Shown: in pieces, positions 1-64,000 of the stretch
Position numbering within the stretch: the first letter of the stretch is position 1
Layout of the letters: each line of letters opens with the position of its first letter
From: Ruegeria sp. 6PALISEP08
GTDB lineage: Bacteria > Pseudomonadota > Alphaproteobacteria > Rhodobacterales > Rhodobacteraceae
Direction of reading: 5' to 3'
NCBI RefSeq assembly: GCF_001238295.1
Contig: NZ_LGXZ01000001.1
Coordinates: forward strand, 310,001-374,000
Length of the DNA: 64,000 bases
Translations under genes and position numbers: made by a program
Notes under the pieces: generated by a model
What the model saw: the letters and a program-made list of their open reading frames with translations, nothing else
What the model was told of the DNA's origin: nothing
Database searches by the model: none

Positions 1-1
1 T

Positions 2-211
2 GTTCTGGACGATCACCATATCATCGAAACCGGCAAGGTCTTTCCGGTCTGTGGCAACACATGGATGATGTTGCAGGATACACGGTTCGCGCGGCACTTT
101 GATTTTATCGGCGACTTCTCGACCCATTACGGCATCTTCGATGGCTGCGGCGGTGAAAGCCCGTTTGAGGCCGTGGGTGAGGCCGCATCTTCGGGCGGTG
201 GTTGCTGCTGA
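2..211 (+). CDS. Arsenite methyltransferase-like protein (ArsM/AS3MT type), C-terminal end only
   Basis: Partial: the open frame enters from the left edge and stops with TGA at 209-211, leaving about 69 residues. The visible part matches my recollection of the C-terminal region of the ArsM/AS3MT family: an acidic ETGK segment, a conserved RFAxxF (RFARHF), then a tail ending Gly-Gly-Gly-Cys-Cys, the sort of cysteine pair that follows the arsenic-binding domain. ArsM enzymes use S-adenosylmethionine to methylate arsenite in the cytoplasm. The catalytic domain lies outside the window, so this is a family-level inference from the tail alone. A different SAM methyltransferase with a Cys-rich tail cannot be excluded. 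Confidence 0.55.
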   Translation, partial: VLDDHHIIETGKVFPVCGNTWMMLQDTRFARHFDFIGDFSTHYGIFDGCGGESPFEAVGEAASSGGGCC

Positions 212-227
212 TCCCTTGCACCTGAGA

Positions 228-248
228 GGCGGGGTTGCTATCCCCGCC
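228..248. other. Perfect 7-bp stem-loop between the ArsM-like gene and the ABC ATPase
   Basis: GGCGGGG at 228-234 pairs with CCCCGCC at 242-248 around a 7-nt loop. No T-tract follows on either strand, so it is a poor intrinsic terminator. It sits 8 bp before the ABC ATPase ATG and could mask its ribosome binding site or mark an mRNA end. Confidence 0.4.
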
Positions 249-256
249 CAAGCCCG

Positions 257-1381
257 ATGGAATTGATCGGGAAAGGCAAATGGGGTCCATCGGTGACAGG
301 TAACGCATCTCCTCCGCGTTTGGAAATTCGCAACATTATCTGCCGGTTCGAAGGGCGGGTGGTCGTGGATGACGTGTCACTGACCGTGCAAGCGGGGAAG
401 GTGACCTGTTTGCTGGGGCCGTCAGGTTGCGGCAAGTCCACGACGCTGCGCATGATCGCCGGGGTCGAAATGCAGGACTCGGGTGAGATTTACGTCGATG
501 GCAAGCTGATCTGCGACACGGTGTTCCGGGTGCCGCCGGAACGGCGCGAGATCGGTCTGATGTTTCAGGATTTTGCGCTGTTCCCACATCTGAGCGTGGC
601 CAATAACGTGGCATTCGGTCTGAAAGGCACCAAGGACGAAAAGCGCGCCCGGGTTGAGGAATTGCTGCGCAAAGTAGACCTGATGCGCTTCATCGACGGG
701 TTTCCGCATCAGTTGTCGGGCGGTGAGCAGCAGCGTGTGGCATTGGCCCGCGCATTGGCGCCGCGCCCGCGGATCATGCTGATGGATGAACCGTTCTCGG
801 GCCTCGACAACCGTTTGCGAGACGGCATTCGGGACGAAACACTGGCCATCCTCAAGGAAGAGGATGCCGCCGTTTTGCTGGTCACGCACGAGCCGGAAGA
901 GGCGATGCGCATGGCTGACGAAATCGCCCTGATGCGACGCGGCAAGATCGTCCAGCAGGGCGCGCCCTATAACGTTTATACCCGCCCGGCAGACAAGGCG
1001 GCTGTAGCATTTTTTAGTGATGTCAACGTGTTGCGCGCGCAGGTGAATGGGGCGTTGGCGGATACGCCGTTTGGTCAATTCCTTGCGCCGGGTATTCCGG
1101 ATGGAACGGATGTCGAGATCGTTTTCCGCCCGCAGCACGTCAAGCTGGATTTCGACCGAAACGGCAAGGGACCTCTGCCCACGCCGACGGATGGTGTCGC
1201 GGCGCGCGGTGTCGTTGAACGCGCGCGCTTCCTTGGCAACGAAAGCCTGATAGAATTTCGCATGGACTATGACGGTTCGATCCTCAGGGCCACGGTTCCG
1301 AATGTCTTTGTGCCGGGTCCGGGCAGGGTCATGTGGCTGACTATCCGACGCGACCGGTGTTTCGTTTTCCCCGACACGTAA
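257..1381 (+). CDS. ABC transporter ATP-binding protein, FbpC/PotA-like
   Basis: ATPase subunit of an import-type ABC transporter, 374 residues. Walker [10 protein letters not shown] is at 54-62, a Q-loop FQDF near 103, the signature LSGGEQQ at 153-159 and Walker B IMLMDEPF at 173-180. A C-terminal extension of about 130 residues resembles the TOBE regulatory domain found in ferric iron, polyamine and sugar importers. The [11 protein letters not shown] stretch is typical of the FbpC/PotA/MalK group. No permease or binding-protein gene follows, so the substrate is unknown; partners could lie upstream of the window. The start is uncertain: no good ribosome binding site precedes the ATG at 257, and an in-frame GTG at 293 is an alternative. 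Confidence 0.85.
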
Positions 1382-1499
1382 GTTCAACCGCTCGATTTCC
1401 CCGCAAGTGGTGCGCGAAAGCCTCAGATTGGGGGTCCACGTCGCTTGCCGCAACGCAGGTCGGGGTCTATCAAGGGCCAAACGCGGGGGTGAAACGGGC

Positions 1500-2282
1500 A
1501 TGCGTATTCTTCTGACCAATGATGACGGGATCAACGCTCCGGGCCTGATCACGCTGGAAGCGATTGCAGCCGAGCTGGCCGGACCGGATGGTGAGGTCTG
1601 GGTGGTTGCGCCTGCCTTCGAGCAGTCCGGCGTAGGGCATTGCATCAGTTACACCCATCCCACGATGATCGCCAAGCTGAGCGAGCGGCGCTATGCGGCC
1701 GAGGGGTCGCCTGCGGATTGTGTATTGGCAGGGTTGCATGATGTGATGGTGGATTGCCCGCCAGATCTGATTTTGTCCGGTGTGAATCGGGGGAACAATT
1801 CGGCTGAGAACACGCTTTATTCAGGCACCATTGGTGGCGCGATGGAAGCGGCGCTGCAGGGCGTACCCGCGATTGCATTGTCTCAGTATTTTGGCCCACG
1901 CAATCTGGGGCTGGATGATCCGTTTGAGGCCGCTGCGCGCTTTGGGGCCGATCTGGTGCGGCGCATTCTGGATGCCACCCCGGCAGAGCAGGGCGATTAC
2001 CGTCTGTTCTACAACGTGAATTTTCCACCTGTTCCGGCAGATGAGGTGTTGGGAACACGCGTGGCGGCGCAGGGCTTTCGACGCGACACGCATTTCTCGG
2101 TTGAGCCGCACAGCTCGCCCTCGGGGCGGCGGTTCTTGTGGATCAAGGGCGGCTATCAGCACAACCCGACGGCTCCGGGCACCGATGCGGCGGTCAATTT
2201 GGAAGGCTATATCTCGGTCACGCCGATGCGCGCTGACTTGACCGCGCACGATATGCTGGAGGCATTGAAGGCAGTCGAATGA
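1500..2282 (+). CDS. surE: 5'-nucleotidase SurE
   Basis: Survival protein SurE, a divalent-metal-dependent nucleoside 5'/3'-monophosphate phosphatase of the cytoplasm, 260 residues. The N-terminus [10 protein letters not shown] carries the metal-binding Asp8-Asp9 pair, followed by Ser43 in the APAFEQSG segment and Asn96 in SGVNRGNNS, which match the SurE metal site. The start is set at the ATG that begins this motif; the frame is open further upstream (to 1407) but those residues do not look like SurE. It overlaps pcm by four bases (ATGA) and so begins the classical surE-pcm-nlpD stationary-phase cluster. Confidence 0.95.
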
Positions 2283-2929
2283 GCGGACTGGATCCTGAAA
2301 CCGTAATGCAGTTCCTGTTTGCCCTGCGTAAACGGGGCGTGACCGATGCGCGCGTTCTGGCGGCGATGGAGCAGGTGGACCGGGGGCGGTTTGTCACCGG
2401 CCTTTTCGCAGACCGTGCTTACGAGGACATGCCGCTGCCGATTGCCTGCGGTCAGACAATTAGCCAGCCTTCGGTCGTCGGGTTGATGACACAGGCGCTG
2501 GATGTGCGGGCGCGGGACACCGTGCTCGAGATCGGAACCGGCTCGGGTTATCAGGCGGCGATCCTGTCGAAACTGGCACGTCGGGTCTATACCGTCGAAC
2601 GCCACCGGCGGTTGGTCAGCGAAACGGGCAAGCTATTTGCCGATCTGGGGCTGACCAATATCACCGCGATGTTGTCGGATGGATCTTATGGTCTTTCGGA
2701 ACAGGCACCCTTTGACCGGATCATTGTGACGGCTGCAGCCGAAGACCCTCCGGGCCCGCTCTTGGCGCAGCTTAAAATCGGGGGTATCATGGTTTTACCC
2801 GTGGGACAGTCGGATGCGGTGCAGCAGCTGATCAAAGTGACGCGCACCGAGACCGGTCTGGACTATGATGAATTGACGTCGGTTCGTTTTGTGCCTCTGC
2901 TTGAGGGGCTTGGCAGGGACGAAACCTAG
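2279..2929 (+). CDS. pcm: Protein-L-isoaspartate O-methyltransferase
   Basis: Repairs isoaspartyl residues in aged proteins by transferring a methyl group from S-adenosylmethionine; cytoplasmic, 216 residues, normal length. SAM motif [10 protein letters not shown] is at about 82-90 and the family-specific [10 protein letters not shown] substrate-binding segment is at 58-67. Its ATG overlaps the surE stop, implying translational coupling. An nlpD homologue follows 62 bp downstream, the same order as in Escherichia coli, though no rpoS follows here, as expected for an alphaproteobacterium. Confidence 0.95.
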
Positions 2930-2991
2930 CAGGCTTTGTGAGTTGGTCGCCGGAACCCCGGACAACAGGGGCGGGCTTTGAGGACAGAATT

Positions 2992-4170
2992 ATGAAAGCA
3001 GTATCCAAACCATCTATGCGCCGCTGCGCGACCGGACTGGTCGCTGTGGCCGTTCTGGCCGGGTGTGAGGGGCCTCTGGACTATGATCTGCGCGGGCAGG
3101 TCGGCGGGTTCTCGACCACTGACGCGGTGCAATCCGCCACCACATCACGGCCGACGCCGGACAGCCGGGGCGTAATCACTTATCCCAACTATCAGGTTGT
3201 CGTGGCCCGCCAGGGTGACACGGTGCGGGATGTGGCGGCACGGGTGGGTCTGCCGGAAGGTGAGTTGTCGCGCTTCAACGGGTTACAGACCACCGACACC
3301 CTGCGAGATGGCGAAGTGTTGGCCCTGCCGCGTTCGGTCGGTGCGGGCAGCGGGGTGGACATCGCCTCGGTTGCTGGAAACGCAATTGATCAGGCCCAGG
3401 ATACCAGCTCGGTCCAGACGACAACACTGGAACCTGTGCAACCCGCGCCAACGCCAACGCCGGCCCCTGTGGCCACGGGGCCGGAACCGGTCCGGCACAA
3501 GGTCAAGCGGGGCGAGACGGCATATACCATCTCGCGGCTCTATCAGGTGCCGATCGACGCGCTTGCCGAATGGAATGGGCTGGGCCCCGACTTCACCGTG
3601 CGCGAAGGTCAGTTTCTGCTGATCCCGGTCAAGAACCAAACTGCACCACGACAAAACGCTGCTGCTGCGGCGCCGGTAGTGGCTACGGAAGTGACCGAGC
3701 CGGGGCAGGGGTCGCCGACCCCGACCCCTCCGAGTGCTACGCAACCGCTGCCCGAGGAAAGCGTCGCGCCTCTGGCAGAGGCTCCGGATGTAACAGCCGA
3801 GGCCCCGACCAACTCTCGGTCTTCAGCCCTGTCTTTGCCGGTGAGCGGTACAATCATTCGTGGCTATAACAAGGGCAAGAATGAAGGTATCGACATTGCC
3901 GCAGCACCCGGCACGGCCGTCACAGCAGCCGAGGCAGGCACCGTTGCGGCGATTACGGCTGATGCGGATCAGGTGCCGATCATCGTCGTCAAACACAAGA
4001 ACGATCTGCTGACGGTCTATGCCAATGTCGATGATATCGTGGTCAAGAAAGGCGACCGGGTGCGTCGTGGGCAAAAGCTGGCGCAATTGCGGGGTGGCGA
4101 CAACGCCTATGTGCATTTTGAAGTGCGCAAAGGGTTCGAGTCGGTCGATCCCGAACCTTACCTGAAGTGA
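2992..4170 (+). CDS. nlpD: NlpD-like lipoprotein: two LysM domains and a degenerate LytM/M23 domain
   Basis: Probable activator of peptidoglycan amidases at division, 392 residues from the ATG at 2992. A signal peptide ends at the lipobox LAGC (Cys25), so it should be lipid-anchored. LysM domains lie at about 67-113 and 168-213, then a Pro/Thr/Ala-rich linker, then an M23 fold at 285-380. In active M23 enzymes the first zinc ligand is His; here the corresponding segment reads NEGIDIA with Asn298. The next catalytic His is replaced by Asn345 (VYANVDD). Only the final His375 (VHFEVR) remains. E. coli NlpD shows the same kind of loss, so this is expected to be a non-hydrolytic regulator. An in-frame upstream start at 2938 is less likely because it would displace the signal peptide. 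Confidence 0.9.
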   Translation: MKAVSKPSMRRCATGLVAVAVLAGCEGPLDYDLRGQVGGFSTTDAVQSATTSRPTPDSRGVITYPNYQVVVARQGDTVRDVAARVGLPEGELSRFNGLQTTDTLRDGEVLALPRSVGAGSGVDIASVAGNAIDQAQDTSSVQTTTLEPVQPAPTPTPAPVATGPEPVRHKVKRGETAYTISRLYQVPIDALAEWNGLGPDFTVREGQFLLIPVKNQTAPRQNAAAAAPVVATEVTEPGQGSPTPTPPSATQPLPEESVAPLAEAPDVTAEAPTNSRSSALSLPVSGTIIRGYNKGKNEGIDIAAAPGTAVTAAEAGTVAAITADADQVPIIVVKHKNDLLTVYANVDDIVVKKGDRVRRGQKLAQLRGGDNAYVHFEVRKGFESVDPEPYLK

Positions 4171-4176
4171 GGGTGA

Positions 4177-4228
4177 ATGGCCCGTTCCGGGCCATGCCTT
4201 CGGCGGGAGTATTTCTGAAAAGATGAAG
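4177..4228 (+). repeat. Interspersed hairpin-tail element, copy A
   Basis: Perfect 7-bp hairpin ATGGCCC (4177-4183) / GGGCCAT (4189-4195), then a tail at 4196-4228 that reads GCC, a CGGCGGGAG block, TATTT and a terminal AAAAGATGAAG. The same architecture recurs four more times in the window with different stem sequences. This copy lies between the converging 3' ends of nlpD and the WYL regulator gene. Confidence 0.8.
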
Positions 4229-4232
4229 AAGG

Positions 4233-4904
4233 TCAGGCGTTTGGGTTGTAGTCGCTCAGGCGTTTGCCGGGTTCATCTGCAAAGAGTTCCGGTAGCGGCG
4301 TCACGGATTCGATCAGGTCGATTCGGAAGACGCGGAAACCCTGGCGCAACTCGCACCATGCCGTAAGGGTCCAGACGCGGCCCCAATATTCCATGTGAAG
4401 CGGGCGGATGGAACGGTCGGTCAGAACCCCGTCTATCCGTCGATATGACAAGCGGAGTTTCTGGCGGGATTTGATGGCAGCGCGGATCGGGGCCATATGT
4501 GCCAGCCCGCGGGCGGCATCGGCAAAGGGGTAGACCGCGAATTTCCATGCGTCGGCCTCCGCTACCACTTGCGTGGGCAGGACAGTGTCGATCTTGTCGG
4601 CCAGAGAATTGGCGGCGGCTTTCAGGTCCGGGTCGGCAGCCTCGGCCACGATGGCCATGCCAAGGTTCAGCGCTTCAAGCTCGGCTGTGGTCAGGTTCAG
4701 TGGGGGCAGCGTGATCTGCTCGCGCACCATGTAACCTACGCCGCGTTCACCCTCGACCGGAAAACCCGAAGCCACCAGCGTATCCATGTCGCGATAGATG
4801 GTACGGACCGACACCTCGAGCCGGTCCGCAATGTCCTGCGCGCGGTGCAGTTTGCCGTCGCGCAGGATCTGAATAATATCAAACAGGCGATCCGTGCGGC
4901 GCAT
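4233..4904 (-). CDS. YafY-type transcriptional regulator with HTH and WYL domains
   Basis: 223 residues. An N-terminal winged helix-turn-helix (about 1-60: RTDRLFDIIQILRDG, then SVRTIYRDMDTL) is followed by a WYL-type sensor region whose core is seen around EYWGRVWTLTAWCELR. WYL proteins bind ligands, often nucleotides or nucleic acid, and act as repressors or activators. It is the second gene of a two-gene minus-strand operon, 21 bp after a small monooxygenase-like gene. The promoter of that operon is overlapped by a perfect inverted repeat (5278-5303), which suggests autoregulation. The ligand is unknown. Confidence 0.85.
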   Translation of the reverse strand: MRRTDRLFDIIQILRDGKLHRAQDIADRLEVSVRTIYRDMDTLVASGFPVEGERGVGYMVREQITLPPLNLTTAELEALNLGMAIVAEAADPDLKAAANSLADKIDTVLPTQVVAEADAWKFAVYPFADAARGLAHMAPIRAAIKSRQKLRLSYRRIDGVLTDRSIRPLHMEYWGRVWTLTAWCELRQGFRVFRIDLIESVTPLPELFADEPGKRLSDYNPNA

Positions 4905-4925
4905 GTCACGCCGTCCAGACTGCGC

Positions 4926-5231
4926 CTAGGCAGTCATGTTCCATAGCACGTTCTCGTGGCGCATCTGGACGCTTTCAGGGTCAATGGCAGCCATCATGCC
5001 CGCAGCAAAGTCCTGTTTCGGAAATTGCGCTGCGGCGTCCTGAGCGGCCTTCATATCTGTCCAGACGACATAGTCGGTCCAGCGACCGTCTTCGCCCTGG
5101 CTGAGCTGGCGGTGGGCAAAGCCCGGCGCGCTGCGCACAAAGGCTTCAGAGGTTTGGCTGAGTTTCACGAACTCTTCCGGCGTGGTGCCATTGGCGAGAG
5201 TGAAGGTGACGATTTCAGCAACATGGGTCAT
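4926..5231 (-). CDS. Small ABM/Dabb-like ferredoxin-fold protein
   Basis: 101 residues, no signal peptide. Its size and pattern (EIVTFTLANG, FVRSAPGFAHRQL, DYVVWTDMKAAQ) fit the dimeric alpha/beta barrel superfamily that includes antibiotic biosynthesis monooxygenases. No catalytic residues can be assigned with confidence. It is the first gene of an operon with the WYL regulator (21-bp gap) and starts 47 bp downstream of the operator-like dyad, so it is probably the regulated effector. The reaction is unknown. Confidence 0.65.
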   Translation of the reverse strand: MTHVAEIVTFTLANGTTPEEFVKLSQTSEAFVRSAPGFAHRQLSQGEDGRWTDYVVWTDMKAAQDAAAQFPKQDFAAGMMAAIDPESVQMRHENVLWNMTA

Positions 5232-5270
5232 GTGGTTCTCCGTTGACCAGGTTTCGATATCGCCTCATTA

Positions 5271-5303
5271 ATCATACCCAACTGACATAAACCTGTCAGT
5301 TGG
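5271..5303 (-). promoter_or_regulatory. Sigma-70-like promoter overlapped by a perfect inverted repeat (operator candidate)
   Basis: Read on the minus strand, -35 CTGACA (5294-5299) is separated by exactly 17 bp from -10 TATGAT (5271-5276), each one mismatch from consensus. A perfect dyad, CCAACTGACA (5278-5287) and TGTCAGTTGG (5294-5303) with a 6-bp spacer, covers the -35 box and most of the spacer. A repressor bound there would block RNA polymerase. The natural candidate is the WYL regulator encoded in the same operon. Confidence 0.65.
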
Positions 5304-5453
5304 AAAATGCGACCCCTTAGATTCTGCCGGATGACATCAAATTTTACCCTCAATCTGCGCCTGATCCCTTTTGAGACAAAGCATCCGGGCGTAAACACGG
5401 ACCCAGTTCATATTCCCGGCGCGCAACCGCGTCGATGAAAAAGGAGAAGAGAC

Positions 5454-5669
5454 ATGCTCAACAATATCGGCCTTCCCGGTCTTCTGCTGATCGCCGTTGT
5501 GGTACTGGTTCTGTTTGGCCGTGGTAAGATCAGTTCGCTGATGGGTGAAGTTGGAAAAGGCATCACGTCGTTCAAGAAAGGCGTCAAGGAAGGCGCGGAC
5601 GAGTTGGATCAGGACGCTGCCGAAGTGGCCAAAGACGTCACACCCGAGACCGAGAAAGACAAGGTGTAA
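5454..5669 (+). CDS. tatA: Twin-arginine translocase subunit TatA
   Basis: Pore-forming component of the Sec-independent Tat pathway that exports folded proteins, 71 residues. A single N-terminal membrane helix (about 6-19, [16 protein letters not shown]) ends at the conserved Phe-Gly hinge and is followed by an amphipathic helix and an acidic tail. An AAGGAGAAGAG-type ribosome binding site precedes the ATG. First gene of tatABC; six bases separate it from tatB. Confidence 0.95.
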
Positions 5670-5675
5670 GCTCAG

Positions 5676-6134
5676 ATGTTTGATCTTGGCTGGACCGAAC
5701 TTCTGGTCATTGGCATTGTTGCCCTGATCGTTGTGGGGCCAAAGGACCTGCCGGTGATGTTCCGCAATGTCGGGCGCTTCGTCGGCAAGGCGCGCGGAAT
5801 GGCGCGTGAGTTCAGTAGTGCCATGAACGAGGCCGCCGATCAGGCCGGGGTGAATGAGATCAAGCAAGGTCTCAACGCCGCCGCGAATCCTGTGGGTTCG
5901 GCTATGGACGGCGTAAAACAAGCCGCGCAGGAAATGGCGAAAAGCATCGATCCGACCAAGTTCGATCCGGACAGCGAAACCGGTAAGCTGGCGACAGAGC
6001 GCGCCGAGCAGGCCAAGAAGATTCAGGCCACCACTGCCCGCGCCGCTGCCGAGCGTAAGGCCAAAGAAGCTGCAGATGCGCTGGTCAAAGCTGAAGAAGC
6101 TGAAGCGGCGCTGAACACTGAAAGCAAGACATGA
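5676..6134 (+). CDS. tatB: Sec-independent protein translocase TatB
   Basis: Substrate-receptor component of the Tat translocase, 152 residues. The N-terminus [21 protein letters not shown] gives the membrane helix with the characteristic Glu at residue 8, followed by GPKDLP and an amphipathic helix. The long Ala/Lys/Glu-rich C-terminal half (about 85-150) is likely to form a charged helix. It overlaps tatC by four bases. Confidence 0.95.
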
Positions 6135-7012
6135 CTAAAACCGACGAGATCGAAGATACCTCGGCCCCATTGATCGAACATCTGGCCGAGCTGCGCACGC
6201 GGTTGATTCACTGTGTCGCGGCCTTTCTGGTCGGTATGATCATCTGCTTTACTGTGGCCACGCCGCTTTTCAACTTTCTGACCAACCCTCTGTGTGAGGT
6301 TCTGACCGAACGCGGGCAGGATTGCGGGCTGATCTTCATCTCGCCGCAGGAAGGGTTCTTTGTGGCCATCAAGGTCTCGCTGCTGGGCGGGTTCATTCTG
6401 GCGTTTCCATATATCGGAATGCAGATGTGGCGCTTCGTGGCACCGGGCCTCTACAAGACGGAAAAGAACGCGTTTCTGCCCTTCATGCTGGCCTCGCCGT
6501 TCATGTTCCTTTTGGGCGCAAGCTTTGCCTTTTATGTTGTCACGCCGCTGGCCTATGATTTCTTTCTGGGATTCCAGCAGTTCGGCGCGGAAGGTGAAGC
6601 CGTGGCAGATGGTTCAACTACTGCACCATTGAGCGTGGTGTTCCAGGGTTCGGCGCAGGAATATCTGAACCTGACAATCAAGTTTATCGTGGCCTTTGGA
6701 CTTTGCTTCCAGTTGCCGGTTCTTTTGACCCTCATGGGCAAGGCTGGGCTGGTCAGCGCCGAGGGGCTGGGTGCCGTGCGCAAATATGCGGTTATTGGCA
6801 TTTTGGTTCTGGCGGCCGTTGTGACGCCTCCTGACGTGATCACTCAGATCATTCTCTTTATTGTGGTCTATGGCCTCTACGAGATTTCGATCTTCCTGGT
6901 GGCCCGGGTTGAACGGAAGCGGGAAGAGCAATTGCGTGCCGACGGCTACTACGACGATGAAGAGGCAGAGGCGGATGAAGACCTGATGCAGGAATTCGAA
7001 GACAAGAAGTAA
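6131..7012 (+). CDS. tatC: Sec-independent protein translocase TatC
   Basis: Polytopic receptor for twin-arginine signal peptides, 293 residues with six predicted membrane segments. The family N-terminus [14 protein letters not shown], with its conserved Glu and Arg residues, is present, as is the periplasmic [15 protein letters not shown] segment. The C-terminal tail is strongly acidic ([12 protein letters not shown]). An intrinsic terminator follows at 7032, closing the tatABC operon. The SYLF lipoprotein at 40831 carries an RR signal and is a likely client. Confidence 0.95.
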
Positions 7013-7031
7013 TCTGCTAAGAAAACAACAC

Positions 7032-7060
7032 AGGCGCGCCTCATCGGGGTGCGCCTTTTT
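7032..7060 (+). terminator. Intrinsic terminator of tatABC
   Basis: AGGCGC at 7032-7037 pairs with GCGCCT at 7051-7056 and is followed directly by a run of five T. It lies 20 bp after the tatC stop codon and before the separate DUF815 gene. Confidence 0.85.
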
Positions 7061-7128
7061 CGTTTGTGGGCCTTGTTGCGCCAATCAGAACATGCTTTGA
7101 ACCCATCCAAATTTGACCGGAGGATCCG

Positions 7129-7971
7129 ATGGACGAACAAGCCCTGAACCGCATTGCCGCTGCATTGGAACGCATGGCACCGGCGCCTCTGGCCACACCG
7201 GATTTCAACGCAGCCCCGGCTTTTGTCTGGCATGTGGAACCGGAACGGTTGGAACCGGTTGAGCAGGTTAATCGCGTCGATCTGGATCTGTTGGTTGGAA
7301 TAAACCGGTCGCGGGACACATTGCTCGACAACACCCGCCGGTTCGCGTCCGGTTACAAGGCGAACAACGCGTTGTTGTGGGGTGCACGGGGAATGGGCAA
7401 GTCCAGCCTTGTAAAGGCGGTCCACGGCACACTAAGCGCGGATCATCCTGACCTGAAACTTGTGGAGCTACAGCGCGAGGACATGGCCTCGGTCGCCCGC
7501 TTGCTGAACCACCTGCGCTCTGCACCGTACAGATTCATCCTGTTCTGCGATGACCTGTCGTTCAGCCACGATGATCAGCATTACAAATCGCTCAAGGCCG
7601 TTCTGGATGGTGGTATCGAAGGACGCCCCGAAAACGTTGTTTTTTACGCCACTTCGAACCGTCGTCACCTGATGCCGCGGGACATGATCGAAAACGAACG
7701 GTCCAGCGCCATCAACCCTTCGGAAGCAGTTGAGGAAAAAGTCTCACTATCTGACCGCTTCGGTCTGTGGCTGGGTTTCCACCCTTGCGATCAAGACGAA
7801 TATCTTGCCATGATCGACCGCTATTGCGCGGCTTATGGTGTCTCAGTTGATACAGATACTCTGCGCGCCGAGGCGATCGAATGGCAGGCCACGCGCGGTT
7901 CGCGCTCGGGCCGTGTCGCCTGGCAGTTCTTTGTCGATCTGGCTGGCCGCAACGGCGTTCATATCGCCTGA
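7129..7971 (+). CDS. DUF815 family ATP-binding protein
   Basis: AAA-like P-loop protein, 280 residues. Walker A GARGMGKSS is at 85-93 and Walker B-like FILFCDD at 136-142. A sensor-1-like YATSNRRHLMP and a later SLSDRFGLWL segment match the DUF815 family, whose cellular role is not established. A GGAGGATCC ribosome binding site precedes the ATG. It stands alone between the tat terminator and an interspersed repeat at its 3' end. Confidence 0.85.
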   Translation: MDEQALNRIAAALERMAPAPLATPDFNAAPAFVWHVEPERLEPVEQVNRVDLDLLVGINRSRDTLLDNTRRFASGYKANNALLWGARGMGKSSLVKAVHGTLSADHPDLKLVELQREDMASVARLLNHLRSAPYRFILFCDDLSFSHDDQHYKSLKAVLDGGIEGRPENVVFYATSNRRHLMPRDMIENERSSAINPSEAVEEKVSLSDRFGLWLGFHPCDQDEYLAMIDRYCAAYGVSVDTDTLRAEAIEWQATRGSRSGRVAWQFFVDLAGRNGVHIA

Positions 7972-7977
7972 CCCCAG

Positions 7978-8028
7978 CTTCATCTGGCTAAAAATACCTC
8001 CGCCGGGGGCATGGCCCGTCAGGGCCAT
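7978..8028 (-). repeat. Interspersed hairpin-tail element, copy B
   Basis: On the minus strand: hairpin ATGGCCC/GGGCCAT (8022-8028 with 8011-8017, 4-nt loop), then a tail (8010-7978) with CCCCCGGCGGAGG, TATTTTT and a final CCAGATGAAG. The stem matches copy A, the loop differs. It occupies the gap between the convergent DUF815 and SDR genes and ends four bases before the SDR stop codon. Confidence 0.8.
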
Positions 8029-8031
8029 TTT

Positions 8032-8676
8032 CTAAAGTAACGCCAGAATCCGCGCTGCTTCATCTGCGGTGCTGTTCAGCGCATCCCGATCCTCTCCGGG
8101 ATGGAAACGTGCGCGTACGGCAGTAGGCATCGGTGCAGGCTCGACAATCGAAACGCGCGGACCGGTGCGCTCGGTCTCGGCGGCCCAGCTACGGGCCAGA
8201 GCGATCTGCGCGGCCTTGGTGGCCCCATAGATGCCATAGAACTTCTCGCCAGCTTTCGGGTCGTCAAAGAACACCGCGTGACCATTTTCGCCCAGAAGGG
8301 GCGTCACATAGGGAATCAGAACCGAGGTTGCATTGGCGTTGGTATTGACGGCCTTTGACCACTCTTTCGGATCGATGAAATGTGTAGGCGTCAGCGCAGA
8401 CGTGTGAATGGCCGTGTGCAGCCACAAGTCTACCTTACCCCATCGGTCGTGAATACCACGGCACAGGGTCGCCATGGCATTGGGATCGGTGATGTCCATA
8501 GGGGCCAGAGTGGCCGAGCCGCCCTTGGTCTTGATCCGGTCGTCCAGCTCTTCCAGCCCGCCGGTGGTGCGGGCGACGGCGACGATGTGATATTCGGGTG
8601 CCAGGGCTTCGGCAAGGGCAGCGCCCAACCCGCGAGAGGCCCCGGTGACAAGGGCAATTTTGGTCTGATCGGTCAT
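8032..8676 (-). CDS. Short-chain dehydrogenase/reductase
   Basis: NAD(P)-dependent oxidoreductase with a Rossmann fold, 214 residues. The coenzyme motif TGASRGLG is at 11-18 and the catalytic Tyr-x-x-x-Lys is present as YGATK. The substrate cannot be told from sequence. It is the last gene of a minus-strand run after purF and a small PilP-like gene. The slightly short length matches many stand-alone SDRs. Confidence 0.85.
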   Translation of the reverse strand: MTDQTKIALVTGASRGLGAALAEALAPEYHIVAVARTTGGLEELDDRIKTKGGSATLAPMDITDPNAMATLCRGIHDRWGKVDLWLHTAIHTSALTPTHFIDPKEWSKAVNTNANATSVLIPYVTPLLGENGHAVFFDDPKAGEKFYGIYGATKAAQIALARSWAAETERTGPRVSIVEPAPMPTAVRARFHPGEDRDALNSTADEAARILALL

Positions 8677-8718
8677 GGCTGCGGTTTGAACCCCCGCGCG
8701 CGGGGCGTCAAGACGCGA

Positions 8719-8967
8719 TTAGCTGCCGGGAATGGTGATACGCTTGGTCTGGCCGCTTTGTCGCAGCATGATGCCATCTTCATCAATGGCAATCACTGTA
8801 CCCGAGGCAACACGGCTGCCGGGTTTGACTTCTTTCACACGGCCCGATGACAGGCGCATCAAGGCACGCAGATCACTTTTGGGTCCAAATATCCCCAATA
8901 CCGACACGGTATTCTTCTTCAATGCACCCTTCTGCGTGGCCGTGCTTTTGACTATCGAGTTCGACAT
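8719..8967 (-). CDS. Small PilP/GspC-like protein
   Basis: 82 residues, no signal peptide. The C-terminal half (LGIFGPKSDLRALMRLSSGR, then PGSRVASGTVIAIDEDGIML) resembles the homology region of type II secretion GspC and type IV pilus PilP proteins, but without their membrane anchor. It lies downstream of purF and upstream of the SDR on the same strand. No secretion or pilus genes are nearby, so the role is unclear; the fold assignment is by resemblance only. Confidence 0.6.
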   Translation of the reverse strand: MSNSIVKSTATQKGALKKNTVSVLGIFGPKSDLRALMRLSSGRVKEVKPGSRVASGTVIAIDEDGIMLRQSGQTKRITIPGS

Positions 8968-9237
8968 GGTTTGCGGCGCGGACCATGGCCCGAACCCCTT
9001 TGCTAGGTGAGTGGTGCCGGTCAGTTACCAAAACCAGAGGATAAGCAAAAGCGCATCACACGCACACGTCATCAAGGCTGAAACCGGCAAATGAAAGCCA
9101 TTGAGAACGCAAGACGTTCACCGCGGAGTTGCGGCAAGTTTCCACTCATCGCAGCACCGTGAGCTGTTGGGATCAACCGGTTTTGCCGAAGCGATTCGCA
9201 TCGTCTCGGTGTCGGTTGAATTCCAAGCGTTTGCCAA

Positions 9238-10761
9238 TCAGCCCGAGGCCAGCTTGGCTGCGTTCCACGATCCGCCCGGAATCTGCATATCGGCGCGTTT
9301 CTGGCTGACGCGGCTGCTGTTTTCCAGATTGTCCAGATAATCCTCGCTGACGCTGCCGGTGATGTAATTGCCGTCGAAGCAAGAACAGTCAAAGGCTTCG
9401 ATCTCGGGATTGCCTTCTTTGGCCGCCCAGATCAGATCGTCGAGGTCTTGATAGAACAGCGCATCCGCGCCCAGCTCTTCGCGGATCTCTTCGATCTCTT
9501 TGCCGTTTGCGATCAGCTCGGTCTTGGTTGGCATGTCGATGCCGTAGACATTGGGATACTGCACCGGGGGCGAGGCGCTGGCGACATAGACTTTCTTGGC
9601 TCCGGCGTCGCGACACATTTGAACGATCTTTTTGATGGTGTTGCCACGCACGATGGAATCGTCGATCAGCAAAACGCTGTGCCCGTCAAACTCAAGCGGG
9701 ACGGCGTTCAGCTTGCGGCGAACGGACTTCTGCCTCTCTGCCTGACCCGGCATGATGAAGGTGCGTCCGACATAACGGTTTTTCACCAGTCCTTCACGAT
9801 AAGGGATGCCGGTGATCTTGGCGGCTTCCAGCGCCACGGGGCGGGCACTGTCCGGCACAGGAATGATCCGGTCGATTTCCAGACCCGAGTCCTGAATCTG
9901 TTTAGCCAGCGTCTGACCCATACGCATCTGGGTTTTGTAAACAGAAACGCCATCCAGCAATGAGTCCGGACGAGCCAGATAGACATACTCAAAGATACAG
10001 GGCGTCAGCTTGCCTTCGACGGCCTGGAACTCGTGCATGTTGCCGTCCAGATCGATCAGGATCGCTTCACCCGGGCGCAGATCGCGCAGTTTTTCGAAGC
10101 CGTTGATGCCAAAGGCCACGTCTTCCGAAGCAAATGCATAGTCATCGCCTTGGCCATCCACCTCGCGCTTTGCAACCGACAGTGGACGAATGCCAAACGG
10201 ATCGCGGAATGCCAACATCCCGACGCCTGCGACCAGACAGATCACGGAATAGGCGCCCTGAACGCGTTCCATCGTCATCTTCACACCGGCAAACAGATTG
10301 CGGATGGGTTCGGCATTGCCGTTCACCTTGATCGCGTCCGCCACCTTGTCGGCCAGTACGTTCAGCAGGATTTCGGAATCTGACGTGGTGCGCAGGTGAC
10401 GGCTGTATTTGCCGGTAACCTTTTCGCGCTGTTCGGCGGTGTTGGTAATGTTGCCGTTGTGAACCAGATAGATGCCGTAAGGGGCGTTCACAAAGAAGGG
10501 CTGCGCCTCGGCGGCACTAAGCGATCCGGCCGTCGGATAACGCACATGACCCATGCCAACCTGGCCCAAAAGGGTTTCGGCATCTTGCGCATTGAACACG
10601 TCTTTGACGAGACCGTTGGCTTTCTTCTCGCGGAAAAACTCGCCATTATAGGTCACGATCCCGGAAGCATCCTGACCCCGGTGCTGCAGCATCAGCAGCC
10701 CGTCATAGATCTCGGCAAACACATCATGTGTCCGGCTTGCGATTCCCAAAATCCCACACAT
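9238..10761 (-). CDS. purF: Amidophosphoribosyltransferase
   Basis: Commits PRPP to purine synthesis by forming phosphoribosylamine from glutamine; cytoplasmic, 507 residues. The propeptide-free N-terminus MCGILGI gives the catalytic Cys2 of the Ntn glutaminase domain. The phosphoribosyltransferase PRPP loop SVLLIDDSIVRGNT is at about 362-375. It is not directly preceded by cvpA: a plus-strand zinc-protein gene and about 370 bp of uncertain sequence intervene. About 270 bp after the stop hold no gene I can support. Confidence 0.97.
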   Translation of the reverse strand: MCGILGIASRTHDVFAEIYDGLLMLQHRGQDASGIVTYNGEFFREKKANGLVKDVFNAQDAETLLGQVGMGHVRYPTAGSLSAAEAQPFFVNAPYGIYLVHNGNITNTAEQREKVTGKYSRHLRTTSDSEILLNVLADKVADAIKVNGNAEPIRNLFAGVKMTMERVQGAYSVICLVAGVGMLAFRDPFGIRPLSVAKREVDGQGDDYAFASEDVAFGINGFEKLRDLRPGEAILIDLDGNMHEFQAVEGKLTPCIFEYVYLARPDSLLDGVSVYKTQMRMGQTLAKQIQDSGLEIDRIIPVPDSARPVALEAAKITGIPYREGLVKNRYVGRTFIMPGQAERQKSVRRKLNAVPLEFDGHSVLLIDDSIVRGNTIKKIVQMCRDAGAKKVYVASASPPVQYPNVYGIDMPTKTELIANGKEIEEIREELGADALFYQDLDDLIWAAKEGNPEIEAFDCSCFDGNYITGSVSEDYLDNLENSSRVSQKRADMQIPGGSWNAAKLASG

Positions 10762-11046
10762 TTACGGGGCTCCAACTTCTATGACGATTTGATCTGAGGA
10801 CTGACCGCTCTTCGGTTTCGGGCCGTCTGCAAAGCCTGCGCGGGTGTTTTGGTAGCAGGTGAACTTGACGCCAATAGGGCGACCATCATCACGACCAGCG
10901 CGCATTCGTACAGAAAGAACAAGATCGGTGGCTCCGATTCCGTGGCGGGTTGGCCTCCACATAAAGACTAATGAGCGGGCTGTCATCAAAGGATCACACT
11001 CACCTATTGCCGCAGGCTGAATTTGTGCGCGGAGACGCTTGCTCAT
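10762..11046 (-). CDS. Possible small protein abutting purF, unrecognised
   Basis: A 94-residue frame (start MSKRLRAQ) whose TAA stop directly adjoins the purF ATG. The C-terminal part (RPIGVKFTCYQNTRAGFADG) has a codon pattern like the neighbouring genes, mostly G/C at third positions. I recognise no family. A shorter start at 10986 is possible. If real it could be translationally coupled to purF; it may equally be leader sequence. Apart from this frame I see nothing clear in the gap between purF and the zinc-protein gene. Confidence 0.3.
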   Translation of the reverse strand: MSKRLRAQIQPAAIGECDPLMTARSLVFMWRPTRHGIGATDLVLSVRMRAGRDDGRPIGVKFTCYQNTRAGFADGPKPKSGQSSDQIVIEVGAP

Positions 11047-11132
11047 GAAATGGATGACATGTGCAGTCATATATGCTGTCATGCTAGTGAATATGTGCAA
11101 GTTTAGAGTGGTCAAGCACACAGAGGGCCTGA

Positions 11133-11354
11133 ATGTGGCAGCATAAGCCTCAACAGAACAAGCAGGAACGGATAAAGCAACGGTGTCATCGGTGCCGAGG
11201 CATGGGGCGGGCGCCCTGTCAGATCTGCAACGGTGCAGGCGAAGTTGTCAAAGGCCGCGATACTTTGGGTAAACCCATCTTCAGCCGGTGCGATGGGTGT
11301 TTCGGATTGAAAACCATCCGATGCACCGTGTGTGGTGGCGAAGGTTTCAACTGA
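11133..11354 (+). CDS. Small DnaJ-type zinc-finger protein (CxxCxGxG repeats)
   Basis: 73 residues, almost entirely a cysteine-rich module: CHRCRGMG, CQICNGAG, CDGCFGLK and CTVCGGEG, i.e. four CxxC pairs, three with the CxxCxGxG pattern of the DnaJ/Hsp40 zinc centre. There is no J domain, so it is not a complete co-chaperone. An AGAGGG ribosome binding site precedes the ATG and a bidirectional terminator follows. It sits on the opposite strand inside the radA-cvpA-purF neighbourhood. A redox or protein-holding role is possible but not shown. Confidence 0.75.
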   Translation: MWQHKPQQNKQERIKQRCHRCRGMGRAPCQICNGAGEVVKGRDTLGKPIFSRCDGCFGLKTIRCTVCGGEGFN

Positions 11355-11362
11355 CCGGCATG

Positions 11363-11392
11363 AAAAAAGCCCGGGCAGGGCCGGGCTTTTCC
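11363..11392. terminator. Bidirectional intrinsic terminator
   Basis: AAGCCCGG (11367-11374) and CCGGGCTT (11381-11388) form an 8-bp stem flanked by A and T runs on both sides. It serves the plus-strand zinc-finger gene ending at 11354 and the minus-strand cvpA ending at 11416. Confidence 0.85.
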
Positions 11393-11415
11393 GTGAAATC
11401 CATACGAAAGAGCGT

Positions 11416-12009
11416 TTAACCTTCGGCAGGCGCCGTGGTTGCAGGCTGGGCGTTGTCTGCCGTGCAGCTGGCCACCAGCTCTTCATATTGCGCTGTAACC
11501 CAGCCCAAAGCGGCCTCGGGATTTTGTTCTTCGATCTGGCTGCTGAACTGTTCAAACACTTTGGCCGAACGGCTTTCGTCGACGATCGTGTAGGACTGAC
11601 CGGTCATGACGGTGTCATAGACAAAGAAGGCGATCGCAACCAGCAGGATGCCGCGTGCGATACCGAAGAAAAGACCCAGTGCCTGATCCAGACCGCCCAA
11701 GGCCGAGCGTTGCACAAGCGAAGAAAACAGGGGGGTGAATATGCTGACCACAATCAGCGCAATGGCAAAGACTGCCGCAAAACCTGTGATGACCGAAAGC
11801 TCGCAACTGTCGCGCAGGAAATCTCCGACAACCGGGATCTCCTTGACCAGCGGTACGGCCTGTGGGGCAAAGATGAACGCCAGAACGGCCGCCGCGACCC
11901 AGCCTGCGATGGCAAGAACCTCGCGCATGAAGCCACGCGAGTAGGCCAATATGCCCGACATCACGATGATCAGGGCGACGACCCCGTCAATTATTGTAAA
12001 ACCTTCCAT
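11416..12009 (-). CDS. cvpA: CvpA family inner-membrane protein
   Basis: 197 residues with four hydrophobic segments in the first two thirds (starting FTIIDGVVALIIVMSGILAY and AIAGWVAAAVLAFIFAP) and a soluble tail rich in Glu, Ala and Thr. CvpA was named for colicin V production in E. coli and is commonly linked to purF. Here it lies 40 bp downstream of radA on the same strand, likely co-transcribed, and ends at a shared terminator. Confidence 0.85.
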   Translation of the reverse strand: MEGFTIIDGVVALIIVMSGILAYSRGFMREVLAIAGWVAAAVLAFIFAPQAVPLVKEIPVVGDFLRDSCELSVITGFAAVFAIALIVVSIFTPLFSSLVQRSALGGLDQALGLFFGIARGILLVAIAFFVYDTVMTGQSYTIVDESRSAKVFEQFSSQIEEQNPEAALGWVTAQYEELVASCTADNAQPATTAPAEG

Positions 12010-12049
12010 GGCCCTCGCCTGTTTGTTTTCTGCCCCTCAGGGCGCGACC

Positions 12050-13414
12050 TTAACCTGATCCGAAGGTTTCGCCAACAAACCCAACCAAATCAGAGGGTCG
12101 GGTGAGTGACAGACCTGCCACAGTGCCGGTTTTGCCACCTGCCGGAGCAATTGCCGCTGTGAAACCAAGTTTTTGCGCTTCTTTCAACCTATTTTCGGTC
12201 TGCGGGGCTGGTCTAAGTGCCCCGGACAGCGAGATTTCTCCAAAAACAACCGTCTCAGCGGGCAGGGCGGTGTCTTCGCGGGCACTGAGCAGGGCCGCGG
12301 CCACAGCGAGATCAGCAGCGGGTTCGCTGATTTTCAGCCCTCCGGCGACGTTCAGATAAACATCGAGCCCGGCAAAGGGGATTCCACAGCGCGCCTCGAG
12401 CACGGCAAGGATCATGGCCAGCCGCCCACTGTCCCATCCAACCACCGTGCGGCGGGGCTGAGAATGGGGCGAGGGGGCCACGAGGGCCTGCAGTTCCACC
12501 AGAACGGGGCGGGTGCCTTCAATGCCAGCGAAAACGGCCGAACCGGGGCTGGGCGTACCGCGTTCCGACAGGAACAGGGCCGACGGGTTGGTGACCTGAG
12601 CCAGCCCTTTGCCTGTCATCTCGAAAACGCCGATCTCATCAGCGGGGCCAAAGCGGTTCTTGACGGCGCGCAGGATACGAAACTGGTGGCCGCGCTCACC
12701 TTCGAAGTACAGTACGGTGTCGACCATGTGTTCAACAACGCGGGGGCCTGCGATCTGGCCGTCCTTGGTGACGTGGCCGACCATGATGATCGAAACACCG
12801 TGTCGTTTTGCAAACGTGGTCAATTCATGTGCTGCGGCCCGGACCTGTGACACCGACCCCGGAGCGCTGTCAACGTTGTCGGCCCACATGGTCTGGATCG
12901 AGTCGATGATCGCCAGACCGGGCTTTTCGGCCTCAAGCGTCGTAAGAATGTCGCGTAGATTGGTCTCTGCCGCCAGTTGCACCGGTGCGTCCTCAAGGCC
13001 CAGACGACGTGCGCGCATTCGAACTTGTGCACTGGCTTCTTCGCCCGAGACATAGATGGTTTTAACGCCTGCACGCGCAAAACGGGCTGCGGCTTGCAAG
13101 AGTAGCGTGGATTTACCGATACCCGGGTCTCCGCCCACCAGAAGCGCAGAGGCCGGGACCAAACCACCTCCGAGTACGCGGTCGAGTTCTTCGACTCCGC
13201 AGAGGGTGCGGGGCGGAGGTGTTTCCTCGGTCGACAAATCCGTGAGTGCGATGGACTGGCCGCGTTTGCCGCCGAGGGATTTTTTGGCCGGGCCAGCCGA
13301 AAGGGGCGCGTCCTGAATGATTGTATTCCACTCGCCGCAGGCATCGCAGCGTCCGGACCACCGCGTATGAGTTGCTCCGCAGGCTGAGCAGGAGAAAGAA
13401 GTCGTTTTTGCCAT
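12050..13414 (-). CDS. radA: DNA repair protein RadA
   Basis: RecA-like ATPase that promotes branch migration during recombination, 454 residues. The N-terminal zinc finger has Cys9, Cys12, Cys23 and Cys26. Walker A GGDPGIGKS is at 94-102, the RadA-specific KNRFG motif at 252-256, and the C-terminal Lon-protease-like domain fills the last 170 residues. The ATG at 13414 begins MAKTTSFSCS as in other RadA proteins; the frame extends 12 codons upstream. cvpA follows. Confidence 0.96.
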   Translation of the reverse strand: MAKTTSFSCSACGATHTRWSGRCDACGEWNTIIQDAPLSAGPAKKSLGGKRGQSIALTDLSTEETPPPRTLCGVEELDRVLGGGLVPASALLVGGDPGIGKSTLLLQAAARFARAGVKTIYVSGEEASAQVRMRARRLGLEDAPVQLAAETNLRDILTTLEAEKPGLAIIDSIQTMWADNVDSAPGSVSQVRAAAHELTTFAKRHGVSIIMVGHVTKDGQIAGPRVVEHMVDTVLYFEGERGHQFRILRAVKNRFGPADEIGVFEMTGKGLAQVTNPSALFLSERGTPSPGSAVFAGIEGTRPVLVELQALVAPSPHSQPRRTVVGWDSGRLAMILAVLEARCGIPFAGLDVYLNVAGGLKISEPAADLAVAAALLSAREDTALPAETVVFGEISLSGALRPAPQTENRLKEAQKLGFTAAIAPAGGKTGTVAGLSLTRPSDLVGFVGETFGSG

Positions 13415-13535
13415 GACGCACTTCGTGCCCGAGCTTGGGCGGTTCTTCAAGCCCTTGCGGGCTTTCCTTACCGCCGGTGGCGCGCTGCGGCCTCAGGCCC
13501 GGATGGGCCATCGTCCGCAGCGGGCGCTGACGCGC

Positions 13536-14318
13536 CTATTCCGCCGCCCGAGGGGGGGACATGGCAATAACGCTGGACGCTTTGGAGGACTTTTCGCTGC
13601 GCGGTGCGTGCAATTGAGTCGACAGCTCGGGCAGAAGCTCAAACAGCTCGTCCCGCAGGCGTGCCAGTTGCGACTTGGCGATTGTCTCTTCCATTTCCAC
13701 ATCGCGCGTCCATTGGCGCAATTCGTTCTGGATGACCTGAGCCTCTCCCAGCCGCTGTTGGAACAGCTCAATCTCTTCCTGCCGCTGTTGCAGGAACATC
13801 TGCGCACGTTCGACCCGTGCGTCGCCATAGGTCTCGGCCAGTTCCTGGCTGATCTGGCTCATCTGTGCGGCCAATTCCAGTATCTCAGGCTCGAGCGATT
13901 GTAGATCAGGGTGCTGGCGCAAAAATGCCATGCGTTCTTTGACCGCGTCAAACTCGGACGACATCATGAACAGCCCGCCACGGTCGGCGGCATGGGCCAT
14001 CTGATAGGCTTCCGCGATGTCATGCATGTTGAGGGCAAATTTGCGATGGTTGTTTTCCAGCGCCATCATTCGCGCATTGGCAGGCAGATAAAACGCCAGC
14101 ATGAGAATCAGTGCGGTCAGGCCGATCTGGATGAACATCCCGGCGTCTGTCACCGGTCCATTGCCGAGTCCGGCCTGCATTGAAAGCCAGGGCAAAACAC
14201 CCAAAGCGGAAAAAAGCGTGGCTGAAACGGCCAGCAAGGCCGCCATGCAGATCAGTAAAAAAGTCAATCTCAAAAAGGCATTCTGACATTGCAATGTTAT
14301 ATTATGGAGGGCGGCCAT
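13536..14318 (-). CDS. Membrane-anchored coiled-coil protein of unknown function
   Basis: 260 residues. Two hydrophobic segments, about 15-45 and 62-80, are followed by a long helical region (about 95-245) rich in Glu, Gln, Leu and Arg with heptad-like spacing, consistent with a coiled coil. I recognise no catalytic motif. It lies upstream of radA on the same strand with a gap of about 120 bp, a placement that may lead databases to call it a DNA repair protein, for which the sequence gives no support. Confidence 0.65.
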   Translation of the reverse strand: MAALHNITLQCQNAFLRLTFLLICMAALLAVSATLFSALGVLPWLSMQAGLGNGPVTDAGMFIQIGLTALILMLAFYLPANARMMALENNHRKFALNMHDIAEAYQMAHAADRGGLFMMSSEFDAVKERMAFLRQHPDLQSLEPEILELAAQMSQISQELAETYGDARVERAQMFLQQRQEEIELFQQRLGEAQVIQNELRQWTRDVEMEETIAKSQLARLRDELFELLPELSTQLHAPRSEKSSKASSVIAMSPPRAAE

Positions 14319-14468
14319 GATCGTCGTACTCCTTCTTCAAACCGGAACACACCGGGCCGAAGCGGAGGAAGATCACAGAACTTAGGGCGATCCGCTGCGG
14401 ACCTGGAAACTACAAAACTGCACTGCTCGAAATATAAAGATGATACTTAGGTACGTGTTTTCAATCAA

Positions 14469-14921
14469 TTAGGTCTGAGGTTTTCGTGAAGTGGATGTCA
14501 TCTCTGTAATATGGCCAAGCGCGATGGAAGCCAGAATGCAGGCTGTGAACAGGTAGAGACCCCATGCGGTTTCGATGGTCGCGTAAGAGATGCCCTTGGC
14601 CAGAGTGATGTAGAGCGCGATTAGGAAGATGTCGGCCATTGCCAGTTTGCCGAGGATGTTCAGTGCGGGTTGGACGCGGGCATCCAGCAGGTTCCATTGG
14701 ATCAGGGCGGTTCCGATAGTTTTGATGTAGGGCGCGAAGAGGGCGAAGACTGTGACGATCAGCGCGAGGAAGACGTCGGATTTCCACAGGGACTGGAGCC
14801 CGGTGATGACGCTGATCTCTGAGAGGCCGAAGATCGGCAGGAACCCTGCGCGCATCAGCGGGGCGAACCACGCGATGGGGTAGAGGATCAGCAGGGAGAG
14901 GGTGGCGAGGCGGAGGGTCAT
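14469..14921 (-). CDS. Paraquat-inducible protein A (PqiA) family membrane protein
   Basis: 150 residues with four predicted membrane helices. The motif order (LLILYPIAWFAPLM, then a long loop with LWKSDVFLALIVTVFALFAPYIKTIG and MADIFLIALYI) matches single-domain PqiA-like proteins, which are linked to envelope lipid transport systems. It is 19 bp downstream of a membrane protein gene and belongs to the alr-mlaEF run. This placement next to Mla genes supports an envelope role. Confidence 0.75.
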   Translation of the reverse strand: MTLRLATLSLLILYPIAWFAPLMRAGFLPIFGLSEISVITGLQSLWKSDVFLALIVTVFALFAPYIKTIGTALIQWNLLDARVQPALNILGKLAMADIFLIALYITLAKGISYATIETAWGLYLFTACILASIALGHITEMTSTSRKPQT

Positions 14922-14940
14922 GCGTATTGCGCCGGTGTTG

Positions 14941-15294
14941 TCAAAAGTTGCTCAGCAATAAGATCACAAACAAAACTGCGCTGATAGCCGAAATCGCGAC
15001 GTTCCAAACTCCAGGTGACCGTACTTTGCCCAGAAGGCTTTTGTGCAGTTGGGCAGTGCCGATGATGACGCCAAGCGCATCGGGAATATCAGCCGCGATC
15101 TCATTTTCTGGAAAGACAAATAGAACAGCTTTGCCAAGTATCACCCCAAGAAGAATGGCAAATGACAAAACGTAAATTTGCTTCTGAAAAAGCAATCCCA
15201 CCTTCAAGCGGTTTGCGATTATCCAGGCAATAAAAACGGTGGCGAAGTACGAGATCGGCAAAAAATTTAAAACGTAATTGCCAAAACTACTCAC
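14941..15294 (-). CDS. Membrane protein of unknown function in the mlaEF operon
   Basis: 117 residues with three predicted membrane helices and no family I recognise. Its GTG start overlaps the mlaF stop codon (GTGA), so it is translationally coupled to the Mla ATPase. The base composition is clearly more A/T-rich than its neighbours, with many Ile, Lys, Asn and Phe codons, which suggests transfer or weak selection. It occupies the place where an MCE-domain mlaD gene would usually follow but has no MCE features. Confidence 0.6.
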   Translation of the reverse strand: MSSFGNYVLNFLPISYFATVFIAWIIANRLKVGLLFQKQIYVLSFAILLGVILGKAVLFVFPENEIAADIPDALGVIIGTAQLHKSLLGKVRSPGVWNVAISAISAVLFVILLLSNF

Positions 15295-16037
15295 CGCACG
15301 GCTTCAATCGGCCCTTCTGCACTCCCACTTATGAACTGCTCCACATAAGGATCACCCGAAGCATCCATCTGGCCGACCGGTCCGGTCCACTGGATGACAC
15401 CTCCGTGCAGCATGGCGACGTTGTCGGCAATCGCGCGGACCGAGCTCATGTCATGGGTTATGGTCATCGCAGTGGCGCCCATCTCGGTCACGATTTCCCG
15501 GATCAGATCGTTGATGACGCCGGACATGATCGGGTCCAACCCTGTGGTGGGTTCATCGAAAAAGATGATTTCGGGCTCGGCGGCAATGGCGCGGGCAAGG
15601 CCGACGCGCTTCTGCATGCCGCCTGACAGTTCCGCCGGAAAGCGGTCGGCCACGTCAGATTTCAGGCCCACGCGGCGTAGTTTCTCGATGGCGATTTCGC
15701 GGGCTTCGTCCGCAGGACGTTTCAGTGAGCCACGCAGCAGGCGGAAGGCAACGTTCTGCCAGACGGTCATCGAGTCAAACAGGGCCGCGCCCTGAAACAG
15801 CATGCCAAAACGGGCCAGAAACGCGTCGCGGTCGCCTTTGCTGGCATCCTTTCCGTCCACATAGATCATGCCGCTGTCGGGTTGGATCAGTCCAAGGATA
15901 CATTTCAGAGCCACCGATTTCCCGGTGCCAGACCCGCCGATGATGACCATCGAGGTGCCCTTGGGGATCTCAAGGTCAAGCCCTTGCAATACGTGGTTGT
16001 CACCAAAGGCTTTATGTACGTTCTCCATCCGGATCAT
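15291..16037 (-). CDS. mlaF: MlaF-like ABC transporter ATP-binding protein
   Basis: ATPase of a phospholipid (Mla-type) transporter of the inner membrane, 248 residues. Walker A GGSGTGKS is near 34-41, the signature LSGGMQKRVGLARA near 142 and Walker B IIFFDEPTTGLDP follows. The Met in the signature (SGGMQKR) is typical of MlaF and LinK proteins. It overlaps both the permease gene upstream and the membrane protein downstream by four bases or fewer, so the operon is tightly coupled. Confidence 0.9.
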   Translation of the reverse strand: MIRMENVHKAFGDNHVLQGLDLEIPKGTSMVIIGGSGTGKSVALKCILGLIQPDSGMIYVDGKDASKGDRDAFLARFGMLFQGAALFDSMTVWQNVAFRLLRGSLKRPADEAREIAIEKLRRVGLKSDVADRFPAELSGGMQKRVGLARAIAAEPEIIFFDEPTTGLDPIMSGVINDLIREIVTEMGATAMTITHDMSSVRAIADNVAMLHGGVIQWTGPVGQMDASGDPYVEQFISGSAEGPIEAVR

Positions 16038-16816
16038 AGCGAGAAGAATACCCCTGTGAGAACGAAGTTTGCAGCCAGGATCAGCACCGCTGCGGCCTCG
16101 ACCGAGCCTTTGGTAGCACGCCCCACGCCCTGTGCGCCGCGACCAGAGTTCATGCCGTAGTAACAGCCCATAATGGCCGCGATCAGGCCAAAGGCCGCGC
16201 CTTTGACCAGCGATGAGACGATGTCGCGGGTTTCAAGAAAATCGACCGTGTTTTTCAGATAAGTCGCTGGGTTGAAGCCCAGATTTTGCGTGGCGACGGT
16301 GTAGCCCCCGGCAATGCCGATCACGTCACCTACCGCAACCAATGCGGGCACGGTGATCAACGCGGCCAAGACGCGCGGGGCGGTCAGGTATTTCATCGGA
16401 TGGGTCGACAGCGTGACCAGCGCGTCGATCTGTTCGGTCACTTTCATCGTGGCAATCTCGGCCGCGATGGACGAGGTCACGCGGGCAGCAATCATCAGGC
16501 CGACCAGCACCGGGCCAAGCTCTCGGACCATGCCAATGGCGACGATTTGGGGCACCACGGCTTCGGCGTTGAAACGCGCGCCGCCGGCATAGATTTGCAA
16601 CGCCAGCGCGCCGCCGGTGAAGATCGCGGTCAAGCCGACCACGGGCAGGGACAGCCAGCCGATGTTCAGCAAGGCCATACCAAATTCGCGCGGATAAAAG
16701 GGTGGGCGAAGGATATGCGAGATGGCATCAAGCGCAAACAGGGCCACCCGACCAAAGGCTGCCATCAGGCTCAGAACAGCGCGGCCCAGCCCCCCAAGCG
16801 CGGTCATTGGGTTCAT
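16034..16816 (-). CDS. mlaE: MlaE-like ABC transporter permease
   Basis: Integral membrane permease of the MlaE family, 260 residues, five or six membrane segments. The region [24 protein letters not shown] is written here as [11 protein letters not shown] and AARVTSS, the family signature. It should couple lipid movement to MlaF. It overlaps mlaF by four bases and the alanine racemase gene by four. No mlaD, mlaC or mlaB gene is in the window. Confidence 0.9.
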
Positions 16817-17859
16817 TCTACGTAGCCCCGCGAATAGCGATTGCCCATAGATGTCAGAATCTCGTAGCCAATCGTTCCGGCAGCTTCGGCCAGATCATCG
16901 ACGGTCTGATGGCCGTTGAGAATACGCAGACGTTCCGGGTCGTTCGGCAGGTCGGTGACATCCACCGTGATCAGATCCATCGAGATACGACCAACAACCG
17001 GGCAAGGCTGGTTGCCAGCGAACGTGTCAATCCCGCCGCCAATCGCACGATGCAGACCATCTGCATAGCCTGCAGCAACTGTGGCGATACGAGACGGGCG
17101 GCGCGCAACCCAGCTGTTGCCGTAGCCGACTGTTTCGCCCACGTCCAGTTGGCGCACCTGTATGACGGGCAGATCGACGGTGACAACCGGCTTGGCCCCG
17201 GCAAAAGGCAGGCCACCATAAAGGCCAATGCCCGGGCGGCAGAAATCGAAATGGAACTCAGGCCCCAGAAAGGTGCCTCCGGTTGCGGCTAGCGAACGGG
17301 GTGCGGTGACGCCGTCGGTCATCTCGCGGAAGGTTTTCAACTGCTGCTGATTCATCGGGTGATCCGGTTCATCCGAACAGGCCAGATGAGACATGACCAC
17401 CACCGGGTTCAAGGCCTCGGCCTTTGGGCGCAGCTCGGCCCAGTCGGCTGGCTCAAGTCCCAAGCGATTCATACCGCTGTCCAGTTGAATACCGAATGCG
17501 TGATCGGGCAGCGCTTGCAAATGACGCTGGAACTGTTCGGCCGAGTTGATCAGTGGTGTCAGATCGTGCGCACGCAGCAAATCTGTATCGCCTTCCATGT
17601 GCCCGGAGAAAATTCCGATCATCGGGCCCGGTCCGACCGCCTCGCGCACGGCGGCGCCTTCCTCGGCTGCGGCAACAAAGAACTTTCGAACGCCTTCTTC
17701 GGCCAGCGTGTCGCTGACAGGCCCGGCACCCAGCCCATAGGCATCGGCCTTGACCACGGCCCCGGTTTCTACCCCGGTCTTCGCATCAAGCGCGCGCCAG
17801 TTGCTGGCCAGCGCCTGTAGATTGATCGTCAAACGTGCAGTACTCATGGAACTGTTCAT
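16813..17859 (-). CDS. alr: Alanine racemase
   Basis: PLP enzyme interconverting L- and D-alanine for peptidoglycan, 348 residues from the ATG at 17859. The PLP lysine is in [11 protein letters not shown] (Lys37); the second catalytic residue, a Tyr, is in [10 protein letters not shown]. The C-terminal barrel carries the conserved PVVGRISMD motif. The open frame extends upstream to 17955 with Arg-rich residues unlike Alr, so a start at 17859 or 17847 is preferred. First gene of the alr-mlaE-mlaF operon. Confidence 0.93.
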
Positions 17860-18087
17860 GACATTGCGCCGTCCAAGGTCAAGAGGGAATGGCGCATTTC
17901 CTTGGCGTATTCCGTTGCCACGTCGTCGCAATCGCCGAATAACGCCGAAAACCAAGACATATTAGCGATTTGTTGCTTTGAATAAACCGCTTTGTGATTG
18001 TCTTCACATTGATGTTAAAACGATCTTGTGGGCGGGATCGTCTCATCACCACACATTCAGGGGTGCGGCCGCAGGGACTAGGAATTC

Positions 18088-18627
18088 ATGGAATTTTCAA
18101 CCGGTTTGACATCAAACCCATCCGAAGTGGTCCGGCTTTTCACAGATGTTTTTGCCGCGTCTGAGGGGAAAGACGAAGGCGCGGTAATTGGCGCTTTTGT
18201 ACAAGACCTGATCGACAATACACCATCCGAGGATCTTATGGTGTTCACAGCCCATCGGGATAACCAATTGCTAGGCTGTGCCATTTTTTCCCGTGTCGCA
18301 TTTCCGCAGGACACGCGATGTGTGTTCATCCTGTCGCCCATGGCCGTTAGGACAGACAGCCAAAAAAGTGGAGTGGGTCAGGCATTGATCTCATACGGGT
18401 TGGATCGCTTGCGGTCCTCAGGTGCGGATGTGGCGCTGACTTATGGCGATCCGGGGTATTACGGTAAGACCGGCTTTGGGCAGATCTCTGAGACCACCGC
18501 GCAACCGCCGCTGACGCTGAGCCACCCGCATGGATGGTTGGGGCAAGCATTGGATGGTCAGGATCTGAAACCGCTGAAAGGCCCTTCGCGTTGCGTACCT
18601 GCGTTGAACAATCCGTCGCTTTGGTGA
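18088..18627 (+). CDS. GNAT family N-acetyltransferase
   Basis: 179 residues. The acetyl-CoA binding region is visible as LSPMAVRTDSQKSGVGQALI, corresponding to motif A (R/Q-x-x-G-x-G/A), followed by DVALTYGDPGYYGKTGF, a pattern seen in YhbS-like acetyltransferases. The acceptor is unknown. An AGGA ribosome binding site lies five bases before the ATG. It is divergent from alr across about 230 bp, which must hold both promoters. Confidence 0.85.
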   Translation: MEFSTGLTSNPSEVVRLFTDVFAASEGKDEGAVIGAFVQDLIDNTPSEDLMVFTAHRDNQLLGCAIFSRVAFPQDTRCVFILSPMAVRTDSQKSGVGQALISYGLDRLRSSGADVALTYGDPGYYGKTGFGQISETTAQPPLTLSHPHGWLGQALDGQDLKPLKGPSRCVPALNNPSLW

Positions 18628-18662
18628 ACGGAAAGGCAGGGCACAATTAGCGTTTCTCGTCG

Positions 18663-19709
18663 TTAGATCAAAGACTGATCCAGTACGGGTTTTCTGTTCT
18701 GTTTATGACGCGTCACCAGTTTCTTCTGCTGCTTTGCGCTGGGGATATAACAGGCAGGGGGCATGTTCTGGTGACGGACCAGGCCGGGAAACAGCTGCAA
18801 GAGCTCATGCAGGGCTTCTGACGGCAAGGATCTCAGCGCTTCGGGGCCTGTAAACAGGCTTTCGCTTGGTGCGCCTTCGGCAAAAAGAACCACATGCCGG
18901 TCGAAAATGAGGTGGTGATAGGTCACGCGCGTTGCCGCATCGTCGATGAAAATGCCGGGCAGCTCGGTCAGACGAACGGCCGAGATCAAAACATCGCGCG
19001 TCGCAAACATCCGAAGCGCAATAGCCGAGCGGACCAGCATCCGATGCTGGCGCGACACCCGCAGATCACGGCGGGGCAGGCCGTGGCCAAGCGAGCCGGC
19101 CGCGATAAAGATCGGGCGCAACTCCGGTTTCTTCAATAGATCCGACTGCCGTAGGGTCCGGGACAAGACCATGCGCACCGGTTCTGACCCGCCTGTGGTT
19201 GTCACAACCCGGATACCGGGTTTGATGTCCTGTACGCGGATTTCACCCCGATCGGTCATTATCAGCGTGTCCGAAGTAAAACAGGGTGCGCCTGGGCTTG
19301 GGTTCGGATCCTGGACAAAATTCACCCCATCCGTTGACGACAGCGAAGACGTGTCATCCGTTCCGTTGCTGCCGATCTGGGTCGAAGTTTGGCCGTTGGC
19401 CGGGCCTTGGGTTGCCGTCACTTGCGCGTCGAACGAGACAAAGCTCAGCACCGTGCCGTTGTCAGACAATGAAACTGCGCCCGATCGGTTGATGCGCGCC
19501 GAGACCACGTAATAGTCGAAGCCGCCCACCGGTGTCATCGTAGCGGTGTCGACATCTGTAGAACTGCGCACCGTGCCATTTGGGTTGTAAACATCAACCT
19601 GAAGGCCGGTGACATCCGTTCCGGTCGGCACGCGGACTTCGATGAAATCCCCGTCCGGCGCAAAGTTCGGGCCGTTACGATATCTTATTTCCGAGATGAT
19701 CGCGGGCAA
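18663..19709 (-). CDS. Hint (hedgehog/intein) domain protein with a lamin-tail-like N-terminus
   Basis: 348 residues from a TTG start. The N-terminal part (about 1-135: SEIRYRNGPNFAPDGDFIEV) looks like a beta-sandwich related to lamin-tail domains of extracellular proteins. A Hint domain begins at Cys143 (CFTSDTLIMT, then GEIRVQDIKPG) and includes the later histidine segments SRQHRMLV and YHHLIFDRH. Such proteins are frequent in Rhodobacterales and many are thought to be secreted. There is no obvious signal peptide. No extein-type C-terminal junction is evident, so it is not an intein. The function is unknown. Confidence 0.8.
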   Translation of the reverse strand: MPAIISEIRYRNGPNFAPDGDFIEVRVPTGTDVTGLQVDVYNPNGTVRSSTDVDTATMTPVGGFDYYVVSARINRSGAVSLSDNGTVLSFVSFDAQVTATQGPANGQTSTQIGSNGTDDTSSLSSTDGVNFVQDPNPSPGAPCFTSDTLIMTDRGEIRVQDIKPGIRVVTTTGGSEPVRMVLSRTLRQSDLLKKPELRPIFIAAGSLGHGLPRRDLRVSRQHRMLVRSAIALRMFATRDVLISAVRLTELPGIFIDDAATRVTYHHLIFDRHVVLFAEGAPSESLFTGPEALRSLPSEALHELLQLFPGLVRHQNMPPACYIPSAKQQKKLVTRHKQNRKPVLDQSLI

Positions 19710-19830
19710 AACTCAGGGACTCCGACCGGTGTGGGGCGCTGTGCAATGTTCGTTCAGGGATGTTAACACAGCCTAAAGGTTGCGCCACCAGCTTGACCCG
19801 CGACGTGCCCATAGTTCAGAATCAGTGTGA

Positions 19831-21321
19831 TCAGTATCCCTCGATCTCGCCGCTCTGCTGCCAGGGTTTGACCAGATTTCCAAAGCGGGTGAACTGGGCT
19901 TCAAAAGAAAGCTCGACCGTTCCGATGGGGCCGTGACGCTGCTTGCCGACAATGACTTCGGCCTTGCCGTGCAGACGCTCCATTGCCTGCTTCCACTCTT
20001 CCATCTTTTCCAATTCGTGATCGCCGGGCTTCTCGCGTTCCTTGTAGTATTCCTCTCGGAACACGAACATCACTACATCGGCATCCTGTTCGATCGAACC
20101 CGATTCTCGCAGGTCGGACAGTTGCGGGCGTTTATCGTCGCGGTTTTCCACCTGACGGCTCAGCTGCGACAGGGCGACGACCGGTATCTGCAATTCCTTG
20201 GCGATGGCCTTCATGCCCATCGAAATCTCGGCAATCTCATTGACGCGGTTCTCGGCCATGCCGCGACACAGCTGCAAATAATCGATCACTAGCAGGTCCA
20301 GCCCGTGGGTTCGCTTCAATCGTCGCGCACGGGCGGCAAGCTGCGAGATCGGCAGGGCCGGGGTATCGTCAATGAACAGAGGGCAGGCTTCCAGTTCCTT
20401 CGCCGCATCCACAAAGCGGCGGAACTCGGCCTCAGTCATGTCACCCTGGCGGATTTTGTGGCTGGAGATTTCCGAGGCTTCGGCCAGAACACGTCCCGCC
20501 AACTGTTCCGCGCTCATTTCGAGAGAAAAGAACCCAACCACACCGCCGTCAATCGCACCTTCGCTGCCGTCTGGTTTGGTGCCGCGCTTATAAGCCTTGG
20601 CCACGTTGAAGGCCACGTTGGTCGCCAATGAGGTTTTCCCCATCGACGGACGCCCAGCCAGAATGATCAGGTCGGATGGGTGCAGACCACCCAACTGTTT
20701 GTCCAAGTCGGCCAGACCGGTGGAAATCCCCGCCATACCACCACCACGCTGGTAGGCTTCGTTGGTGACATTGACGGCTTCTGTGACCGCCTTGAGGAAG
20801 GATTGAAATCCCTGTTCGGTCTGGCCCTGCTCGGATAACTGATAGAGTTGCTGCTCGGCTTCGACGATTTGTTCTTTGGGTTCGCTGCTGACTTCAACCC
20901 GTGCCGCCTTGTCCGAAATGTCGCGGCCAAGACGGATCAACTCGCGCCGAATGGCGAGGTCATAGATCATCTGGGCATAGTCATGCACAGCAAAGGCGCT
21001 GATCGAGGCACCGGCCAGTTTTACCAGATAGGCCGGGCCGCCCAGCTCTTTAAGGCCCTCATCTTCACCCATGAAGGATTTCAGTGTGACGGGTGAGGCC
21101 AGCGCGTTTTTAGCAATACGGGCGGCGGCGACTTCATAAATCCGGGCATGAACCGGATCATAGAAATGCTCGGCCCCGATGATCGAGGCGACGCGGTCAT
21201 ACAGATCGTTATTGGTTAGAATCGCGCCCAGCAACTGCTGCTCGGCCTCGATGGAGTTCGGCATGGTTTCCGCGTTTTGAATCTGCGCTGCTGCCTGTTC
21301 GATACTGCTGATCTCGTTCAT
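19831..21321 (-). CDS. dnaB: Replicative DNA helicase DnaB
   Basis: Hexameric helicase at the replication fork, 496 residues, usual length. The N-terminal primase-interaction domain occupies about 20-125. The RecA-like motor has Walker A GRPSMGKTS at 223-231, a VGFFSLEMSAEQL segment, and Walker B-like LDLLVIDYLQL. No intein is present although DnaB is a common intein host. The 225 bp upstream contain several DnaA-box-like nonamers. Confidence 0.97.
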   Translation of the reverse strand: MNEISSIEQAAAQIQNAETMPNSIEAEQQLLGAILTNNDLYDRVASIIGAEHFYDPVHARIYEVAAARIAKNALASPVTLKSFMGEDEGLKELGGPAYLVKLAGASISAFAVHDYAQMIYDLAIRRELIRLGRDISDKAARVEVSSEPKEQIVEAEQQLYQLSEQGQTEQGFQSFLKAVTEAVNVTNEAYQRGGGMAGISTGLADLDKQLGGLHPSDLIILAGRPSMGKTSLATNVAFNVAKAYKRGTKPDGSEGAIDGGVVGFFSLEMSAEQLAGRVLAEASEISSHKIRQGDMTEAEFRRFVDAAKELEACPLFIDDTPALPISQLAARARRLKRTHGLDLLVIDYLQLCRGMAENRVNEIAEISMGMKAIAKELQIPVVALSQLSRQVENRDDKRPQLSDLRESGSIEQDADVVMFVFREEYYKEREKPGDHELEKMEEWKQAMERLHGKAEVIVGKQRHGPIGTVELSFEAQFTRFGNLVKPWQQSGEIEGY

Positions 21322-21387
21322 CTTGTCCCCGCTGCCCGTGCGTCGGTTCTACACGTGAAACGTCATCGCAAGCTATCTGGAAAAACC

Positions 21388-21541
21388 TGTGGCTAACTTG
21401 GGGTAAGGCCTAGGGATAACTTTCCGAACCGTTTGGATACCTGCGTATGCGTAGCTCATTATGTAGGAATTAGGGGAAAAGTCACCAGATATCGTGGCTC
21501 AAGGCTCGATTCTTTCGAACTTATCCCCAACTTGCCCACAA
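21388..21541. promoter_or_regulatory. Cluster of DnaA-box-like nonamers upstream of dnaB
   Basis: Relative to TTATCCACA or its complement TGTGGATAA: TGTGGCTAA at 21388-21396 (one mismatch), TAGGGATAA at 21411-21419 (two), TTATCCCCA at 21521-21529 (one) and TTGCCCACA at 21533-21541 (two). The run lies in the gap between pyrE and dnaB, both on the minus strand. Chance occurrence is possible. Confidence 0.35.
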
Positions 21542-21546
21542 GAGGT

Positions 21547-22227
21547 TTACGTGGGTTTATTGGCCTCTTGCCAGCCACGCGGATCGTTCAGGAACGCCTC
21601 GACACCGTCAAGTGTCTCTTGGTCAAAGGCTTTCTGCACTTTTGCCTCGGCCAGAACGTCCCACCAGGTGCACAGCGCGTGCAGCTTCACGCCGTGGTCG
21701 CCCAGCGTTTTTTCGGTTTCCGGGAAAATTCCATAATAGAAGATCACCGCCGTGTGCCCGCAAGTCGCGCCGGTTTCGCGGATCGCATCCACAAAGGACA
21801 GTTTCGAACCGCCATCGGTGGTCAGGTCCTCGACCAACAGAACCCGCTCGCCTTCGCTCATTGCGCCTTCGATGCGCGCGTTGCGGCCATATCCTTTGGG
21901 CTTTTTGCGGACATAGGTCATGGGCAGCGCCATACGCTCGGCCACCATGGCGGCAAACGGAATGCCTGCCGTCTCGCCACCTGCGATATTGTCGAACGCT
22001 TCGAACCCGGCTTCGCGCATCACGGTGACGGTCAGGAAGTCCATCAGGGTCGAGCGGATGCGCGGGTACGAGATCAGTTTGCGGCAGTCGATATAGGTCG
22101 GGCTGGGCAGACCGCTGGCCAGCGTGAACGGCTCGCGCGCGTTGAAATGGACAGCCTTGATCTCCAGCAGCATCCGCGCGGTCAGGCGGGCGATTTCGGT
22201 GCTGTCGGGAAAGGAACTGGGGATCAT
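21547..22227 (-). CDS. pyrE: Orotate phosphoribosyltransferase
   Basis: Adds ribose phosphate from PRPP to orotate in pyrimidine synthesis, 226 residues. The PRPP loop [13 protein letters not shown] is at about 129-141 and the substrate segment [10 protein letters not shown] at 105-114 holds the conserved Lys pair. The start at 22227 (MIPSSFPDS) is chosen because the upstream codons to 22302 are Arg/Pro-rich and unlike PyrE. Confidence 0.95.
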
Positions 22228-22300
22228 GGCGCAAACCTCGGGGCTGAAAACACGTTGCGGGCTGATAGCCCGACCCTTGGGCCGGAGTCGAGAGGCCCGC

Positions 22301-22336
22301 AAAAGAAAAGCGGACCCCCAAGAGGTCCGCTTTTGC
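22301..22336. terminator. Intrinsic terminator downstream of a small membrane protein gene
   Basis: AGCGGACC (22309-22316) and GGTCCGCT (22324-22331) form an 8-bp stem, flanked by A-rich sequence that becomes a T-rich tract when read on the minus strand. It lies 46 bp after the minus-strand small ORF ending at 22382 and supports transcription through that ORF. Confidence 0.75.
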
Positions 22337-22381
22337 CCTTACGGGCGATGGGCAGCCAAGGTGGGCTTAGCTGCTCATGTC

Positions 22382-22570
22382 TTAGACGCGCTCACCCTGT
22401 GTCGACAGATCGCGCCTGTTTGTTTCGGTCTTGGCGTCTACGCGACGCAGGATGAGAAGTGCAACCACCTTCACCAAAACAATCGTGACAACTGCCGTAA
22501 AGGCACCCACAAACACCAGCCCGTAAAATGCGCGGTCCGGGTGTCCGGGACAAAAGTGGCGGTTCCTCAA
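22382..22570 (-). CDS. Small single-pass membrane protein, unrecognised
   Basis: 62 residues with one strong hydrophobic helix (YGLVFVGAFTAVVTIVLVKV) and a basic, polar C-terminal tail. No family is recognised. The start is uncertain, as the first 15 residues are weakly supported. The terminator on the same strand 46 bp downstream argues that this is a real transcription unit. Confidence 0.45.
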   Translation of the reverse strand: MRNRHFCPGHPDRAFYGLVFVGAFTAVVTIVLVKVVALLILRRVDAKTETNRRDLSTQGERV

Positions 22571-22653
22571 TAAGAGCTCAAAATATCGCCTTTTGTTAAA
22601 GGGACGACAGGTTCTGCAAAATTACGTGTGTGATATGCCTGAAGAACGGGCGC

Positions 22654-23121
22654 TTATGAAAGGCTGTCTTTCAGCAGACCCAGCGCGTGATCACGGGCCG
22701 CCAAACGGACGGCATCTCGCCCCAACGCGCCGAATTCAACGGTTTCGGTTTGGGTGGTCCGACCGTCGCGGGCCAGCCCGAAACATACGCGCCCCTCCGG
22801 TTTGAACTCGGACCCGCCCGGTCCGGCAATGCCGGTGATCGATACGGCAAGCTGGGCCTGAGAATGGCGCAGGGCGCCGTCTGCCATCTCGCGGGCGACG
22901 TCTTCCGACACTGCACCATGCGCGGCCAGCGTCTCGGCAAAAACGCCCAGCATGTCTTGTTTGGCTGCGTTGGTATAGGTGACAAAGCCACGGTCCACCA
23001 CGGCGGAACTGCCGGGAATATCGGTCAGGGCAGCGGCCACCATGCCGCCGGTGCAACTTTCAGCAGTAGAGATCATAACGCCCTGCGCCTTGGCAAGATC
23101 CAGCAGCTCGGTCACGTTCAT
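22654..23121 (-). CDS. CinA C-terminal domain protein (nicotinamide-nucleotide amidase)
   Basis: 155 residues, a stand-alone CinA_C (PncC-type) domain that deamidates nicotinamide mononucleotide in NAD recycling. Family motifs TAESCTGGMVAAALTD, GFVTYTNAAKQDMLGV and SITGIAGPGGS are all present. The N-terminal molybdopterin-binding-like part of full CinA is absent. The ATG at 23121 overlaps the pgpA stop, placing it last in ispDF-pgpA-cinA. Confidence 0.92.
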   Translation of the reverse strand: MNVTELLDLAKAQGVMISTAESCTGGMVAAALTDIPGSSAVVDRGFVTYTNAAKQDMLGVFAETLAAHGAVSEDVAREMADGALRHSQAQLAVSITGIAGPGGSEFKPEGRVCFGLARDGRTTQTETVEFGALGRDAVRLAARDHALGLLKDSLS

Positions 23122-23615
23122 AGGCCCAGAACTCCGTGTGCCAATCCAGCCAGAACCATCACGCCGATGGCTGCAAAAATGCCTGCGATGACGTCGTCCA
23201 GCATCACGCCCGTCGGATCGCCGCGCCGGTCGGCCCAGCCAACGGGCCCCGGCTTGGTGATGTCGAACAGGCGGAACAGAATGAACCCTGCCACCCAACC
23301 TGGCCAAAGGGCGGAAATGTCGATCTCATGGGCCCAGGACGGGTAAGAAATCGCCCAAAGCGCGATGAACTGGCCTGCGACCTCATCAATGACGATTTCC
23401 GATGGGTCGTGATCGTCTTGCCCCTCTGTCATCACGCGGGTCGCCCAAAGGCCGCCGACAAAAACAACAAGCGTTGCGAGTGCCAGCAGAGGAAACCCAC
23501 CCAGCGTGTGCAACACCCAAGCCATGGGCAGCGCTGCCAAAGATCCCCAGGTGCCGGGGGCAGGGCGCAAATAGCCGACACCGCCGACCGTGCCGATCAC
23601 CTGCGCCGCAGTCAT
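23118..23615 (-). CDS. pgpA: Phosphatidylglycerophosphatase A
   Basis: Membrane phosphatase making phosphatidylglycerol, 165 residues with four hydrophobic segments. The PgpA signature [13 protein letters not shown] is at the N-terminus, followed by the acidic [14 protein letters not shown] motif and [14 protein letters not shown], which carry the expected metal-binding Asp and Glu. It overlaps ispDF and cinA by four bases at each end. Confidence 0.93.
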
Positions 23616-24742
23616 GCCTTCACCAGACAGGCAGTGGCGAGCGAGGCAATCCCCTCGCTGCGGCCGGTAAAGCCCAAACGCTCGGACGTGGTGGCCTTGA
23701 CCGAGACCTGATCCTCGCTCAACCCCATGATATGAGCCATCTCGGCGCGCATGGCGGCAGCATGAGGGCCGATCTTTGGATACTCGCAGACCAGCGTGCA
23801 GTCGACGTTCGAAATGCGGTATCCCATGTGTCCGGCCATCTCGACCGCATGGCGTAGAAAAATCTCGCTGGCCGCGCCTTTCCATTGTGGATCTGAAGGC
23901 GGGAAGTGTTGACCGATGTCACCCTGTGCCAAAGCGCCATAGATTGCGTCGGTTACGGCATGCATTCCGACATCGGCATCCGAATGCCCCTGCAATCCGC
24001 GATCATGCGGTACTTTCACGCCACACAGGATTACGTGATCTCCGTCGCCAAAACGGTGCACGTCGTACCCGTTGCCCAGCCTCACATCCATATCCGTTCC
24101 CATTATCCGTTCTGCCCGGGCAAAATCCTCGGGTCGGGTGATCTTCAGATTGTCCGCGTCGCCGGGGACAATGCACACTTCAAGCCCTGCCGCGCGGGCT
24201 ACTCCCACATCATCCGCAGCGCCGCCCGAATGGACTGCATGGGCGGCGGCGATGGCATCATGGTGAAATCCCTGTGGTGTCTGCGCGGCGTAAAGGCCGT
24301 TGCGGTCTTGCGTGCCGGTCACAGCATCGTCTTGACCAACCCACAATGCATCTGTGACGACAAGCCCCGGGGCAACCGCTTGGTGCGTTTCCAGCGCGGC
24401 CAGCACGTCCTGTATGATGCGCTTCGAGACACAAGGCCGGGCCACGTCATGGATCAGAACATGTTGAACACCCAGACCTTCCAGGGCCGTCAGTCCGCTA
24501 CGCACCGAACTCGAGCGATCTGACCCGCCGGAAGCGAGGATCAGATCAGACTCGCGAAACTCTTCCCACGCTGGTGTGTCTTCGTCTGAAAGCACCAGAA
24601 CGATGTGATCCACCTGTCCGCGAAACCGCTCGATCGTCCAGTCAGCCACGCGACGACCCGCAAGGCTGCGCCATTGCTTGGGTACGCCGCCTCCGGCACG
24701 CATTCCGCGCCCTGCGGCGACTATGATGGCGGCTGTGGTCAT
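23612..24742 (-). CDS. ispDF: Bifunctional IspD/IspF isoprenoid enzyme
   Basis: Fusion of 2-C-methyl-D-erythritol 4-phosphate cytidylyltransferase (about 1-215) and 2-C-methyl-D-erythritol 2,4-cyclodiphosphate synthase (about 218-376), two steps of the non-mevalonate pathway. IspD has the nucleotide-binding [17 protein letters not shown] stretch and the HDVARPC segment. IspF begins [14 protein letters not shown] with metal ligands Asp227 and His229. Fusion is common in alphaproteobacteria. The ATG at 24742 begins [11 protein letters not shown]; 19 unlikely codons precede it in frame. It is divergent from dusB. Confidence 0.95.
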
Positions 24743-24924
24743 GTCTCGGGCGCTCCTTCGTATTGGTCTGTGTTTAGGCGGCGGTGAAAGCCGAGGCAAT
24801 CACTCAAGGTAAAGCGATTAAAAAATAGGCATGTGATGATTTCGCGGGCTTGTTTCGCGGCGATTTGTTGTTCATATGCGCAGAATTCGATATCAAAACA
24901 GCAACTGCCCAAGGATTAAGCACG

Positions 24925-25908
24925 TTGACCCTGCACCTCGCTGACAAGGAAGTAACATTGCCGGTCTTGCTGGCCCCGATGGCCGGAATCACTGATCGCC
25001 CCTTTCGCGATCTGGTGATGCGATTTGGCGCTGGCATGGTGGTCAGTGAAATGGTCGCCAGTCAGGAGATGGTGCAAGCCAAGCCCGGCGTGCGCGAACG
25101 TGCTGAACTGTCTGCGGATGTGGAAAACACTGCCGTGCAACTGGCCGGGCGCGAGGCGCATTGGATGGCCGAAGCCGCCCGTCAGGTTGCCGACAGGGGC
25201 GCGCGGGTGATCGACATCAACATGGGCTGTCCCGCCAAGAAAGTTACCAATGGCTACTCCGGCTCAGCTTTGCTGAAAACACCGGATCACGCCCTGACCC
25301 TGATCGAAGCCGTGGTCGATGCAGTTGATCTGCCTGTGACCTTGAAAACCCGGTTGGGCTGGGACGACTCTCTGCTCAACGCACCGGATGTGGCGCGGCG
25401 TGCGCAGGACGCAGGCATTCAGATGGTCACGATCCATGGTCGCACGCGGTGTCAGTTCTACAAAGGCCATGCTGATTGGCGGGCGATCCGAGCCGTGAAA
25501 GAGGCTGTGTCGATTCCAGTCGTTGCAAATGGCGACATCGTGGATACCGCTGCTGCGCGGATTGCGCTGGATCAGTCGGGCGCGGATGGGGTGATGGTCG
25601 GGCGCGGCGCGCAGGGCAAGCCCTGGCTCTTGGCTCAAATATGCCATGACCTTTACGGGGCAGAGGCCCCGGATATTCCGGTCGGGGCGGACCTGATCGA
25701 CATGGTGCAGGCGCATTATCAGGCGATGCTGGCTTTCTACGGTGTGGATCTGGGTCTGCGCGTCGCGCGCAAACATCTGGGCTGGTACATGGATGAGGCT
25801 GCGACCCCTGCGCCGCTGCGGCGGGCCGTTCTGACCTCTCGCGACCCAAGGGAAGTGCTGCGTCTGCTGGCGGATGCGTTGAATGATACGGGCGAGGTGG
25901 CGGCATGA
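24925..25908 (+). CDS. dusB: tRNA-dihydrouridine synthase (NifR3/DusB type)
   Basis: FMN enzyme reducing uridines in tRNA; about 327 residues from a TTG at 24925 that has AAGGA nine bases upstream. An ATG at 24850 would add 25 residues not typical of the family. Motifs: APMAGITDRPFR for FMN binding, the catalytic Cys in NMGCPAKKV, and GVMVGRGAQGKPW near the end. In Rhodobacter this gene (nifR3) is co-transcribed with ntrBC; here its stop overlaps the ntrB start (ATGA). Confidence 0.93.
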   Translation: MTLHLADKEVTLPVLLAPMAGITDRPFRDLVMRFGAGMVVSEMVASQEMVQAKPGVRERAELSADVENTAVQLAGREAHWMAEAARQVADRGARVIDINMGCPAKKVTNGYSGSALLKTPDHALTLIEAVVDAVDLPVTLKTRLGWDDSLLNAPDVARRAQDAGIQMVTIHGRTRCQFYKGHADWRAIRAVKEAVSIPVVANGDIVDTAAARIALDQSGADGVMVGRGAQGKPWLLAQICHDLYGAEAPDIPVGADLIDMVQAHYQAMLAFYGVDLGLRVARKHLGWYMDEAATPAPLRRAVLTSRDPREVLRLLADALNDTGEVAA

Positions 25909-26993
25909 ACTCAAACGCCAGCATATGGAATTCCTTGCCTGTTCCGGCCTTCATCATTGATGTGGATGATCGGATTTCAGATGTAAATGCAGCAGGTGAG
26001 GGGTTTCTGAACGCGTCACGTAAGGCAGTGGTCGGCCATCCGGTGTGGGATCAGATCGCCGTGGACGCACCGCTGGAAGAAGCATTCGAGCGCGCGCGAA
26101 CCCTTGGCACGCCACTTTTTGTCAACGATGTCGACGCCGGGTCGGGAAACCGCGCGCCGCTGCAATGCGCATTGCAGATCGCGCCGTTGGTCGGGCATCC
26201 GGGATCGATGATCATGATCATCTCACCGCGCGAGCTGTCAGGGCGGATGACACGGGGCAATACCGTCAAATCGGCTGCGCAATCGGCCATCGGCATGGCC
26301 GAAATGCTGGCCCATGAGATCAAGAATCCGTTGGCTGGGATTACAGGTGCCGCGCAGTTGTTAAGCATGAATATCCCACCACAAGACCTTGAACTTACGG
26401 ATCTTATCGTGGCCGAGAGCCGTAGGATCGTAAAGCTGTTGGAACAGGTCGAGCAATTTGGAAACCTGCAAAAACCTGACTTCAAGCCGGTCAATATCCA
26501 TGACGTTCTGGATCGCGCACGCCGGTCTGCATTGCTGGGTTTTGGTGCGGATATGACGATCATCGAAGATTATGACCCGTCTTTGCCGTTGGCTTATGGA
26601 GACCCGGATCAGTTGTTGCAGGTGGTGCTGAACCTTCTGAAGAACGCGTCCGAAGCCGCCGGTGCGCAGGGCGGCACGATCCGCCTGCGGACGTATTATG
26701 AACACTCGTTCCGACTGCGCCGCAGCGATGGATCGGGTCATTCGCTGCCCCTGCAGGTCGAGATCATCGACGATGGCCCGGGCCTGCCTGAAGACATTCG
26801 CGGTGACATTTTCGATCCGTTTGTGTCGGGTAGGGAAAATGGCACCGGACTGGGGCTGGCGCTGGTCAGTAAGATTGTCTCGGACCACGATGGCTGGGTT
26901 TCAGCTGAATCCGTTCCCGGGCGAACCATATTCAAACTGTCTCTGCGTCGCGCGCCGCGCGAAGACGCCGAGCATAAGAAGGAGACCCCCTGA
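25905..26993 (+). CDS. ntrB: Nitrogen sensor histidine kinase/phosphatase NtrB
   Basis: Cytoplasmic sensor that phosphorylates NtrC under nitrogen limitation, 362 residues. A PAS-like domain fills about 8-110. The phospho-accepting His137 lies in [13 protein letters not shown]. The ATPase domain follows with N-box [10 protein letters not shown], the [10 protein letters not shown]1 box and the [10 protein letters not shown]2 box. No membrane segments are seen, as expected. It overlaps dusB by four bases and ntrC by one. Confidence 0.95.
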
Positions 26994-28360
26994 TGGATGG
27001 CACAGTACTGGTTGCGGATGACGACCGCACGATCCGCACCGTTCTGACCCAGGCCCTGACGCGCGCCGGGTGCAAGGTACACGCAACCTCATCGCTGACC
27101 ACGCTGATGCGCTGGGTCGGTGAGGGCAAAGGTGATGTGGTGATTTCAGACGTGGTCATGCCCGACGGCAACGGTCTGGAAATGCTGCCAAAAATTGCAG
27201 AGGATCGCCCGGGTCTGCCTGTTATCGTGATTTCGGCGCAGAACACGATCATGACGGCCATTCAGGCGGCAGAGGCGGATGCGTATGATTACCTGCCGAA
27301 ACCGTTCGACCTGCCGGACCTGATGAAGCGGACCGCACGCGCCCTGGATCAGAAGCAACGCGCGCAACCCGAACCTGCCAAGGCAGACGGCGAGCGCCCG
27401 GACGAGCTCCCTCTGGTCGGGCGCACTCCGGTTATGCAGGCCCTGTACAGGCTGGTTGCACGGGTGATGAACACGGATCTGCCTGTGATGATCTCGGGTG
27501 AAAGCGGAACGGGTAAATCGTTGATTGCGCGGGCTATTCACGATTTCTCGGACCGGCGCACTCTGCCTTTTGTCACAGTTACAGCTGCCGAGCTGCGAGA
27601 TCTGGAAGGACCCGCACGGGTGTTGGCGCGGGTGCGTGGTGGCACGCTGTTGATTGATGAGATCGCGGATATCGACGATGAGGTTCAGGCCCGGATCGTG
27701 CGGATGATGGACACGCCCGGCGATCATCTTCCGCGCTTTATGGCCACCAGCCAGTCGGACCTGAATGAAGGAATGGAAAACGGGCGCATTCGTCAGGATC
27801 TATATTACAGGTTGTGCGGGGCCACGATCCATGTGCCGTCTTTGCGCGAAAGGGTGGATGACATACCGCTGCTGGCCGAACATTTTCTGGCCCGCGATGA
27901 GCGTGAAAGCGGAACAAAACGCTGGCTTGGTCCAGAGGCAGTCGAACTGGTGCGGCGCTATTCATGGCCCGGTAACGTGCGGCAGTTGGAAAATGCCGTA
28001 CGTCGTCTGGGTCTGACCAGCCGGGCAGATGAAATCTCTAAATCCGAAGTGGAAGCTGTGCTGGGCAGTCAGCCCGAGGCAGAGCCGGTTCTCAGCGGAG
28101 GAGAGCGCGAAAAACTGTCGACCTCGGTCGAGCGTCATTTGCGACGATACTTTGATCTGCACGGCAATATTCTGCCACCGCCGGGCCTGTACCAGCGTAT
28201 TCTGCGCGAGGTTGAGGCACCGCTGATCGAAATTGCACTGGACGCAACCGGCGGAAATCAGGCGAAATGTGCCGATTTGCTGGGAATCAATCGAAACACG
28301 TTGCGAAAAAAGATTACCGATCTCGATATTCGGGTGACACGCCGACGCAAACTGATGTAA
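26993..28360 (+). CDS. ntrC: Nitrogen regulator NtrC lacking the GAFTGA motif
   Basis: Response regulator, 455 residues. The receiver domain has phospho-acceptor Asp53 and Lys103. The AAA+ domain has Walker A GESGTGKS at 169-176 and Walker B LLIDE at 219-223, but the region between (about 195-215) is shortened and the sigma-54 contact loop GAFTGA is missing. The C-terminal helix-turn-helix is at about 425-450 ([19 protein letters not shown]). Rhodobacter capsulatus NtrC likewise lacks the loop and is known to activate the housekeeping sigma-70 holoenzyme, so the same is inferred here. Confidence 0.95.
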
Positions 28361-28459
28361 TATCGCCACACAAACCGTGGCATCCCGGCATCTGTCGGGA
28401 AAAGATCACGATATATGGCGGTAAGCCGCGAGCGCGGCACATCAGGATGAGGGCAGACG

Positions 28460-30748
28460 GTGGCAACCCGAGCACAGAGCGGGATGATCCCATCGATAAG
28501 TCGATGGCGTAAATCACGGAAACTGCGCAATTTTGGAACCTTTGGGCTGGTGCTCCTAGGGCCGATTTTGGCGTTGGCAACGTATCTTGTTATCGGTCCC
28601 TTTGATCTTGGCACCACGGCGCCGACCTTGCGGCTGATTCTGTTGGCTGATCTTGTGTACGTTCTGGTTGTCGCCGCGCTGGTACTCAGTCAGGTGGGCA
28701 GCTTGATTGCGGCGCGCAGGGCGAAATCGGCGGGTTCGCGCCTGCATTTGCGCCTGATCGGGGCGTTTACGCTGCTGGCGCTGGTGCCGACCGTGACCGT
28801 GGCGATTTTTGCGGGGCTCACCGTGAATATCGGCCTCGAAGGCTGGTTCTCGGACCGGGTTCGGCAGGTGGTGGGGTCTTCCCTGACAGCTGCTGAAGCC
28901 TACGAGCAGGAACACCGGCGCGGATTGGTTCAGGATGCCTCGGTGCTGGCACGATATCTGGACAACGCACGCTCGCTGGATTTCTACATCTCAGATGCCG
29001 AATTGCGCGAAGTGCTGGCGCAAGGGCAGGCTCAGATCCAACGCGGGTTGCGCGAAGCCTATGTCATCGACGGCAGCGGTGAGATCAAGTCGCGCGGGGA
29101 TCGGTCGTATCTGTTCAATTACCAAGCCCCCACGTCCGAGCAGATGGCTGAGGCGACCGACACGGGGCTGTTGATTATCGCGGATTGGCCGAACAATGAA
29201 TTCCGCGCGCTGGTGCCTCTGACGGCCTATTTGGACCGTTACCTGTATGTCAGCCGCGAGGTTGACGGTCAGTTGCTGACGCTGCTGGATGACACCAAGG
29301 AAACGGCACAGTTCTACCAACAGTTGGAAAGCGAACGTGGCAGGGTGCTGTTCGAATTTGGCCTGCTGTATCTTGGCTTTGCACTGATCCTGATTCTTGC
29401 TGCAATGTCGTTGGGCATGTGGTTTGCCGAGCGCCTGTCGCGACCAGTGGGTCGTTTGACCACAGCGGCCCAAAGGGTCGGCGCCGGTGATCTGAGCGTT
29501 CAGGTCATCGAAGAGGCTAGTGATGATGAGATTGCCATGCTGGGCCGGTATTTCAACCAGATGACCAGGCAGTTGAAGGGACAGCGGGACACGCTGTTGG
29601 AAAACACGCAACAAATCGAAAGCCGCCGCCGTCTGTTCGATTCGGTTCTCAGTTCGGTCACGTCAGGCGTGGTGGGTATTGACCCCGAAGGCTGCGTGAC
29701 CTTCGTAAACCGTTCGGCAGAACGATTGCTGGATTGGTCTCGGGGCGAAGAGCACCTGGCGATCGGTATCGCAGTGCCGGAGTTTCTGCCCCTTTTTGAA
29801 AACTTGAAAGAAAGCGGGCAAGAGGCGGTTCAAGGTGAAATCAAGGTCACCCGTAAAGGCCGGTTGGAGAACCTGCTTGTTCGGATGGCCATCCGTCGCG
29901 GCGAAGACGGGGGGCTGGAAGGCTATGTGGTCGCATTTGATGACGTGACCGATCTGGTCAGCGCACAGCGGATGGCGGCCTGGGGCGATGTTGCCCGCCG
30001 GATTGCCCATGAGATCAAGAACCCGTTGACCCCAATCCAGTTGAGCGCTGAGCGCATCAAGCGCAAGTTTGCCCGAAAGCTGGACGAAGAGGATTCCGAA
30101 GGCCTCGAGTCGATGACTGGCGTGATCGTACGCCAGACCAACGACCTGCGCCGAATCGTGGACGAATTCTCGAAATTCGCGCGGATGCCCGAGCCTGAGC
30201 GCCGGGAAGAAAACGTGGTTGATCTGGTGCGCGAAGCGGTTGTGCTGCAGCAAGCGGGGCAACCGGATGTACAGATCGACGCTGATTTGCCGCAGCAACC
30301 CATCATGGCGGATGTCGACGCCACCATGCTGCATCAAGCCCTGACAAACCTGATTAAAAATGCCGGAGAAGCGATTGGCACCCTTAAGGAAAAAGGGGCG
30401 CCGGACAATCTGAAGCCACAGATAAAAGTGGCAGTGTCCGGTGATGACGCGGGTACGGTCATCACCATTGCAGACAACGGGATCGGTCTGCCCGAGGATC
30501 GGGCGCGGCTGTTTGAACCCTATGTGACCACACGCGACGAAGGGACCGGGCTGGGCCTGCCCATCGTCAAGAAAATCATCGAAGAACATGGCGGAGCGCT
30601 GACACTTGAAGATGCGCCCGTATTTGACGGACAGGACCATTTTGGCGCGATGGCCGTTATCCGTTTACCGGGGGCCACCATGTCCTCGACCGTTGCGCCA
30701 CAGAAGCAGGCAATTAGAACCAACAAACTGAAAGCAGGCCAAAGATGA
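28460..30748 (+). CDS. ntrY: Membrane sensor histidine kinase NtrY
   Basis: 762 residues from a GTG start with GAGGG six bases before it; an ATG at 28484 is an alternative. Three or four N-terminal membrane segments bracket a periplasmic sensing region. A further helix near 300 leads into a HAMP domain (ERLSRPVGRLTTAA), a PAS domain, and the kinase core with His517 in [13 protein letters not shown], the N-box LTNLIKNAGEAI and GTGLGLPIV. NtrYX systems link nitrogen and redox or envelope signals. It overlaps ntrX by four bases. Confidence 0.95.
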   Translation: MATRAQSGMIPSISRWRKSRKLRNFGTFGLVLLGPILALATYLVIGPFDLGTTAPTLRLILLADLVYVLVVAALVLSQVGSLIAARRAKSAGSRLHLRLIGAFTLLALVPTVTVAIFAGLTVNIGLEGWFSDRVRQVVGSSLTAAEAYEQEHRRGLVQDASVLARYLDNARSLDFYISDAELREVLAQGQAQIQRGLREAYVIDGSGEIKSRGDRSYLFNYQAPTSEQMAEATDTGLLIIADWPNNEFRALVPLTAYLDRYLYVSREVDGQLLTLLDDTKETAQFYQQLESERGRVLFEFGLLYLGFALILILAAMSLGMWFAERLSRPVGRLTTAAQRVGAGDLSVQVIEEASDDEIAMLGRYFNQMTRQLKGQRDTLLENTQQIESRRRLFDSVLSSVTSGVVGIDPEGCVTFVNRSAERLLDWSRGEEHLAIGIAVPEFLPLFENLKESGQEAVQGEIKVTRKGRLENLLVRMAIRRGEDGGLEGYVVAFDDVTDLVSAQRMAAWGDVARRIAHEIKNPLTPIQLSAERIKRKFARKLDEEDSEGLESMTGVIVRQTNDLRRIVDEFSKFARMPEPERREENVVDLVREAVVLQQAGQPDVQIDADLPQQPIMADVDATMLHQALTNLIKNAGEAIGTLKEKGAPDNLKPQIKVAVSGDDAGTVITIADNGIGLPEDRARLFEPYVTTRDEGTGLGLPIVKKIIEEHGGALTLEDAPVFDGQDHFGAMAVIRLPGATMSSTVAPQKQAIRTNKLKAGQR

Positions 30749-32154
30749 GCGACATTCTGATCGTAGATGACGAGCGCGATATTCGCGAACTGGTGTCCGA
30801 CATTCTGGAGGACGAAGGGTATTCAACCCGGCTGGCGGCCAACTCGGATGAGTGTATGGCGTCGATCAATTCCGAGCCTCCGGGACTGTTGATCCTGGAT
30901 ATCTGGCTGAAAGACAGCCGCATGGACGGGATCGATATTCTGAAGGCGGTGAAACGCGACAACCCGGATGTGCCGGTGGTGATCATTTCGGGTCACGGCA
31001 ACATCGAAATCGCGGTCGCCGCCATCAAACAAGGCGCGTATGACTTTATCGAAAAGCCCTTCAATATTGACCAATTGATGGTGGTGATCCGCCGCGCGAT
31101 GGAGACCTCTCGCCTGCGTCGCGAGAATGCGTCGCTGAAGCGCAAAGAGGTCAACAATTCGGATATGATCGGCAAGTCCGCTTCGTTCCGCGGTATGCAG
31201 GGTCAGTTGGACAAAGTGACCAAATCAAATGGCCGCGTAATGCTGAGTGGACCTGCCGGGTCGGGCAAGGAGATTGCGGCGCGGTATATTCACGCTCATT
31301 CCAACCGCGCCAATGCTCCCTTCGTCACGGTGAACTGCGCTGGGGTCGAACCCGAGCGCGTGGAAGAAGTTCTGTTTGGCCGGGAATCCGCAGAGCGAGG
31401 TGTCGAACCCGGTTTGCTGGAAGAAGCCCATGGCGGTGTGGTCTATTTTGACGAAGTGGCGGATATGCCCTTGGGCACGCAGTCCAAGATCCTGCGGGTG
31501 CTGGTGGATCAGCAATTCCAACGTGTGGGCGGTTCCGACAAGGTCCGGGTGGATCTTCGGGTCATCTCTTCCACCAACAAGGACCTTGATGTGGAAATTG
31601 CCGCGGAGCGCTTCCGGGAAGAACTGTACCACCGTCTGAACGTAGTACCGATTGCAGTTCCGTCGTTGGAAGATCGCCGAGAGGATATTCCGGTTCTGGC
31701 CCAGCATTTCATTGAAATGTGCAACGAAACCCAAGGTTTGCCGATCCGTGAACTCTCGGAGGAGGCGGTTGCCTTGTTGCAGACGATGACATGGCCGGGG
31801 AATGTGCGTCAGCTCAAGAACCTGATCGAACGGGTTCTGATCCTGGGCGACGGAACCGGCCCGATCGAAGCGCGTGAGTTGCCAAGCGAAGAGGAAAAAA
31901 CCGAAGAGTCGGGCCGTGTCGTTCTGTCGGGTGCACTGGCAACCTTGCCGCTGCGTGAGGCGCGTGAAGCGTTCGAGCGGGAATATCTGCTGACTCAGAT
32001 CAATCGCTTTGGCGGCAATATCAGCCGCACTGCCAGCTTTGTAGGGATGGAGCGCAGCGCGCTGCATCGCAAACTGAAATCGCTGGGTGTGGTAACATCG
32101 AACAAATCCGGCGCACGGGTTGCACAGATCGACGAACCGGAACCGGCAGAGTAA
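30745..32154 (+). CDS. ntrX: Response regulator NtrX with an atypical AAA+ domain
   Basis: 469 residues. Receiver Asp52 is in LILDIWLKDSRMDG. The AAA+ domain has Walker A GPAGSGKE at 169-176 and Walker B VVYFDE at 232-237. Where sigma-54 activators carry GAFTGA, this protein reads RESAERGVEPG, so it should not open sigma-54 promoters in the usual way. The C-terminal DNA-binding helix pair SRTASFVGMERSALHRKLKSL is split here as SRTASFVGMERSA and LHRKLKS. It is paired with NtrY and coupled by a four-base overlap. Confidence 0.94.
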   Translation: MSDILIVDDERDIRELVSDILEDEGYSTRLAANSDECMASINSEPPGLLILDIWLKDSRMDGIDILKAVKRDNPDVPVVIISGHGNIEIAVAAIKQGAYDFIEKPFNIDQLMVVIRRAMETSRLRRENASLKRKEVNNSDMIGKSASFRGMQGQLDKVTKSNGRVMLSGPAGSGKEIAARYIHAHSNRANAPFVTVNCAGVEPERVEEVLFGRESAERGVEPGLLEEAHGGVVYFDEVADMPLGTQSKILRVLVDQQFQRVGGSDKVRVDLRVISSTNKDLDVEIAAERFREELYHRLNVVPIAVPSLEDRREDIPVLAQHFIEMCNETQGLPIRELSEEAVALLQTMTWPGNVRQLKNLIERVLILGDGTGPIEARELPSEEEKTEESGRVVLSGALATLPLREAREAFEREYLLTQINRFGGNISRTASFVGMERSALHRKLKSLGVVTSNKSGARVAQIDEPEPAE

Positions 32155-32225
32155 TCTGCCGGTCGCACGACCAGACTCAAAGCCTGATCCGAGAGACTTG
32201 GGTCAGGACATGGGGGGACCAGATC

Positions 32226-32705
32226 TCAGCCTGATTGACCGGGCGTTATGATCTGGAAGGACCCATCATCGAATTTCACAAAGCACGAGGCGCTGTTGAG
32301 CGGCGGCAACGTTGTGGTGCGCTTCGCGGGCACGCGTGATTTCACACTCTGCTTGCAGGGCGGCAGACTTACAGGCCGGAAGCCTTTTTGCGCCATGCAT
32401 TGCGCTTCGACGGTATTACGCAGGCCCTGATTCACATCCACGGTATAGACCCGACCGGGCTGCCACCATCCGGGCGATTGATAGCACCGCCCCCGGCCGT
32501 CGCAATATGTGCGCCCGGGCCAGTATGTTGGCGGGCTTTGACGGATTTGATTGGCAACTGGCACCTCTTGTACCGCCTTGAGCTGGCACTGGGTGGTTTC
32601 TTCCTGCAGTCGCGACACGGTTGCGCCCTCGCGATAATAGAGCGAAAGCGGCCCGCATGAGGACAGCACCATCAGGGTAACGAGCATAGGAAACAGCGTT
32701 TTCAT
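32226..32705 (-). CDS. Putative lipoprotein, unrecognised
   Basis: 159 residues. A signal peptide ends at the lipobox LSSC (Cys17). The mature part has six further cysteines, CQLKAV, YCDGRGRCY, QCMAQ, PCKQ and SCFVK, and Trp/Pro/Tyr-rich segments, suggesting a disulphide-bonded periplasmic domain. No family is recognised. It is divergent from trkA by about 96 bp and convergent with ntrX. Confidence 0.7.
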   Translation of the reverse strand: MKTLFPMLVTLMVLSSCGPLSLYYREGATVSRLQEETTQCQLKAVQEVPVANQIRQSPPTYWPGRTYCDGRGRCYQSPGWWQPGRVYTVDVNQGLRNTVEAQCMAQKGFRPVSLPPCKQSVKSRVPAKRTTTLPPLNSASCFVKFDDGSFQIITPGQSG

Positions 32706-32801
32706 ACGCTTATCTTGCCGCAGCCGCGCAGGGATGACAATTCAATTGACCGCTTTGGGGGCATCTGTCATTCAATCCTCTCAGGCAGAAGGGCCAGAAA
32801 C

Positions 32802-34178
32802 ATGAAGGTCATCATATGCGGCGCAGGTCAGGTTGGCTGGCAGATTGCGCGGCACCTTTCGGGCGAACTGAATGACGTAACGGTCGTGGACAACAATCCC
32901 GACCTCGTGCGCCGGGCGACGGAAACGCTGGATGTGCAGGGCATTGCCGGGTTTGCAAGCTATCCTGACGTACTGGAACGGGCAGGGGCCCGTGACGCCG
33001 ACATGATAATCGCTGCGACCCATTCCGACGAGGTGAACATGGTCACCTGTCAGATGGCGCATTCGGTTTTCTCGATCCAACGCAAGATCGCGCGTCTGCG
33101 GTCGAAATCCTATCTGGAAGCCATCCATTCGGATCTTTACCGCCGCGATCATTTGCCCATCGATGTGGTGATCAGCCCCGAACGCGAAGTGGCTGCCGCT
33201 GCGATGCGCCGCCTGTCTGCCCCATCGGCCTTTGACACCGAGATTTTCATGGATGGCAAGGCGCAACTGCTGGGTATCAGGGTGGAAGAGGACTGCCCGA
33301 TCGTGAACACGCCGCTCCGGCAACTGACCGATCTGTTTTCCACGCTCAGTTCGATTGTGGTTGGGGTTCGGCGCGAAGGTACGCTGTTTGCGCCCGAGTC
33401 CGAAGATCAGCTGTTCGTGGGTGACGAATGTTACGTCTTTACTAATGTGAAAGACGTGAACCGCACCATGGAGGTGTTCGGCAAAGCTCAGAAGCGTCAG
33501 GATCGTGTTGTGATTGTTGGCGGTGGCAATGTTGGTTTGGAAGTGGCCAGAACGCTGGAAGAGCGTGAAGGTCGCGTGCGTGCCAAGATCATCGAACGCG
33601 ACCGTCAATGCGCCGAGATCGCCGCCGAAGCGCTGGAGCGGACAATCGTTCTGCATGGGGATGGGTTGGATTCCGGCTTGCTGAGCGAGGCGGGTATCGA
33701 CCGGGCCGATGCGATGCTGGCCGTCACGGATGACGACCGCACCAACATGCTGGCCGCCGTGCGTGCCAAGGCCGAAGGCTGTGCGCTGGCGATTGCGCTG
33801 ATCAACGATCCCAGCATGGTTGCCCTGATGGGGCCGTTGGGCATTGACGCTTATATTAACCCGCGTGCCACCACCGTCAGCTCGATCCTACGCCATATCC
33901 GGCATGGGCGTGTGCGACAGGTTTATTCCATCGGCGATGCAGAGGCCGAAGTGATCGAGGCCGAGGTTCTGTCGACTTCTCCGATGGCGGGGCAAAAGCT
34001 GCGGGATATCGATTTCCCCGAAGGTGTGCTGGTGGGTGCTGTGCGCAAAGGGGACGAGGTTCTGCGCCCGACAGGCAGTCTGAGGATCGAAGAAAAAGAT
34101 GTGGTTGCCATCTTTGCCATGGCCAAGGACGTGCCCGAGGTTGAACGCCTGATGCAGGTTTCAATCGATTTCTTCTGA
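32802..34178 (+). CDS. trkA: Trk potassium transport regulatory protein TrkA
   Basis: Cytoplasmic gating ring subunit of the Trk potassium importer, 458 residues, made of two copies of an RCK unit. Each has a nucleotide-binding motif: ICGAGQVGWQIAR at the N-terminus and VIVGGGNVGLEVAR near 235. Each is followed by a TrkA_C ligand domain. The ATG at 32802 begins MKVIICGAGQ. TrkH follows with a one-base overlap. The ntrYX-trkAH-hfq order is conserved in alphaproteobacteria. Confidence 0.95.
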   Translation: MKVIICGAGQVGWQIARHLSGELNDVTVVDNNPDLVRRATETLDVQGIAGFASYPDVLERAGARDADMIIAATHSDEVNMVTCQMAHSVFSIQRKIARLRSKSYLEAIHSDLYRRDHLPIDVVISPEREVAAAAMRRLSAPSAFDTEIFMDGKAQLLGIRVEEDCPIVNTPLRQLTDLFSTLSSIVVGVRREGTLFAPESEDQLFVGDECYVFTNVKDVNRTMEVFGKAQKRQDRVVIVGGGNVGLEVARTLEEREGRVRAKIIERDRQCAEIAAEALERTIVLHGDGLDSGLLSEAGIDRADAMLAVTDDDRTNMLAAVRAKAEGCALAIALINDPSMVALMGPLGIDAYINPRATTVSSILRHIRHGRVRQVYSIGDAEAEVIEAEVLSTSPMAGQKLRDIDFPEGVLVGAVRKGDEVLRPTGSLRIEEKDVVAIFAMAKDVPEVERLMQVSIDFF

Positions 34179-35716
34179 TGGAGCGGGCGGGGACACAACA
34201 GGTTAGGCTTTTACGGCGACTGCCGTTGTTCCTGCTGATATGGGCAATCGTGTCTCTGGCCATGTGGATTCCGGCAATCTATGCGCTGGTGCTGGATGAT
34301 CACAGTACGTCGCGATCATTTCTGTATTCGGGCATTCTGGGCCTGTTTCTGGTCGCTATCATCGCAATGGCGTCGTCCAATCGTATCCCGCGGCGGGGCA
34401 CTTTGGGGCAGCTGGCGGTGATGTTGGGATGCTTCACTATCCTGCCGATCTTTCTGGCGATCCCATTCCATGACGCGCTTGGCACAACCACGTTTCTGAA
34501 CGCTTATTTCGATATGGTCAGCGCCCTGACGACCACTGGGGCCGACCTGTTCCCTGATCATAACCGGCTGAGCGCACCTCTGCACCTGTGGCGTGCGCTG
34601 GTCGGTTGGATGGGGGGCTTGCTGATGTGGGTCGCGGCCGCCGCTATTCTGGCCCCACTTTCCCTTGGCGGGTTCGAGGTGACAGCAAAAGGGCAGCCTG
34701 GGCGTCCGGTGTCGGGCGTCGCGCAAAGCGAGCGCGTGGACCCGCGCGGCCGTTTGCTGCGTGTGGCGCGGGCGCTGACGCCTGTATACGCCGGGCTGAC
34801 AGCGGTGATCTGGGTGCTTCTGCTGATCGCGGGTGAGGCCGGCCTGACGGCTGTCTGCCACGCAATGTCGGTGATGGCCACGTCCGGTATCTCTCCGGTC
34901 GGTGGCATGGAAGGGGCGCAGGCAGGGTTTACCGGCGAGGCGATTGTTTTTCTGTTCCTCTTCTTTGCCCTTTCGCGCCTCACCTTTTCGGCGGATACCG
35001 CTGCCACCGGGTATTCTCGTTTGGACAGAGACCCCGAGTTTCGCATCGGCCTGTTGATCGTTTTGGCCGTCGCGCTGCTCTTGTTTTTCCGAGTGGTTGC
35101 TGGCGTGACCGAAATCGGCGGGCAGATCGCACCGCTTCAGGCTTTGCAGGTGATCTGGGGTATGCTGTTCACCGTGTTGGCCTTCCTGACCACTGCCGGA
35201 TTTGAAAGTGCGAACTGGAATGATGCGCAGCAATTGTCAGGTCTGGGTACGCCGGGGCTGCTGCTGATGGGATTGGCGCTAATCGGCGGTGGGGTCGCCA
35301 CCACGGCCGGAGGCGTCAAACTGTTGCGGGTTTTTGCGTTGTATCTGAACGGCGCGCGCGAGATTGATCGCCTGATCTATCCTTCATCCGTCAGCGGTGT
35401 CGGGGGTGGTAACCGGCGCATTCAAAGCGACGGTGCCTTTATCGCCTGGATTTTTCTGATGCTTTTTGCGCTGACGCTGGCGGTGTTCAACCTGTTGCTG
35501 GCGGCGATGGGATCCGGTTTCGAACAGGCAATGGTGCTGAGTGTAGCCACCCTGACGACAACCGGTCCGCTGATCGAGCTGGCCACGGACGTCCCGATCC
35601 GGCTGATTGATCTGTCCGCAGGGGCAAAACTGACGCTTTGTGCAGCGATGGTGATCGGACGTCTAGAAACGCTTGCTATTATTGCCCTGATCACGCCATC
35701 GCTGTGGCGGGATTGA
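34178..35716 (+). CDS. trkH: Trk potassium transporter membrane subunit TrkH
   Basis: Potassium channel-like importer in the inner membrane, 512 residues with about ten to twelve membrane segments. The selectivity-filter-like loops are visible as ALTTTGADLF, SVMATSGISPVGG, FLTTAGFESANW and VATLTTTGPLIE, the four P-loops expected for TrkH/KtrB. Its start codon overlaps the trkA stop (TGATG), so the two are coupled. Confidence 0.95.
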   Translation: MERAGTQQVRLLRRLPLFLLIWAIVSLAMWIPAIYALVLDDHSTSRSFLYSGILGLFLVAIIAMASSNRIPRRGTLGQLAVMLGCFTILPIFLAIPFHDALGTTTFLNAYFDMVSALTTTGADLFPDHNRLSAPLHLWRALVGWMGGLLMWVAAAAILAPLSLGGFEVTAKGQPGRPVSGVAQSERVDPRGRLLRVARALTPVYAGLTAVIWVLLLIAGEAGLTAVCHAMSVMATSGISPVGGMEGAQAGFTGEAIVFLFLFFALSRLTFSADTAATGYSRLDRDPEFRIGLLIVLAVALLLFFRVVAGVTEIGGQIAPLQALQVIWGMLFTVLAFLTTAGFESANWNDAQQLSGLGTPGLLLMGLALIGGGVATTAGGVKLLRVFALYLNGAREIDRLIYPSSVSGVGGGNRRIQSDGAFIAWIFLMLFALTLAVFNLLLAAMGSGFEQAMVLSVATLTTTGPLIELATDVPIRLIDLSAGAKLTLCAAMVIGRLETLAIIALITPSLWRD

Positions 35717-35847
35717 ACCAAAACGCCCCACCAACGTTATCGCCTTATTTTTCATCTGGAATATCTCTGCGCGGCACTCCATACTCGCCGGGAGGGAGCG
35801 CGTTGGTCCGCAGCGCGTAGCAAGAACAATGGCGAGATTATAAAAAT

Positions 35848-36087
35848 ATGGCTTCGGACAGACAGAATCTTCAGGATGCCTTCCTGAACAATGTACGGAA
35901 AGCTAAGGTTCCGGTAACGATCTTCCTGATCAATGGCGTAAAACTGCAAGGTGTGATCACCTGGTTCGACAATTTCTGCGTATTGTTGCGCCGCGACGGA
36001 CAGTCGCAGTTGGTATACAAACACGCGATTTCAACCATCATGCCATCACAGCCGATCAACCTGTATGAGGGCGAAGACGCCTCTTGA
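35848..36087 (+). CDS. hfq: RNA chaperone Hfq
   Basis: Sm-like hexameric protein that joins small RNAs to mRNAs, 79 residues. Sm1 ([20 protein letters not shown] region) and Sm2 with the diagnostic YKHAIST motif are both complete. The C-terminal tail is short, as in other alphaproteobacteria. It is followed immediately by hflX, the usual partner. The gap of about 130 bp upstream should hold its promoter. Confidence 0.97.
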
Positions 36088-37358
36088 TGGAACATGACCG
36101 GAGGCGCACCCGTGCTTGGGTGCTGCATCCAGAAATCAAATCAGATGAACAGCGCCGTGTTCCCGAACCGGCGCTGGCCGAGGCGGTTGCACTGGCCGCT
36201 GCATTGCCCGATCTGGATGTGATCGGGTCTGAAATCGTACGCCTGCAACGCGCCCAGTCGGGGCTTTTGTTCGGCACCGGCAAGATCGAGGAACTGGCCG
36301 AGCGGCTGCATGACAGTGAAATCGAGCTGGTCTTGATCGATGGGCCCGTTACGCCGGTGCAGCAGCGCAATCTGGAAAAGGCGTGGAAGGTCAAGATCCT
36401 CGACCGGACCGGATTGATCCTTGAAATTTTCAGCGATCGTGCCCGCACCCGTGAAGGGGTGCTGCAGGTCGAGATGGCCGCTCTCAGCTATCAACGCACA
36501 CGCTTGGTCCGGGCCTGGACCCACCTTGAACGGCAGCGGGGTGGTTTGGGGTTCGTTGGCGGACCCGGTGAAACCCAGATCGAAGCCGACCGTCGCGCCA
36601 TTGACGAGCAACTGGTCAGACTGCGCCGTCAGTTGCAGAAAGTGGTCAAGACCCGCACCCTGCACCGGGCTGCACGCGCCAAAGTGCCGTATCCAATCGT
36701 TGCCCTTGTGGGCTATACAAACGCGGGCAAATCGACACTGTTCAACCGCCTGACCGGGGCCGAAGTGATGGCCAAAGACATGCTGTTCGCCACGCTGGAC
36801 CCGACGATGCGACGGGTGCAGCTGCCTGACGGCCCCGAGGTGATCCTGTCGGATACGGTGGGCTTTATCTCGAACCTGCCGACCGAGCTTGTAGCGGCTT
36901 TCCGGGCGACCCTTGAGGAAGTTCTGGGCGCGGACCTGATCGTTCATGTACGTGATATCAGCCACGAGGAAACGGAGGCACAGGCGCAGGATGTTGAGAC
37001 CATCCTGACCTCATTGGGTGTCGATGAAGAGCGTCCACGGCTTGAGGTCTGGAATAAGATTGACCTGCTTAACCCCGAAAACAAAGAGGCCGCATTGGCG
37101 CGGGCTGAACGGGACCCGGCGATATTCTCAATCTCGGCTGTAACGGGCGAAGGCGTTGACGCGCTGTTGGCCGAGATTGCCACGCTCCTTCAGGGGGCAC
37201 GGCATGAAGTTGTCCTGAACCTCTCTTTCGCCGAGGGTGACAAGCGGGCTTGGCTATTCCGTCAGGACGTCGTCCAGAGCGAGGATCAAACCGAAGACGG
37301 GTTCCGTCTGACGGTTTTGTGGACTGACAAACAGGCCGCGCAGTTCGCGTCGCTTTGA
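36087..37358 (+). CDS. hflX: Ribosome-associated GTPase HflX
   Basis: GTPase that splits stalled ribosomes under stress, 423 residues. The N-terminal HflX domain includes GTGKIEEL and GFVGGPGETQIEADRR, followed by the G domain: G1 GYTNAGKST, G3 DTVGF and G4 NKID. The ATG at 36087 overlaps the last base of the hfq stop; an adjoining TTG at 36084 is less likely. Confidence 0.96.
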   Translation: MEHDRRRTRAWVLHPEIKSDEQRRVPEPALAEAVALAAALPDLDVIGSEIVRLQRAQSGLLFGTGKIEELAERLHDSEIELVLIDGPVTPVQQRNLEKAWKVKILDRTGLILEIFSDRARTREGVLQVEMAALSYQRTRLVRAWTHLERQRGGLGFVGGPGETQIEADRRAIDEQLVRLRRQLQKVVKTRTLHRAARAKVPYPIVALVGYTNAGKSTLFNRLTGAEVMAKDMLFATLDPTMRRVQLPDGPEVILSDTVGFISNLPTELVAAFRATLEEVLGADLIVHVRDISHEETEAQAQDVETILTSLGVDEERPRLEVWNKIDLLNPENKEAALARAERDPAIFSISAVTGEGVDALLAEIATLLQGARHEVVLNLSFAEGDKRAWLFRQDVVQSEDQTEDGFRLTVLWTDKQAAQFASL

Positions 37359-37378
37359 ACAAGACGAGAGGGCTTGGT

Positions 37379-37687
37379 ATGTCAGATGCATTGGACCAAC
37401 GGGTATTCCTGAATGGCCATATTGACGTGCCGCCCGACCGGCTTGAAGACGTGCGGGCAGCCTTGCCGCTTCACATCGCTCTCACGCGCGCGGAAGAGGG
37501 CTGCTTGTCTTTCGAAGTTGTGGAAGATCAGACAACGCCCGGGCGGTTTACTGTGTCAGAGGTGTTTGTGACGCAAGCGGCCTTTGACGCACATCAGGCA
37601 CGGGCCAAGGCGTCAGACTGGTTTCAGGTCACACAGGGAATACCCCGCAACTACACGATAGGAACGGCTGCGGATCGAGCGCGTTAA
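37379..37687 (+). CDS. Antibiotic biosynthesis monooxygenase-like (ABM) protein
   Basis: 102 residues. Typical ABM-domain pattern of a small dimeric alpha/beta barrel: RVFLNGHIDVPPDRLEDV, TRAEEGCLSFEVVEDQ and FTVSEVFVTQAAFDAHQA. Family members range from quinol monooxygenases to proteins of unknown role, so no reaction is assigned. It lies 20 bp after hflX and may be the last gene of that operon. It is convergent with the next gene, with a single base between them. Confidence 0.75.
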   Translation: MSDALDQRVFLNGHIDVPPDRLEDVRAALPLHIALTRAEEGCLSFEVVEDQTTPGRFTVSEVFVTQAAFDAHQARAKASDWFQVTQGIPRNYTIGTAADRAR

Positions 37688-37688
37688 G

Positions 37689-38084
37689 CTATTTGCCGTC
37701 AATCTGGTGTTGGTAGTCATCCGCGTCGAACCAGCCCAGCGATGACTTTACAAGATAGTCTGACGTCAATTCCCACTCTTCCCAACCACGCGCGACAACG
37801 TGATTGCCAGTTTCGGCGTGGTGCCCTTCTAGGGTCCAAACAAAAATCGCATGAGATCCGGCCCATCGCATCATATCGCAACGGACCTCAAGATCAGGGA
37901 AGTCGGCGTAAAAGCCACGAGCCATATCGGCAATCGCTGCGCGCCCTTCTATGGGGTCGCCCCGATTGATCGTGATTTGACCGTCAGGTGCAAAGAAACC
38001 GGCAACTGCGTCACCGTCGCCGGAACTCCACGCAATTGCGTAATCGCGAGCAAGATTATTTAGGACATCTCGAATACTGGCCAT
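37689..38084 (-). CDS. SnoaL-like/NTF2-fold protein
   Basis: 131 residues. The pattern DVLNNLARDYAIAWSSGDGDAV, FFAPDGQITINRGDPIEGR, IFVWTLEGHHAETGN and a final SSLGWFDADDYQHQI fits the cone-shaped NTF2/SnoaL fold used by many polyketide cyclases and isomerases. No catalytic residue can be fixed. It stands alone, convergent with the ABM gene. Confidence 0.75.
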   Translation of the reverse strand: MASIRDVLNNLARDYAIAWSSGDGDAVAGFFAPDGQITINRGDPIEGRAAIADMARGFYADFPDLEVRCDMMRWAGSHAIFVWTLEGHHAETGNHVVARGWEEWELTSDYLVKSSLGWFDADDYQHQIDGK

Positions 38085-38130
38085 ATTCGCCCCCCCCCCT
38101 TTGGTCCCACATAATCGGTGGAATGATCAT

Positions 38131-38176
38131 AGGCGAAAAAGGCGCAAGGTGCCACGACGCCCCGGAAATCGGGGCG
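38131..38176 (-). terminator. Possible terminator after the penicillin acylase-like gene
   Basis: On the minus strand a 7-bp stem CGCCCCG/CGGGGCG (38176-38158) follows the acylase stop by about 20 bases; a second, weaker G/C-rich fold precedes a short T run at 38140-38136. Weak evidence. Confidence 0.35.
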
Positions 38177-38197
38177 AGGAGTTGCCGATTAGGCGGA

Positions 38198-40660
38198 TTA
38201 TCGCGGGATCAGATTGGTCACGCCAACCGCAGCAGCGCGGGCCAGATCAAGGTCCAATGACATGGGGATATACTCGCCACGTCGCCACAGTTGCGCCTGA
38301 TCGTCATAGTAGCGCGACAGGAAGTGCCCCGATTGACCGGTCGCGGTGATAAAGACCGAGCTGTTGGGATCGGCAAAGTCGTAAACCCCGCGATACCCGG
38401 CGCCGTGGACATTCTGGAACGGGTCGGGGCCTTCGCCCAAGGTGCGCCCACGCAGCAGCGTGTTGTCGCCACCGCTGGTCGACTGGCGGATATTCACGAA
38501 ATAGCGCAGGACAGGCACGTCACCCAGAACCGGATGATCGTGTGTGGCTTGATGCGCATCGCCCCAGCGCAGGGATTCCAGCGCGCTGCCATAGCGCTCG
38601 GAAATCCAGATCAGGGCGTCATCCAGCGCCAGCCGGGCCATTTCAGTGCACGTCTCAACAGGGGCGCTCTGCCGTACATCGCACCATACGCTTGCTCCGT
38701 CGATATCGCGATAAACCCGCTCGATGAATAGCGGCTCAACGTGTTTGTATTCGCTGGCCAACGGTCCAAGCTCATCCGCGATCAGGCGGATTTGAAGGGC
38801 GCGCAGCCATGCCGCATAGATCAGCGGCTCGGGCAGGTGTTCGTTCATCTCACCATTCCAGTCCGCCAACAGCGACAAGGCGATCTGGCGCTGTCGTTCT
38901 GGTGTGCCCTCGGGGGCCGACGCGCCAGTGAACCATAAATCCGCGCCGATCAATGGCAACAAGGACCGTGCCGTGAAACTGACGGTATCAAGCTGCGCTT
39001 CAATAAAGCTGTCGCGGGTATGGACCTCACGGGATTGCATCAGGCGGTCCCAGCGGTGCACGCGTTGTGTATCGCCCCATTCGTAAGACACATGGTTGGG
39101 GAAAGGGCGGTCGATAATCTTGTTGTTCGTATTGCCCAGAATGCCGCCGACCGGAGCAACAAATTCGGGATTGTCCGCATAGGGCAGACGGCCCTGCCAG
39201 CGGTTCACCTCGATCCAGCCGGGTGTCGGAATGCGACCGCGGCTTTGGTTTCGCACGTCCCGCGCGGGCATAGCGCCAATCAGCTTCATGCCGATGGTGT
39301 TCCGGTCCACCAGCGAAAGGTTCTGCGACGGGGCAATGAATTGCTCGCCCGCCCGGATGGCCTGACGCACGTTATCCGCGTTCATCAGCGCCATGGAAGC
39401 GGTCATCGAGGTGTCGCGCGGGCTTAGCGCCGTCCAGGACAGAGACGCCACATGGCCGGGCGGAGTAATAGTTTCCAGCTTGTAATCTGTGCCGGGCAGG
39501 ACCGGGCCGTTTTCCGTCCAGCGCAGGGTCAGTGTGACGGGCGCTTCATCTTTTATGGCGATGATTGAAGGGCGGGTCTGAAACTCTTTGTAACCGTCAG
39601 GGGTCAGGTATTCCTCGGGGTTATCCGGGTTCAGCTGCTCAATGTGCAGATCCTGATCATCCAGATAAGACGAGGTCAGCCCCCATCCCAAGCGGTCGCT
39701 GCGTCCGGTCATGATGGCGGGTACGCCGGGGATCGAAGCCCCGATCACGCCGCCATTTTCCAGGCCGAGATGCGCCAGATACCACACTCCGGGCGCAGTG
39801 AAGCCCAGATGCGGGTCGTTGGCCAGCAATGTGCCACCGCTTGCTGACCGCGATGGGGCAGCGGTCCAGGCGTTTGAGGCGCCGGCCAAACCGCGTTTGG
39901 GAAGCGGAGAGAGGGAGGTCGAAGGTGCATCCGTGCCAGCCGCAAAGCGTGGCAGATTGGGGAACAGGGACGCATATTCCGGCAGGGCGGCGATACCAGG
40001 TCCGGGGACGTCAGGCAGGATGTCGGCCAGACGCTCGGGGTTGTTCAATATCAAAGAGGTGCGGGCGCGCAGAACCTCATCGGACAGGTGGCCCGATAGT
40101 TGCAAGGCCATCAGCTTGATGACCGCAAGGCTGTCACCCGGTTGCCAGGGAGAGACGGGGGCATTGAACAGGAACATTTCAGGCGCACCGCGTCCCAGTG
40201 CCTCTTCGTTGATTTCAGTCAGTCTTGCATTGACCCCGGCCGCATAAGCCCGCAAGGCGGTTTTGGTATAGTCATCCTGCACTTCGACCGATCGATGGGC
40301 GAGGCCATAAAGGTCAAGCCGCCGCAGCAACTTGTCGATGCGCAGGGTGCGCGGACCAAATACTTCGGACAGGCGGCCTTGCGCGGTACGGCGCATCACG
40401 GTCATTTGCCATAGCCGGTCCTGCGCATGGGCGTATCCCAGTCCAAAGAAAACATCCGGATCAGTCTGGCCCAGAATGTGCGGCACGTTGGCCGTGTCGC
40501 GCACGATCTCGACCGGGGCGGTCAGGCCGTCAACTTCAAGGGTCTGGTCGTAATCCGGCAGGGATTGGCTGGCCAGGAAATAGACAAGGCCTATCGCGGC
40601 GAGGATCAGAAAAATCAGACCCGACGCGATGCTCACCAGCCAGCGGAAAACAAGACCCAT
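38198..40660 (-). CDS. Penicillin acylase family N-terminal nucleophile hydrolase
   Basis: 820-residue precursor. An N-terminal hydrophobic segment (about 5-30) directs export or anchors it. After an alpha-chain region and a linker, the nucleophile is Ser262 in GASNAW, where autocleavage exposes the serine of the beta chain; the typical LLANDPHLGF follows. The family includes penicillin, cephalosporin and acyl-homoserine-lactone acylases, so quorum-signal degradation is a reasonable but unproven role. It is preceded by a strong terminator after the SYLF gene. Confidence 0.9.
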   Translation of the reverse strand: MGLVFRWLVSIASGLIFLILAAIGLVYFLASQSLPDYDQTLEVDGLTAPVEIVRDTANVPHILGQTDPDVFFGLGYAHAQDRLWQMTVMRRTAQGRLSEVFGPRTLRIDKLLRRLDLYGLAHRSVEVQDDYTKTALRAYAAGVNARLTEINEEALGRGAPEMFLFNAPVSPWQPGDSLAVIKLMALQLSGHLSDEVLRARTSLILNNPERLADILPDVPGPGIAALPEYASLFPNLPRFAAGTDAPSTSLSPLPKRGLAGASNAWTAAPSRSASGGTLLANDPHLGFTAPGVWYLAHLGLENGGVIGASIPGVPAIMTGRSDRLGWGLTSSYLDDQDLHIEQLNPDNPEEYLTPDGYKEFQTRPSIIAIKDEAPVTLTLRWTENGPVLPGTDYKLETITPPGHVASLSWTALSPRDTSMTASMALMNADNVRQAIRAGEQFIAPSQNLSLVDRNTIGMKLIGAMPARDVRNQSRGRIPTPGWIEVNRWQGRLPYADNPEFVAPVGGILGNTNNKIIDRPFPNHVSYEWGDTQRVHRWDRLMQSREVHTRDSFIEAQLDTVSFTARSLLPLIGADLWFTGASAPEGTPERQRQIALSLLADWNGEMNEHLPEPLIYAAWLRALQIRLIADELGPLASEYKHVEPLFIERVYRDIDGASVWCDVRQSAPVETCTEMARLALDDALIWISERYGSALESLRWGDAHQATHDHPVLGDVPVLRYFVNIRQSTSGGDNTLLRGRTLGEGPDPFQNVHGAGYRGVYDFADPNSSVFITATGQSGHFLSRYYDDQAQLWRRGEYIPMSLDLDLARAAAVGVTNLIPR

Positions 40661-40772
40661 TACTGCCCCATATTATCGTTCGGATGAAGGTTGTTCAGAG
40701 ATTAGAGGATGGTCGGTCGGACCGAAAGGGGAACGCGGCAAGAACCTGCTTGGAAACGCTTATAAATAATTG

Positions 40773-40801
40773 CCCCGCCGCAGTATTGTGCTGCGACGGG
40801 G
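40773..40801 (-). terminator. Stem-loop terminator downstream of the SYLF gene
   Basis: CCCCGCCGCAG (40773-40783) and CTGCGACGGGG (40791-40801) form an 11-bp stem with one mismatch and a 7-nt loop. An A/T-rich stretch follows on the minus strand. It is 30 bp after the SYLF stop and before the acylase gene. Confidence 0.65.
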
Positions 40802-40830
40802 GCCATGTGCGGGGGAAGTGGTAATCCGGT

Positions 40831-41406
40831 TTATGGAATGATGCGCGTGTATTTTGTGCCTTCGACGGTCGCGCCGAATTTCAGACCGGCCTGACCAAAG
40901 ACTGCCGCCAGCACCGGCGAACGCAGTGTTGTTGTGTCCGTGGACAAGGAATTCCCAGTTGCGTCAACCACATATCCAATATCGGCGCCCGCTGTCCATC
41001 CGCTGGAACGGCGGAAATCGTTTAGCGCATCTTCAGTCATGAAGAACAGGACATGCGCATATTGCTGCGCGCCAAATTGCAGGCCGGCGGATCCGGAAAT
41101 TGCGGAATAGTAATCGACAGTCGCCCCGTTGATGCGCAGCGCGCCTTGGCCGTAGGCACCCCCAAAGATGATCAATCCGGCGTCGGTGATCAGGGGCATA
41201 ACCAACATCCCGTTGGCTTTGTTTGCGATCTCAACCGTGTTGGGATATTTCGCGTACATCTCCGTCAGCGTGGCGTCGACGCGGGCGTCGATTGATGCCG
41301 CGTTCGAATTGCCGACGCCGTTGCCGCAGGCGGTTGTCAGGGTCAGACCTGCCATGCCAAAGGCAAAGCCGCGACGGCTCAGTCGGGGGGAAGGGGAACT
41401 GCTCAT
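40831..41406 (-). CDS. SYLF-domain lipid-binding lipoprotein with a Tat signal
   Basis: 191 residues. The N-terminus has a twin-arginine motif SRRGFAF followed by a hydrophobic core and a lipobox-like TTAC, so it is probably exported folded by the TatABC system and lipidated. The SYLF (Ysc84-like) domain follows, with the glycine-rich GGAYGQGALRINGATVDYYS and SAGLQFGAQQY patterns. SYLF domains bind phosphoinositides in eukaryotes; the bacterial role is not settled. Confidence 0.85.
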   Translation of the reverse strand: MSSSPSPRLSRRGFAFGMAGLTLTTACGNGVGNSNAASIDARVDATLTEMYAKYPNTVEIANKANGMLVMPLITDAGLIIFGGAYGQGALRINGATVDYYSAISGSAGLQFGAQQYAHVLFFMTEDALNDFRRSSGWTAGADIGYVVDATGNSLSTDTTTLRSPVLAAVFGQAGLKFGATVEGTKYTRIIP

Positions 41407-41551
41407 GGTTTTTATGTCTCTGTAACTGTGCCTGATGTTGTCGGGTCATCCCGATCTTGTTGGCAAGGATACGCCGATTAGGGTCATGTGTCACGGGAAA
41501 GCTGCCCGACAACGCGGATTCGTCGGCGAAAAATTGCGACTCTTTGGGGTT

Positions 41552-42550
41552 TTAGCCCTGAAGGATGCGCGCAACTTGCGGCGAGAAATAGGTCAGAATG
41601 CCGTCGCATCCGGCGCGCTTGAAGGCCAGAAGACTTTCCAGCATCACCTTGTCTCCATCAATCCAGCCATTCTGCGCCGCCGCCTGAATCATCGCGTATT
41701 CGCCGGATACCTGATAGGCATAAGTCGGCGCGCCAAAGCTGTCTTTCACCCGGCGGCAAATATCCAGATAAGGCATCCCCGGTTTGATCATCACCATATC
41801 CGCGCCCTCGGTCAGGTCGCGCTCGATCAGGCGCAACGCTTCGTCCGAGTTGGCCGGGTCCATCTGATAGGTCTTCTTGTCACCGGTCAGCGCGCCCGAA
41901 GCGCCGACTGCGTCCCGGAAGGGGCCATAAAAAGCGCTGGCATACTTTGCAGCATAGCTGAGGATCATCACGTTGTGATGGCCCGCGTGTTCCAGTGCGC
42001 GGCGCATTTCTCCGATCCGGCCGTCCATCATATCTGACGGGCCGATAATATCTGCACCGGCATCGGCCTGAGCGAGAGTCATCTTGACCAATGCCTCGAC
42101 GGTCTGATCATTCACGATCTCTCCGTCGACAACGTACCCGTCATGGCCATTGATGTTGTAGGGGTCCAGCGCCACATCGGTCATCACCGCAATATCCGGA
42201 GCCGCCGCCTTTATCGCCCGGATCGCCCGATTCGACAGGTTGTCGGGGTTCCAGGCTTCTGCACAGTCTTCGGTTTTCAGCGCAGAATCCGTGTAGGGAA
42301 AGATGCAAATCGCGGGGATTCCAAGCGCTTGCGCCTCGACCGCGGCTTTGGCAATCATATCCACCGACCGGCGCACCACGCCCGGCATCGAAGGCACCGG
42401 TTCTTCAATTCCTTCACCATCGCGCACAAAGACCGGCCAGATCAGATCGTCCGTAGTCAATGTGTTTTCGCGCACCAGTCCACGAATTGCCTCGGATTGA
42501 CGGGCCCGCCGAAAGCGAGTCAGGGGAAAGGGGGCAATGGTCGGTTTCAT
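41552..42550 (-). CDS. hemB: Delta-aminolevulinic acid dehydratase (porphobilinogen synthase)
   Basis: Condenses two aminolevulinate molecules to porphobilinogen in tetrapyrrole synthesis, 332 residues. The Schiff-base lysines are Lys202 (SYAAKYASAFYGPF) and Lys256 (MVMIKPGMPY). The metal segment reads DVALDPYNINGHDG, with Asp in place of the cysteine triad of zinc enzymes, so it belongs to the magnesium-dependent class described in Rhodobacter relatives. It is divergent from the membrane protein gene at 42616. Confidence 0.96.
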   Translation of the reverse strand: MKPTIAPFPLTRFRRARQSEAIRGLVRENTLTTDDLIWPVFVRDGEGIEEPVPSMPGVVRRSVDMIAKAAVEAQALGIPAICIFPYTDSALKTEDCAEAWNPDNLSNRAIRAIKAAAPDIAVMTDVALDPYNINGHDGYVVDGEIVNDQTVEALVKMTLAQADAGADIIGPSDMMDGRIGEMRRALEHAGHHNVMILSYAAKYASAFYGPFRDAVGASGALTGDKKTYQMDPANSDEALRLIERDLTEGADMVMIKPGMPYLDICRRVKDSFGAPTYAYQVSGEYAMIQAAAQNGWIDGDKVMLESLLAFKRAGCDGILTYFSPQVARILQG

Positions 42551-42615
42551 GGCGTGTTCTCCTTGAACATTCCAGCATTGGGTGGCATGAATTTACAAAG
42601 GTCTCAAGGGTATCA

Positions 42616-43194
42616 ATGGACGCGCCGCCGCGATATACCCCCCTGAGTTGTTTGAATAAAGGGTTGGGTTTGGACTGGTATTCTTCGATCTTTGAATTCA
42701 TCGACATGCGCAGCTTTTCGAATCTGTGGTACTGGATTGTACTGGCGGTGGTCTGGTCGTCAGCCAGCCATTGGGTGATGGGTATCCCGTATGACCTGGT
42801 GGTGCGTGCGCGACGGATCGGCGGTCAGGTTGAGATCGATCTTCTGGACATCGTGCGCATCCACACGAACCGGATATTGCTGATCGTCGACATGTCGGGC
42901 ACTATCCTTCTGGCGTTTGTGTGTTTCTTACTCACGGGTTTGGCAACGCTGGGCTTTTATTACGAAGTCGAATTTGCCCAAGCGGTGTTTTTGTTGGTGT
43001 TCCCGATGACATTGGTTCTGCTGGTGAACATTTCGCAGGCACGACGCCTGCGGCGACAAGAGCTAACGCTTGAGACCGTTTCCAAGACCATTTCCCGCTG
43101 CAGGCTATATACCCAGATCATCGGCATGATCTCGATACTGGTCACTTCGTTCTGGGGCATGTATCAGAACATTTCGATTGGTGTTCTTGGGTAG
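42616..43194 (+). CDS. Membrane protein of unknown function upstream of mfd
   Basis: 192 residues from the ATG at 42616, which has AAGGG five bases before it. A TTG at 42670 (LDWYSSIFEFIDMRS) is a credible alternative. Four hydrophobic segments lie near residues 35-50, 90-115, 120-142 and 170-190. The loop WVMGIPYDLVVRARRIGGQVE is well formed, but I recognise no family. It precedes mfd by 21 bp and may be co-transcribed with it. Confidence 0.65.
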   Translation: MDAPPRYTPLSCLNKGLGLDWYSSIFEFIDMRSFSNLWYWIVLAVVWSSASHWVMGIPYDLVVRARRIGGQVEIDLLDIVRIHTNRILLIVDMSGTILLAFVCFLLTGLATLGFYYEVEFAQAVFLLVFPMTLVLLVNISQARRLRRQELTLETVSKTISRCRLYTQIIGMISILVTSFWGMYQNISIGVLG

Positions 43195-43215
43195 CAAAAT
43201 CTGAAAGGCGAGGCG

Positions 43216-46200
43216 ATGAAGGCTCCGAACCACGTGACAGTTGGCGGCGCCCCCGAAGGGTTTGACGCACAGCTTGTGCTGAACGAAATCGCCCGCAGCG
43301 ATGGGCCAGTGGCCCATGTCGCACGTGATGACAAACGGATGGAAGCGATGCGCGCTGCGCTGGCCTTCTTTGCCCCCGACATGCCGGTCTTTGTGTTTCC
43401 GGGTTGGGATTGCCTTCCTTATGACCGGGTATCGCCGAATGCGGATATTTCGGCGGCAAGGGTGGCCACGCTGGCGGCATTAGTCCACCAGATGCCGAAG
43501 AAGTTCGTATTGCTGACCACGCTCAATGCCGCCACCCAACGTGTGCCGGCGCGTGAGGTTTTGCGCGAGGCGGCGTTTACCGCCCGTGTTGATCAGCGCA
43601 TCGATGAGACCGCGCTCAGGAATTTTCTGGTGCGCATGGGGTTCACTCAAAGTCCCACGGTGATGGAGCCCGGCGACTATGCCATTCGCGGTGGCATCAT
43701 CGACATTTTTCCTCCCGGAGAATCCGGCCCCGTTCGTCTGGACCTGTTCGGAGACGTTCTGGACGGCGCGCGCCGTTTTGATCCGGTGTCTCAGCGCACG
43801 ACCGAAAAGCTGGATGTGGTTGAGCTTGCGCCTGTGTCCGAGGTCATTCTGGACGAGGCCGCCATCACCCGATTCCGCCAGAACTATCGCATCGAATTTG
43901 GCGCGGCAGGCACAGATGATCCGCTCTACGAAGCAGTCAGCGCGGGTCGTAAGCACCAGGGTATTGAACACTGGCTGCCGTTTTTTCACGACAAACTTGA
44001 GACGCTGTTTGACTATCTTCCGGACGCCACGATCACCCTTGATGATCAGGTCACGCCTGCGCGATTGGCGCGGTGGGACACGATTGTCGATCAGTATGAA
44101 ACCCGGCGTCTGGCGCTGGAAAACCGGTCCCGTATGGATACGGTTTACAAACCCACCCCCCCGGGTCTGTTGTACCTCGATGATACCGCTTGGGAGGCGG
44201 CGGTCGCAGATCGCCGGGTGATGCAGTTCAACCCCTTGCCGCAGGCCTCTGGCCCCGGAGTCATTGACGCGGGTGGTCGGATCGGGCGCAACTTTGCCCC
44301 GGAACGCCAGCAGGAAAACATCAGCCTGTTCGGCGCTTTAGTCAGCCACATCACAGCCAAGCTCGACAAAGGCCCGGTGCTGATCGCCTCTTATTCAGAA
44401 GGCGCGCGCGAACGTCTGACCGGTTTGATCGAGGATGAAGGTCTGGCCGAGGCCATACCTGTGTCCAATGGCACCCGCATCGGCAAGCGTGGTTTGCATT
44501 TGGCCGTCTGGGCGCTGGAGCATGGGTTTGAAACCCCGGGTCTGACGGTCATTGCCGAACAGGATGTTCTGGGTGATCGCCTGATCCGCCAACCCAAGAA
44601 GCGCCGCAAAGCTGAAAACTTCCTGACAGAAACGCAATCGCTCACTCCAGGCGATCTGGTTGTGCATGTGGACCACGGGATCGGGCGCTACTTGGGGATG
44701 GAGGTCGTCACCGCAGCTGGTGCCGCTCATGAATGCCTGCTGTTGGAATATGCCGAGCGGGCCAAGCTGTACCTGCCGGTGGAGAACATCGAGCTTCTGT
44801 CGAAATACGGCCATGACGAAGGGCTGTTGGATCGTCTGGGTGGCGGCGCGTGGCAGGCCAAGAAAGCCAAGCTGAAAGAGCGCATTCGAGAGATGGCGGA
44901 TAAGCTGATCCGCATCGCGGCGGAACGCGCCCTGCGAAAAGCCCCGGTCATAGACCCGCCACCCCACGCGTGGGAGGAATTCAGCGCGCGCTTCCCGTAT
45001 CAGGAAACCGACGACCAGTTGCGCGCGATCTCGGATGTAATGGAAGACATCCATTCAGGCGCACCGATGGATCGCCTGATCTGCGGCGATGTGGGCTTTG
45101 GCAAGACCGAGGTGGCGATGCGCGCCGCCTTTGTCGCCGCCATGTCGGGCGCTCAGGTGGCCGTCGTCGCGCCAACTACCCTGTTGGCGCGCCAGCACGC
45201 GGCAAGTTTCAAGGAACGGTTCCGTGGCTTCCCGCTGGAGGTGCGGCAACTGTCGCGTTTTGTTTCCGCGAAAGAGGCGCAGCAAACCCGCGATGGGCTG
45301 GCACGCGGCACTGTGGACATCGTGATCGGTACCCATGCGCTGCTGGCCAAGGGCATCCGTTTCAACAATCTGGGTCTGCTGATCATCGATGAAGAACAGC
45401 ATTTTGGTGTGGGCCATAAAGAACGGTTGAAGCAACTGCGCAGCGACATCCACGTTCTGACTTTGACCGCGACCCCAATTCCACGGACATTGCAATTGTC
45501 TCTGACCGGCGTGCGCGATCTGTCGATCATCGGCACGCCGCCCATCGACCGGCTTGCGATCCGTACCTATGTCAGCGAGTTCGATGCCGTCACGATCCGA
45601 GAGGCGCTGCTGCGTGAACACTATCGTGGCGGTCAGAGTTTTTATGTTGTGCCCCGCATCTCGGACTTACCTGAAATCGAAGACTTCCTGAAAAGCCAAC
45701 TGCCGGAACTGACCTATGTGGTCGCCCATGGTCAGATGGCGGCGGGCGAGCTCGACGACCGCATGAACGCGTTCTACGACGGCAGGTATGACGTGTTGCT
45801 GGCCACGACCATTGTCGAAAGCGGGCTGGATATACCCACCGCAAACACCATGGTCGTGCACCGGGCGGATATGTTCGGACTGGCGCAGCTCTATCAGATT
45901 CGGGGTCGGGTGGGGCGTTCGAAAACGCGTGCCTATGCATACCTGACCACCAAGCCGCGCCAGAAACTGACCGCGACTGCCGAGAAACGCCTGCGGGTAC
46001 TGGGGTCGCTGGACACACTGGGGGCCGGGTTCACACTGGCTTCTCAGGACTTGGATATCCGTGGTGCGGGCAACCTGCTGGGCGAGGAACAGTCCGGCCA
46101 GATGCGCGATGTAGGCTATGAGCTTTATCAGTCAATGCTGGAAGAGGCGATTGCCAAGATCAAAGCGGGTGAGATGGAGGGGTTGTCAGATGCAGACGAT

Positions 46201-46674
46201 CAATGGGCCCCGCAGATCAACCTAGGCGTGCCGGTTCTGATCCCCGAAGACTACGTTCCCGATCTGGATGTGCGTCTGGGTCTTTATCGTCGTCTGTCAT
46301 CGCTCTCGACCAAGGTTGAACTGGAGGGTTTTGCTGCCGAGTTGATTGATCGGTTCGGGAAGTTGCCGAAAGAGGTCAACACGCTGATGCTGGTCGTTCG
46401 CATCAAGGCCATGTGCAAACGCGCCGGAATTGCCAAACTGGACGGTGGCCCGAAGGGCGCGACGATCCAGTTTCACAATGACAAGTTTGCTTCGCCTCAG
46501 GGGTTGGTCGAATTCATCCAGAACCAACGGGGCATGGCCAAGGTCAAGGACAACAAAATCGTGGTGCGTCGTGATTGGAAAAAGGACAGCGACAAAATCA
46601 AAGGTGCCTTTGCTATTGCGCGCGACCTTGCTGAGAAAGTGATCGCAGAAAAGAAAAAGGCCAAGGCTGGTTGA
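43216..46674 (+). CDS. mfd: Transcription-repair coupling factor Mfd
   Basis: Translocase that removes stalled RNA polymerase and recruits UvrA, 1152 residues. In order: UvrB-homology region (about 1-350), the RNA-polymerase-interacting CarD-like domain (about 475-550, PGDLVVHVDHGIGRYLG), the RecG-like motor with Walker A GDVGFGKTE near 623-631 and box II DEEQHFG, and the C-terminal TRCF domain. The length is usual. An inverted repeat pair follows its stop. Confidence 0.97.
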   Translation: MKAPNHVTVGGAPEGFDAQLVLNEIARSDGPVAHVARDDKRMEAMRAALAFFAPDMPVFVFPGWDCLPYDRVSPNADISAARVATLAALVHQMPKKFVLLTTLNAATQRVPAREVLREAAFTARVDQRIDETALRNFLVRMGFTQSPTVMEPGDYAIRGGIIDIFPPGESGPVRLDLFGDVLDGARRFDPVSQRTTEKLDVVELAPVSEVILDEAAITRFRQNYRIEFGAAGTDDPLYEAVSAGRKHQGIEHWLPFFHDKLETLFDYLPDATITLDDQVTPARLARWDTIVDQYETRRLALENRSRMDTVYKPTPPGLLYLDDTAWEAAVADRRVMQFNPLPQASGPGVIDAGGRIGRNFAPERQQENISLFGALVSHITAKLDKGPVLIASYSEGARERLTGLIEDEGLAEAIPVSNGTRIGKRGLHLAVWALEHGFETPGLTVIAEQDVLGDRLIRQPKKRRKAENFLTETQSLTPGDLVVHVDHGIGRYLGMEVVTAAGAAHECLLLEYAERAKLYLPVENIELLSKYGHDEGLLDRLGGGAWQAKKAKLKERIREMADKLIRIAAERALRKAPVIDPPPHAWEEFSARFPYQETDDQLRAISDVMEDIHSGAPMDRLICGDVGFGKTEVAMRAAFVAAMSGAQVAVVAPTTLLARQHAASFKERFRGFPLEVRQLSRFVSAKEAQQTRDGLARGTVDIVIGTHALLAKGIRFNNLGLLIIDEEQHFGVGHKERLKQLRSDIHVLTLTATPIPRTLQLSLTGVRDLSIIGTPPIDRLAIRTYVSEFDAVTIREALLREHYRGGQSFYVVPRISDLPEIEDFLKSQLPELTYVVAHGQMAAGELDDRMNAFYDGRYDVLLATTIVESGLDIPTANTMVVHRADMFGLAQLYQIRGRVGRSKTRAYAYLTTKPRQKLTATAEKRLRVLGSLDTLGAGFTLASQDLDIRGAGNLLGEEQSGQMRDVGYELYQSMLEEAIAKIKAGEMEGLSDADDQWAPQINLGVPVLIPEDYVPDLDVRLGLYRRLSSLSTKVELEGFAAELIDRFGKLPKEVNTLMLVVRIKAMCKRAGIAKLDGGPKGATIQFHNDKFASPQGLVEFIQNQRGMAKVKDNKIVVRRDWKKDSDKIKGAFAIARDLAEKVIAEKKKAKAG

Positions 46675-46684
46675 GATGGCGGAA

Positions 46685-46747
46685 GGGGGCTCTGCCCCCG
46701 CTGCGCGTCCCGCGCATCTCCCCCGTGATATTTGCGGCCAGATGAAG
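46685..46747 (+). repeat. Interspersed hairpin-tail element, copy C (plus an extra hairpin)
   Basis: A perfect hairpin GGGGGC/GCCCCC (46685-46699) is followed by a second, T-GCGCG / CGCGC-A (46702-46716), then a tail at 46718-46747 with CCCCCGTGATATTT and GCCAGATGAAG. The stem differs from copies A and B yet stays paired. It follows mfd and faces copy D. Confidence 0.75.
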
Positions 46748-46760
46748 AAGCGGATCCCAG

Positions 46761-46811
46761 CTTCATCTGGCTAAAAATATCCCCGCCGGAGGCATCGCGC
46801 GGCAGCGCGAT
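46761..46811 (-). repeat. Interspersed hairpin-tail element, copy D
   Basis: On the minus strand: hairpin ATCGCGC (46811-46805) / GCGCGAT (46800-46794), then GCCTCCGGCGGGG, ATATTTTTA and GCCAGATGAAG ending at 46761. With copy C it forms a palindrome: an 11-bp perfect match (46737-46747 with 46761-46771) extended after a 3-nt internal loop by GATATTT/AAATATC. It lies after the TPR gene. Confidence 0.8.
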
Positions 46812-46822
46812 TTTAAAACACG

Positions 46823-48481
46823 TCAATCACGCATTGCAGCCTGCGCGCAGAAACAGGACGCTGCAACCGCCCGATCTGCCCGGGCCAGAGCCAGATCCAA
46901 GCGTTGTTTGATCTGCAGGATTTCAACACCTTCCCCACGGGCTTTGAGACAATCGTGCAGCCCCTTCAGGCTCCACACGTTGTCGGGGTGGATTGAAGCG
47001 CGGCTTAGGGAGCCGCCAAGGCCAAGATCTTCGCGATAAACAGCCTCTGCTTCTGCCACGTGACCTTGTTCGAACAGCAAAGCGCCAAGCGCGTGGCGGG
47101 TGGGCTGCATCCAGCCCCATGGTTCGTCATAGGGCAGGGTATCGTCCAGTTCGACCGAGCGGCGCAGATGGGCAAAGGCGATTTCGAAGTTTCCCTTGCG
47201 ATATTCGATCTCGCCGCGCAGCATTTCCCGCGCAATCTCGAGCAAGTCGATCACGCGATTATTGTGCAGCCTGCGGGTTTCCGGGACGCATTCTTTGGCT
47301 GCAAGAAACAGGTTTTCTTCAGCTTCGGCACAGGCAATATCGCCGGTTGCGGCATGAGCGATTGCCCGGGCGTAGTGGGTCGTGGCCGTCAGTGTTCGAT
47401 ACAGGTCCGGATCGGAGGGCAGATCCAGCGCCTTGGCCTCTTCCCACCGGCCAAATCGGATCAGGATATGCGGTCCCATGGACATGTAGCTTTCAAAGTA
47501 ATCCGCCATGGGCGGGCTTTCGATACGCAGCATTTCTTCGGGCGTCGTATCCCACAGGCCCTGATTGGCGCGCAGAGCGGGTTCGATCTGTCCCAGAAAC
47601 AGTGCGCCGTAGATTGCGAAGTGATAGTTGTGTTGGCGATAGCCGGTGTAGATGTTGAACGCGCCTTCGCGTTCGTAGTACTTCAAGTCAGCTTCCGAGG
47701 CTTTTTTATTCCAGTGCACCACATTGTGGTAATGGCCACACAGCACATCAATGTGCGTTGGCATATGCACCAGATGCCCCGCATCCGGTACCAGGGTACG
47801 CAGAACATCCCCAGCTTTCAGAGCTTTTTCCGGCGTGGGCGACATCTCCATCAGGTGGACATAAAGATGCAACAGGCCGGGATGTGACATGGCGGCGGCA
47901 TCGTTGGCCATCGCCCATTCCAGCGCCTCTTGGGCTTCAAGCGTGGCTGCGCCTTCGGCGGGTTGCCCGGTTTTCAGATCCCACATCTTCCAGGGTGTCA
48001 GATTCAGCAACGCTTCGACATAGATTGTGCGCAGGTCGAGGGAACCGGGCTGTGCCGTAAATGCTGCGCGCATCGCGTCAGCGAAATCGTGATCCCACTG
48101 ATGCATATCCTCGGTCTGATCCCTCTGCGGGTACCGCGCGGGTAGCGCCCGGATCAGCGCCTGCTGAACGGGCGAGCAACCTTCGGCCAACTTCAGCGCG
48201 TTTTGCGTTGCATCATATGCCAGCGCCAGTGCTTTGCCGCGACCACGCTCATCCTGCAAATCCCACGGCAGGTTGTAATTGGGACCTGCCGCATAGGCCA
48301 CGCCCCAATGGGCCATGGCGCATTTGGGGTCATGCTCGACTGCGCGTTGAAAACAGACGACGGCTTCTTCGTGGTTATATCCATAGGTCCAGTTCAGGCC
48401 TCGATCGAACCACAGTTGCGCCTCGGGATCGGACGTGGAAACAGGGCAGGTGTAACTGCCCAGATCGTAATAGTCACTCAT
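46823..48481 (-). CDS. Tetratricopeptide repeat protein
   Basis: 552 residues from the ATG at 48481, preceded by GGGAGAA. TPR-like units are visible near the N-terminus (AQLWFDRGLNWTYGYNHEEA, split as WFDRGLNWTYGYNHEEAV and FQRAVEHDPKCAMAHWG) and near the C-terminus (YRKGNFEIAFAHLRRSVELD, ALLFEQGHVAEAEAVYREDL). The middle has conserved His/Trp-rich segments (HMPTHIDVLCGHYHNVVHWN). No signal peptide. It is probably a scaffold; partners are unknown. Confidence 0.8.
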   Translation of the reverse strand: MSDYYDLGSYTCPVSTSDPEAQLWFDRGLNWTYGYNHEEAVVCFQRAVEHDPKCAMAHWGVAYAAGPNYNLPWDLQDERGRGKALALAYDATQNALKLAEGCSPVQQALIRALPARYPQRDQTEDMHQWDHDFADAMRAAFTAQPGSLDLRTIYVEALLNLTPWKMWDLKTGQPAEGAATLEAQEALEWAMANDAAAMSHPGLLHLYVHLMEMSPTPEKALKAGDVLRTLVPDAGHLVHMPTHIDVLCGHYHNVVHWNKKASEADLKYYEREGAFNIYTGYRQHNYHFAIYGALFLGQIEPALRANQGLWDTTPEEMLRIESPPMADYFESYMSMGPHILIRFGRWEEAKALDLPSDPDLYRTLTATTHYARAIAHAATGDIACAEAEENLFLAAKECVPETRRLHNNRVIDLLEIAREMLRGEIEYRKGNFEIAFAHLRRSVELDDTLPYDEPWGWMQPTRHALGALLFEQGHVAEAEAVYREDLGLGGSLSRASIHPDNVWSLKGLHDCLKARGEGVEILQIKQRLDLALARADRAVAASCFCAQAAMRD

Positions 48482-48539
48482 CGGAAATTCTCCCTTCGGC
48501 CTTTGCCAAGGGTAGCGTGTTTCCAACATGTTGCCCAGA

Positions 48540-49748
48540 TCAGGCGGGCAGGTGTTCCTCGACGCGACCCATATGCAGCATCAGGCCAAAGGCCAGAATA
48601 CACATGGTCAGGATGCCAAATGTCAAAGGTACGATGGAGCCATCAAACAACAATCCGATTGGTGCGGCTATGGCTGCAGCCAGTACCGTTGAAATCGATC
48701 CGATGACCGAGGCTGCCATTCCGGCAATATGCCCCATTGGTTCCATTGCGATGGCGTTCAGGTTGCCCAACGTTACACCAGCCATGAAAAACACCATGGT
48801 CTGCCAGAAAACAAACAGCGCAAATGAGGCGTCTGGCGAAAGGTGCGTGGCGCTTAGTGTCATCACAAAGGCGGTGATCAGGATTTGTCCCCCCAGTGCC
48901 CATGTTACCATCCGGCGCATGCCCACGCGCACGACAAGCGCCGCGTTGAGCAAGCTGGCCGACCCGGACATCAGTGCCACAAACCCAAACCAGAACGGAA
49001 AGCTATCGGCGCGGTCATGAACTATATCATAAACCGGCTGAACCATCGTCAGCATGGTGAACAGCACCCCCATACACAGGGTCTGAACCATGATCGAAAG
49101 GCGGACGGTCGGATGGGCAAACATTTCTTTCGTGGCCGAGAGCATCAGCGGAAAACGGAATGGACGACGGTTTTCACGTGCCAGAGATTCCGGTAGGCGA
49201 ACGCCCATCCAAGAGATGATGACCAACGCAAACAGAATGAAAGACACAAAGATCCCGCGCCAGCCAAACAGGGCGATCACACCTGCGCCCAGCATCGGTG
49301 CGGCTGCTGGTACCAATGTGAAGATCATCATCGCAATCGAGATGATCCGCGCCATTTCGCGACCCGAATACAAGTCGCGAATGATCGCCATGGCCACCAC
49401 GCGCGGGCCAGCCGCGCCCAGCCCCTGAACCACACGTGCGATCAATACCAGTTCCAGTGAGGAGCTGGCCCAGGCAACAGCTGAGGCCGCAATGTAAAGG
49501 GCTGCGCCACCGTAAATAACTGGCTTGCGTCCCAGAGCATCTGAGAGAGGGCCGGTAAAAAACGTTCCGATCCCCATCCCCAACACAAACGAGGTCAGGA
49601 TCAGTTGCGCCCGATTGACATCATCGGGGCTGAGCTGCGCGCCGATTTCGGGCAGAGCAGGCAGCATTGAATCGATCGAAAAGGCGATTGTGGCGAACAT
49701 CATTGCAATCAGCGCAATGAATTCTGCCTTCGACATGCGGTCGGCCAT
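48540..49748 (-). CDS. Bcr/CflA family drug-resistance MFS transporter
   Basis: 402 residues with twelve predicted membrane segments. The MFS motif between helices 2 and 3 is GPLSDALGRKPVIYGG and helix 4-5 has ARVVQGLGAAGPRVVAMAIIRD, both typical of the DHA1 Bcr/CflA group of proton-driven exporters. The substrate is unknown. It is 58 bp upstream of the TPR gene on the same strand. Confidence 0.9.
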   Translation of the reverse strand: MADRMSKAEFIALIAMMFATIAFSIDSMLPALPEIGAQLSPDDVNRAQLILTSFVLGMGIGTFFTGPLSDALGRKPVIYGGAALYIAASAVAWASSSLELVLIARVVQGLGAAGPRVVAMAIIRDLYSGREMARIISIAMMIFTLVPAAAPMLGAGVIALFGWRGIFVSFILFALVIISWMGVRLPESLARENRRPFRFPLMLSATKEMFAHPTVRLSIMVQTLCMGVLFTMLTMVQPVYDIVHDRADSFPFWFGFVALMSGSASLLNAALVVRVGMRRMVTWALGGQILITAFVMTLSATHLSPDASFALFVFWQTMVFFMAGVTLGNLNAIAMEPMGHIAGMAASVIGSISTVLAAAIAAPIGLLFDGSIVPLTFGILTMCILAFGLMLHMGRVEEHLPA

Positions 49749-49824
49749 GAAGAACTCCTAACCCGTTCGCGCTATCACGGCGGATCAGGTTAGACCAGAC
49801 TGGAAATTCGCACAGACCTCTGTG

Positions 49825-50484
49825 CTATTCTGCAGGGGAAGCCTCAATCTGAGACATGATCTCGGCGATCACTTTTTCCCACATCTCAGGGGGTTGCGCA
49901 CCGGGAACAGCGTGTTGGTTGGCCACGATGTAGGTGGGAACCGAGCTGACGCCCATCTGGCGAGAATGCGTGTCCCGGTTGCGAATGTCTTCGCGGTCGG
50001 CGTCAGATTTCAGCAGTTTCAAAACCACGGCAGCGTCCATTCCAGCGCTGTCGGCGATGTCGGACAGAACTTCGTGGTCGCCGATGTCACGGGCTTGCAC
50101 AAAATAAGCGTCGAACAGGGCATCGACGACAGCGTTCTGTTTGTTTTCAATCCCGGCCCAATGGATCAGGCGATGTGCATCCAGCGTGTTGGGTGTGCGC
50201 TTCATGCCTTCGAAGTCGATCTTCAGGCCCGCATTTTCCGCATTTTCCACCACAGGGGCATAGGCTTTTACAGCGCCGTCCTTGCCGCCGAATTTGCGCT
50301 CAAGATATTCGCGCCGATCCATGCCTGCATCCGGCATGTCCGGGTTCAGCTGAAACGGATGCCATTCGATGACAAAGGGATGATCCGGAACATTGGCCAA
50401 TGCCTTGTCCAGATGGGTTTTGCCGATATAGCACCACGGGCAGATCGGATCGGACAGGATGTCGAGCTTGACGGTCTGGGTCAT
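49825..50484 (-). CDS. DsbA/FrnE family thioredoxin-fold oxidoreductase
   Basis: 219 residues, no signal peptide, so cytoplasmic. The active site is CPWC in SDPICPWCYIGK, as in FrnE-type proteins, and a cis-Pro loop is seen in MGVSSVPTYIVAN. FrnE relatives act in disulphide isomerisation or polyketide tailoring. The start overlaps the stop of the CoA ligase gene by four bases, so the two are coupled and may share a pathway. Confidence 0.88.
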   Translation of the reverse strand: MTQTVKLDILSDPICPWCYIGKTHLDKALANVPDHPFVIEWHPFQLNPDMPDAGMDRREYLERKFGGKDGAVKAYAPVVENAENAGLKIDFEGMKRTPNTLDAHRLIHWAGIENKQNAVVDALFDAYFVQARDIGDHEVLSDIADSAGMDAAVVLKLLKSDADREDIRNRDTHSRQMGVSSVPTYIVANQHAVPGAQPPEMWEKVIAEIMSQIEASPAE

Positions 50485-51998
50485 TTGGTTGGTGCCTCGA
50501 AATAGGCCGGCAACGCCCGGCGCAGGAGTTTGCCATTGCCGCCAGTTGGCAGGGCAGGCAGGTGGATGAAGGCACGCGGTTGCTTGTAGCGGGCCAGGTT
50601 GGCCTCGACATAGGCGCGCAAGGCCGCATCGTCCAGCTTTTCCGGACCGGTATAGAAGGCTGCTATCACAAATGTGTCTGGTTTGACCTCGACCGCCGCG
50701 GCGCCGACCTGTGTGATGCCTGGAAAGCGGGACAGCGTGGCTTCGACCTCGACCGGGGACACGCGATAGCCACCTGCGTTCATCATGTCATCATCGCGGC
50801 CCAGATAGCTGATCTGGCCGTCCACCGCCATCGCGCCCTGATCTCCGGTCAGAAACCAATCTCCTTGCATCCGCGCGTCAGCTTCGTCGGGCGCGTTGAG
50901 ATAGGTCAGCATCAATCCGGGGTCCGAGCGGTGAATGGCGATGGTGCCTTCTTGTCCTTGCGGCACCGGGCCGTCTGAACCCAGGATGGTCACACGCCGC
51001 CCCGGTTGCGGTTGCCCCAAAGCGTCGCCACGCGCGGGGTGGGACGGGCTGGAAGAGATAAAGGTCGAGCATTCGGACATGCCGTAGGCTTCGAACAGGT
51101 CGGTTCCGGTGGTTTTGACCCATTTCTCGTGCAAAGGACGCGACAGTTTCTCACCCGCGCACAAGCCGTGGCGCAGGTCGGGCAAATCCGTCTGCTCGGA
51201 CCCTTGAAGCATCTTGCGATATACACCGGGGGCTGCGGCAAAGATCGTAGCGCGATGCTGGCGCAGCAAGGTGGGCAGGGTGTCGATATTGGTGCCGGGT
51301 TCCGGGATCAGGGCTGTTGCGCCAATGGTCCACGGATCCATCAACCCGGTGCCCAGCGTATAGGTCCAGTTGAACGCGCCCGCGTGGCACAACCGGTCGC
51401 TCTCTTGCAGTCCATACCAGCCATCGACCATCATTTGCCGCGCCCAGATCGCCCGGTGGGCATGGGCCACGGCGCGTGGCTTGCCCGAGGTTCCGGACGT
51501 GTAGACCACGTAAGCCATCCGCTCGGGATCGCCCATATCAAACACAGCGGGTGGCAGGTTGCGCATGGCTGTAAGTGCATCCAGCTTGATTTGCCTGGGA
51601 TGTGACGCGCAGGTAACGTCGGGATCGCGCAGAATAACCGCCGGAGACAGATCTTCGATCAATTTGGCGGTTTCGGGCACCGTCAGTTGCGACGATGTCG
51701 GCACAGGTACGATACCCACGGATATCGCGCCAAGGTAGGCGATGGGGAAATCGACTGTATTTCCCAGCCGCATCAATGCGATATCGCCGGGTTTCAGACC
51801 GGCTTGCAGCAACCCTGCGCCGGTGCCCAATACCGCGGACTTCAGGTCGCGATAGCTCCAATTTTGCACCTCGGTTGTGCGCAGCACAGACAGGGCAATC
51901 TTGTCTGCGAGGCGATCCGCCTGACCCAGAACATGAGCGGCCAGGTTGAAGGGCGTGGGGCAGGGCGCAGGCGCCCCTTGATCGAAGATGGACAACAT
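50481..51998 (-). CDS. Acyl-CoA synthetase (AMP-forming), benzoate-CoA-ligase-like
   Basis: Adenylate-forming enzyme that activates a carboxylic acid to its CoA thioester, 505 residues. The P-loop YTSGTSGKPRAVAHAH lies near 166-181, the A5-like motif YGMSECSTFIS near 305 and the hinge region YLGRDDDMMNAGGYRVSP near 408 are intact. The substrate is not certain; aromatic or short branched acids are plausible. It is coupled to a FrnE-type gene and divergent, by 65 bp, from an XRE-cupin regulator that may control it. Confidence 0.88.
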   Translation of the reverse strand: MLSIFDQGAPAPCPTPFNLAAHVLGQADRLADKIALSVLRTTEVQNWSYRDLKSAVLGTGAGLLQAGLKPGDIALMRLGNTVDFPIAYLGAISVGIVPVPTSSQLTVPETAKLIEDLSPAVILRDPDVTCASHPRQIKLDALTAMRNLPPAVFDMGDPERMAYVVYTSGTSGKPRAVAHAHRAIWARQMMVDGWYGLQESDRLCHAGAFNWTYTLGTGLMDPWTIGATALIPEPGTNIDTLPTLLRQHRATIFAAAPGVYRKMLQGSEQTDLPDLRHGLCAGEKLSRPLHEKWVKTTGTDLFEAYGMSECSTFISSSPSHPARGDALGQPQPGRRVTILGSDGPVPQGQEGTIAIHRSDPGLMLTYLNAPDEADARMQGDWFLTGDQGAMAVDGQISYLGRDDDMMNAGGYRVSPVEVEATLSRFPGITQVGAAAVEVKPDTFVIAAFYTGPEKLDDAALRAYVEANLARYKQPRAFIHLPALPTGGNGKLLRRALPAYFEAPTK

Positions 51999-52063
51999 GT
52001 CCTCTGGCTATCGCGGAGCTTGCTGCGTTGCAAGCGCGGCGGACCGGGCCTATAGAGAGGGGC

Positions 52064-52687
52064 ATGAGCACTCAAGATCCCAAATCTCTGATCCGAATTG
52101 CCCGTGACTCAGGTGATCATACCGAAGTCGAGCCGCTGGACCTTGGTGCGCGCGTGCGTGAGCTGCGCAAGGCGCGGAAATGGACGTTGGAGCAGGCCGC
52201 CACTCAAGCCGGATTGGCGCGTTCGACGCTCAGCAAGATCGAAAACGGGCAGATGTCGCCCACATATGATGCGCTCAAGAAACTGGCGATCGGCCTAGAG
52301 ATTTCAGTACCGCAGCTCTTTACGCCGCCGCAGCGCGATCAGGTGATAGGACGGATGGCCGTGACCCGTACCGGCGAAGGAGCGGCCCATGCCACGACAA
52401 CTTATGAACACGAGCTGCTGGCCGAGACGCTGACGAAAAAGCAGATGTTGCCTTATCGCGCTCGGGTCAGGGCGCGGTCGATGGACGAATTTGAAGGTTG
52501 GGTGCGCCATGATGGTGAGGAGTTCATGTATGTCCTAACTGGAGTCGTGCGGCTTTATACCGAGTTTTATGAACCGGTCGAAATGCGTAGGGGCGACAGC
52601 GCCTATTACGACGGCAGCATGGGGCACAACGTCATGTCCGTCAGCGACGAAGACGCGACGATCCTTTGGGTTACATCACTTGCGTAA
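52064..52687 (+). CDS. XRE-family regulator with a cupin sensor domain
   Basis: 207 residues. Helix-turn-helix at about 24-80 (LEQAATQAGLARSTLSKIE) and a C-terminal cupin barrel (WVRHDGEEFMYVLTGVVRLY, then GDSAYYDGSMGHNV). Cupin regulators of this type sense small carboxylates, amino acids or amines. The ATG follows GAGAGG. It is divergent from the CoA ligase-FrnE operon, with the promoters of both in 65 bp, and overlaps the 3' end of the csbD-like gene by 12 bases. Confidence 0.9.
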   Translation: MSTQDPKSLIRIARDSGDHTEVEPLDLGARVRELRKARKWTLEQAATQAGLARSTLSKIENGQMSPTYDALKKLAIGLEISVPQLFTPPQRDQVIGRMAVTRTGEGAAHATTTYEHELLAETLTKKQMLPYRARVRARSMDEFEGWVRHDGEEFMYVLTGVVRLYTEFYEPVEMRRGDSAYYDGSMGHNVMSVSDEDATILWVTSLA

Positions 52688-52915
52688 CGACGCGTGGGTG
52701 TATTCGCGGTTCAGGCCCTCTGTAAACAGAAAATCTTCAACCTCTTCATGCGCCTCGTTTATGGTCAGTTGGTGACGTTCTGCCAGATAGGCTTCGAACC
52801 TCTTTCGATCCTTTGCGACACGCATCATGTCCTGATCACGCAAGTTCGGAAAGCGCCGTTTTGCTCGCGCGTAGGCCGCGCTCCAGTCTTGTGTAAGATC
52901 TGTCCAGTTCATCAT
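52676..52915 (-). CDS. CsbD/YjbJ-like small stress protein
   Basis: 79 residues, starting at an ATG in a TTG-ATG-ATG cluster; AAAGGAAAG lies upstream. The layout MNWTDLTQDWSAAYARAKRRF, here MNWTDLTQDW then AKRRFPNLRDQD, with RKRFEAYLAERHQL and EEVEDF, parallels E. coli YjbJ (NWKQFKGKVKEQWGKLTDDD, ERYG, VDWE type). CsbD-like proteins are abundant under stress; the molecular role is unknown. The assignment is by pattern rather than by close identity. Its 3' end overlaps that of the XRE gene on the other strand. Confidence 0.6.
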   Translation of the reverse strand: MMNWTDLTQDWSAAYARAKRRFPNLRDQDMMRVAKDRKRFEAYLAERHQLTINEAHEEVEDFLFTEGLNREYTHASLRK

Positions 52916-52918
52916 CAA

Positions 52919-53469
52919 TGAGCTTTCCTTTTGTAGTCATTAGGACTGCTCTCCCCCGAAATAGCGTACGGAAACGTTGCCGTTAGGTAAGACATGACAA
53001 AATGTCGCACCTCTGGATTGGGTCATTTGACGGGGAATGTGCCCGCTGCGAAACCTCCGCAACGGGCGAGTGGGCCAAGACTTGGTGTGAGTGGTGGTAG
53101 GCCCGAATATCCAGCAACCGGCAAGACCAGACAGAGTCTAGTGCGTTGAAAGTAAAAAAAAGTCTATCTGCGTCTAACCTGTGTTGTATGCCGTATACAC
53201 AAGTCTTGATCGCCAACCAAAGGTTTTCGCAAGATTTCGCGCATTCGCTATCCCGGGGTGATGGATTTCTCAGCGCATTGGACGTGGCGAAAGTGTTCAC
53301 GCGATTTCTTGTGTTGATAGCGCGACTTGTCAGCATTCCCGTACCGGCGCAGTGGAACCGGTTTTTTTGGGTCTGCAATCAGCAGGAAATTGCCTAAATC
53401 ACATCCGCTTTGGTGAACCTCTCAGGAACCCGACCAGGGTCATGCCGCCCCCGGTCGCTGTGTGTGGTC
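52919..53469. other. Gene-free stretch of about 550 bp with two hairpins
   Basis: No convincing protein is seen on either strand. A hairpin GCCCGCTGCG (53041-53050) / CGCAACGGGC (53058-53067) has a 10-bp stem with one mismatch and a 7-nt loop. A second, weak terminator-like fold on the plus strand is ACCGG (53343-53347) / CCGGT (53358-53362) plus seven T. No plus-strand gene ends nearby, so a non-coding transcript is possible. Confidence 0.4.
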
Positions 53470-55299
53470 TTAATTGGCCTCGTACCACCAGACCTCGGGC
53501 ATGTATTGAGGGCCGTCGCCGTAGATGGGTAAAGTGTCGGGAAACTTGAGCTCGCGGGCATGTGCAATGCGCCCGACATCAAAGCTCCAGATCGGGATGA
53601 CATAGCGGCCTGCGGTCAGGACGCGGTCCAGTGCGCGGGTGGCCGTGGTGAAGTCTTCGCGCGTTTCCGACGCCAGCATGGCATCGATCATCGCATCAAC
53701 AGCGGGCGAGGACACGCCCATCAGGTTGCGCGTGCCTGGTGTGTCAACAAACTCACTGCCCCAGTAGAATCTCTGTTCATTGCCCGGAGACAACGACAGG
53801 GCGCGGCGGAATGGTGTCATGTCGAAATCAAGTTCGTTCATGCGCGAGGTGTATTGCGCGTCATCGACCTTTTCGACCACCAGTTCAATGCCAAGCCGTT
53901 TCAGCGCGCCAGCGTAAATCTCGGCGATCGTGGTGACATCCTGCACAACATTCAGACTGCCCTGGCTGATCACCATTTCAATCCTAAACGGGCGGCCTTC
54001 AGTGTTTTTCAACACGCCATCCTGAACGGTCCATCCCGCATCTTCCAGAAGCTTGACCGCCTTGCGAATGTTGCGTCTGTTCCGTTCCGAGCCGTCGCCT
54101 TGCGGCAACTCGTACCCCTCCAGCGTGCCGGGTGTCAGGTCTGCCTCAAATGGCTCTAGCAAAGCACGCACCGGTTCGCTTGCCGGTCCCGGTTGCATCG
54201 CCAGATCAGAGCCAGAGAAGTATGAAGAAATACGCGGCTGTGCGCCGCCTGTGACCGTGTCGTTGATAAACTCGAAATTGAAGGCAAGGGTCAGTGCCTC
54301 GCGCACCCGCCAGTCGTCCAGGGGTGGTTTGCGGGTATTCATCACAAAACCGGTCATCCCGGACGGTTTGCCATGGGGGATCTCAGTCTTGATCACGTCC
54401 CCGCGCTGAACGGCGGGGAAGTTGTATTGCTTGTTCCATTTGTCGGCGTTGAATTCGCGCACCGCCGAAAGCTCACCGGCTTTGAATGCCTCAAACGCGA
54501 CAGAGCCATCCCCGTAGAACTCGATCCGCAAGTCATCAAGATTCATGGTGCCGCGGCGAAACGGGACATCCTTACCCCAATAATCCGGGTTGCGACGCAG
54601 GTTCACATAGCGGCCTGCCTCGTAACTATCGATCACATAAGGGCCGGTGCCGATTGGAATATCCTGCAACTTTGCGTTTGCAAAATCCTTCCCTTCCCAT
54701 TGCGCCTTTTGCAGGATCGGGCGCATCCCGGCCAGCAAAGCCAGTTCGCGATCCGGTTCGTTGAACGAGATCCGAACCGAGCGTGGGCCAGTCTGTTCAA
54801 TGCTGTCGATTTTGCCCCACAGCCCGCGATAGCGCAGATGACCTTCGGTCCCGAGGGTTTCATAGGACCAGATCACATCCCCGACCGTAACGGGGCTGCC
54901 GTCGGAAAAACGCGCCTCTTCGCGCAGGGTGAATTCGACCCAGGACCGGTCTGGTGCCGCCTCAACTGATTCGGCTAACAGCCCGTAAAGCGTAAAAGGT
55001 TCGTCCCAGGACCGCCCCATCAGGCTTTCATGGGTCCAGAACGGCAATTGCCACGGAGAGGTGCCTTTTTGCAAAAACGGGTTCAAGCTGTTATAGCCGC
55101 CGGTATTTCCGAACACGGCTTTGCCGCCTTGGGGCGCATCCGGGTTGGCATAAGGGAGGGACACAAAATCCGGTGGTAGGGCCGGGTCCCCATACATAGC
55201 TATGCCATGAGACGATTCTGCATGGGCGACAGACATAAGAAAAACGCTGGCGATTCCCGCCGCAAATGGTCGAAACGGTCGGAGAAAATCCGGGCTCAT
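53470..55299 (-). CDS. Oligopeptide-type ABC transporter substrate-binding protein (YejA/MppA-like)
   Basis: Periplasmic binding protein of family 5, 609 residues with an N-terminal signal peptide ending near AHAESS. The mature protein shows the family pattern (YANPDAPQGGKAVFG, SLNPFLQKGTSP, WVEFTLREEARFSDGSPV) typical of YejA-like peptide or microcin C binders. No permease or ATPase gene is next to it in the window, so it either works with a transporter elsewhere or is an orphan. Confidence 0.9.
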   Translation of the reverse strand: MSPDFLRPFRPFAAGIASVFLMSVAHAESSHGIAMYGDPALPPDFVSLPYANPDAPQGGKAVFGNTGGYNSLNPFLQKGTSPWQLPFWTHESLMGRSWDEPFTLYGLLAESVEAAPDRSWVEFTLREEARFSDGSPVTVGDVIWSYETLGTEGHLRYRGLWGKIDSIEQTGPRSVRISFNEPDRELALLAGMRPILQKAQWEGKDFANAKLQDIPIGTGPYVIDSYEAGRYVNLRRNPDYWGKDVPFRRGTMNLDDLRIEFYGDGSVAFEAFKAGELSAVREFNADKWNKQYNFPAVQRGDVIKTEIPHGKPSGMTGFVMNTRKPPLDDWRVREALTLAFNFEFINDTVTGGAQPRISSYFSGSDLAMQPGPASEPVRALLEPFEADLTPGTLEGYELPQGDGSERNRRNIRKAVKLLEDAGWTVQDGVLKNTEGRPFRIEMVISQGSLNVVQDVTTIAEIYAGALKRLGIELVVEKVDDAQYTSRMNELDFDMTPFRRALSLSPGNEQRFYWGSEFVDTPGTRNLMGVSSPAVDAMIDAMLASETREDFTTATRALDRVLTAGRYVIPIWSFDVGRIAHARELKFPDTLPIYGDGPQYMPEVWWYEAN

Positions 55300-55378
55300 T
55301 TTGGAAACAATCCTGCTCTGGCCTTATTTTGTTGGAGATCACCGTAGTGATGATTTTTCTTATTATCAAACTTTTAGC

Positions 55379-55407
55379 TTGGACGAAGGCACAGAATTGC
55401 TTATAAA
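55379..55407 (+). promoter_or_regulatory. Sigma-70-like promoter of a candidate small RNA
   Basis: TTGGAC (55379-55384), a 17-bp spacer and TATAAA (55402-55407). It faces right, away from the peptide-binding protein gene, and predicts a transcript start near 55413. Confidence 0.6.
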
Positions 55408-55412
55408 GGTCT

Positions 55413-55490
55413 TACTGCTCGATAGGTTTCTTGCCTGTATGAAACCTGCCTCAATAACTTAACGCCCGCTTCGTGCGGGCGTTTTTTTTT
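55413..55490 (+). ncRNA. Candidate Hfq-type small RNA (or terminated leader of bdhA)
   Basis: About 78 nt from the predicted start. Hairpin 1: AGGTTTC (55424-55430) / GAAACCT (55441-55447), 7 perfect pairs, 10-nt loop. Then an unpaired A/U-rich linker (CAATAACTTA), then an intrinsic terminator ACGCCCGC (55462-55469) / GCGGGCGT (55475-55482) with a run of nine T. No plus-strand gene ends upstream for almost 2.8 kb, so the terminator has no other use. The layout matches Hfq-binding small RNAs. A leader attenuator for bdhA, 110 bp downstream, is the alternative; I see no clear antiterminator. Confidence 0.6.
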
Positions 55491-55600
55491 GGCAGATCGG
55501 GATGTCTCAGCCTGGGATTTCAATTCCATATGTTTCCCCGTTTTCTTTGCAGGTGCAGCATGGCATGGTGCGCCAGGACATCGCATCAGGGAGATCGGTC

Positions 55601-56374
55601 ATGAGCATTTCCGGCAAAACGGCAATCATTACAGGATCAAATTCAGGTATCGGTCTGGGGGTCGCGCGCGAGTTGGCCAAGGCAGGGGCCAACGTGGTTC
55701 TGAACTCATTCACCGACCGGGATGAAGATCATGCGCTGGCCGCAGAGATTTCAAAAGAGACCGGAACCAATGCGCGCTATATCAAGGCGGACATGTCCAA
55801 AGGCGATGAATGCCGTGCGCTGATCGAACAGGCGGGGGCCTGTGATATTCTGGTGAATAACGCGGGTATTCAACATGTCTCTCCGATCGATCAGTTCCCG
55901 ACCGAGAAATGGGACGCGATTATTGCGATCAATATGAACTCGGCCTTTCACACCACAGCCGCAGCGCTGCCGATGATGCGCAAGGCGGGGTGGGGCCGGA
56001 TCGTCAATATTGCTTCGGCCCACGGTCTGACGGCTTCGCCATACAAAGCGGCTTATGTCGCGGCCAAACACGGTGTGGTCGGGATGACCAAGACCGTCGC
56101 GCTGGAAACCGCGCAGGAGCCGATCACCTGCAACGCAATCTGTCCGGGTTATGTTCTGACGCCTCTGGTCGAGGCGCAGATCCCTGATACGATGAAAGAA
56201 TACAACATGAGCCGCGAAGATGTTGTGAAGAATATTCTGCTGGAGCGGCAGCCCTCGAAGGAATTTGCCACTGTCGAGCAGTTGGGCGGCACGGCCATCT
56301 TTCTGTGCTCGGACGCGGCGGCGCAGATTACCGGGACGACGATTTCGGTCGATGGTGGCTGGACCGCGCTTTGA
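55601..56374 (+). CDS. bdhA: 3-hydroxybutyrate dehydrogenase
   Basis: NAD-dependent SDR that oxidises D-3-hydroxybutyrate to acetoacetate in polyhydroxybutyrate and ketone-body metabolism, 257 residues. TGSNSGIG coenzyme motif at about 11-18, NNAG motif, and catalytic YKAAYVAAK. The C-terminal QITGTTISVDGGWTA is typical of the family. AGGGAGA precedes the ATG at 55601; upstream codons in frame are not SDR-like. An interspersed repeat follows its stop. Confidence 0.92.
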   Translation: MSISGKTAIITGSNSGIGLGVARELAKAGANVVLNSFTDRDEDHALAAEISKETGTNARYIKADMSKGDECRALIEQAGACDILVNNAGIQHVSPIDQFPTEKWDAIIAINMNSAFHTTAAALPMMRKAGWGRIVNIASAHGLTASPYKAAYVAAKHGVVGMTKTVALETAQEPITCNAICPGYVLTPLVEAQIPDTMKEYNMSREDVVKNILLERQPSKEFATVEQLGGTAIFLCSDAAAQITGTTISVDGGWTAL

Positions 56375-56380
56375 GGATCT

Positions 56381-56428
56381 ATGGGGGCGCTGCCCTCATA
56401 CCCCCGGAGTATTTGGGAAAAGATGAAG
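56381..56428 (+). repeat. Interspersed hairpin-tail element, copy E
   Basis: Hairpin ATGGGGGC (56381-56388) / GCCCTCAT (56392-56399), eight pairs including one G-T, 3-nt loop; then a tail ACCCCCGGAG, TATTTGGG and AAAAGATGAAG ending at 56428. Unlike copies A-D it lies between two genes on the same strand, and the AAGGGG at its end is positioned to act as ribosome binding site for the patatin gene. Confidence 0.8.
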
Positions 56429-56438
56429 GGGCCGGGAC

Positions 56439-57464
56439 ATGAAGCGGATCAATCTGGCTTTGCAAGGGGGTGGGGCGCATGGCGCCTTCACTTGGGGCGT
56501 GCTCGACCGGCTGCTGGATGAAGAAGACATCGAAATTGCGGCCATTACCGGTACGTCGGCGGGGGCGCTGAACGGGGCGGCGTTCAAGTCGGGTATGGTT
56601 CATGCCGGGCGCGATGGGGCACGAGCAAGTCTGGATGGGTTGTGGGCGCGCATGGGCGCGATCGGCGATATGCGCATGACCGACTGGTTCCGAGGGGTGG
56701 AACCAGCGGCGATTTCAAGGGCAATGGAGTATTCGGTGCCGTATTCAATAGGCGAGGCGTGGTCGCGGATGGTGTCGCCTTACGCCTATGGTCCGTTCTA
56801 CAGCAATCCGTTGGAGTCGGTTGTGGATCGGTTCAACTTTGCCGAAGTCTGTGCCGATGAAGGTCCGCGCCTGTTTGTTTGTGCCACCTGCGTACGGAGC
56901 GGTAAAATCCGCGTTTTTACCGGCGACGAGATTTCGACCAACGCCATTCTGGCCTCGGCCTGCCTGCCGAGCCTGTTCAAGGCGGTTGAGATTTACGACC
57001 CCAAAACCGAGCGGACCGAAGCCTATTGGGATGGGGGCTATACCGGAAATCCGGCGCTGTATCCTTTGTTCGATAGCGATCTGCCAGATGACGTAGTGAT
57101 CGTGAATATCAACCCGCTGGAACGCGACGAAGTTCCCGTTACACCGCAGCAGATCCAGAACCGGATCAATGAGATCAGCTTCAACTCTTCCCTGTTTCGC
57201 GAGCTGAGGGCGATCAATTTTGTTCAAAGGCTGTTGCAAGACGGCAAGCTGAAACCCGGAGAAATGACCCGCGTTCTGGTCCACATGATTGCGGACAACG
57301 AATTGATGAACAGTTTGTCCGTTGCAACCAAGACAGTGCCCAACCCGGTCATCCTGCACAAGCTGAAAGAGGCCGGGCGCGAGGCGGTGAATGGATTTCT
57401 TGCCAATCACAAAGGTGATCTGGGGCAGAACAGTACAGTTGATTTGCCCGCGATGTTTGGCTGA
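56439..57464 (+). CDS. Patatin-like phospholipase
   Basis: Lipid acyl hydrolase, 341 residues. The oxyanion-hole motif GGGAHG is at 10-15, the nucleophile Ser40 in GTSAG and the catalytic Asp near 198 in DGGYTGN. No signal peptide. Patatin-like enzymes next to 3-hydroxybutyrate dehydrogenase are often linked to polyhydroxybutyrate granule or lipid turnover, which is an inference here. Confidence 0.92.
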   Translation: MKRINLALQGGGAHGAFTWGVLDRLLDEEDIEIAAITGTSAGALNGAAFKSGMVHAGRDGARASLDGLWARMGAIGDMRMTDWFRGVEPAAISRAMEYSVPYSIGEAWSRMVSPYAYGPFYSNPLESVVDRFNFAEVCADEGPRLFVCATCVRSGKIRVFTGDEISTNAILASACLPSLFKAVEIYDPKTERTEAYWDGGYTGNPALYPLFDSDLPDDVVIVNINPLERDEVPVTPQQIQNRINEISFNSSLFRELRAINFVQRLLQDGKLKPGEMTRVLVHMIADNELMNSLSVATKTVPNPVILHKLKEAGREAVNGFLANHKGDLGQNSTVDLPAMFG

Positions 57465-58142
57465 TCACTCGGGCGGCTGGGTCGGGTCTTTTTCGTTGGG
57501 GTAAACCAGACCAGCCGAAATCACCAGTTTCGCGGCGTCTTCGATGCTCATATCCAGCAGGATCACGTCTTCGGCGGGGAAGAACAGCAGAAATCCCGAG
57601 GTGGGGTTGGGCGTTGTGGGTACGAATATGCTGAGCAATTCGCCCCCGGTTTCAGCGCGTTCGCTGACCTCTCCACGGGCGCTTGTCGAAACAAAACCAA
57701 TGGCCCAGATGCCTCGGCGCGGGTACTGGATCAGGCAGGCTTTTTCAAAGGACCGTTCGGTTTGGGCAAAGACCGTTTCCGAAATCTGCTTGATCCCGGA
57801 ATAGACCGACCGCACGACGGGCATGCGATCGACCAGGCTTTCGGCGAAATGGATCAGAGATCGGCCCAGAATACCCTTTGCGATCCAGCCCACGAGCACC
57901 GTGAAGATCAGGAAGATCACCACACCCACGCCGCGCAGGTTGATGCCAACATATTGTTCCGGCTGGATTTGTTGCGGAATCAGCGGCAGAACGGCGCTGT
58001 CGATCCAGCCGACCACCGACCAGATCAGCCAGACCGTCAACCAGACAGGTGCAATAACGACGATGCCCGTCAGAAAGGATGCGCGCAGCCGTGACAGCAG
58101 GCCGGGGCGGCGATGAGGCTCTTCGTCGAAAGGTGTGTTCAT
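57465..58142 (-). CDS. DUF502 family membrane protein
   Basis: 225 residues. Two hydrophobic segments near 22-45 and 70-92 (RASFLTGIVVIAPVWLTVWL region and GVVIFLIFTVLVGWIAKGIL), then a soluble domain with MPVVRSVYSGIKQISETVF and VFVPTTPNPTSGFLLFFP as IFVPTTPNPTSG, which are conserved in DUF502. The function is unknown. Its stop adjoins the patatin stop on the other strand. Confidence 0.88.
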   Translation of the reverse strand: MNTPFDEEPHRRPGLLSRLRASFLTGIVVIAPVWLTVWLIWSVVGWIDSAVLPLIPQQIQPEQYVGINLRGVGVVIFLIFTVLVGWIAKGILGRSLIHFAESLVDRMPVVRSVYSGIKQISETVFAQTERSFEKACLIQYPRRGIWAIGFVSTSARGEVSERAETGGELLSIFVPTTPNPTSGFLLFFPAEDVILLDMSIEDAAKLVISAGLVYPNEKDPTQPPE

Positions 58143-58203
58143 TACAAGTCCGAGTGCCAGTTCCGAATGGTTTCCGTGGTTTAGGTAGTCAATCCCTCGC
58201 TTT

Positions 58204-58236
58204 GGTACAATAGGGCTGCGTCAGCCCTGCTGTACC
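58204..58236 (-). terminator. Hairpin spanning the psuG stop codon
   Basis: A 33-bp dyad: GGTACA, 2-nt bulge, AGGGCTG, 3-nt loop, CAGCCCT, 2-nt bulge, TGTACC. Thirteen pairs in all. The loop-proximal arm includes the last codons and stop of psuG (stop at 58221-58223). No T-tract follows on the minus strand, so it may be an mRNA-stabilising fold or a Rho-type end rather than a classical terminator. Confidence 0.5.
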
Positions 58237-59132
58237 AGCGACTGCGCGATTTTCGCGGCCAGTCGCGCATTGTTGCGCACCAAGGCGATATTGGCGATCA
58301 GCGAGCGGCCTTCGGTTTTTTCGAAGATGCGCTGTAGCAGGTATGGCGTCACGGCCTTGCCGGTAATGCGGTGGGCATCTGCGTCGGACTGAGCCTCGGC
58401 AATGATGGGGGCCAGTTCTTCGGCCGGAATCTGATCGGCGGCGGGAATCGGGTTGGCAACCAGTTGACCTCCGGGCAGACCCAGCGTGCGACGGGTGGAA
58501 TGGGCTTTGGCGATGGCTTCGGCGCTGTCCATGCGAAGAGGTGCGGCAAAAGGAGATTTTGCGGACCAGAAAGCCGGGAATTCGTCCTGACCGTAAGCTA
58601 CGACCGGCACACCGAGAGTTTCCAGAACTTCAAGTGTCTTTGCCAGATCGAGGATGGCTTTGGCCCCGGCGGCAACAACCGTGACCGGCGTATGGCCCAG
58701 TTCGTGCAAGTCGGCTGAGATGTCGAACGTTGTCTCAGCCCCCTGATGCACGCCACCGATGCCGCCAGTGGCGAAAACCTCGATCCCGGCATAATGCGCG
58801 GCAATCATGGTGGCGGCGACGGTTGTGGCACCGGTGCCCCCGGTCGAGATACAGGCCGCCATGTCGGCACGCGAAATCTTCGCGACACCCTGCGCCTGAC
58901 CCAGCCACTGCAGTTGCTCGGTCTCAAGCCCGACATGCAGTTTGCCTTCGATCACGGCCATGGTTGCCGGAACCGCACCCGCATCGCGGATGTCCTGTTC
59001 GACCTGAGCCGCAACTTCGACGTTTTGCGGGTAGGGCATTCCGTGGGTTATGATGGTGCTTTCCAGCGCAACGATGGGTCGGCCCGCGTCTTTGGCGGCG
59101 CGGACCTCGGCAGAATATTGGATGTCGATCAC
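58221..59132 (-). CDS. psuG: Pseudouridine-5'-phosphate glycosidase
   Basis: Cleaves pseudouridine 5'-phosphate to uracil and ribose 5-phosphate, 303 residues. Family motifs: RPIVALESTIITHGMPYPQN, STGGTGATTVAATM and GGIGGVHQGAETTFDISADL (given as GGIGGVHQGAE). The GTG start overlaps the psuK stop (GTGA), so kinase and glycosidase are coupled, the known pseudouridine catabolic pair. Confidence 0.94.
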   Translation of the reverse strand: MIDIQYSAEVRAAKDAGRPIVALESTIITHGMPYPQNVEVAAQVEQDIRDAGAVPATMAVIEGKLHVGLETEQLQWLGQAQGVAKISRADMAACISTGGTGATTVAATMIAAHYAGIEVFATGGIGGVHQGAETTFDISADLHELGHTPVTVVAAGAKAILDLAKTLEVLETLGVPVVAYGQDEFPAFWSAKSPFAAPLRMDSAEAIAKAHSTRRTLGLPGGQLVANPIPAADQIPAEELAPIIAEAQSDADAHRITGKAVTPYLLQRIFEKTEGRSLIANIALVRNNARLAAKIAQSLVQQG

Positions 59133-60022
59133 AGTGGGGTTTCTCCGGAAACGTAAGTTGCGGCGGCGTGCAGAGCGCGGGTCAGGGCCTCATCGCTTGA
59201 TGCGCCACCGGATTCTGAGGCGATGTGGGCCGCCATGAATGTATCCCCGGCACCGGTCACGCGGGTAACCAGAACCGAGGGGGGTGTTTGGGTCAGGATT
59301 TCATCGGCATCGCCGACAGTGGCCGAGCTACCGCCATCGGTGACCAGCACGCGCAGCGCACCGCGATCCAGCAGGCCCTTGGCGGCAGTCTCAGAGTCGG
59401 TGAATTCACGCTGACACAGGATGCCAGCTTCTTCGAGGTTTACATAAAGCGTGGCGCGGGCGTGCTTCAGAAAGGGCAACAGCCGTTCCGCTTTGCCGGG
59501 CGAGGCAGGGGCCACGCGCAGGTCGGCACGGGCAAAAGCAGGGCTTTGGGCAATTTCTTCCAGTAGGTCCAGCGTCAGGTTGCCGTCCAGTGCGATGGGG
59601 CCTTCAAACGGCGTGTTCTCATCGCCCAATGGTCCGTGAATCAAAGGGCGCAGGATCTTTGCGCCTGCGGCTTCCAGCGAATGCGCATCTGCAATGGCTG
59701 CAATCAACCCGTTTGCACCTTCGACGGCCATATAGCGGTCGGTTGGCAAATCCTGAGAGCGATAGATGTGATCCGTGATCATGCCCAGACGCGAACAGGA
59801 ATGGACAAGCTCCTCACCCTCGGGGTCGCGTCCGATGGCGGTCAGCAGGGTAGGGGTCATACCAAAGCGCACCAGAGTCATGGCGATGTTCATCGCAACG
59901 CCGCCGGGCAAGCGGGTGATCCGCCCCGGTACGTCTGAACCATGCCGCATGGCGCTGGCCGATCGTCCGATTACGTCCCACAGGACCGAACCGATACACA
60001 GGATATTGCTGTTCTGAGTCAT
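59129..60022 (-). CDS. psuK: PfkB family kinase, probable pseudouridine kinase
   Basis: Phosphorylates pseudouridine before PsuG acts, 297 residues. The ribokinase-family signatures are present: GGVAMNIAMTLVRFG near the N-terminus and VTGAGDTFMAAH near the C-terminus, with Asp of GAGD as catalytic base. Pairing with psuG defines the substrate by context; alone it would be an unspecified sugar kinase. It is the first gene of the operon. Confidence 0.9.
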   Translation of the reverse strand: MTQNSNILCIGSVLWDVIGRSASAMRHGSDVPGRITRLPGGVAMNIAMTLVRFGMTPTLLTAIGRDPEGEELVHSCSRLGMITDHIYRSQDLPTDRYMAVEGANGLIAAIADAHSLEAAGAKILRPLIHGPLGDENTPFEGPIALDGNLTLDLLEEIAQSPAFARADLRVAPASPGKAERLLPFLKHARATLYVNLEEAGILCQREFTDSETAAKGLLDRGALRVLVTDGGSSATVGDADEILTQTPPSVLVTRVTGAGDTFMAAHIASESGGASSDEALTRALHAAATYVSGETPL

Positions 60023-60191
60023 AGAGATGTCATGCCGCAGCGGTGATGCCCGTGCAAGTCAGAACGTTACCGCCACCAGATATTCCCGAACTGCCGGGCA
60101 TTTGCACCTTTTGAACTTGCGATCTGAGGTGAGCGCGGGGACTATTGAGCACAATGATTGTTGATTTGGTTCTTTTACCGGAGCGTTTCGT

Positions 60192-61334
60192 ATGAATGGC
60201 CATGTATTCCATGCCATCCTTCGTGTTTGTATCTTCTTTGTCCTGAGTTGTTTCTTCGTTGCATTCGTTTCTTCAGGCCCGGTCAGGGCGCAGTCTAGTT
60301 CACCCACCGTAATTGACTTCTGGATTGCCGAGGAAAACCTGTTTCTAAAAGTTAGTTTGAATGCCGAAGCGCTTTTGCTCGGGTTTGATCCGGCACGGCA
60401 CGAGGCGCTTTCTGGTGATCCGCAGTATCTGTCCTTGCGGCGTATGGCATCGTCAGAGTTGGAACCACAAATCATACAGTTTATGAAAACTTGGGTACAG
60501 GACGTCGTTGTGGAGGTGCCCGAGCGTGTGGCACTGACTTTGGAAAGTATAAGCATTCCTGAAGGCGGCGATGAGGAAACTGCGCGTGTTACCAACCTCT
60601 TACTGGCGGCGCCTCTTTCGGATCAAACCTCAAACCTGCAATTGCGCTGGCCGATTGACGGCGGGCCGATCGTGCTGCGGCAACAGGGTGTTACGGCCCC
60701 ATATACCGGTTACCTGACGGCCGGTGAAACCAGCCCGCTCATACCGTTGCGGGGCGGGGCGTCCCTGACTCCGCAACAGACGTTACAGACGTATTTTGCG
60801 CTGGGTATCAATCATTTTACACACGCGCCTTTCACGCCCATTCTGCTTGCCCTCAGCCTTGTGTTTCAGTCCCTATCCTTGCGGTCCGTCACGGTGCAGG
60901 TGCTGTTTCTGTCAGCTGGCGTGTTCCTCGGGCTTGGTTTGGCTGTCTACGACGTGCTGAACCCGATCATCCATGTTCAAGCCCAAGTGCCGATAGCGTT
61001 CATCATTATTCTGGCACTGTGGAACCTGGTGGTACGCCGGTTGCAGGTCGCGCGGCTCTTGACGGTTTTTGCAGGGGGAACAGTGTTTGGATTTGGGTTG
61101 GCAGCAGCACTGAGGGTCATCGGCGTGCCGCCGGACCATCAGCTTCCAGCCATTTTGGGTTTCGGGGCCGGGGTTGTTGTGCCGATTGTTCTGACGGCAT
61201 CAGCTGCGTTTGGTCTGACTCTGTTGCTTGCGGGTGAGTCGCATAGAACCCGCAGTCGGATTTCCGCTCTGGCCTCGATCCTGATAGCGGGGCTCGGGGT
61301 GTATTGGTTGGCCGAGCCCTGGATGCTGGGGTGA
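60192..61334 (+). CDS. HupE/UreJ-like membrane protein
   Basis: 380 residues with a signal peptide (cut near VRAQSS), a periplasmic beta-rich domain of about 160 residues, and seven or so C-terminal membrane helices starting near 210. The start of the membrane half, YFALGINHFTHAPFTPILLALS, recalls the G-x-x-H-x-x-x-G-x-x-H-x-L-F region of the HupE/UreJ_2 group, but the histidine spacing is not canonical. HupE proteins are linked to nickel uptake; that function is not supported here by neighbours. Confidence 0.55.
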   Translation: MNGHVFHAILRVCIFFVLSCFFVAFVSSGPVRAQSSSPTVIDFWIAEENLFLKVSLNAEALLLGFDPARHEALSGDPQYLSLRRMASSELEPQIIQFMKTWVQDVVVEVPERVALTLESISIPEGGDEETARVTNLLLAAPLSDQTSNLQLRWPIDGGPIVLRQQGVTAPYTGYLTAGETSPLIPLRGGASLTPQQTLQTYFALGINHFTHAPFTPILLALSLVFQSLSLRSVTVQVLFLSAGVFLGLGLAVYDVLNPIIHVQAQVPIAFIIILALWNLVVRRLQVARLLTVFAGGTVFGFGLAAALRVIGVPPDHQLPAILGFGAGVVVPIVLTASAAFGLTLLLAGESHRTRSRISALASILIAGLGVYWLAEPWMLG

Positions 61335-61341
61335 TGCTGGG

Positions 61342-61962
61342 TTAAGGCATCGCCGCCAGCAGCGTGTTCAACGTGCCCAGTGGATCGTCGCTGCCCCAGA
61401 TTTCGTCACCAATGCCGAAGAAATCAGTGCAGGGCGCCAGATCGCGGATCAACTCGGGTGTCAAACTACCTTCGGCCACGACAGGAACCTCGATCACCTC
61501 TGACCACCACTGGAACAGATCCTTTTCGGCGTGGGTTCCGTCCCCCAGCGTAGCGGTACCTACCGGGCCGAAAGCTACGTAGTCCGCGCCGCTTTCGCCC
61601 GCAGTCATTCCGTCATGGATGGACGCGTCACAGAAACTGCCGACGATCGCATCCGCGCCCAATTCCTTGCGTGCGAAGCGGACCGAGCGTGAACCGTCGT
61701 CCAGATGCACTCCGTCCAGACCCAGACGTTGTGCCAGCAGCACATGATTTGAAATCACAATGGCCACATCGCGCGCATGGGCCACTTCGCGGCAGGAATC
61801 TGCTGCACGGGCAATGGTGTCTTCGTCGCTGCCAGCCAGTGCCAGGCGGATGCAGGCAACCTCGGCCCCATCAAGCACACTCGCCAGCTTGTTCGTGAAC
61901 GTGCTCAGCTCGATGGTCGGGGGCGTAATCAGGTAAATCTGCGGCTGCTCGGGGGTATCCAT
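61342..61962 (-). CDS. Thiamine phosphate synthase-like (ThiE/TenI fold) protein
   Basis: 206 residues, a TIM-barrel protein of the ThiE/TenI group. The N-terminal IYLITPP strand and the ADYVAFGPVGTATLG phosphate loop are recognisable. Where ThiE has HLGQ-type and SCH/STH residues, this protein has VHLDDGSRSV and SFCDASIHDGM, so catalytic activity is doubtful. An ATG at 61962 begins MDTPEQPQIYL. No thiamine gene is nearby. Role uncertain. Confidence 0.75.
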   Translation of the reverse strand: MDTPEQPQIYLITPPTIELSTFTNKLASVLDGAEVACIRLALAGSDEDTIARAADSCREVAHARDVAIVISNHVLLAQRLGLDGVHLDDGSRSVRFARKELGADAIVGSFCDASIHDGMTAGESGADYVAFGPVGTATLGDGTHAEKDLFQWWSEVIEVPVVAEGSLTPELIRDLAPCTDFFGIGDEIWGSDDPLGTLNTLLAAMP

Positions 61963-62125
61963 GGTCGCGTCCTTCGGCTTTTGGTCTTTGGCGCGGTTTA
62001 GCGGATTGCGGCGGGGAAGCAAACTTTTATGCCTGCTGAGCGGGTATTTAGAAACAGAAGAAGAGGATCGGGTTGCCCTGATAACGCTGTCGGATTAGAG
62101 CGGGCGGAACTTTTCGGAGACAGCC

Positions 62126-62869
62126 ATGCCCAGCGATACATCTCAGCCCTCCTTCGTGCTCGTGCGCCCGCAGATGGGTGAAAACATCGGCGCCGCCGCG
62201 CGCGCGATGTGGAATTTCGGTCTGGACCGAATGCGGATCGTAGCCCCGCGTGATGGTTGGCCGAACCCCAAGGCTGTGGCCATGTCCAGCGGTGCAGGGC
62301 GGTTGTTGGACGAGGCGCAGCTGTTTGACGATCTCGCTGGTTCGCTGGCCGACAGCACTTTTGTCTTCGCAACCACGGCCCGACAGAGGGGGCTGACCAA
62401 ACCCGTCTACAGCCCTGAGCAAGCAATGAAGATTGCCGCAGAAAAGATCGCAGCAGGCGAGAAGGTCGCCGTGCTGTTCGGCCCGGAACGTGCCGGTCTT
62501 GAGAATGAGGATATCGCCAAGGCGAACGCAATCATCTCGGTCCCGGTGAACCCGGAATACGCGTCGCTAAACCTGGGTCAATGCGTGTTACTGACCGCAT
62601 ATGAGTGGATGCGCCAGACCGGAGACGTGGTGCATGAGACCACCGATCTGGGGAAGGGCGATTGGGCCACAGGGATCGAAGTTGAAAAGCTGGTCGAGCA
62701 TTACGAGGACCGACTGGAAGAGGCCGGGTTCTTCTATCCCCCCGAAAAGGCGGAAGGAATGAAGGTGAACCTGCGCAACCTGTGGTCGCGGATGCGGATG
62801 ACGCGGGCCGATGTGCAGATGCTGCACGGGATCATGCGGCAGATGGTCCGCTGGAAAGACAAAAGCTGA
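62126..62869 (+). CDS. TrmH-family tRNA/rRNA 2'-O-methyltransferase (TrmJ-like)
   Basis: SPOUT-class RNA methyltransferase, 247 residues. SPOUT knots are marked by VRPQMGENIGAAARAMWNFG at the N-terminus, VAVLFGPERAGLENEDI and ISVPVNPEYASLNLGQCVLL, which bind S-adenosylmethionine. The length fits TrmJ, which methylates position 32 of tRNAs. The C-terminal extension is helical and Arg-rich. Confidence 0.9.
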   Translation: MPSDTSQPSFVLVRPQMGENIGAAARAMWNFGLDRMRIVAPRDGWPNPKAVAMSSGAGRLLDEAQLFDDLAGSLADSTFVFATTARQRGLTKPVYSPEQAMKIAAEKIAAGEKVAVLFGPERAGLENEDIAKANAIISVPVNPEYASLNLGQCVLLTAYEWMRQTGDVVHETTDLGKGDWATGIEVEKLVEHYEDRLEEAGFFYPPEKAEGMKVNLRNLWSRMRMTRADVQMLHGIMRQMVRWKDKS

Positions 62870-62928
62870 GGCTGGACCTATCTTCCGTCAAGCCCTAGCT
62901 TGCGACGAAATCAGGACATGAGGACAGC

Positions 62929-64000
62929 ATGAGCGGTAAGCGCAGCATCTTCGAAGAGGTCTCGGAAACCGAAAAACAACAGGCGGTTCAGCCCGGTATG
63001 ATCGACCGGGGGCGGGGCGGGGCGCGCAAGGCGATCCGTGTTTGGCTGATGATCCTGTTCGCTCTGGTTGTGGTGATGATTGCCGTCGGTGGGTTGACCA
63101 GGCTGACTGACAGCGGTCTCTCGATCACCGAATGGCGCCCGGTCACCGGTGCCATCCCGCCGATGACTGAAGCGGATTGGCAGGCCGAGTTCGACAAGTA
63201 CAAGCAGATCGACCAGTGGCGTATCCAGAACCAGTGGATGGAGCTGAGTGACTTTAAAACCATCTACTGGTGGGAATGGGGCCATCGTCAACTGGGCCGC
63301 GTGATCGGTCTTGTCTGGGCAATTGGCTTCTTCGGTTTCTTTGTGGCGCGCAAGATTCCGACGGGCTGGACTGTTAAACTGTTGATTCCGGGCCTTCTGG
63401 GCGGTGTACAGGGCGCGGTCGGTTGGTGGATGGTCGCCTCGGGCGTGACACAGGGCGAGGGCATGACCGCGGTCGCCAGCTATCGTCTGGCCACGCATCT
63501 GGGTCTGGCCTTCGTGATCCTGGGCTTTTTGGCCTGGTATATCTTTGAACTTGGTCGCGAAGAGCGCGACCTGATGCAGGCCCGTCGTGCCAAAGAGGCA
63601 AAACTGTTCTCGCTGTCTACCGGCCTGATGCATTTCGCCTTTTTACAAATACTCATTGGCGCATTGGTCGCAGGAATTGACGCCGGGCGGTCTTACACCG
63701 ATTGGCCCTTGATCGGCGGGCAGGTGTTGCCACCGGATGCGACCGCGTTGGAACCGATGTGGCGGAACTTCTTTGAAAGCCCGGGGTTGGTACAGTTCAT
63801 TCACCGCTGTGCGGGGTATCTGCTGTTCATCTTTGCCTTCATTGTCTGGCGTCGTGGCGGATCCAGCGCTCATCCGCTGACACGCTTTGCCTTCAATGCC
63901 GCCTTTGCCGGGCTGGCGTTTCAGGTTGTCGTCGGCATCGTGACCGTGGTCTACGGTGCACCCTGGCAGATCGCGATTTTCCACCAATTCATGGCCGTAG
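62929..64000 (+). CDS. ctaA: Heme A synthase (partial, runs off the right end)
   Basis: Converts heme O to heme A for cytochrome oxidase in the inner membrane. 357 residues are visible and the frame is open at the edge. Features: GLTRLTDSGLSITEWRPVTG at the first loop, WWEWGHRQLGRVIGL with a heme-ligand His, and FIHRCAGYLLFIFA and AIFHQFMAV further on, each with an expected His. At least six membrane segments are seen. The start MSGKRSIFEE is chosen because the ATG at 62918 is out of frame and quickly stops. Confidence 0.95.
   Translation, partial: MSGKRSIFEEVSETEKQQAVQPGMIDRGRGGARKAIRVWLMILFALVVVMIAVGGLTRLTDSGLSITEWRPVTGAIPPMTEADWQAEFDKYKQIDQWRIQNQWMELSDFKTIYWWEWGHRQLGRVIGLVWAIGFFGFFVARKIPTGWTVKLLIPGLLGGVQGAVGWWMVASGVTQGEGMTAVASYRLATHLGLAFVILGFLAWYIFELGREERDLMQARRAKEAKLFSLSTGLMHFAFLQILIGALVAGIDAGRSYTDWPLIGGQVLPPDATALEPMWRNFFESPGLVQFIHRCAGYLLFIFAFIVWRRGGSSAHPLTRFAFNAAFAGLAFQVVVGIVTVVYGAPWQIAIFHQFMAV

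Follow-up and report, generated by a model that had tools for sequence, protein, structure and literature searches.

In R. sphaeroides, the dcw leader yields the small RNA UpsM, which is 206 nt long and whose 5' end lies 268 nt before mraZ (PMC5089854). According to the parts of this report available to us, RNase E cuts UpsM, giving a 130-nt 3' piece, in a reaction that requires Hfq and very likely also an RNA read from an RpoHI/RpoHII promoter; UpsM accounts for about 60% of the Hfq-bound sRNA of this organism, and the family consensus shows its regions R2 to R4 as conserved in Rhodobacteraceae and R1 as hardly conserved (PMC5089854). The second RNA of interest is StsR, a 72-nt orphan sRNA under RpoHI/RpoHII that is described, in the accessible text, as Hfq-associated (PMC8307010, PMC8625941). 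StsR binds UpsM as well as the dcw leader and exposes an RNase E site, as far as the excerpts report (PMC8307010, PMC8625941, PMC11354728). The element analyzed here shares with StsR the size (copies are mostly 74-77 nt long, U-runs included), an orphan gene, probably an RpoH-type promoter, and a predicted pairing close to the RNase E site in UpsM and the dcw leader. It differs in that the StsR locus deduced from its RSs number disagrees with the position of the element, and in that the pairing of the element in R. sphaeroides contains a mismatch. UpsM, i.e. the 5' leader of dcw, is a predicted partner of the element and not its relative. In our judgment, the element is likely to be a trans-acting sRNA of the Rhodobacteraceae which is read from an RpoH-type promoter, pairs with the dcw leader and lowers division under stress.

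The element lies in a window of 64,000 nt, by which we mean the whole stretch of DNA that was analyzed. A sequence-only reading of the window had proposed an Hfq-dependent sRNA with a promoter and a terminator of its own, and its description of the parts proved accurate. On the plus strand, the -35 element CTTGGAC is located at 55378-55384 (the TTGGAC of that reading at 55379-55384) and is separated by 17 nt from the -10 element TATAAA at 55402-55407. From the -10 position and the point where invariance begins, the start of the sRNA was put at 55414; the predicted RNA of about 75 nt (55414-55488, plus strand) corresponds to the covariance-model match G000:C1:365414-365488 with 106.5 bits. Hairpin 1 (AGGTTTC/GAAACCT, 55424-55447, plus strand) consists of 7 bp, formed by 55424-55430 and 55441-55447, and a 10-nt loop, as had been described, and one further U-G pair is possible. 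A linker separates this hairpin from the intrinsic terminator with its U9 tract, which a terminator scan placed at 55461-55490 on the plus strand: the G/C-rich stem has 9 pairs, 7 of them G-C, and is followed by nine T at 55482-55490. RNA folding gave two hairpins and an energy of -26.3 kcal/mol, while shuffled sequences averaged -13.98 (z = -4.42); none of 200 shuffles reached the native value. The same window contains hfq (35848-36087), which the sequence-only reading had also pointed out; the U9 tail and the presence of hfq in the genome are compatible with an sRNA of the Hfq type.

The promoter was compared at 174 loci with an exact core and at 18 low-scoring loci, leaving out L236, whose 5' part differs. 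A conserved box, TCAAACTTTTAG (55366-55377, plus strand), directly precedes the -35 element; the identity per position is 79-97% at the exact-core loci and 39-78% at the low-scoring ones, and a 17-mer spanning most of the box (CAAACTTTTAGCTTGGA) has a single exact copy in the genome. Counted without a shuffled control, TTG occurs anywhere in -40 to -31 at 174/174 exact-core and 17/18 low-scoring loci, CTTG in 157/174 and 14/18 cases, and AT within -13 to -10 in 169/174 and 15/18 cases. The remainder of the -10 hexamer drifts in deep lineages, where TATAAA becomes, for example, GGCTATGTT or CCTCATCTT at low-scoring loci. In the R. sphaeroides logos of RpoHI and RpoHII, at least in the portion of the source accessible to us, TTG and the A at -12 are stressed (PMC3441632), and both the TTG and the AT of these logos are kept in the promoter of the element at the two sets of loci. 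The list of a generic sigma-70 scanner does not contain the promoter at 55379-55407, because TATAAA lacks the final T that the scanner requires. Judged by its family-wide pattern, the promoter fits RpoH better than sigma-70, although it may instead be a housekeeping sigma-70 promoter. Thus, one part of the earlier proposal stands, since family-wide conservation, the covarying terminator and the conserved promoter strongly support a separate sRNA gene of about 75 nt with its own promoter and terminator; its plain sigma-70 reading is the less favored one next to the RpoH pattern.

The 112-nt stretch has a single match in its own genome. Each of the 37 congeneric genomes examined, its own included, contains the element, and none of 24 genomes from other families does. 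A BLAST search of 248 Rhodobacteraceae genomes (in the GTDB sense), which mostly represent one genome per genus, detected it in 242 and thus in 241 of 247 genera; conservation of this extent rules out a chance origin. The covariance-model search that the sequence-only reading had recommended was carried out with model R1, built from 40 aligned copies (alignment A1), and gave a match in each of 244 genomes sampled from the order; every one of them is listed under Rhodobacteraceae, and the set overlaps the BLAST sample. In a sample of 289 genomes from the class, scanned with stricter filters, which lose weak matches, 20 genomes had matches at E <= 0.01. Four of these are Rhodobacteraceae; the other 16 matches are weak (at most 32.5 bits) and were treated as chance, and nothing convincing was found outside the family in this sample. 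The six genomes missed by BLAST are all drafts (71-92% complete, 70-530 contigs), and model R1 rescued none of them. Four still carry versions of the partner site described below (17 nt in G226 and G296, 13 nt in G093, one mismatch in G193), and the search for MraZ gave no match in the other two, G207 and G215. Given the draft state of the genomes and the sites retained in four of them, some of the misses probably reflect gaps in the assemblies. A few genomes, e.g. G143, G233 and G453, have a second match to the element or the model; the weak one in G143 (L239, 29.5 bits) is without the core. A plasmid search gave four Paracoccus records with a match, and a phage search gave none.

Within the 40 aligned copies, nt 1-40 of the sRNA are invariant, which overstates the true invariance, because these copies had been picked via the exact core. 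Among 19 low-scoring genomes with the element, 12 have an exact core and 4 a core with up to three changes; G162, G287 and G089 differ more. For an sRNA, it is extreme that 40 nt remain nearly static over some 240 genera. None of the 7 pairs of hairpin 1 varies in the aligned copies, and this helix is therefore without covariation evidence. Of the 8 pairs in the terminator helix, 6 have changed on both sides. Over the structure as a whole, 98.0% of the cells can pair; this value and the covariation score were reached by none of 500 shuffles, the number of pairs with changes on both sides by 6, and the number of further pair types by 91. At two loci, L074 and L144, the core is kept and the terminator is different.

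At gathering score, the element has no match in Rfam. The MmgR/suhB sRNA is alphaproteobacterial and resembles the element in having two hairpins and a U-tract. If the element were a member of this family (RF00519), its neighbor bdhA would suggest a role in controlling polyhydroxybutyrate stores. We give this idea hardly any credence: there is a full-length match of 23.7 bits (E = 0.0022), but it remains below the gathering score of 41, is mainly due to the terminator and the U-tract, and matches the consensus CCUCCCU poorly. Three further families were rejected, namely BjrC1505 (RF02356; 26.9 bits, gathering score 50) and the R. sphaeroides RNAs SorX (RF02784; 18 bits versus 46.6) and SorY (RF02651; 17 bits versus 111), the latter two being stress sRNAs from the same bacterial family. 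In P. denitrificans, an RNA named 'intergenic 134' has been described, which has 84 nt, was confirmed by RT-PCR and has the same context in R. sphaeroides; the accessible text reports its conservation in many Rhodobacteraceae and lists matches that include Streptomyces and Chloroflexus (PMC5107571). Compared by description, it is similar in being intergenic and in size, but unlike those of the element its matches reach Streptomyces and Chloroflexus; it may be the orthologue of the element. The available part of an sRNA survey of R. pomeroyi does not name the element (PMC4809877).

The divergent neighbor at 53470-55299 on the minus strand encodes an ABC transporter solute-binding protein (SBP_bac_5; Pfam PF00496, 230.6 bits); plus-strand reading frames in this region lie opposite it, in agreement with the earlier statement that no plus-strand gene precedes the element. 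Downstream, on the same strand as the element, lies the gene of BdhA, a 3-hydroxybutyrate dehydrogenase (55601-56374, plus strand; TIGR01963, 369.2 bits, cut-off 307.05), for which the start at 55601 is better placed than one at 55502. Among the 118 loci listed with an exact 30-nt core, a relative of the solute-binding protein was present in 107 and a BdhA-like protein near the element in at least 91, a lower bound, as some loci are cut. This linkage, together with the position of the element, which ends 112 bp 5' of the BdhA start, agrees with the alternative that the element is a terminated leader, i.e. an attenuator, of bdhA, which the sequence-only reading had kept in mind. We consider this very improbable. 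A strong terminator closes the unit, whose predicted fold consists of two separate hairpins; invariance is seen in the 5' half, which matches the mraZ leader far better; and the linkage is not constant, since at L067, L074 and L090 the element persists with other genes downstream, both bdhA and the solute-binding gene being missing from the ORF list. The segment TTGCAGGTGCAGCA at 55548-55561, between terminator and bdhA, presumably resembles a PhaR operator and could serve bdhA's own control.

Because the 5' half of the sRNA is frozen, a partner was sought for this half. Of 30 genomes searched for MraZ, 29 gave a match (G303 gave none); these 29 were drawn from the genomes with the best-scoring sRNAs. 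Within 400 nt upstream of mraZ, the longest perfect complement of the sRNA comprised 11-19 nt in all 29 genomes and at least 15 nt in 26 of them, compared with a maximum of 11 and a mean of 6.6 in 519 control windows. Note that the leader of G104 was placed by means of the pairing site itself, which leaves 28 of the 29 genomes as independent cases. The predicted partner of the sRNA is the segment CATACAGG of the mraZ/dcw leader. The main pairing segment of the sRNA, TGCCTGTATGAAACCTG (nt 19-35; 55432-55448, plus strand), is a 17-nt perfect complement of the leader site CAGGTTTCATACAGGCA; in addition, the 5' segment CTGCTCG (nt 2-8; 55415-55421, plus strand) is complementary to CGAGCAG, as present in GCGAGCAG, which 28 of the 29 genomes carry at a distance of 131-175 nt upstream of mraZ. 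A leader match of this kind would explain the standstill of both the sRNA half and the leader stretch. This probable target had been absent from the sequence-only reading.

A further indicator is the duplex energy, for which no control window matched the leader in 27 of the 29 genomes. The exceptions were G130, where 5 of 35 controls reached the leader, and G104 (21 of 26, with a misplaced start), which counts as a miss by duplex energy because the end of a contig truncates its locus. In the genome of the window, the duplex has -43.3 kcal/mol versus a null of -33.0 ± 3.2, and 0 of 35 windows reached the energy of the leader duplex. Cofolding surpassed all 40 shuffles in this genome as well as in G198 and G260, and was weak in G073, where 3 of 40 shuffles reached the native value.

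In the most diverged sRNAs, the result is mixed. Of the 16 genomes concerned, 8 have a perfect run of at least 11 nt (among them G182, on a cut locus) and 8 a run of 7-10 nt, the 395 control windows having a maximum of 12 and a mean of 6.5; for the cut loci of G151 and G182, the controls may include the pairing site itself. For R. sphaeroides, G151, G348 and the genomes without sRNA, run lengths were determined with the consensus sRNA. The duplex energy passed all controls in 9 of the 16 genomes (barely in G119 and G143) and fell short in G064, G161, G287, G089, G077, G254 and G210. G162 and G068 lack a long run and nevertheless form a strong duplex; as judged by eye, the two partners in G162 have both changed and the pairing is kept, with UAGGA facing UCCUA. 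G089 and G254 are without a convincing site, the site of G119 is marginal, and G077 is on a cut contig. At L282 (G089) and L285 (G119), the core of the sRNA is changed and no matching leader site is seen; here, the pairing may have been lost. Taken together, all 29 of the 29 genomes selected show a conserved complementarity to a separately encoded target, and the 16 diverged ones give mixed results. Complementarity as such indicates two RNAs that would be able to pair and leaves unsaid which of them acts on the other.

This question of direction matters for the alternative that UpsM acts as a sponge: an abundant UpsM would titrate the sRNA, whose real targets would be other mRNAs. The large share of UpsM in the Hfq-bound sRNA of R. 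sphaeroides, as given in the accessible text (PMC5089854), speaks for it, as does the sRNA segment CCTGCCTC, which is invariant in the 40 aligned copies and only partly used in the leader duplex. Nevertheless, we regard it as unlikely, though worth bearing in mind, since no equally good second site was found in the genome at up to two mismatches. In the genome of the window, exact copies of the 16-mer site are confined to the sRNA gene (antisense) and the mraZ leader; allowing up to two mismatches, 5 matches were obtained, 2 of which are the exact pair, and the control gave 1. Among the 96 gene starts in the window, the best match of the sRNA has 10 nt (GCAGGTTTCA, window position 34178, at -24 of the gene start), which is probably within chance.

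We return to the reading that the sRNA acts on the dcw leader, for which R. sphaeroides provides the published reference. Our genome G111 was taken for R. sphaeroides 2.4.1, because its PufL is 100% identical (1aig_L) and, by eye, a SorX-like sequence lies at the published coordinate. Its sRNA copy starts at C4:1,444,071 on the minus strand; next to it are the solute-binding gene and a sequence that, inspected by eye and read out of frame, looks like bdhA. On the basis of the lengths given in the literature (268, 206 and 130 nt), the RNase E cut was placed between CCCGC and UUUCAUCC, i.e. at nt 76/77 of UpsM. This cut falls between the two pairing sites, which correspond to UpsM nt 54-70 and 106-113. 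According to our fold, the main site is inside region R1; it is well kept, though the published consensus calls R1 hardly conserved. In R. sphaeroides itself, the leader has one mismatch to the sRNA and the longest run is 12 nt; cofolding of the whole molecules gave -11.3, which 26 of 60 shuffled sRNAs reached (16 of 60 for the SorX control). Due to the mismatch, the pairing is weakened there.

The following course of events is proposed as likely. Under conditions that are probably those of stress or stationary phase, the RpoH-type promoter would give rise to the RNA of about 75 nt. Its invariant 5' half would then pair twice with the mraZ/dcw leader (the UpsM RNA of R. sphaeroides), possibly with the help of Hfq: nt 19-35 would bind CAGGTTTCATACAGGCA, and nt 2-8 would bind CGAGCAG. 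As these sites bracket the UpsM cut of R. sphaeroides, pairing probably opens the stretch in between to RNase E. Cleavage would probably in turn lower the amounts of UpsM and of dcw mRNA and thereby slow down division under stress.

On paper, the element thus works like StsR, because pairing close to the RNase E cut of UpsM and the dcw leader is a trait of StsR that is predicted for the element too. This raises the question of whether it is the orthologue of StsR, in which case its function would already be known; to us, this appears a serious possibility that falls a little short of being evenly balanced. The R. sphaeroides copy has a size of about 72 nt and an RpoH-like promoter and would pair with UpsM, judging by its letters. 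Moreover, 53 stretches of 20 kb, which make up about one third of chromosome 1 of R. sphaeroides, were scanned and contain about 2,214 RpoH-like sites; the copy is the sole one listed with a T-run of at least 6 and an UpsM match of at least 9 nt. UpsM matches of 12 nt as such are no rarity there: 19 of the about 2,213 other RpoH-like sites have 11-15 nt, without a T-run.

The position argues against identity. StsR was formerly numbered RSs0827; interpolating between RSs0682 (UpsM, about 694.6 kb) and RSs1624 (1,724,505), which gives about 1.09 kb per number, places the number 827 at about 853 kb, but the element at 1,444,071 would correspond to about number 1368. Presumably, an sRNA RSs1368 exists near this interpolated number; the literature searched gave no mention of RSs1366-1371, and a search by sequence for the core strings of the sRNA found no match in it. 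In addition, a terminator-ended RNA at about 858.1 kb is another candidate for StsR (C4, about 858056-858140, in L320). It is an RNA-like unit with a U8 terminator and, by eye, lies directly behind a reading frame. Its segment TTCACTGTCCC complements UpsM nt 13-23; this pairing of 11 nt would break the stem that hides the UpsM cut, and cofolding with UpsM gave -17.5, reached by 2 of 60 shuffles. A plain duplex search favors another UpsM site for this RNA, and no good RpoH promoter turned up for it in the scans. Since 19 other sites match 11-15 nt in this GC-rich genome, the match of the 858-kb RNA (11 nt) and that of the element (12 nt) each say little on their own. Reportedly, rpoE is a further target of StsR; motif and tblastn searches for the rpoE gene gave no match in the genome stretches examined.

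The RNA is thus either StsR itself or a second RNA doing the job of StsR. The latter, a second sRNA which is distinct from StsR, is more widely conserved and pairs family-wide at two sites around the cut, is in our opinion a real possibility, if somewhat less probable than not; it would represent the ancestral link between the RpoH stress response and cell division. StsR would then have been added later, or in the lineage of R. sphaeroides only, and the original pairing would have become weaker in that organism. If the RNA is StsR, the mechanism known from R. sphaeroides holds for the whole family; if it is not, a second regulator of the dcw leader has been overlooked. Through the match to the dcw leader, the link between stress and division becomes testable in any roseobacter, Paracoccus or Rhodobacter.
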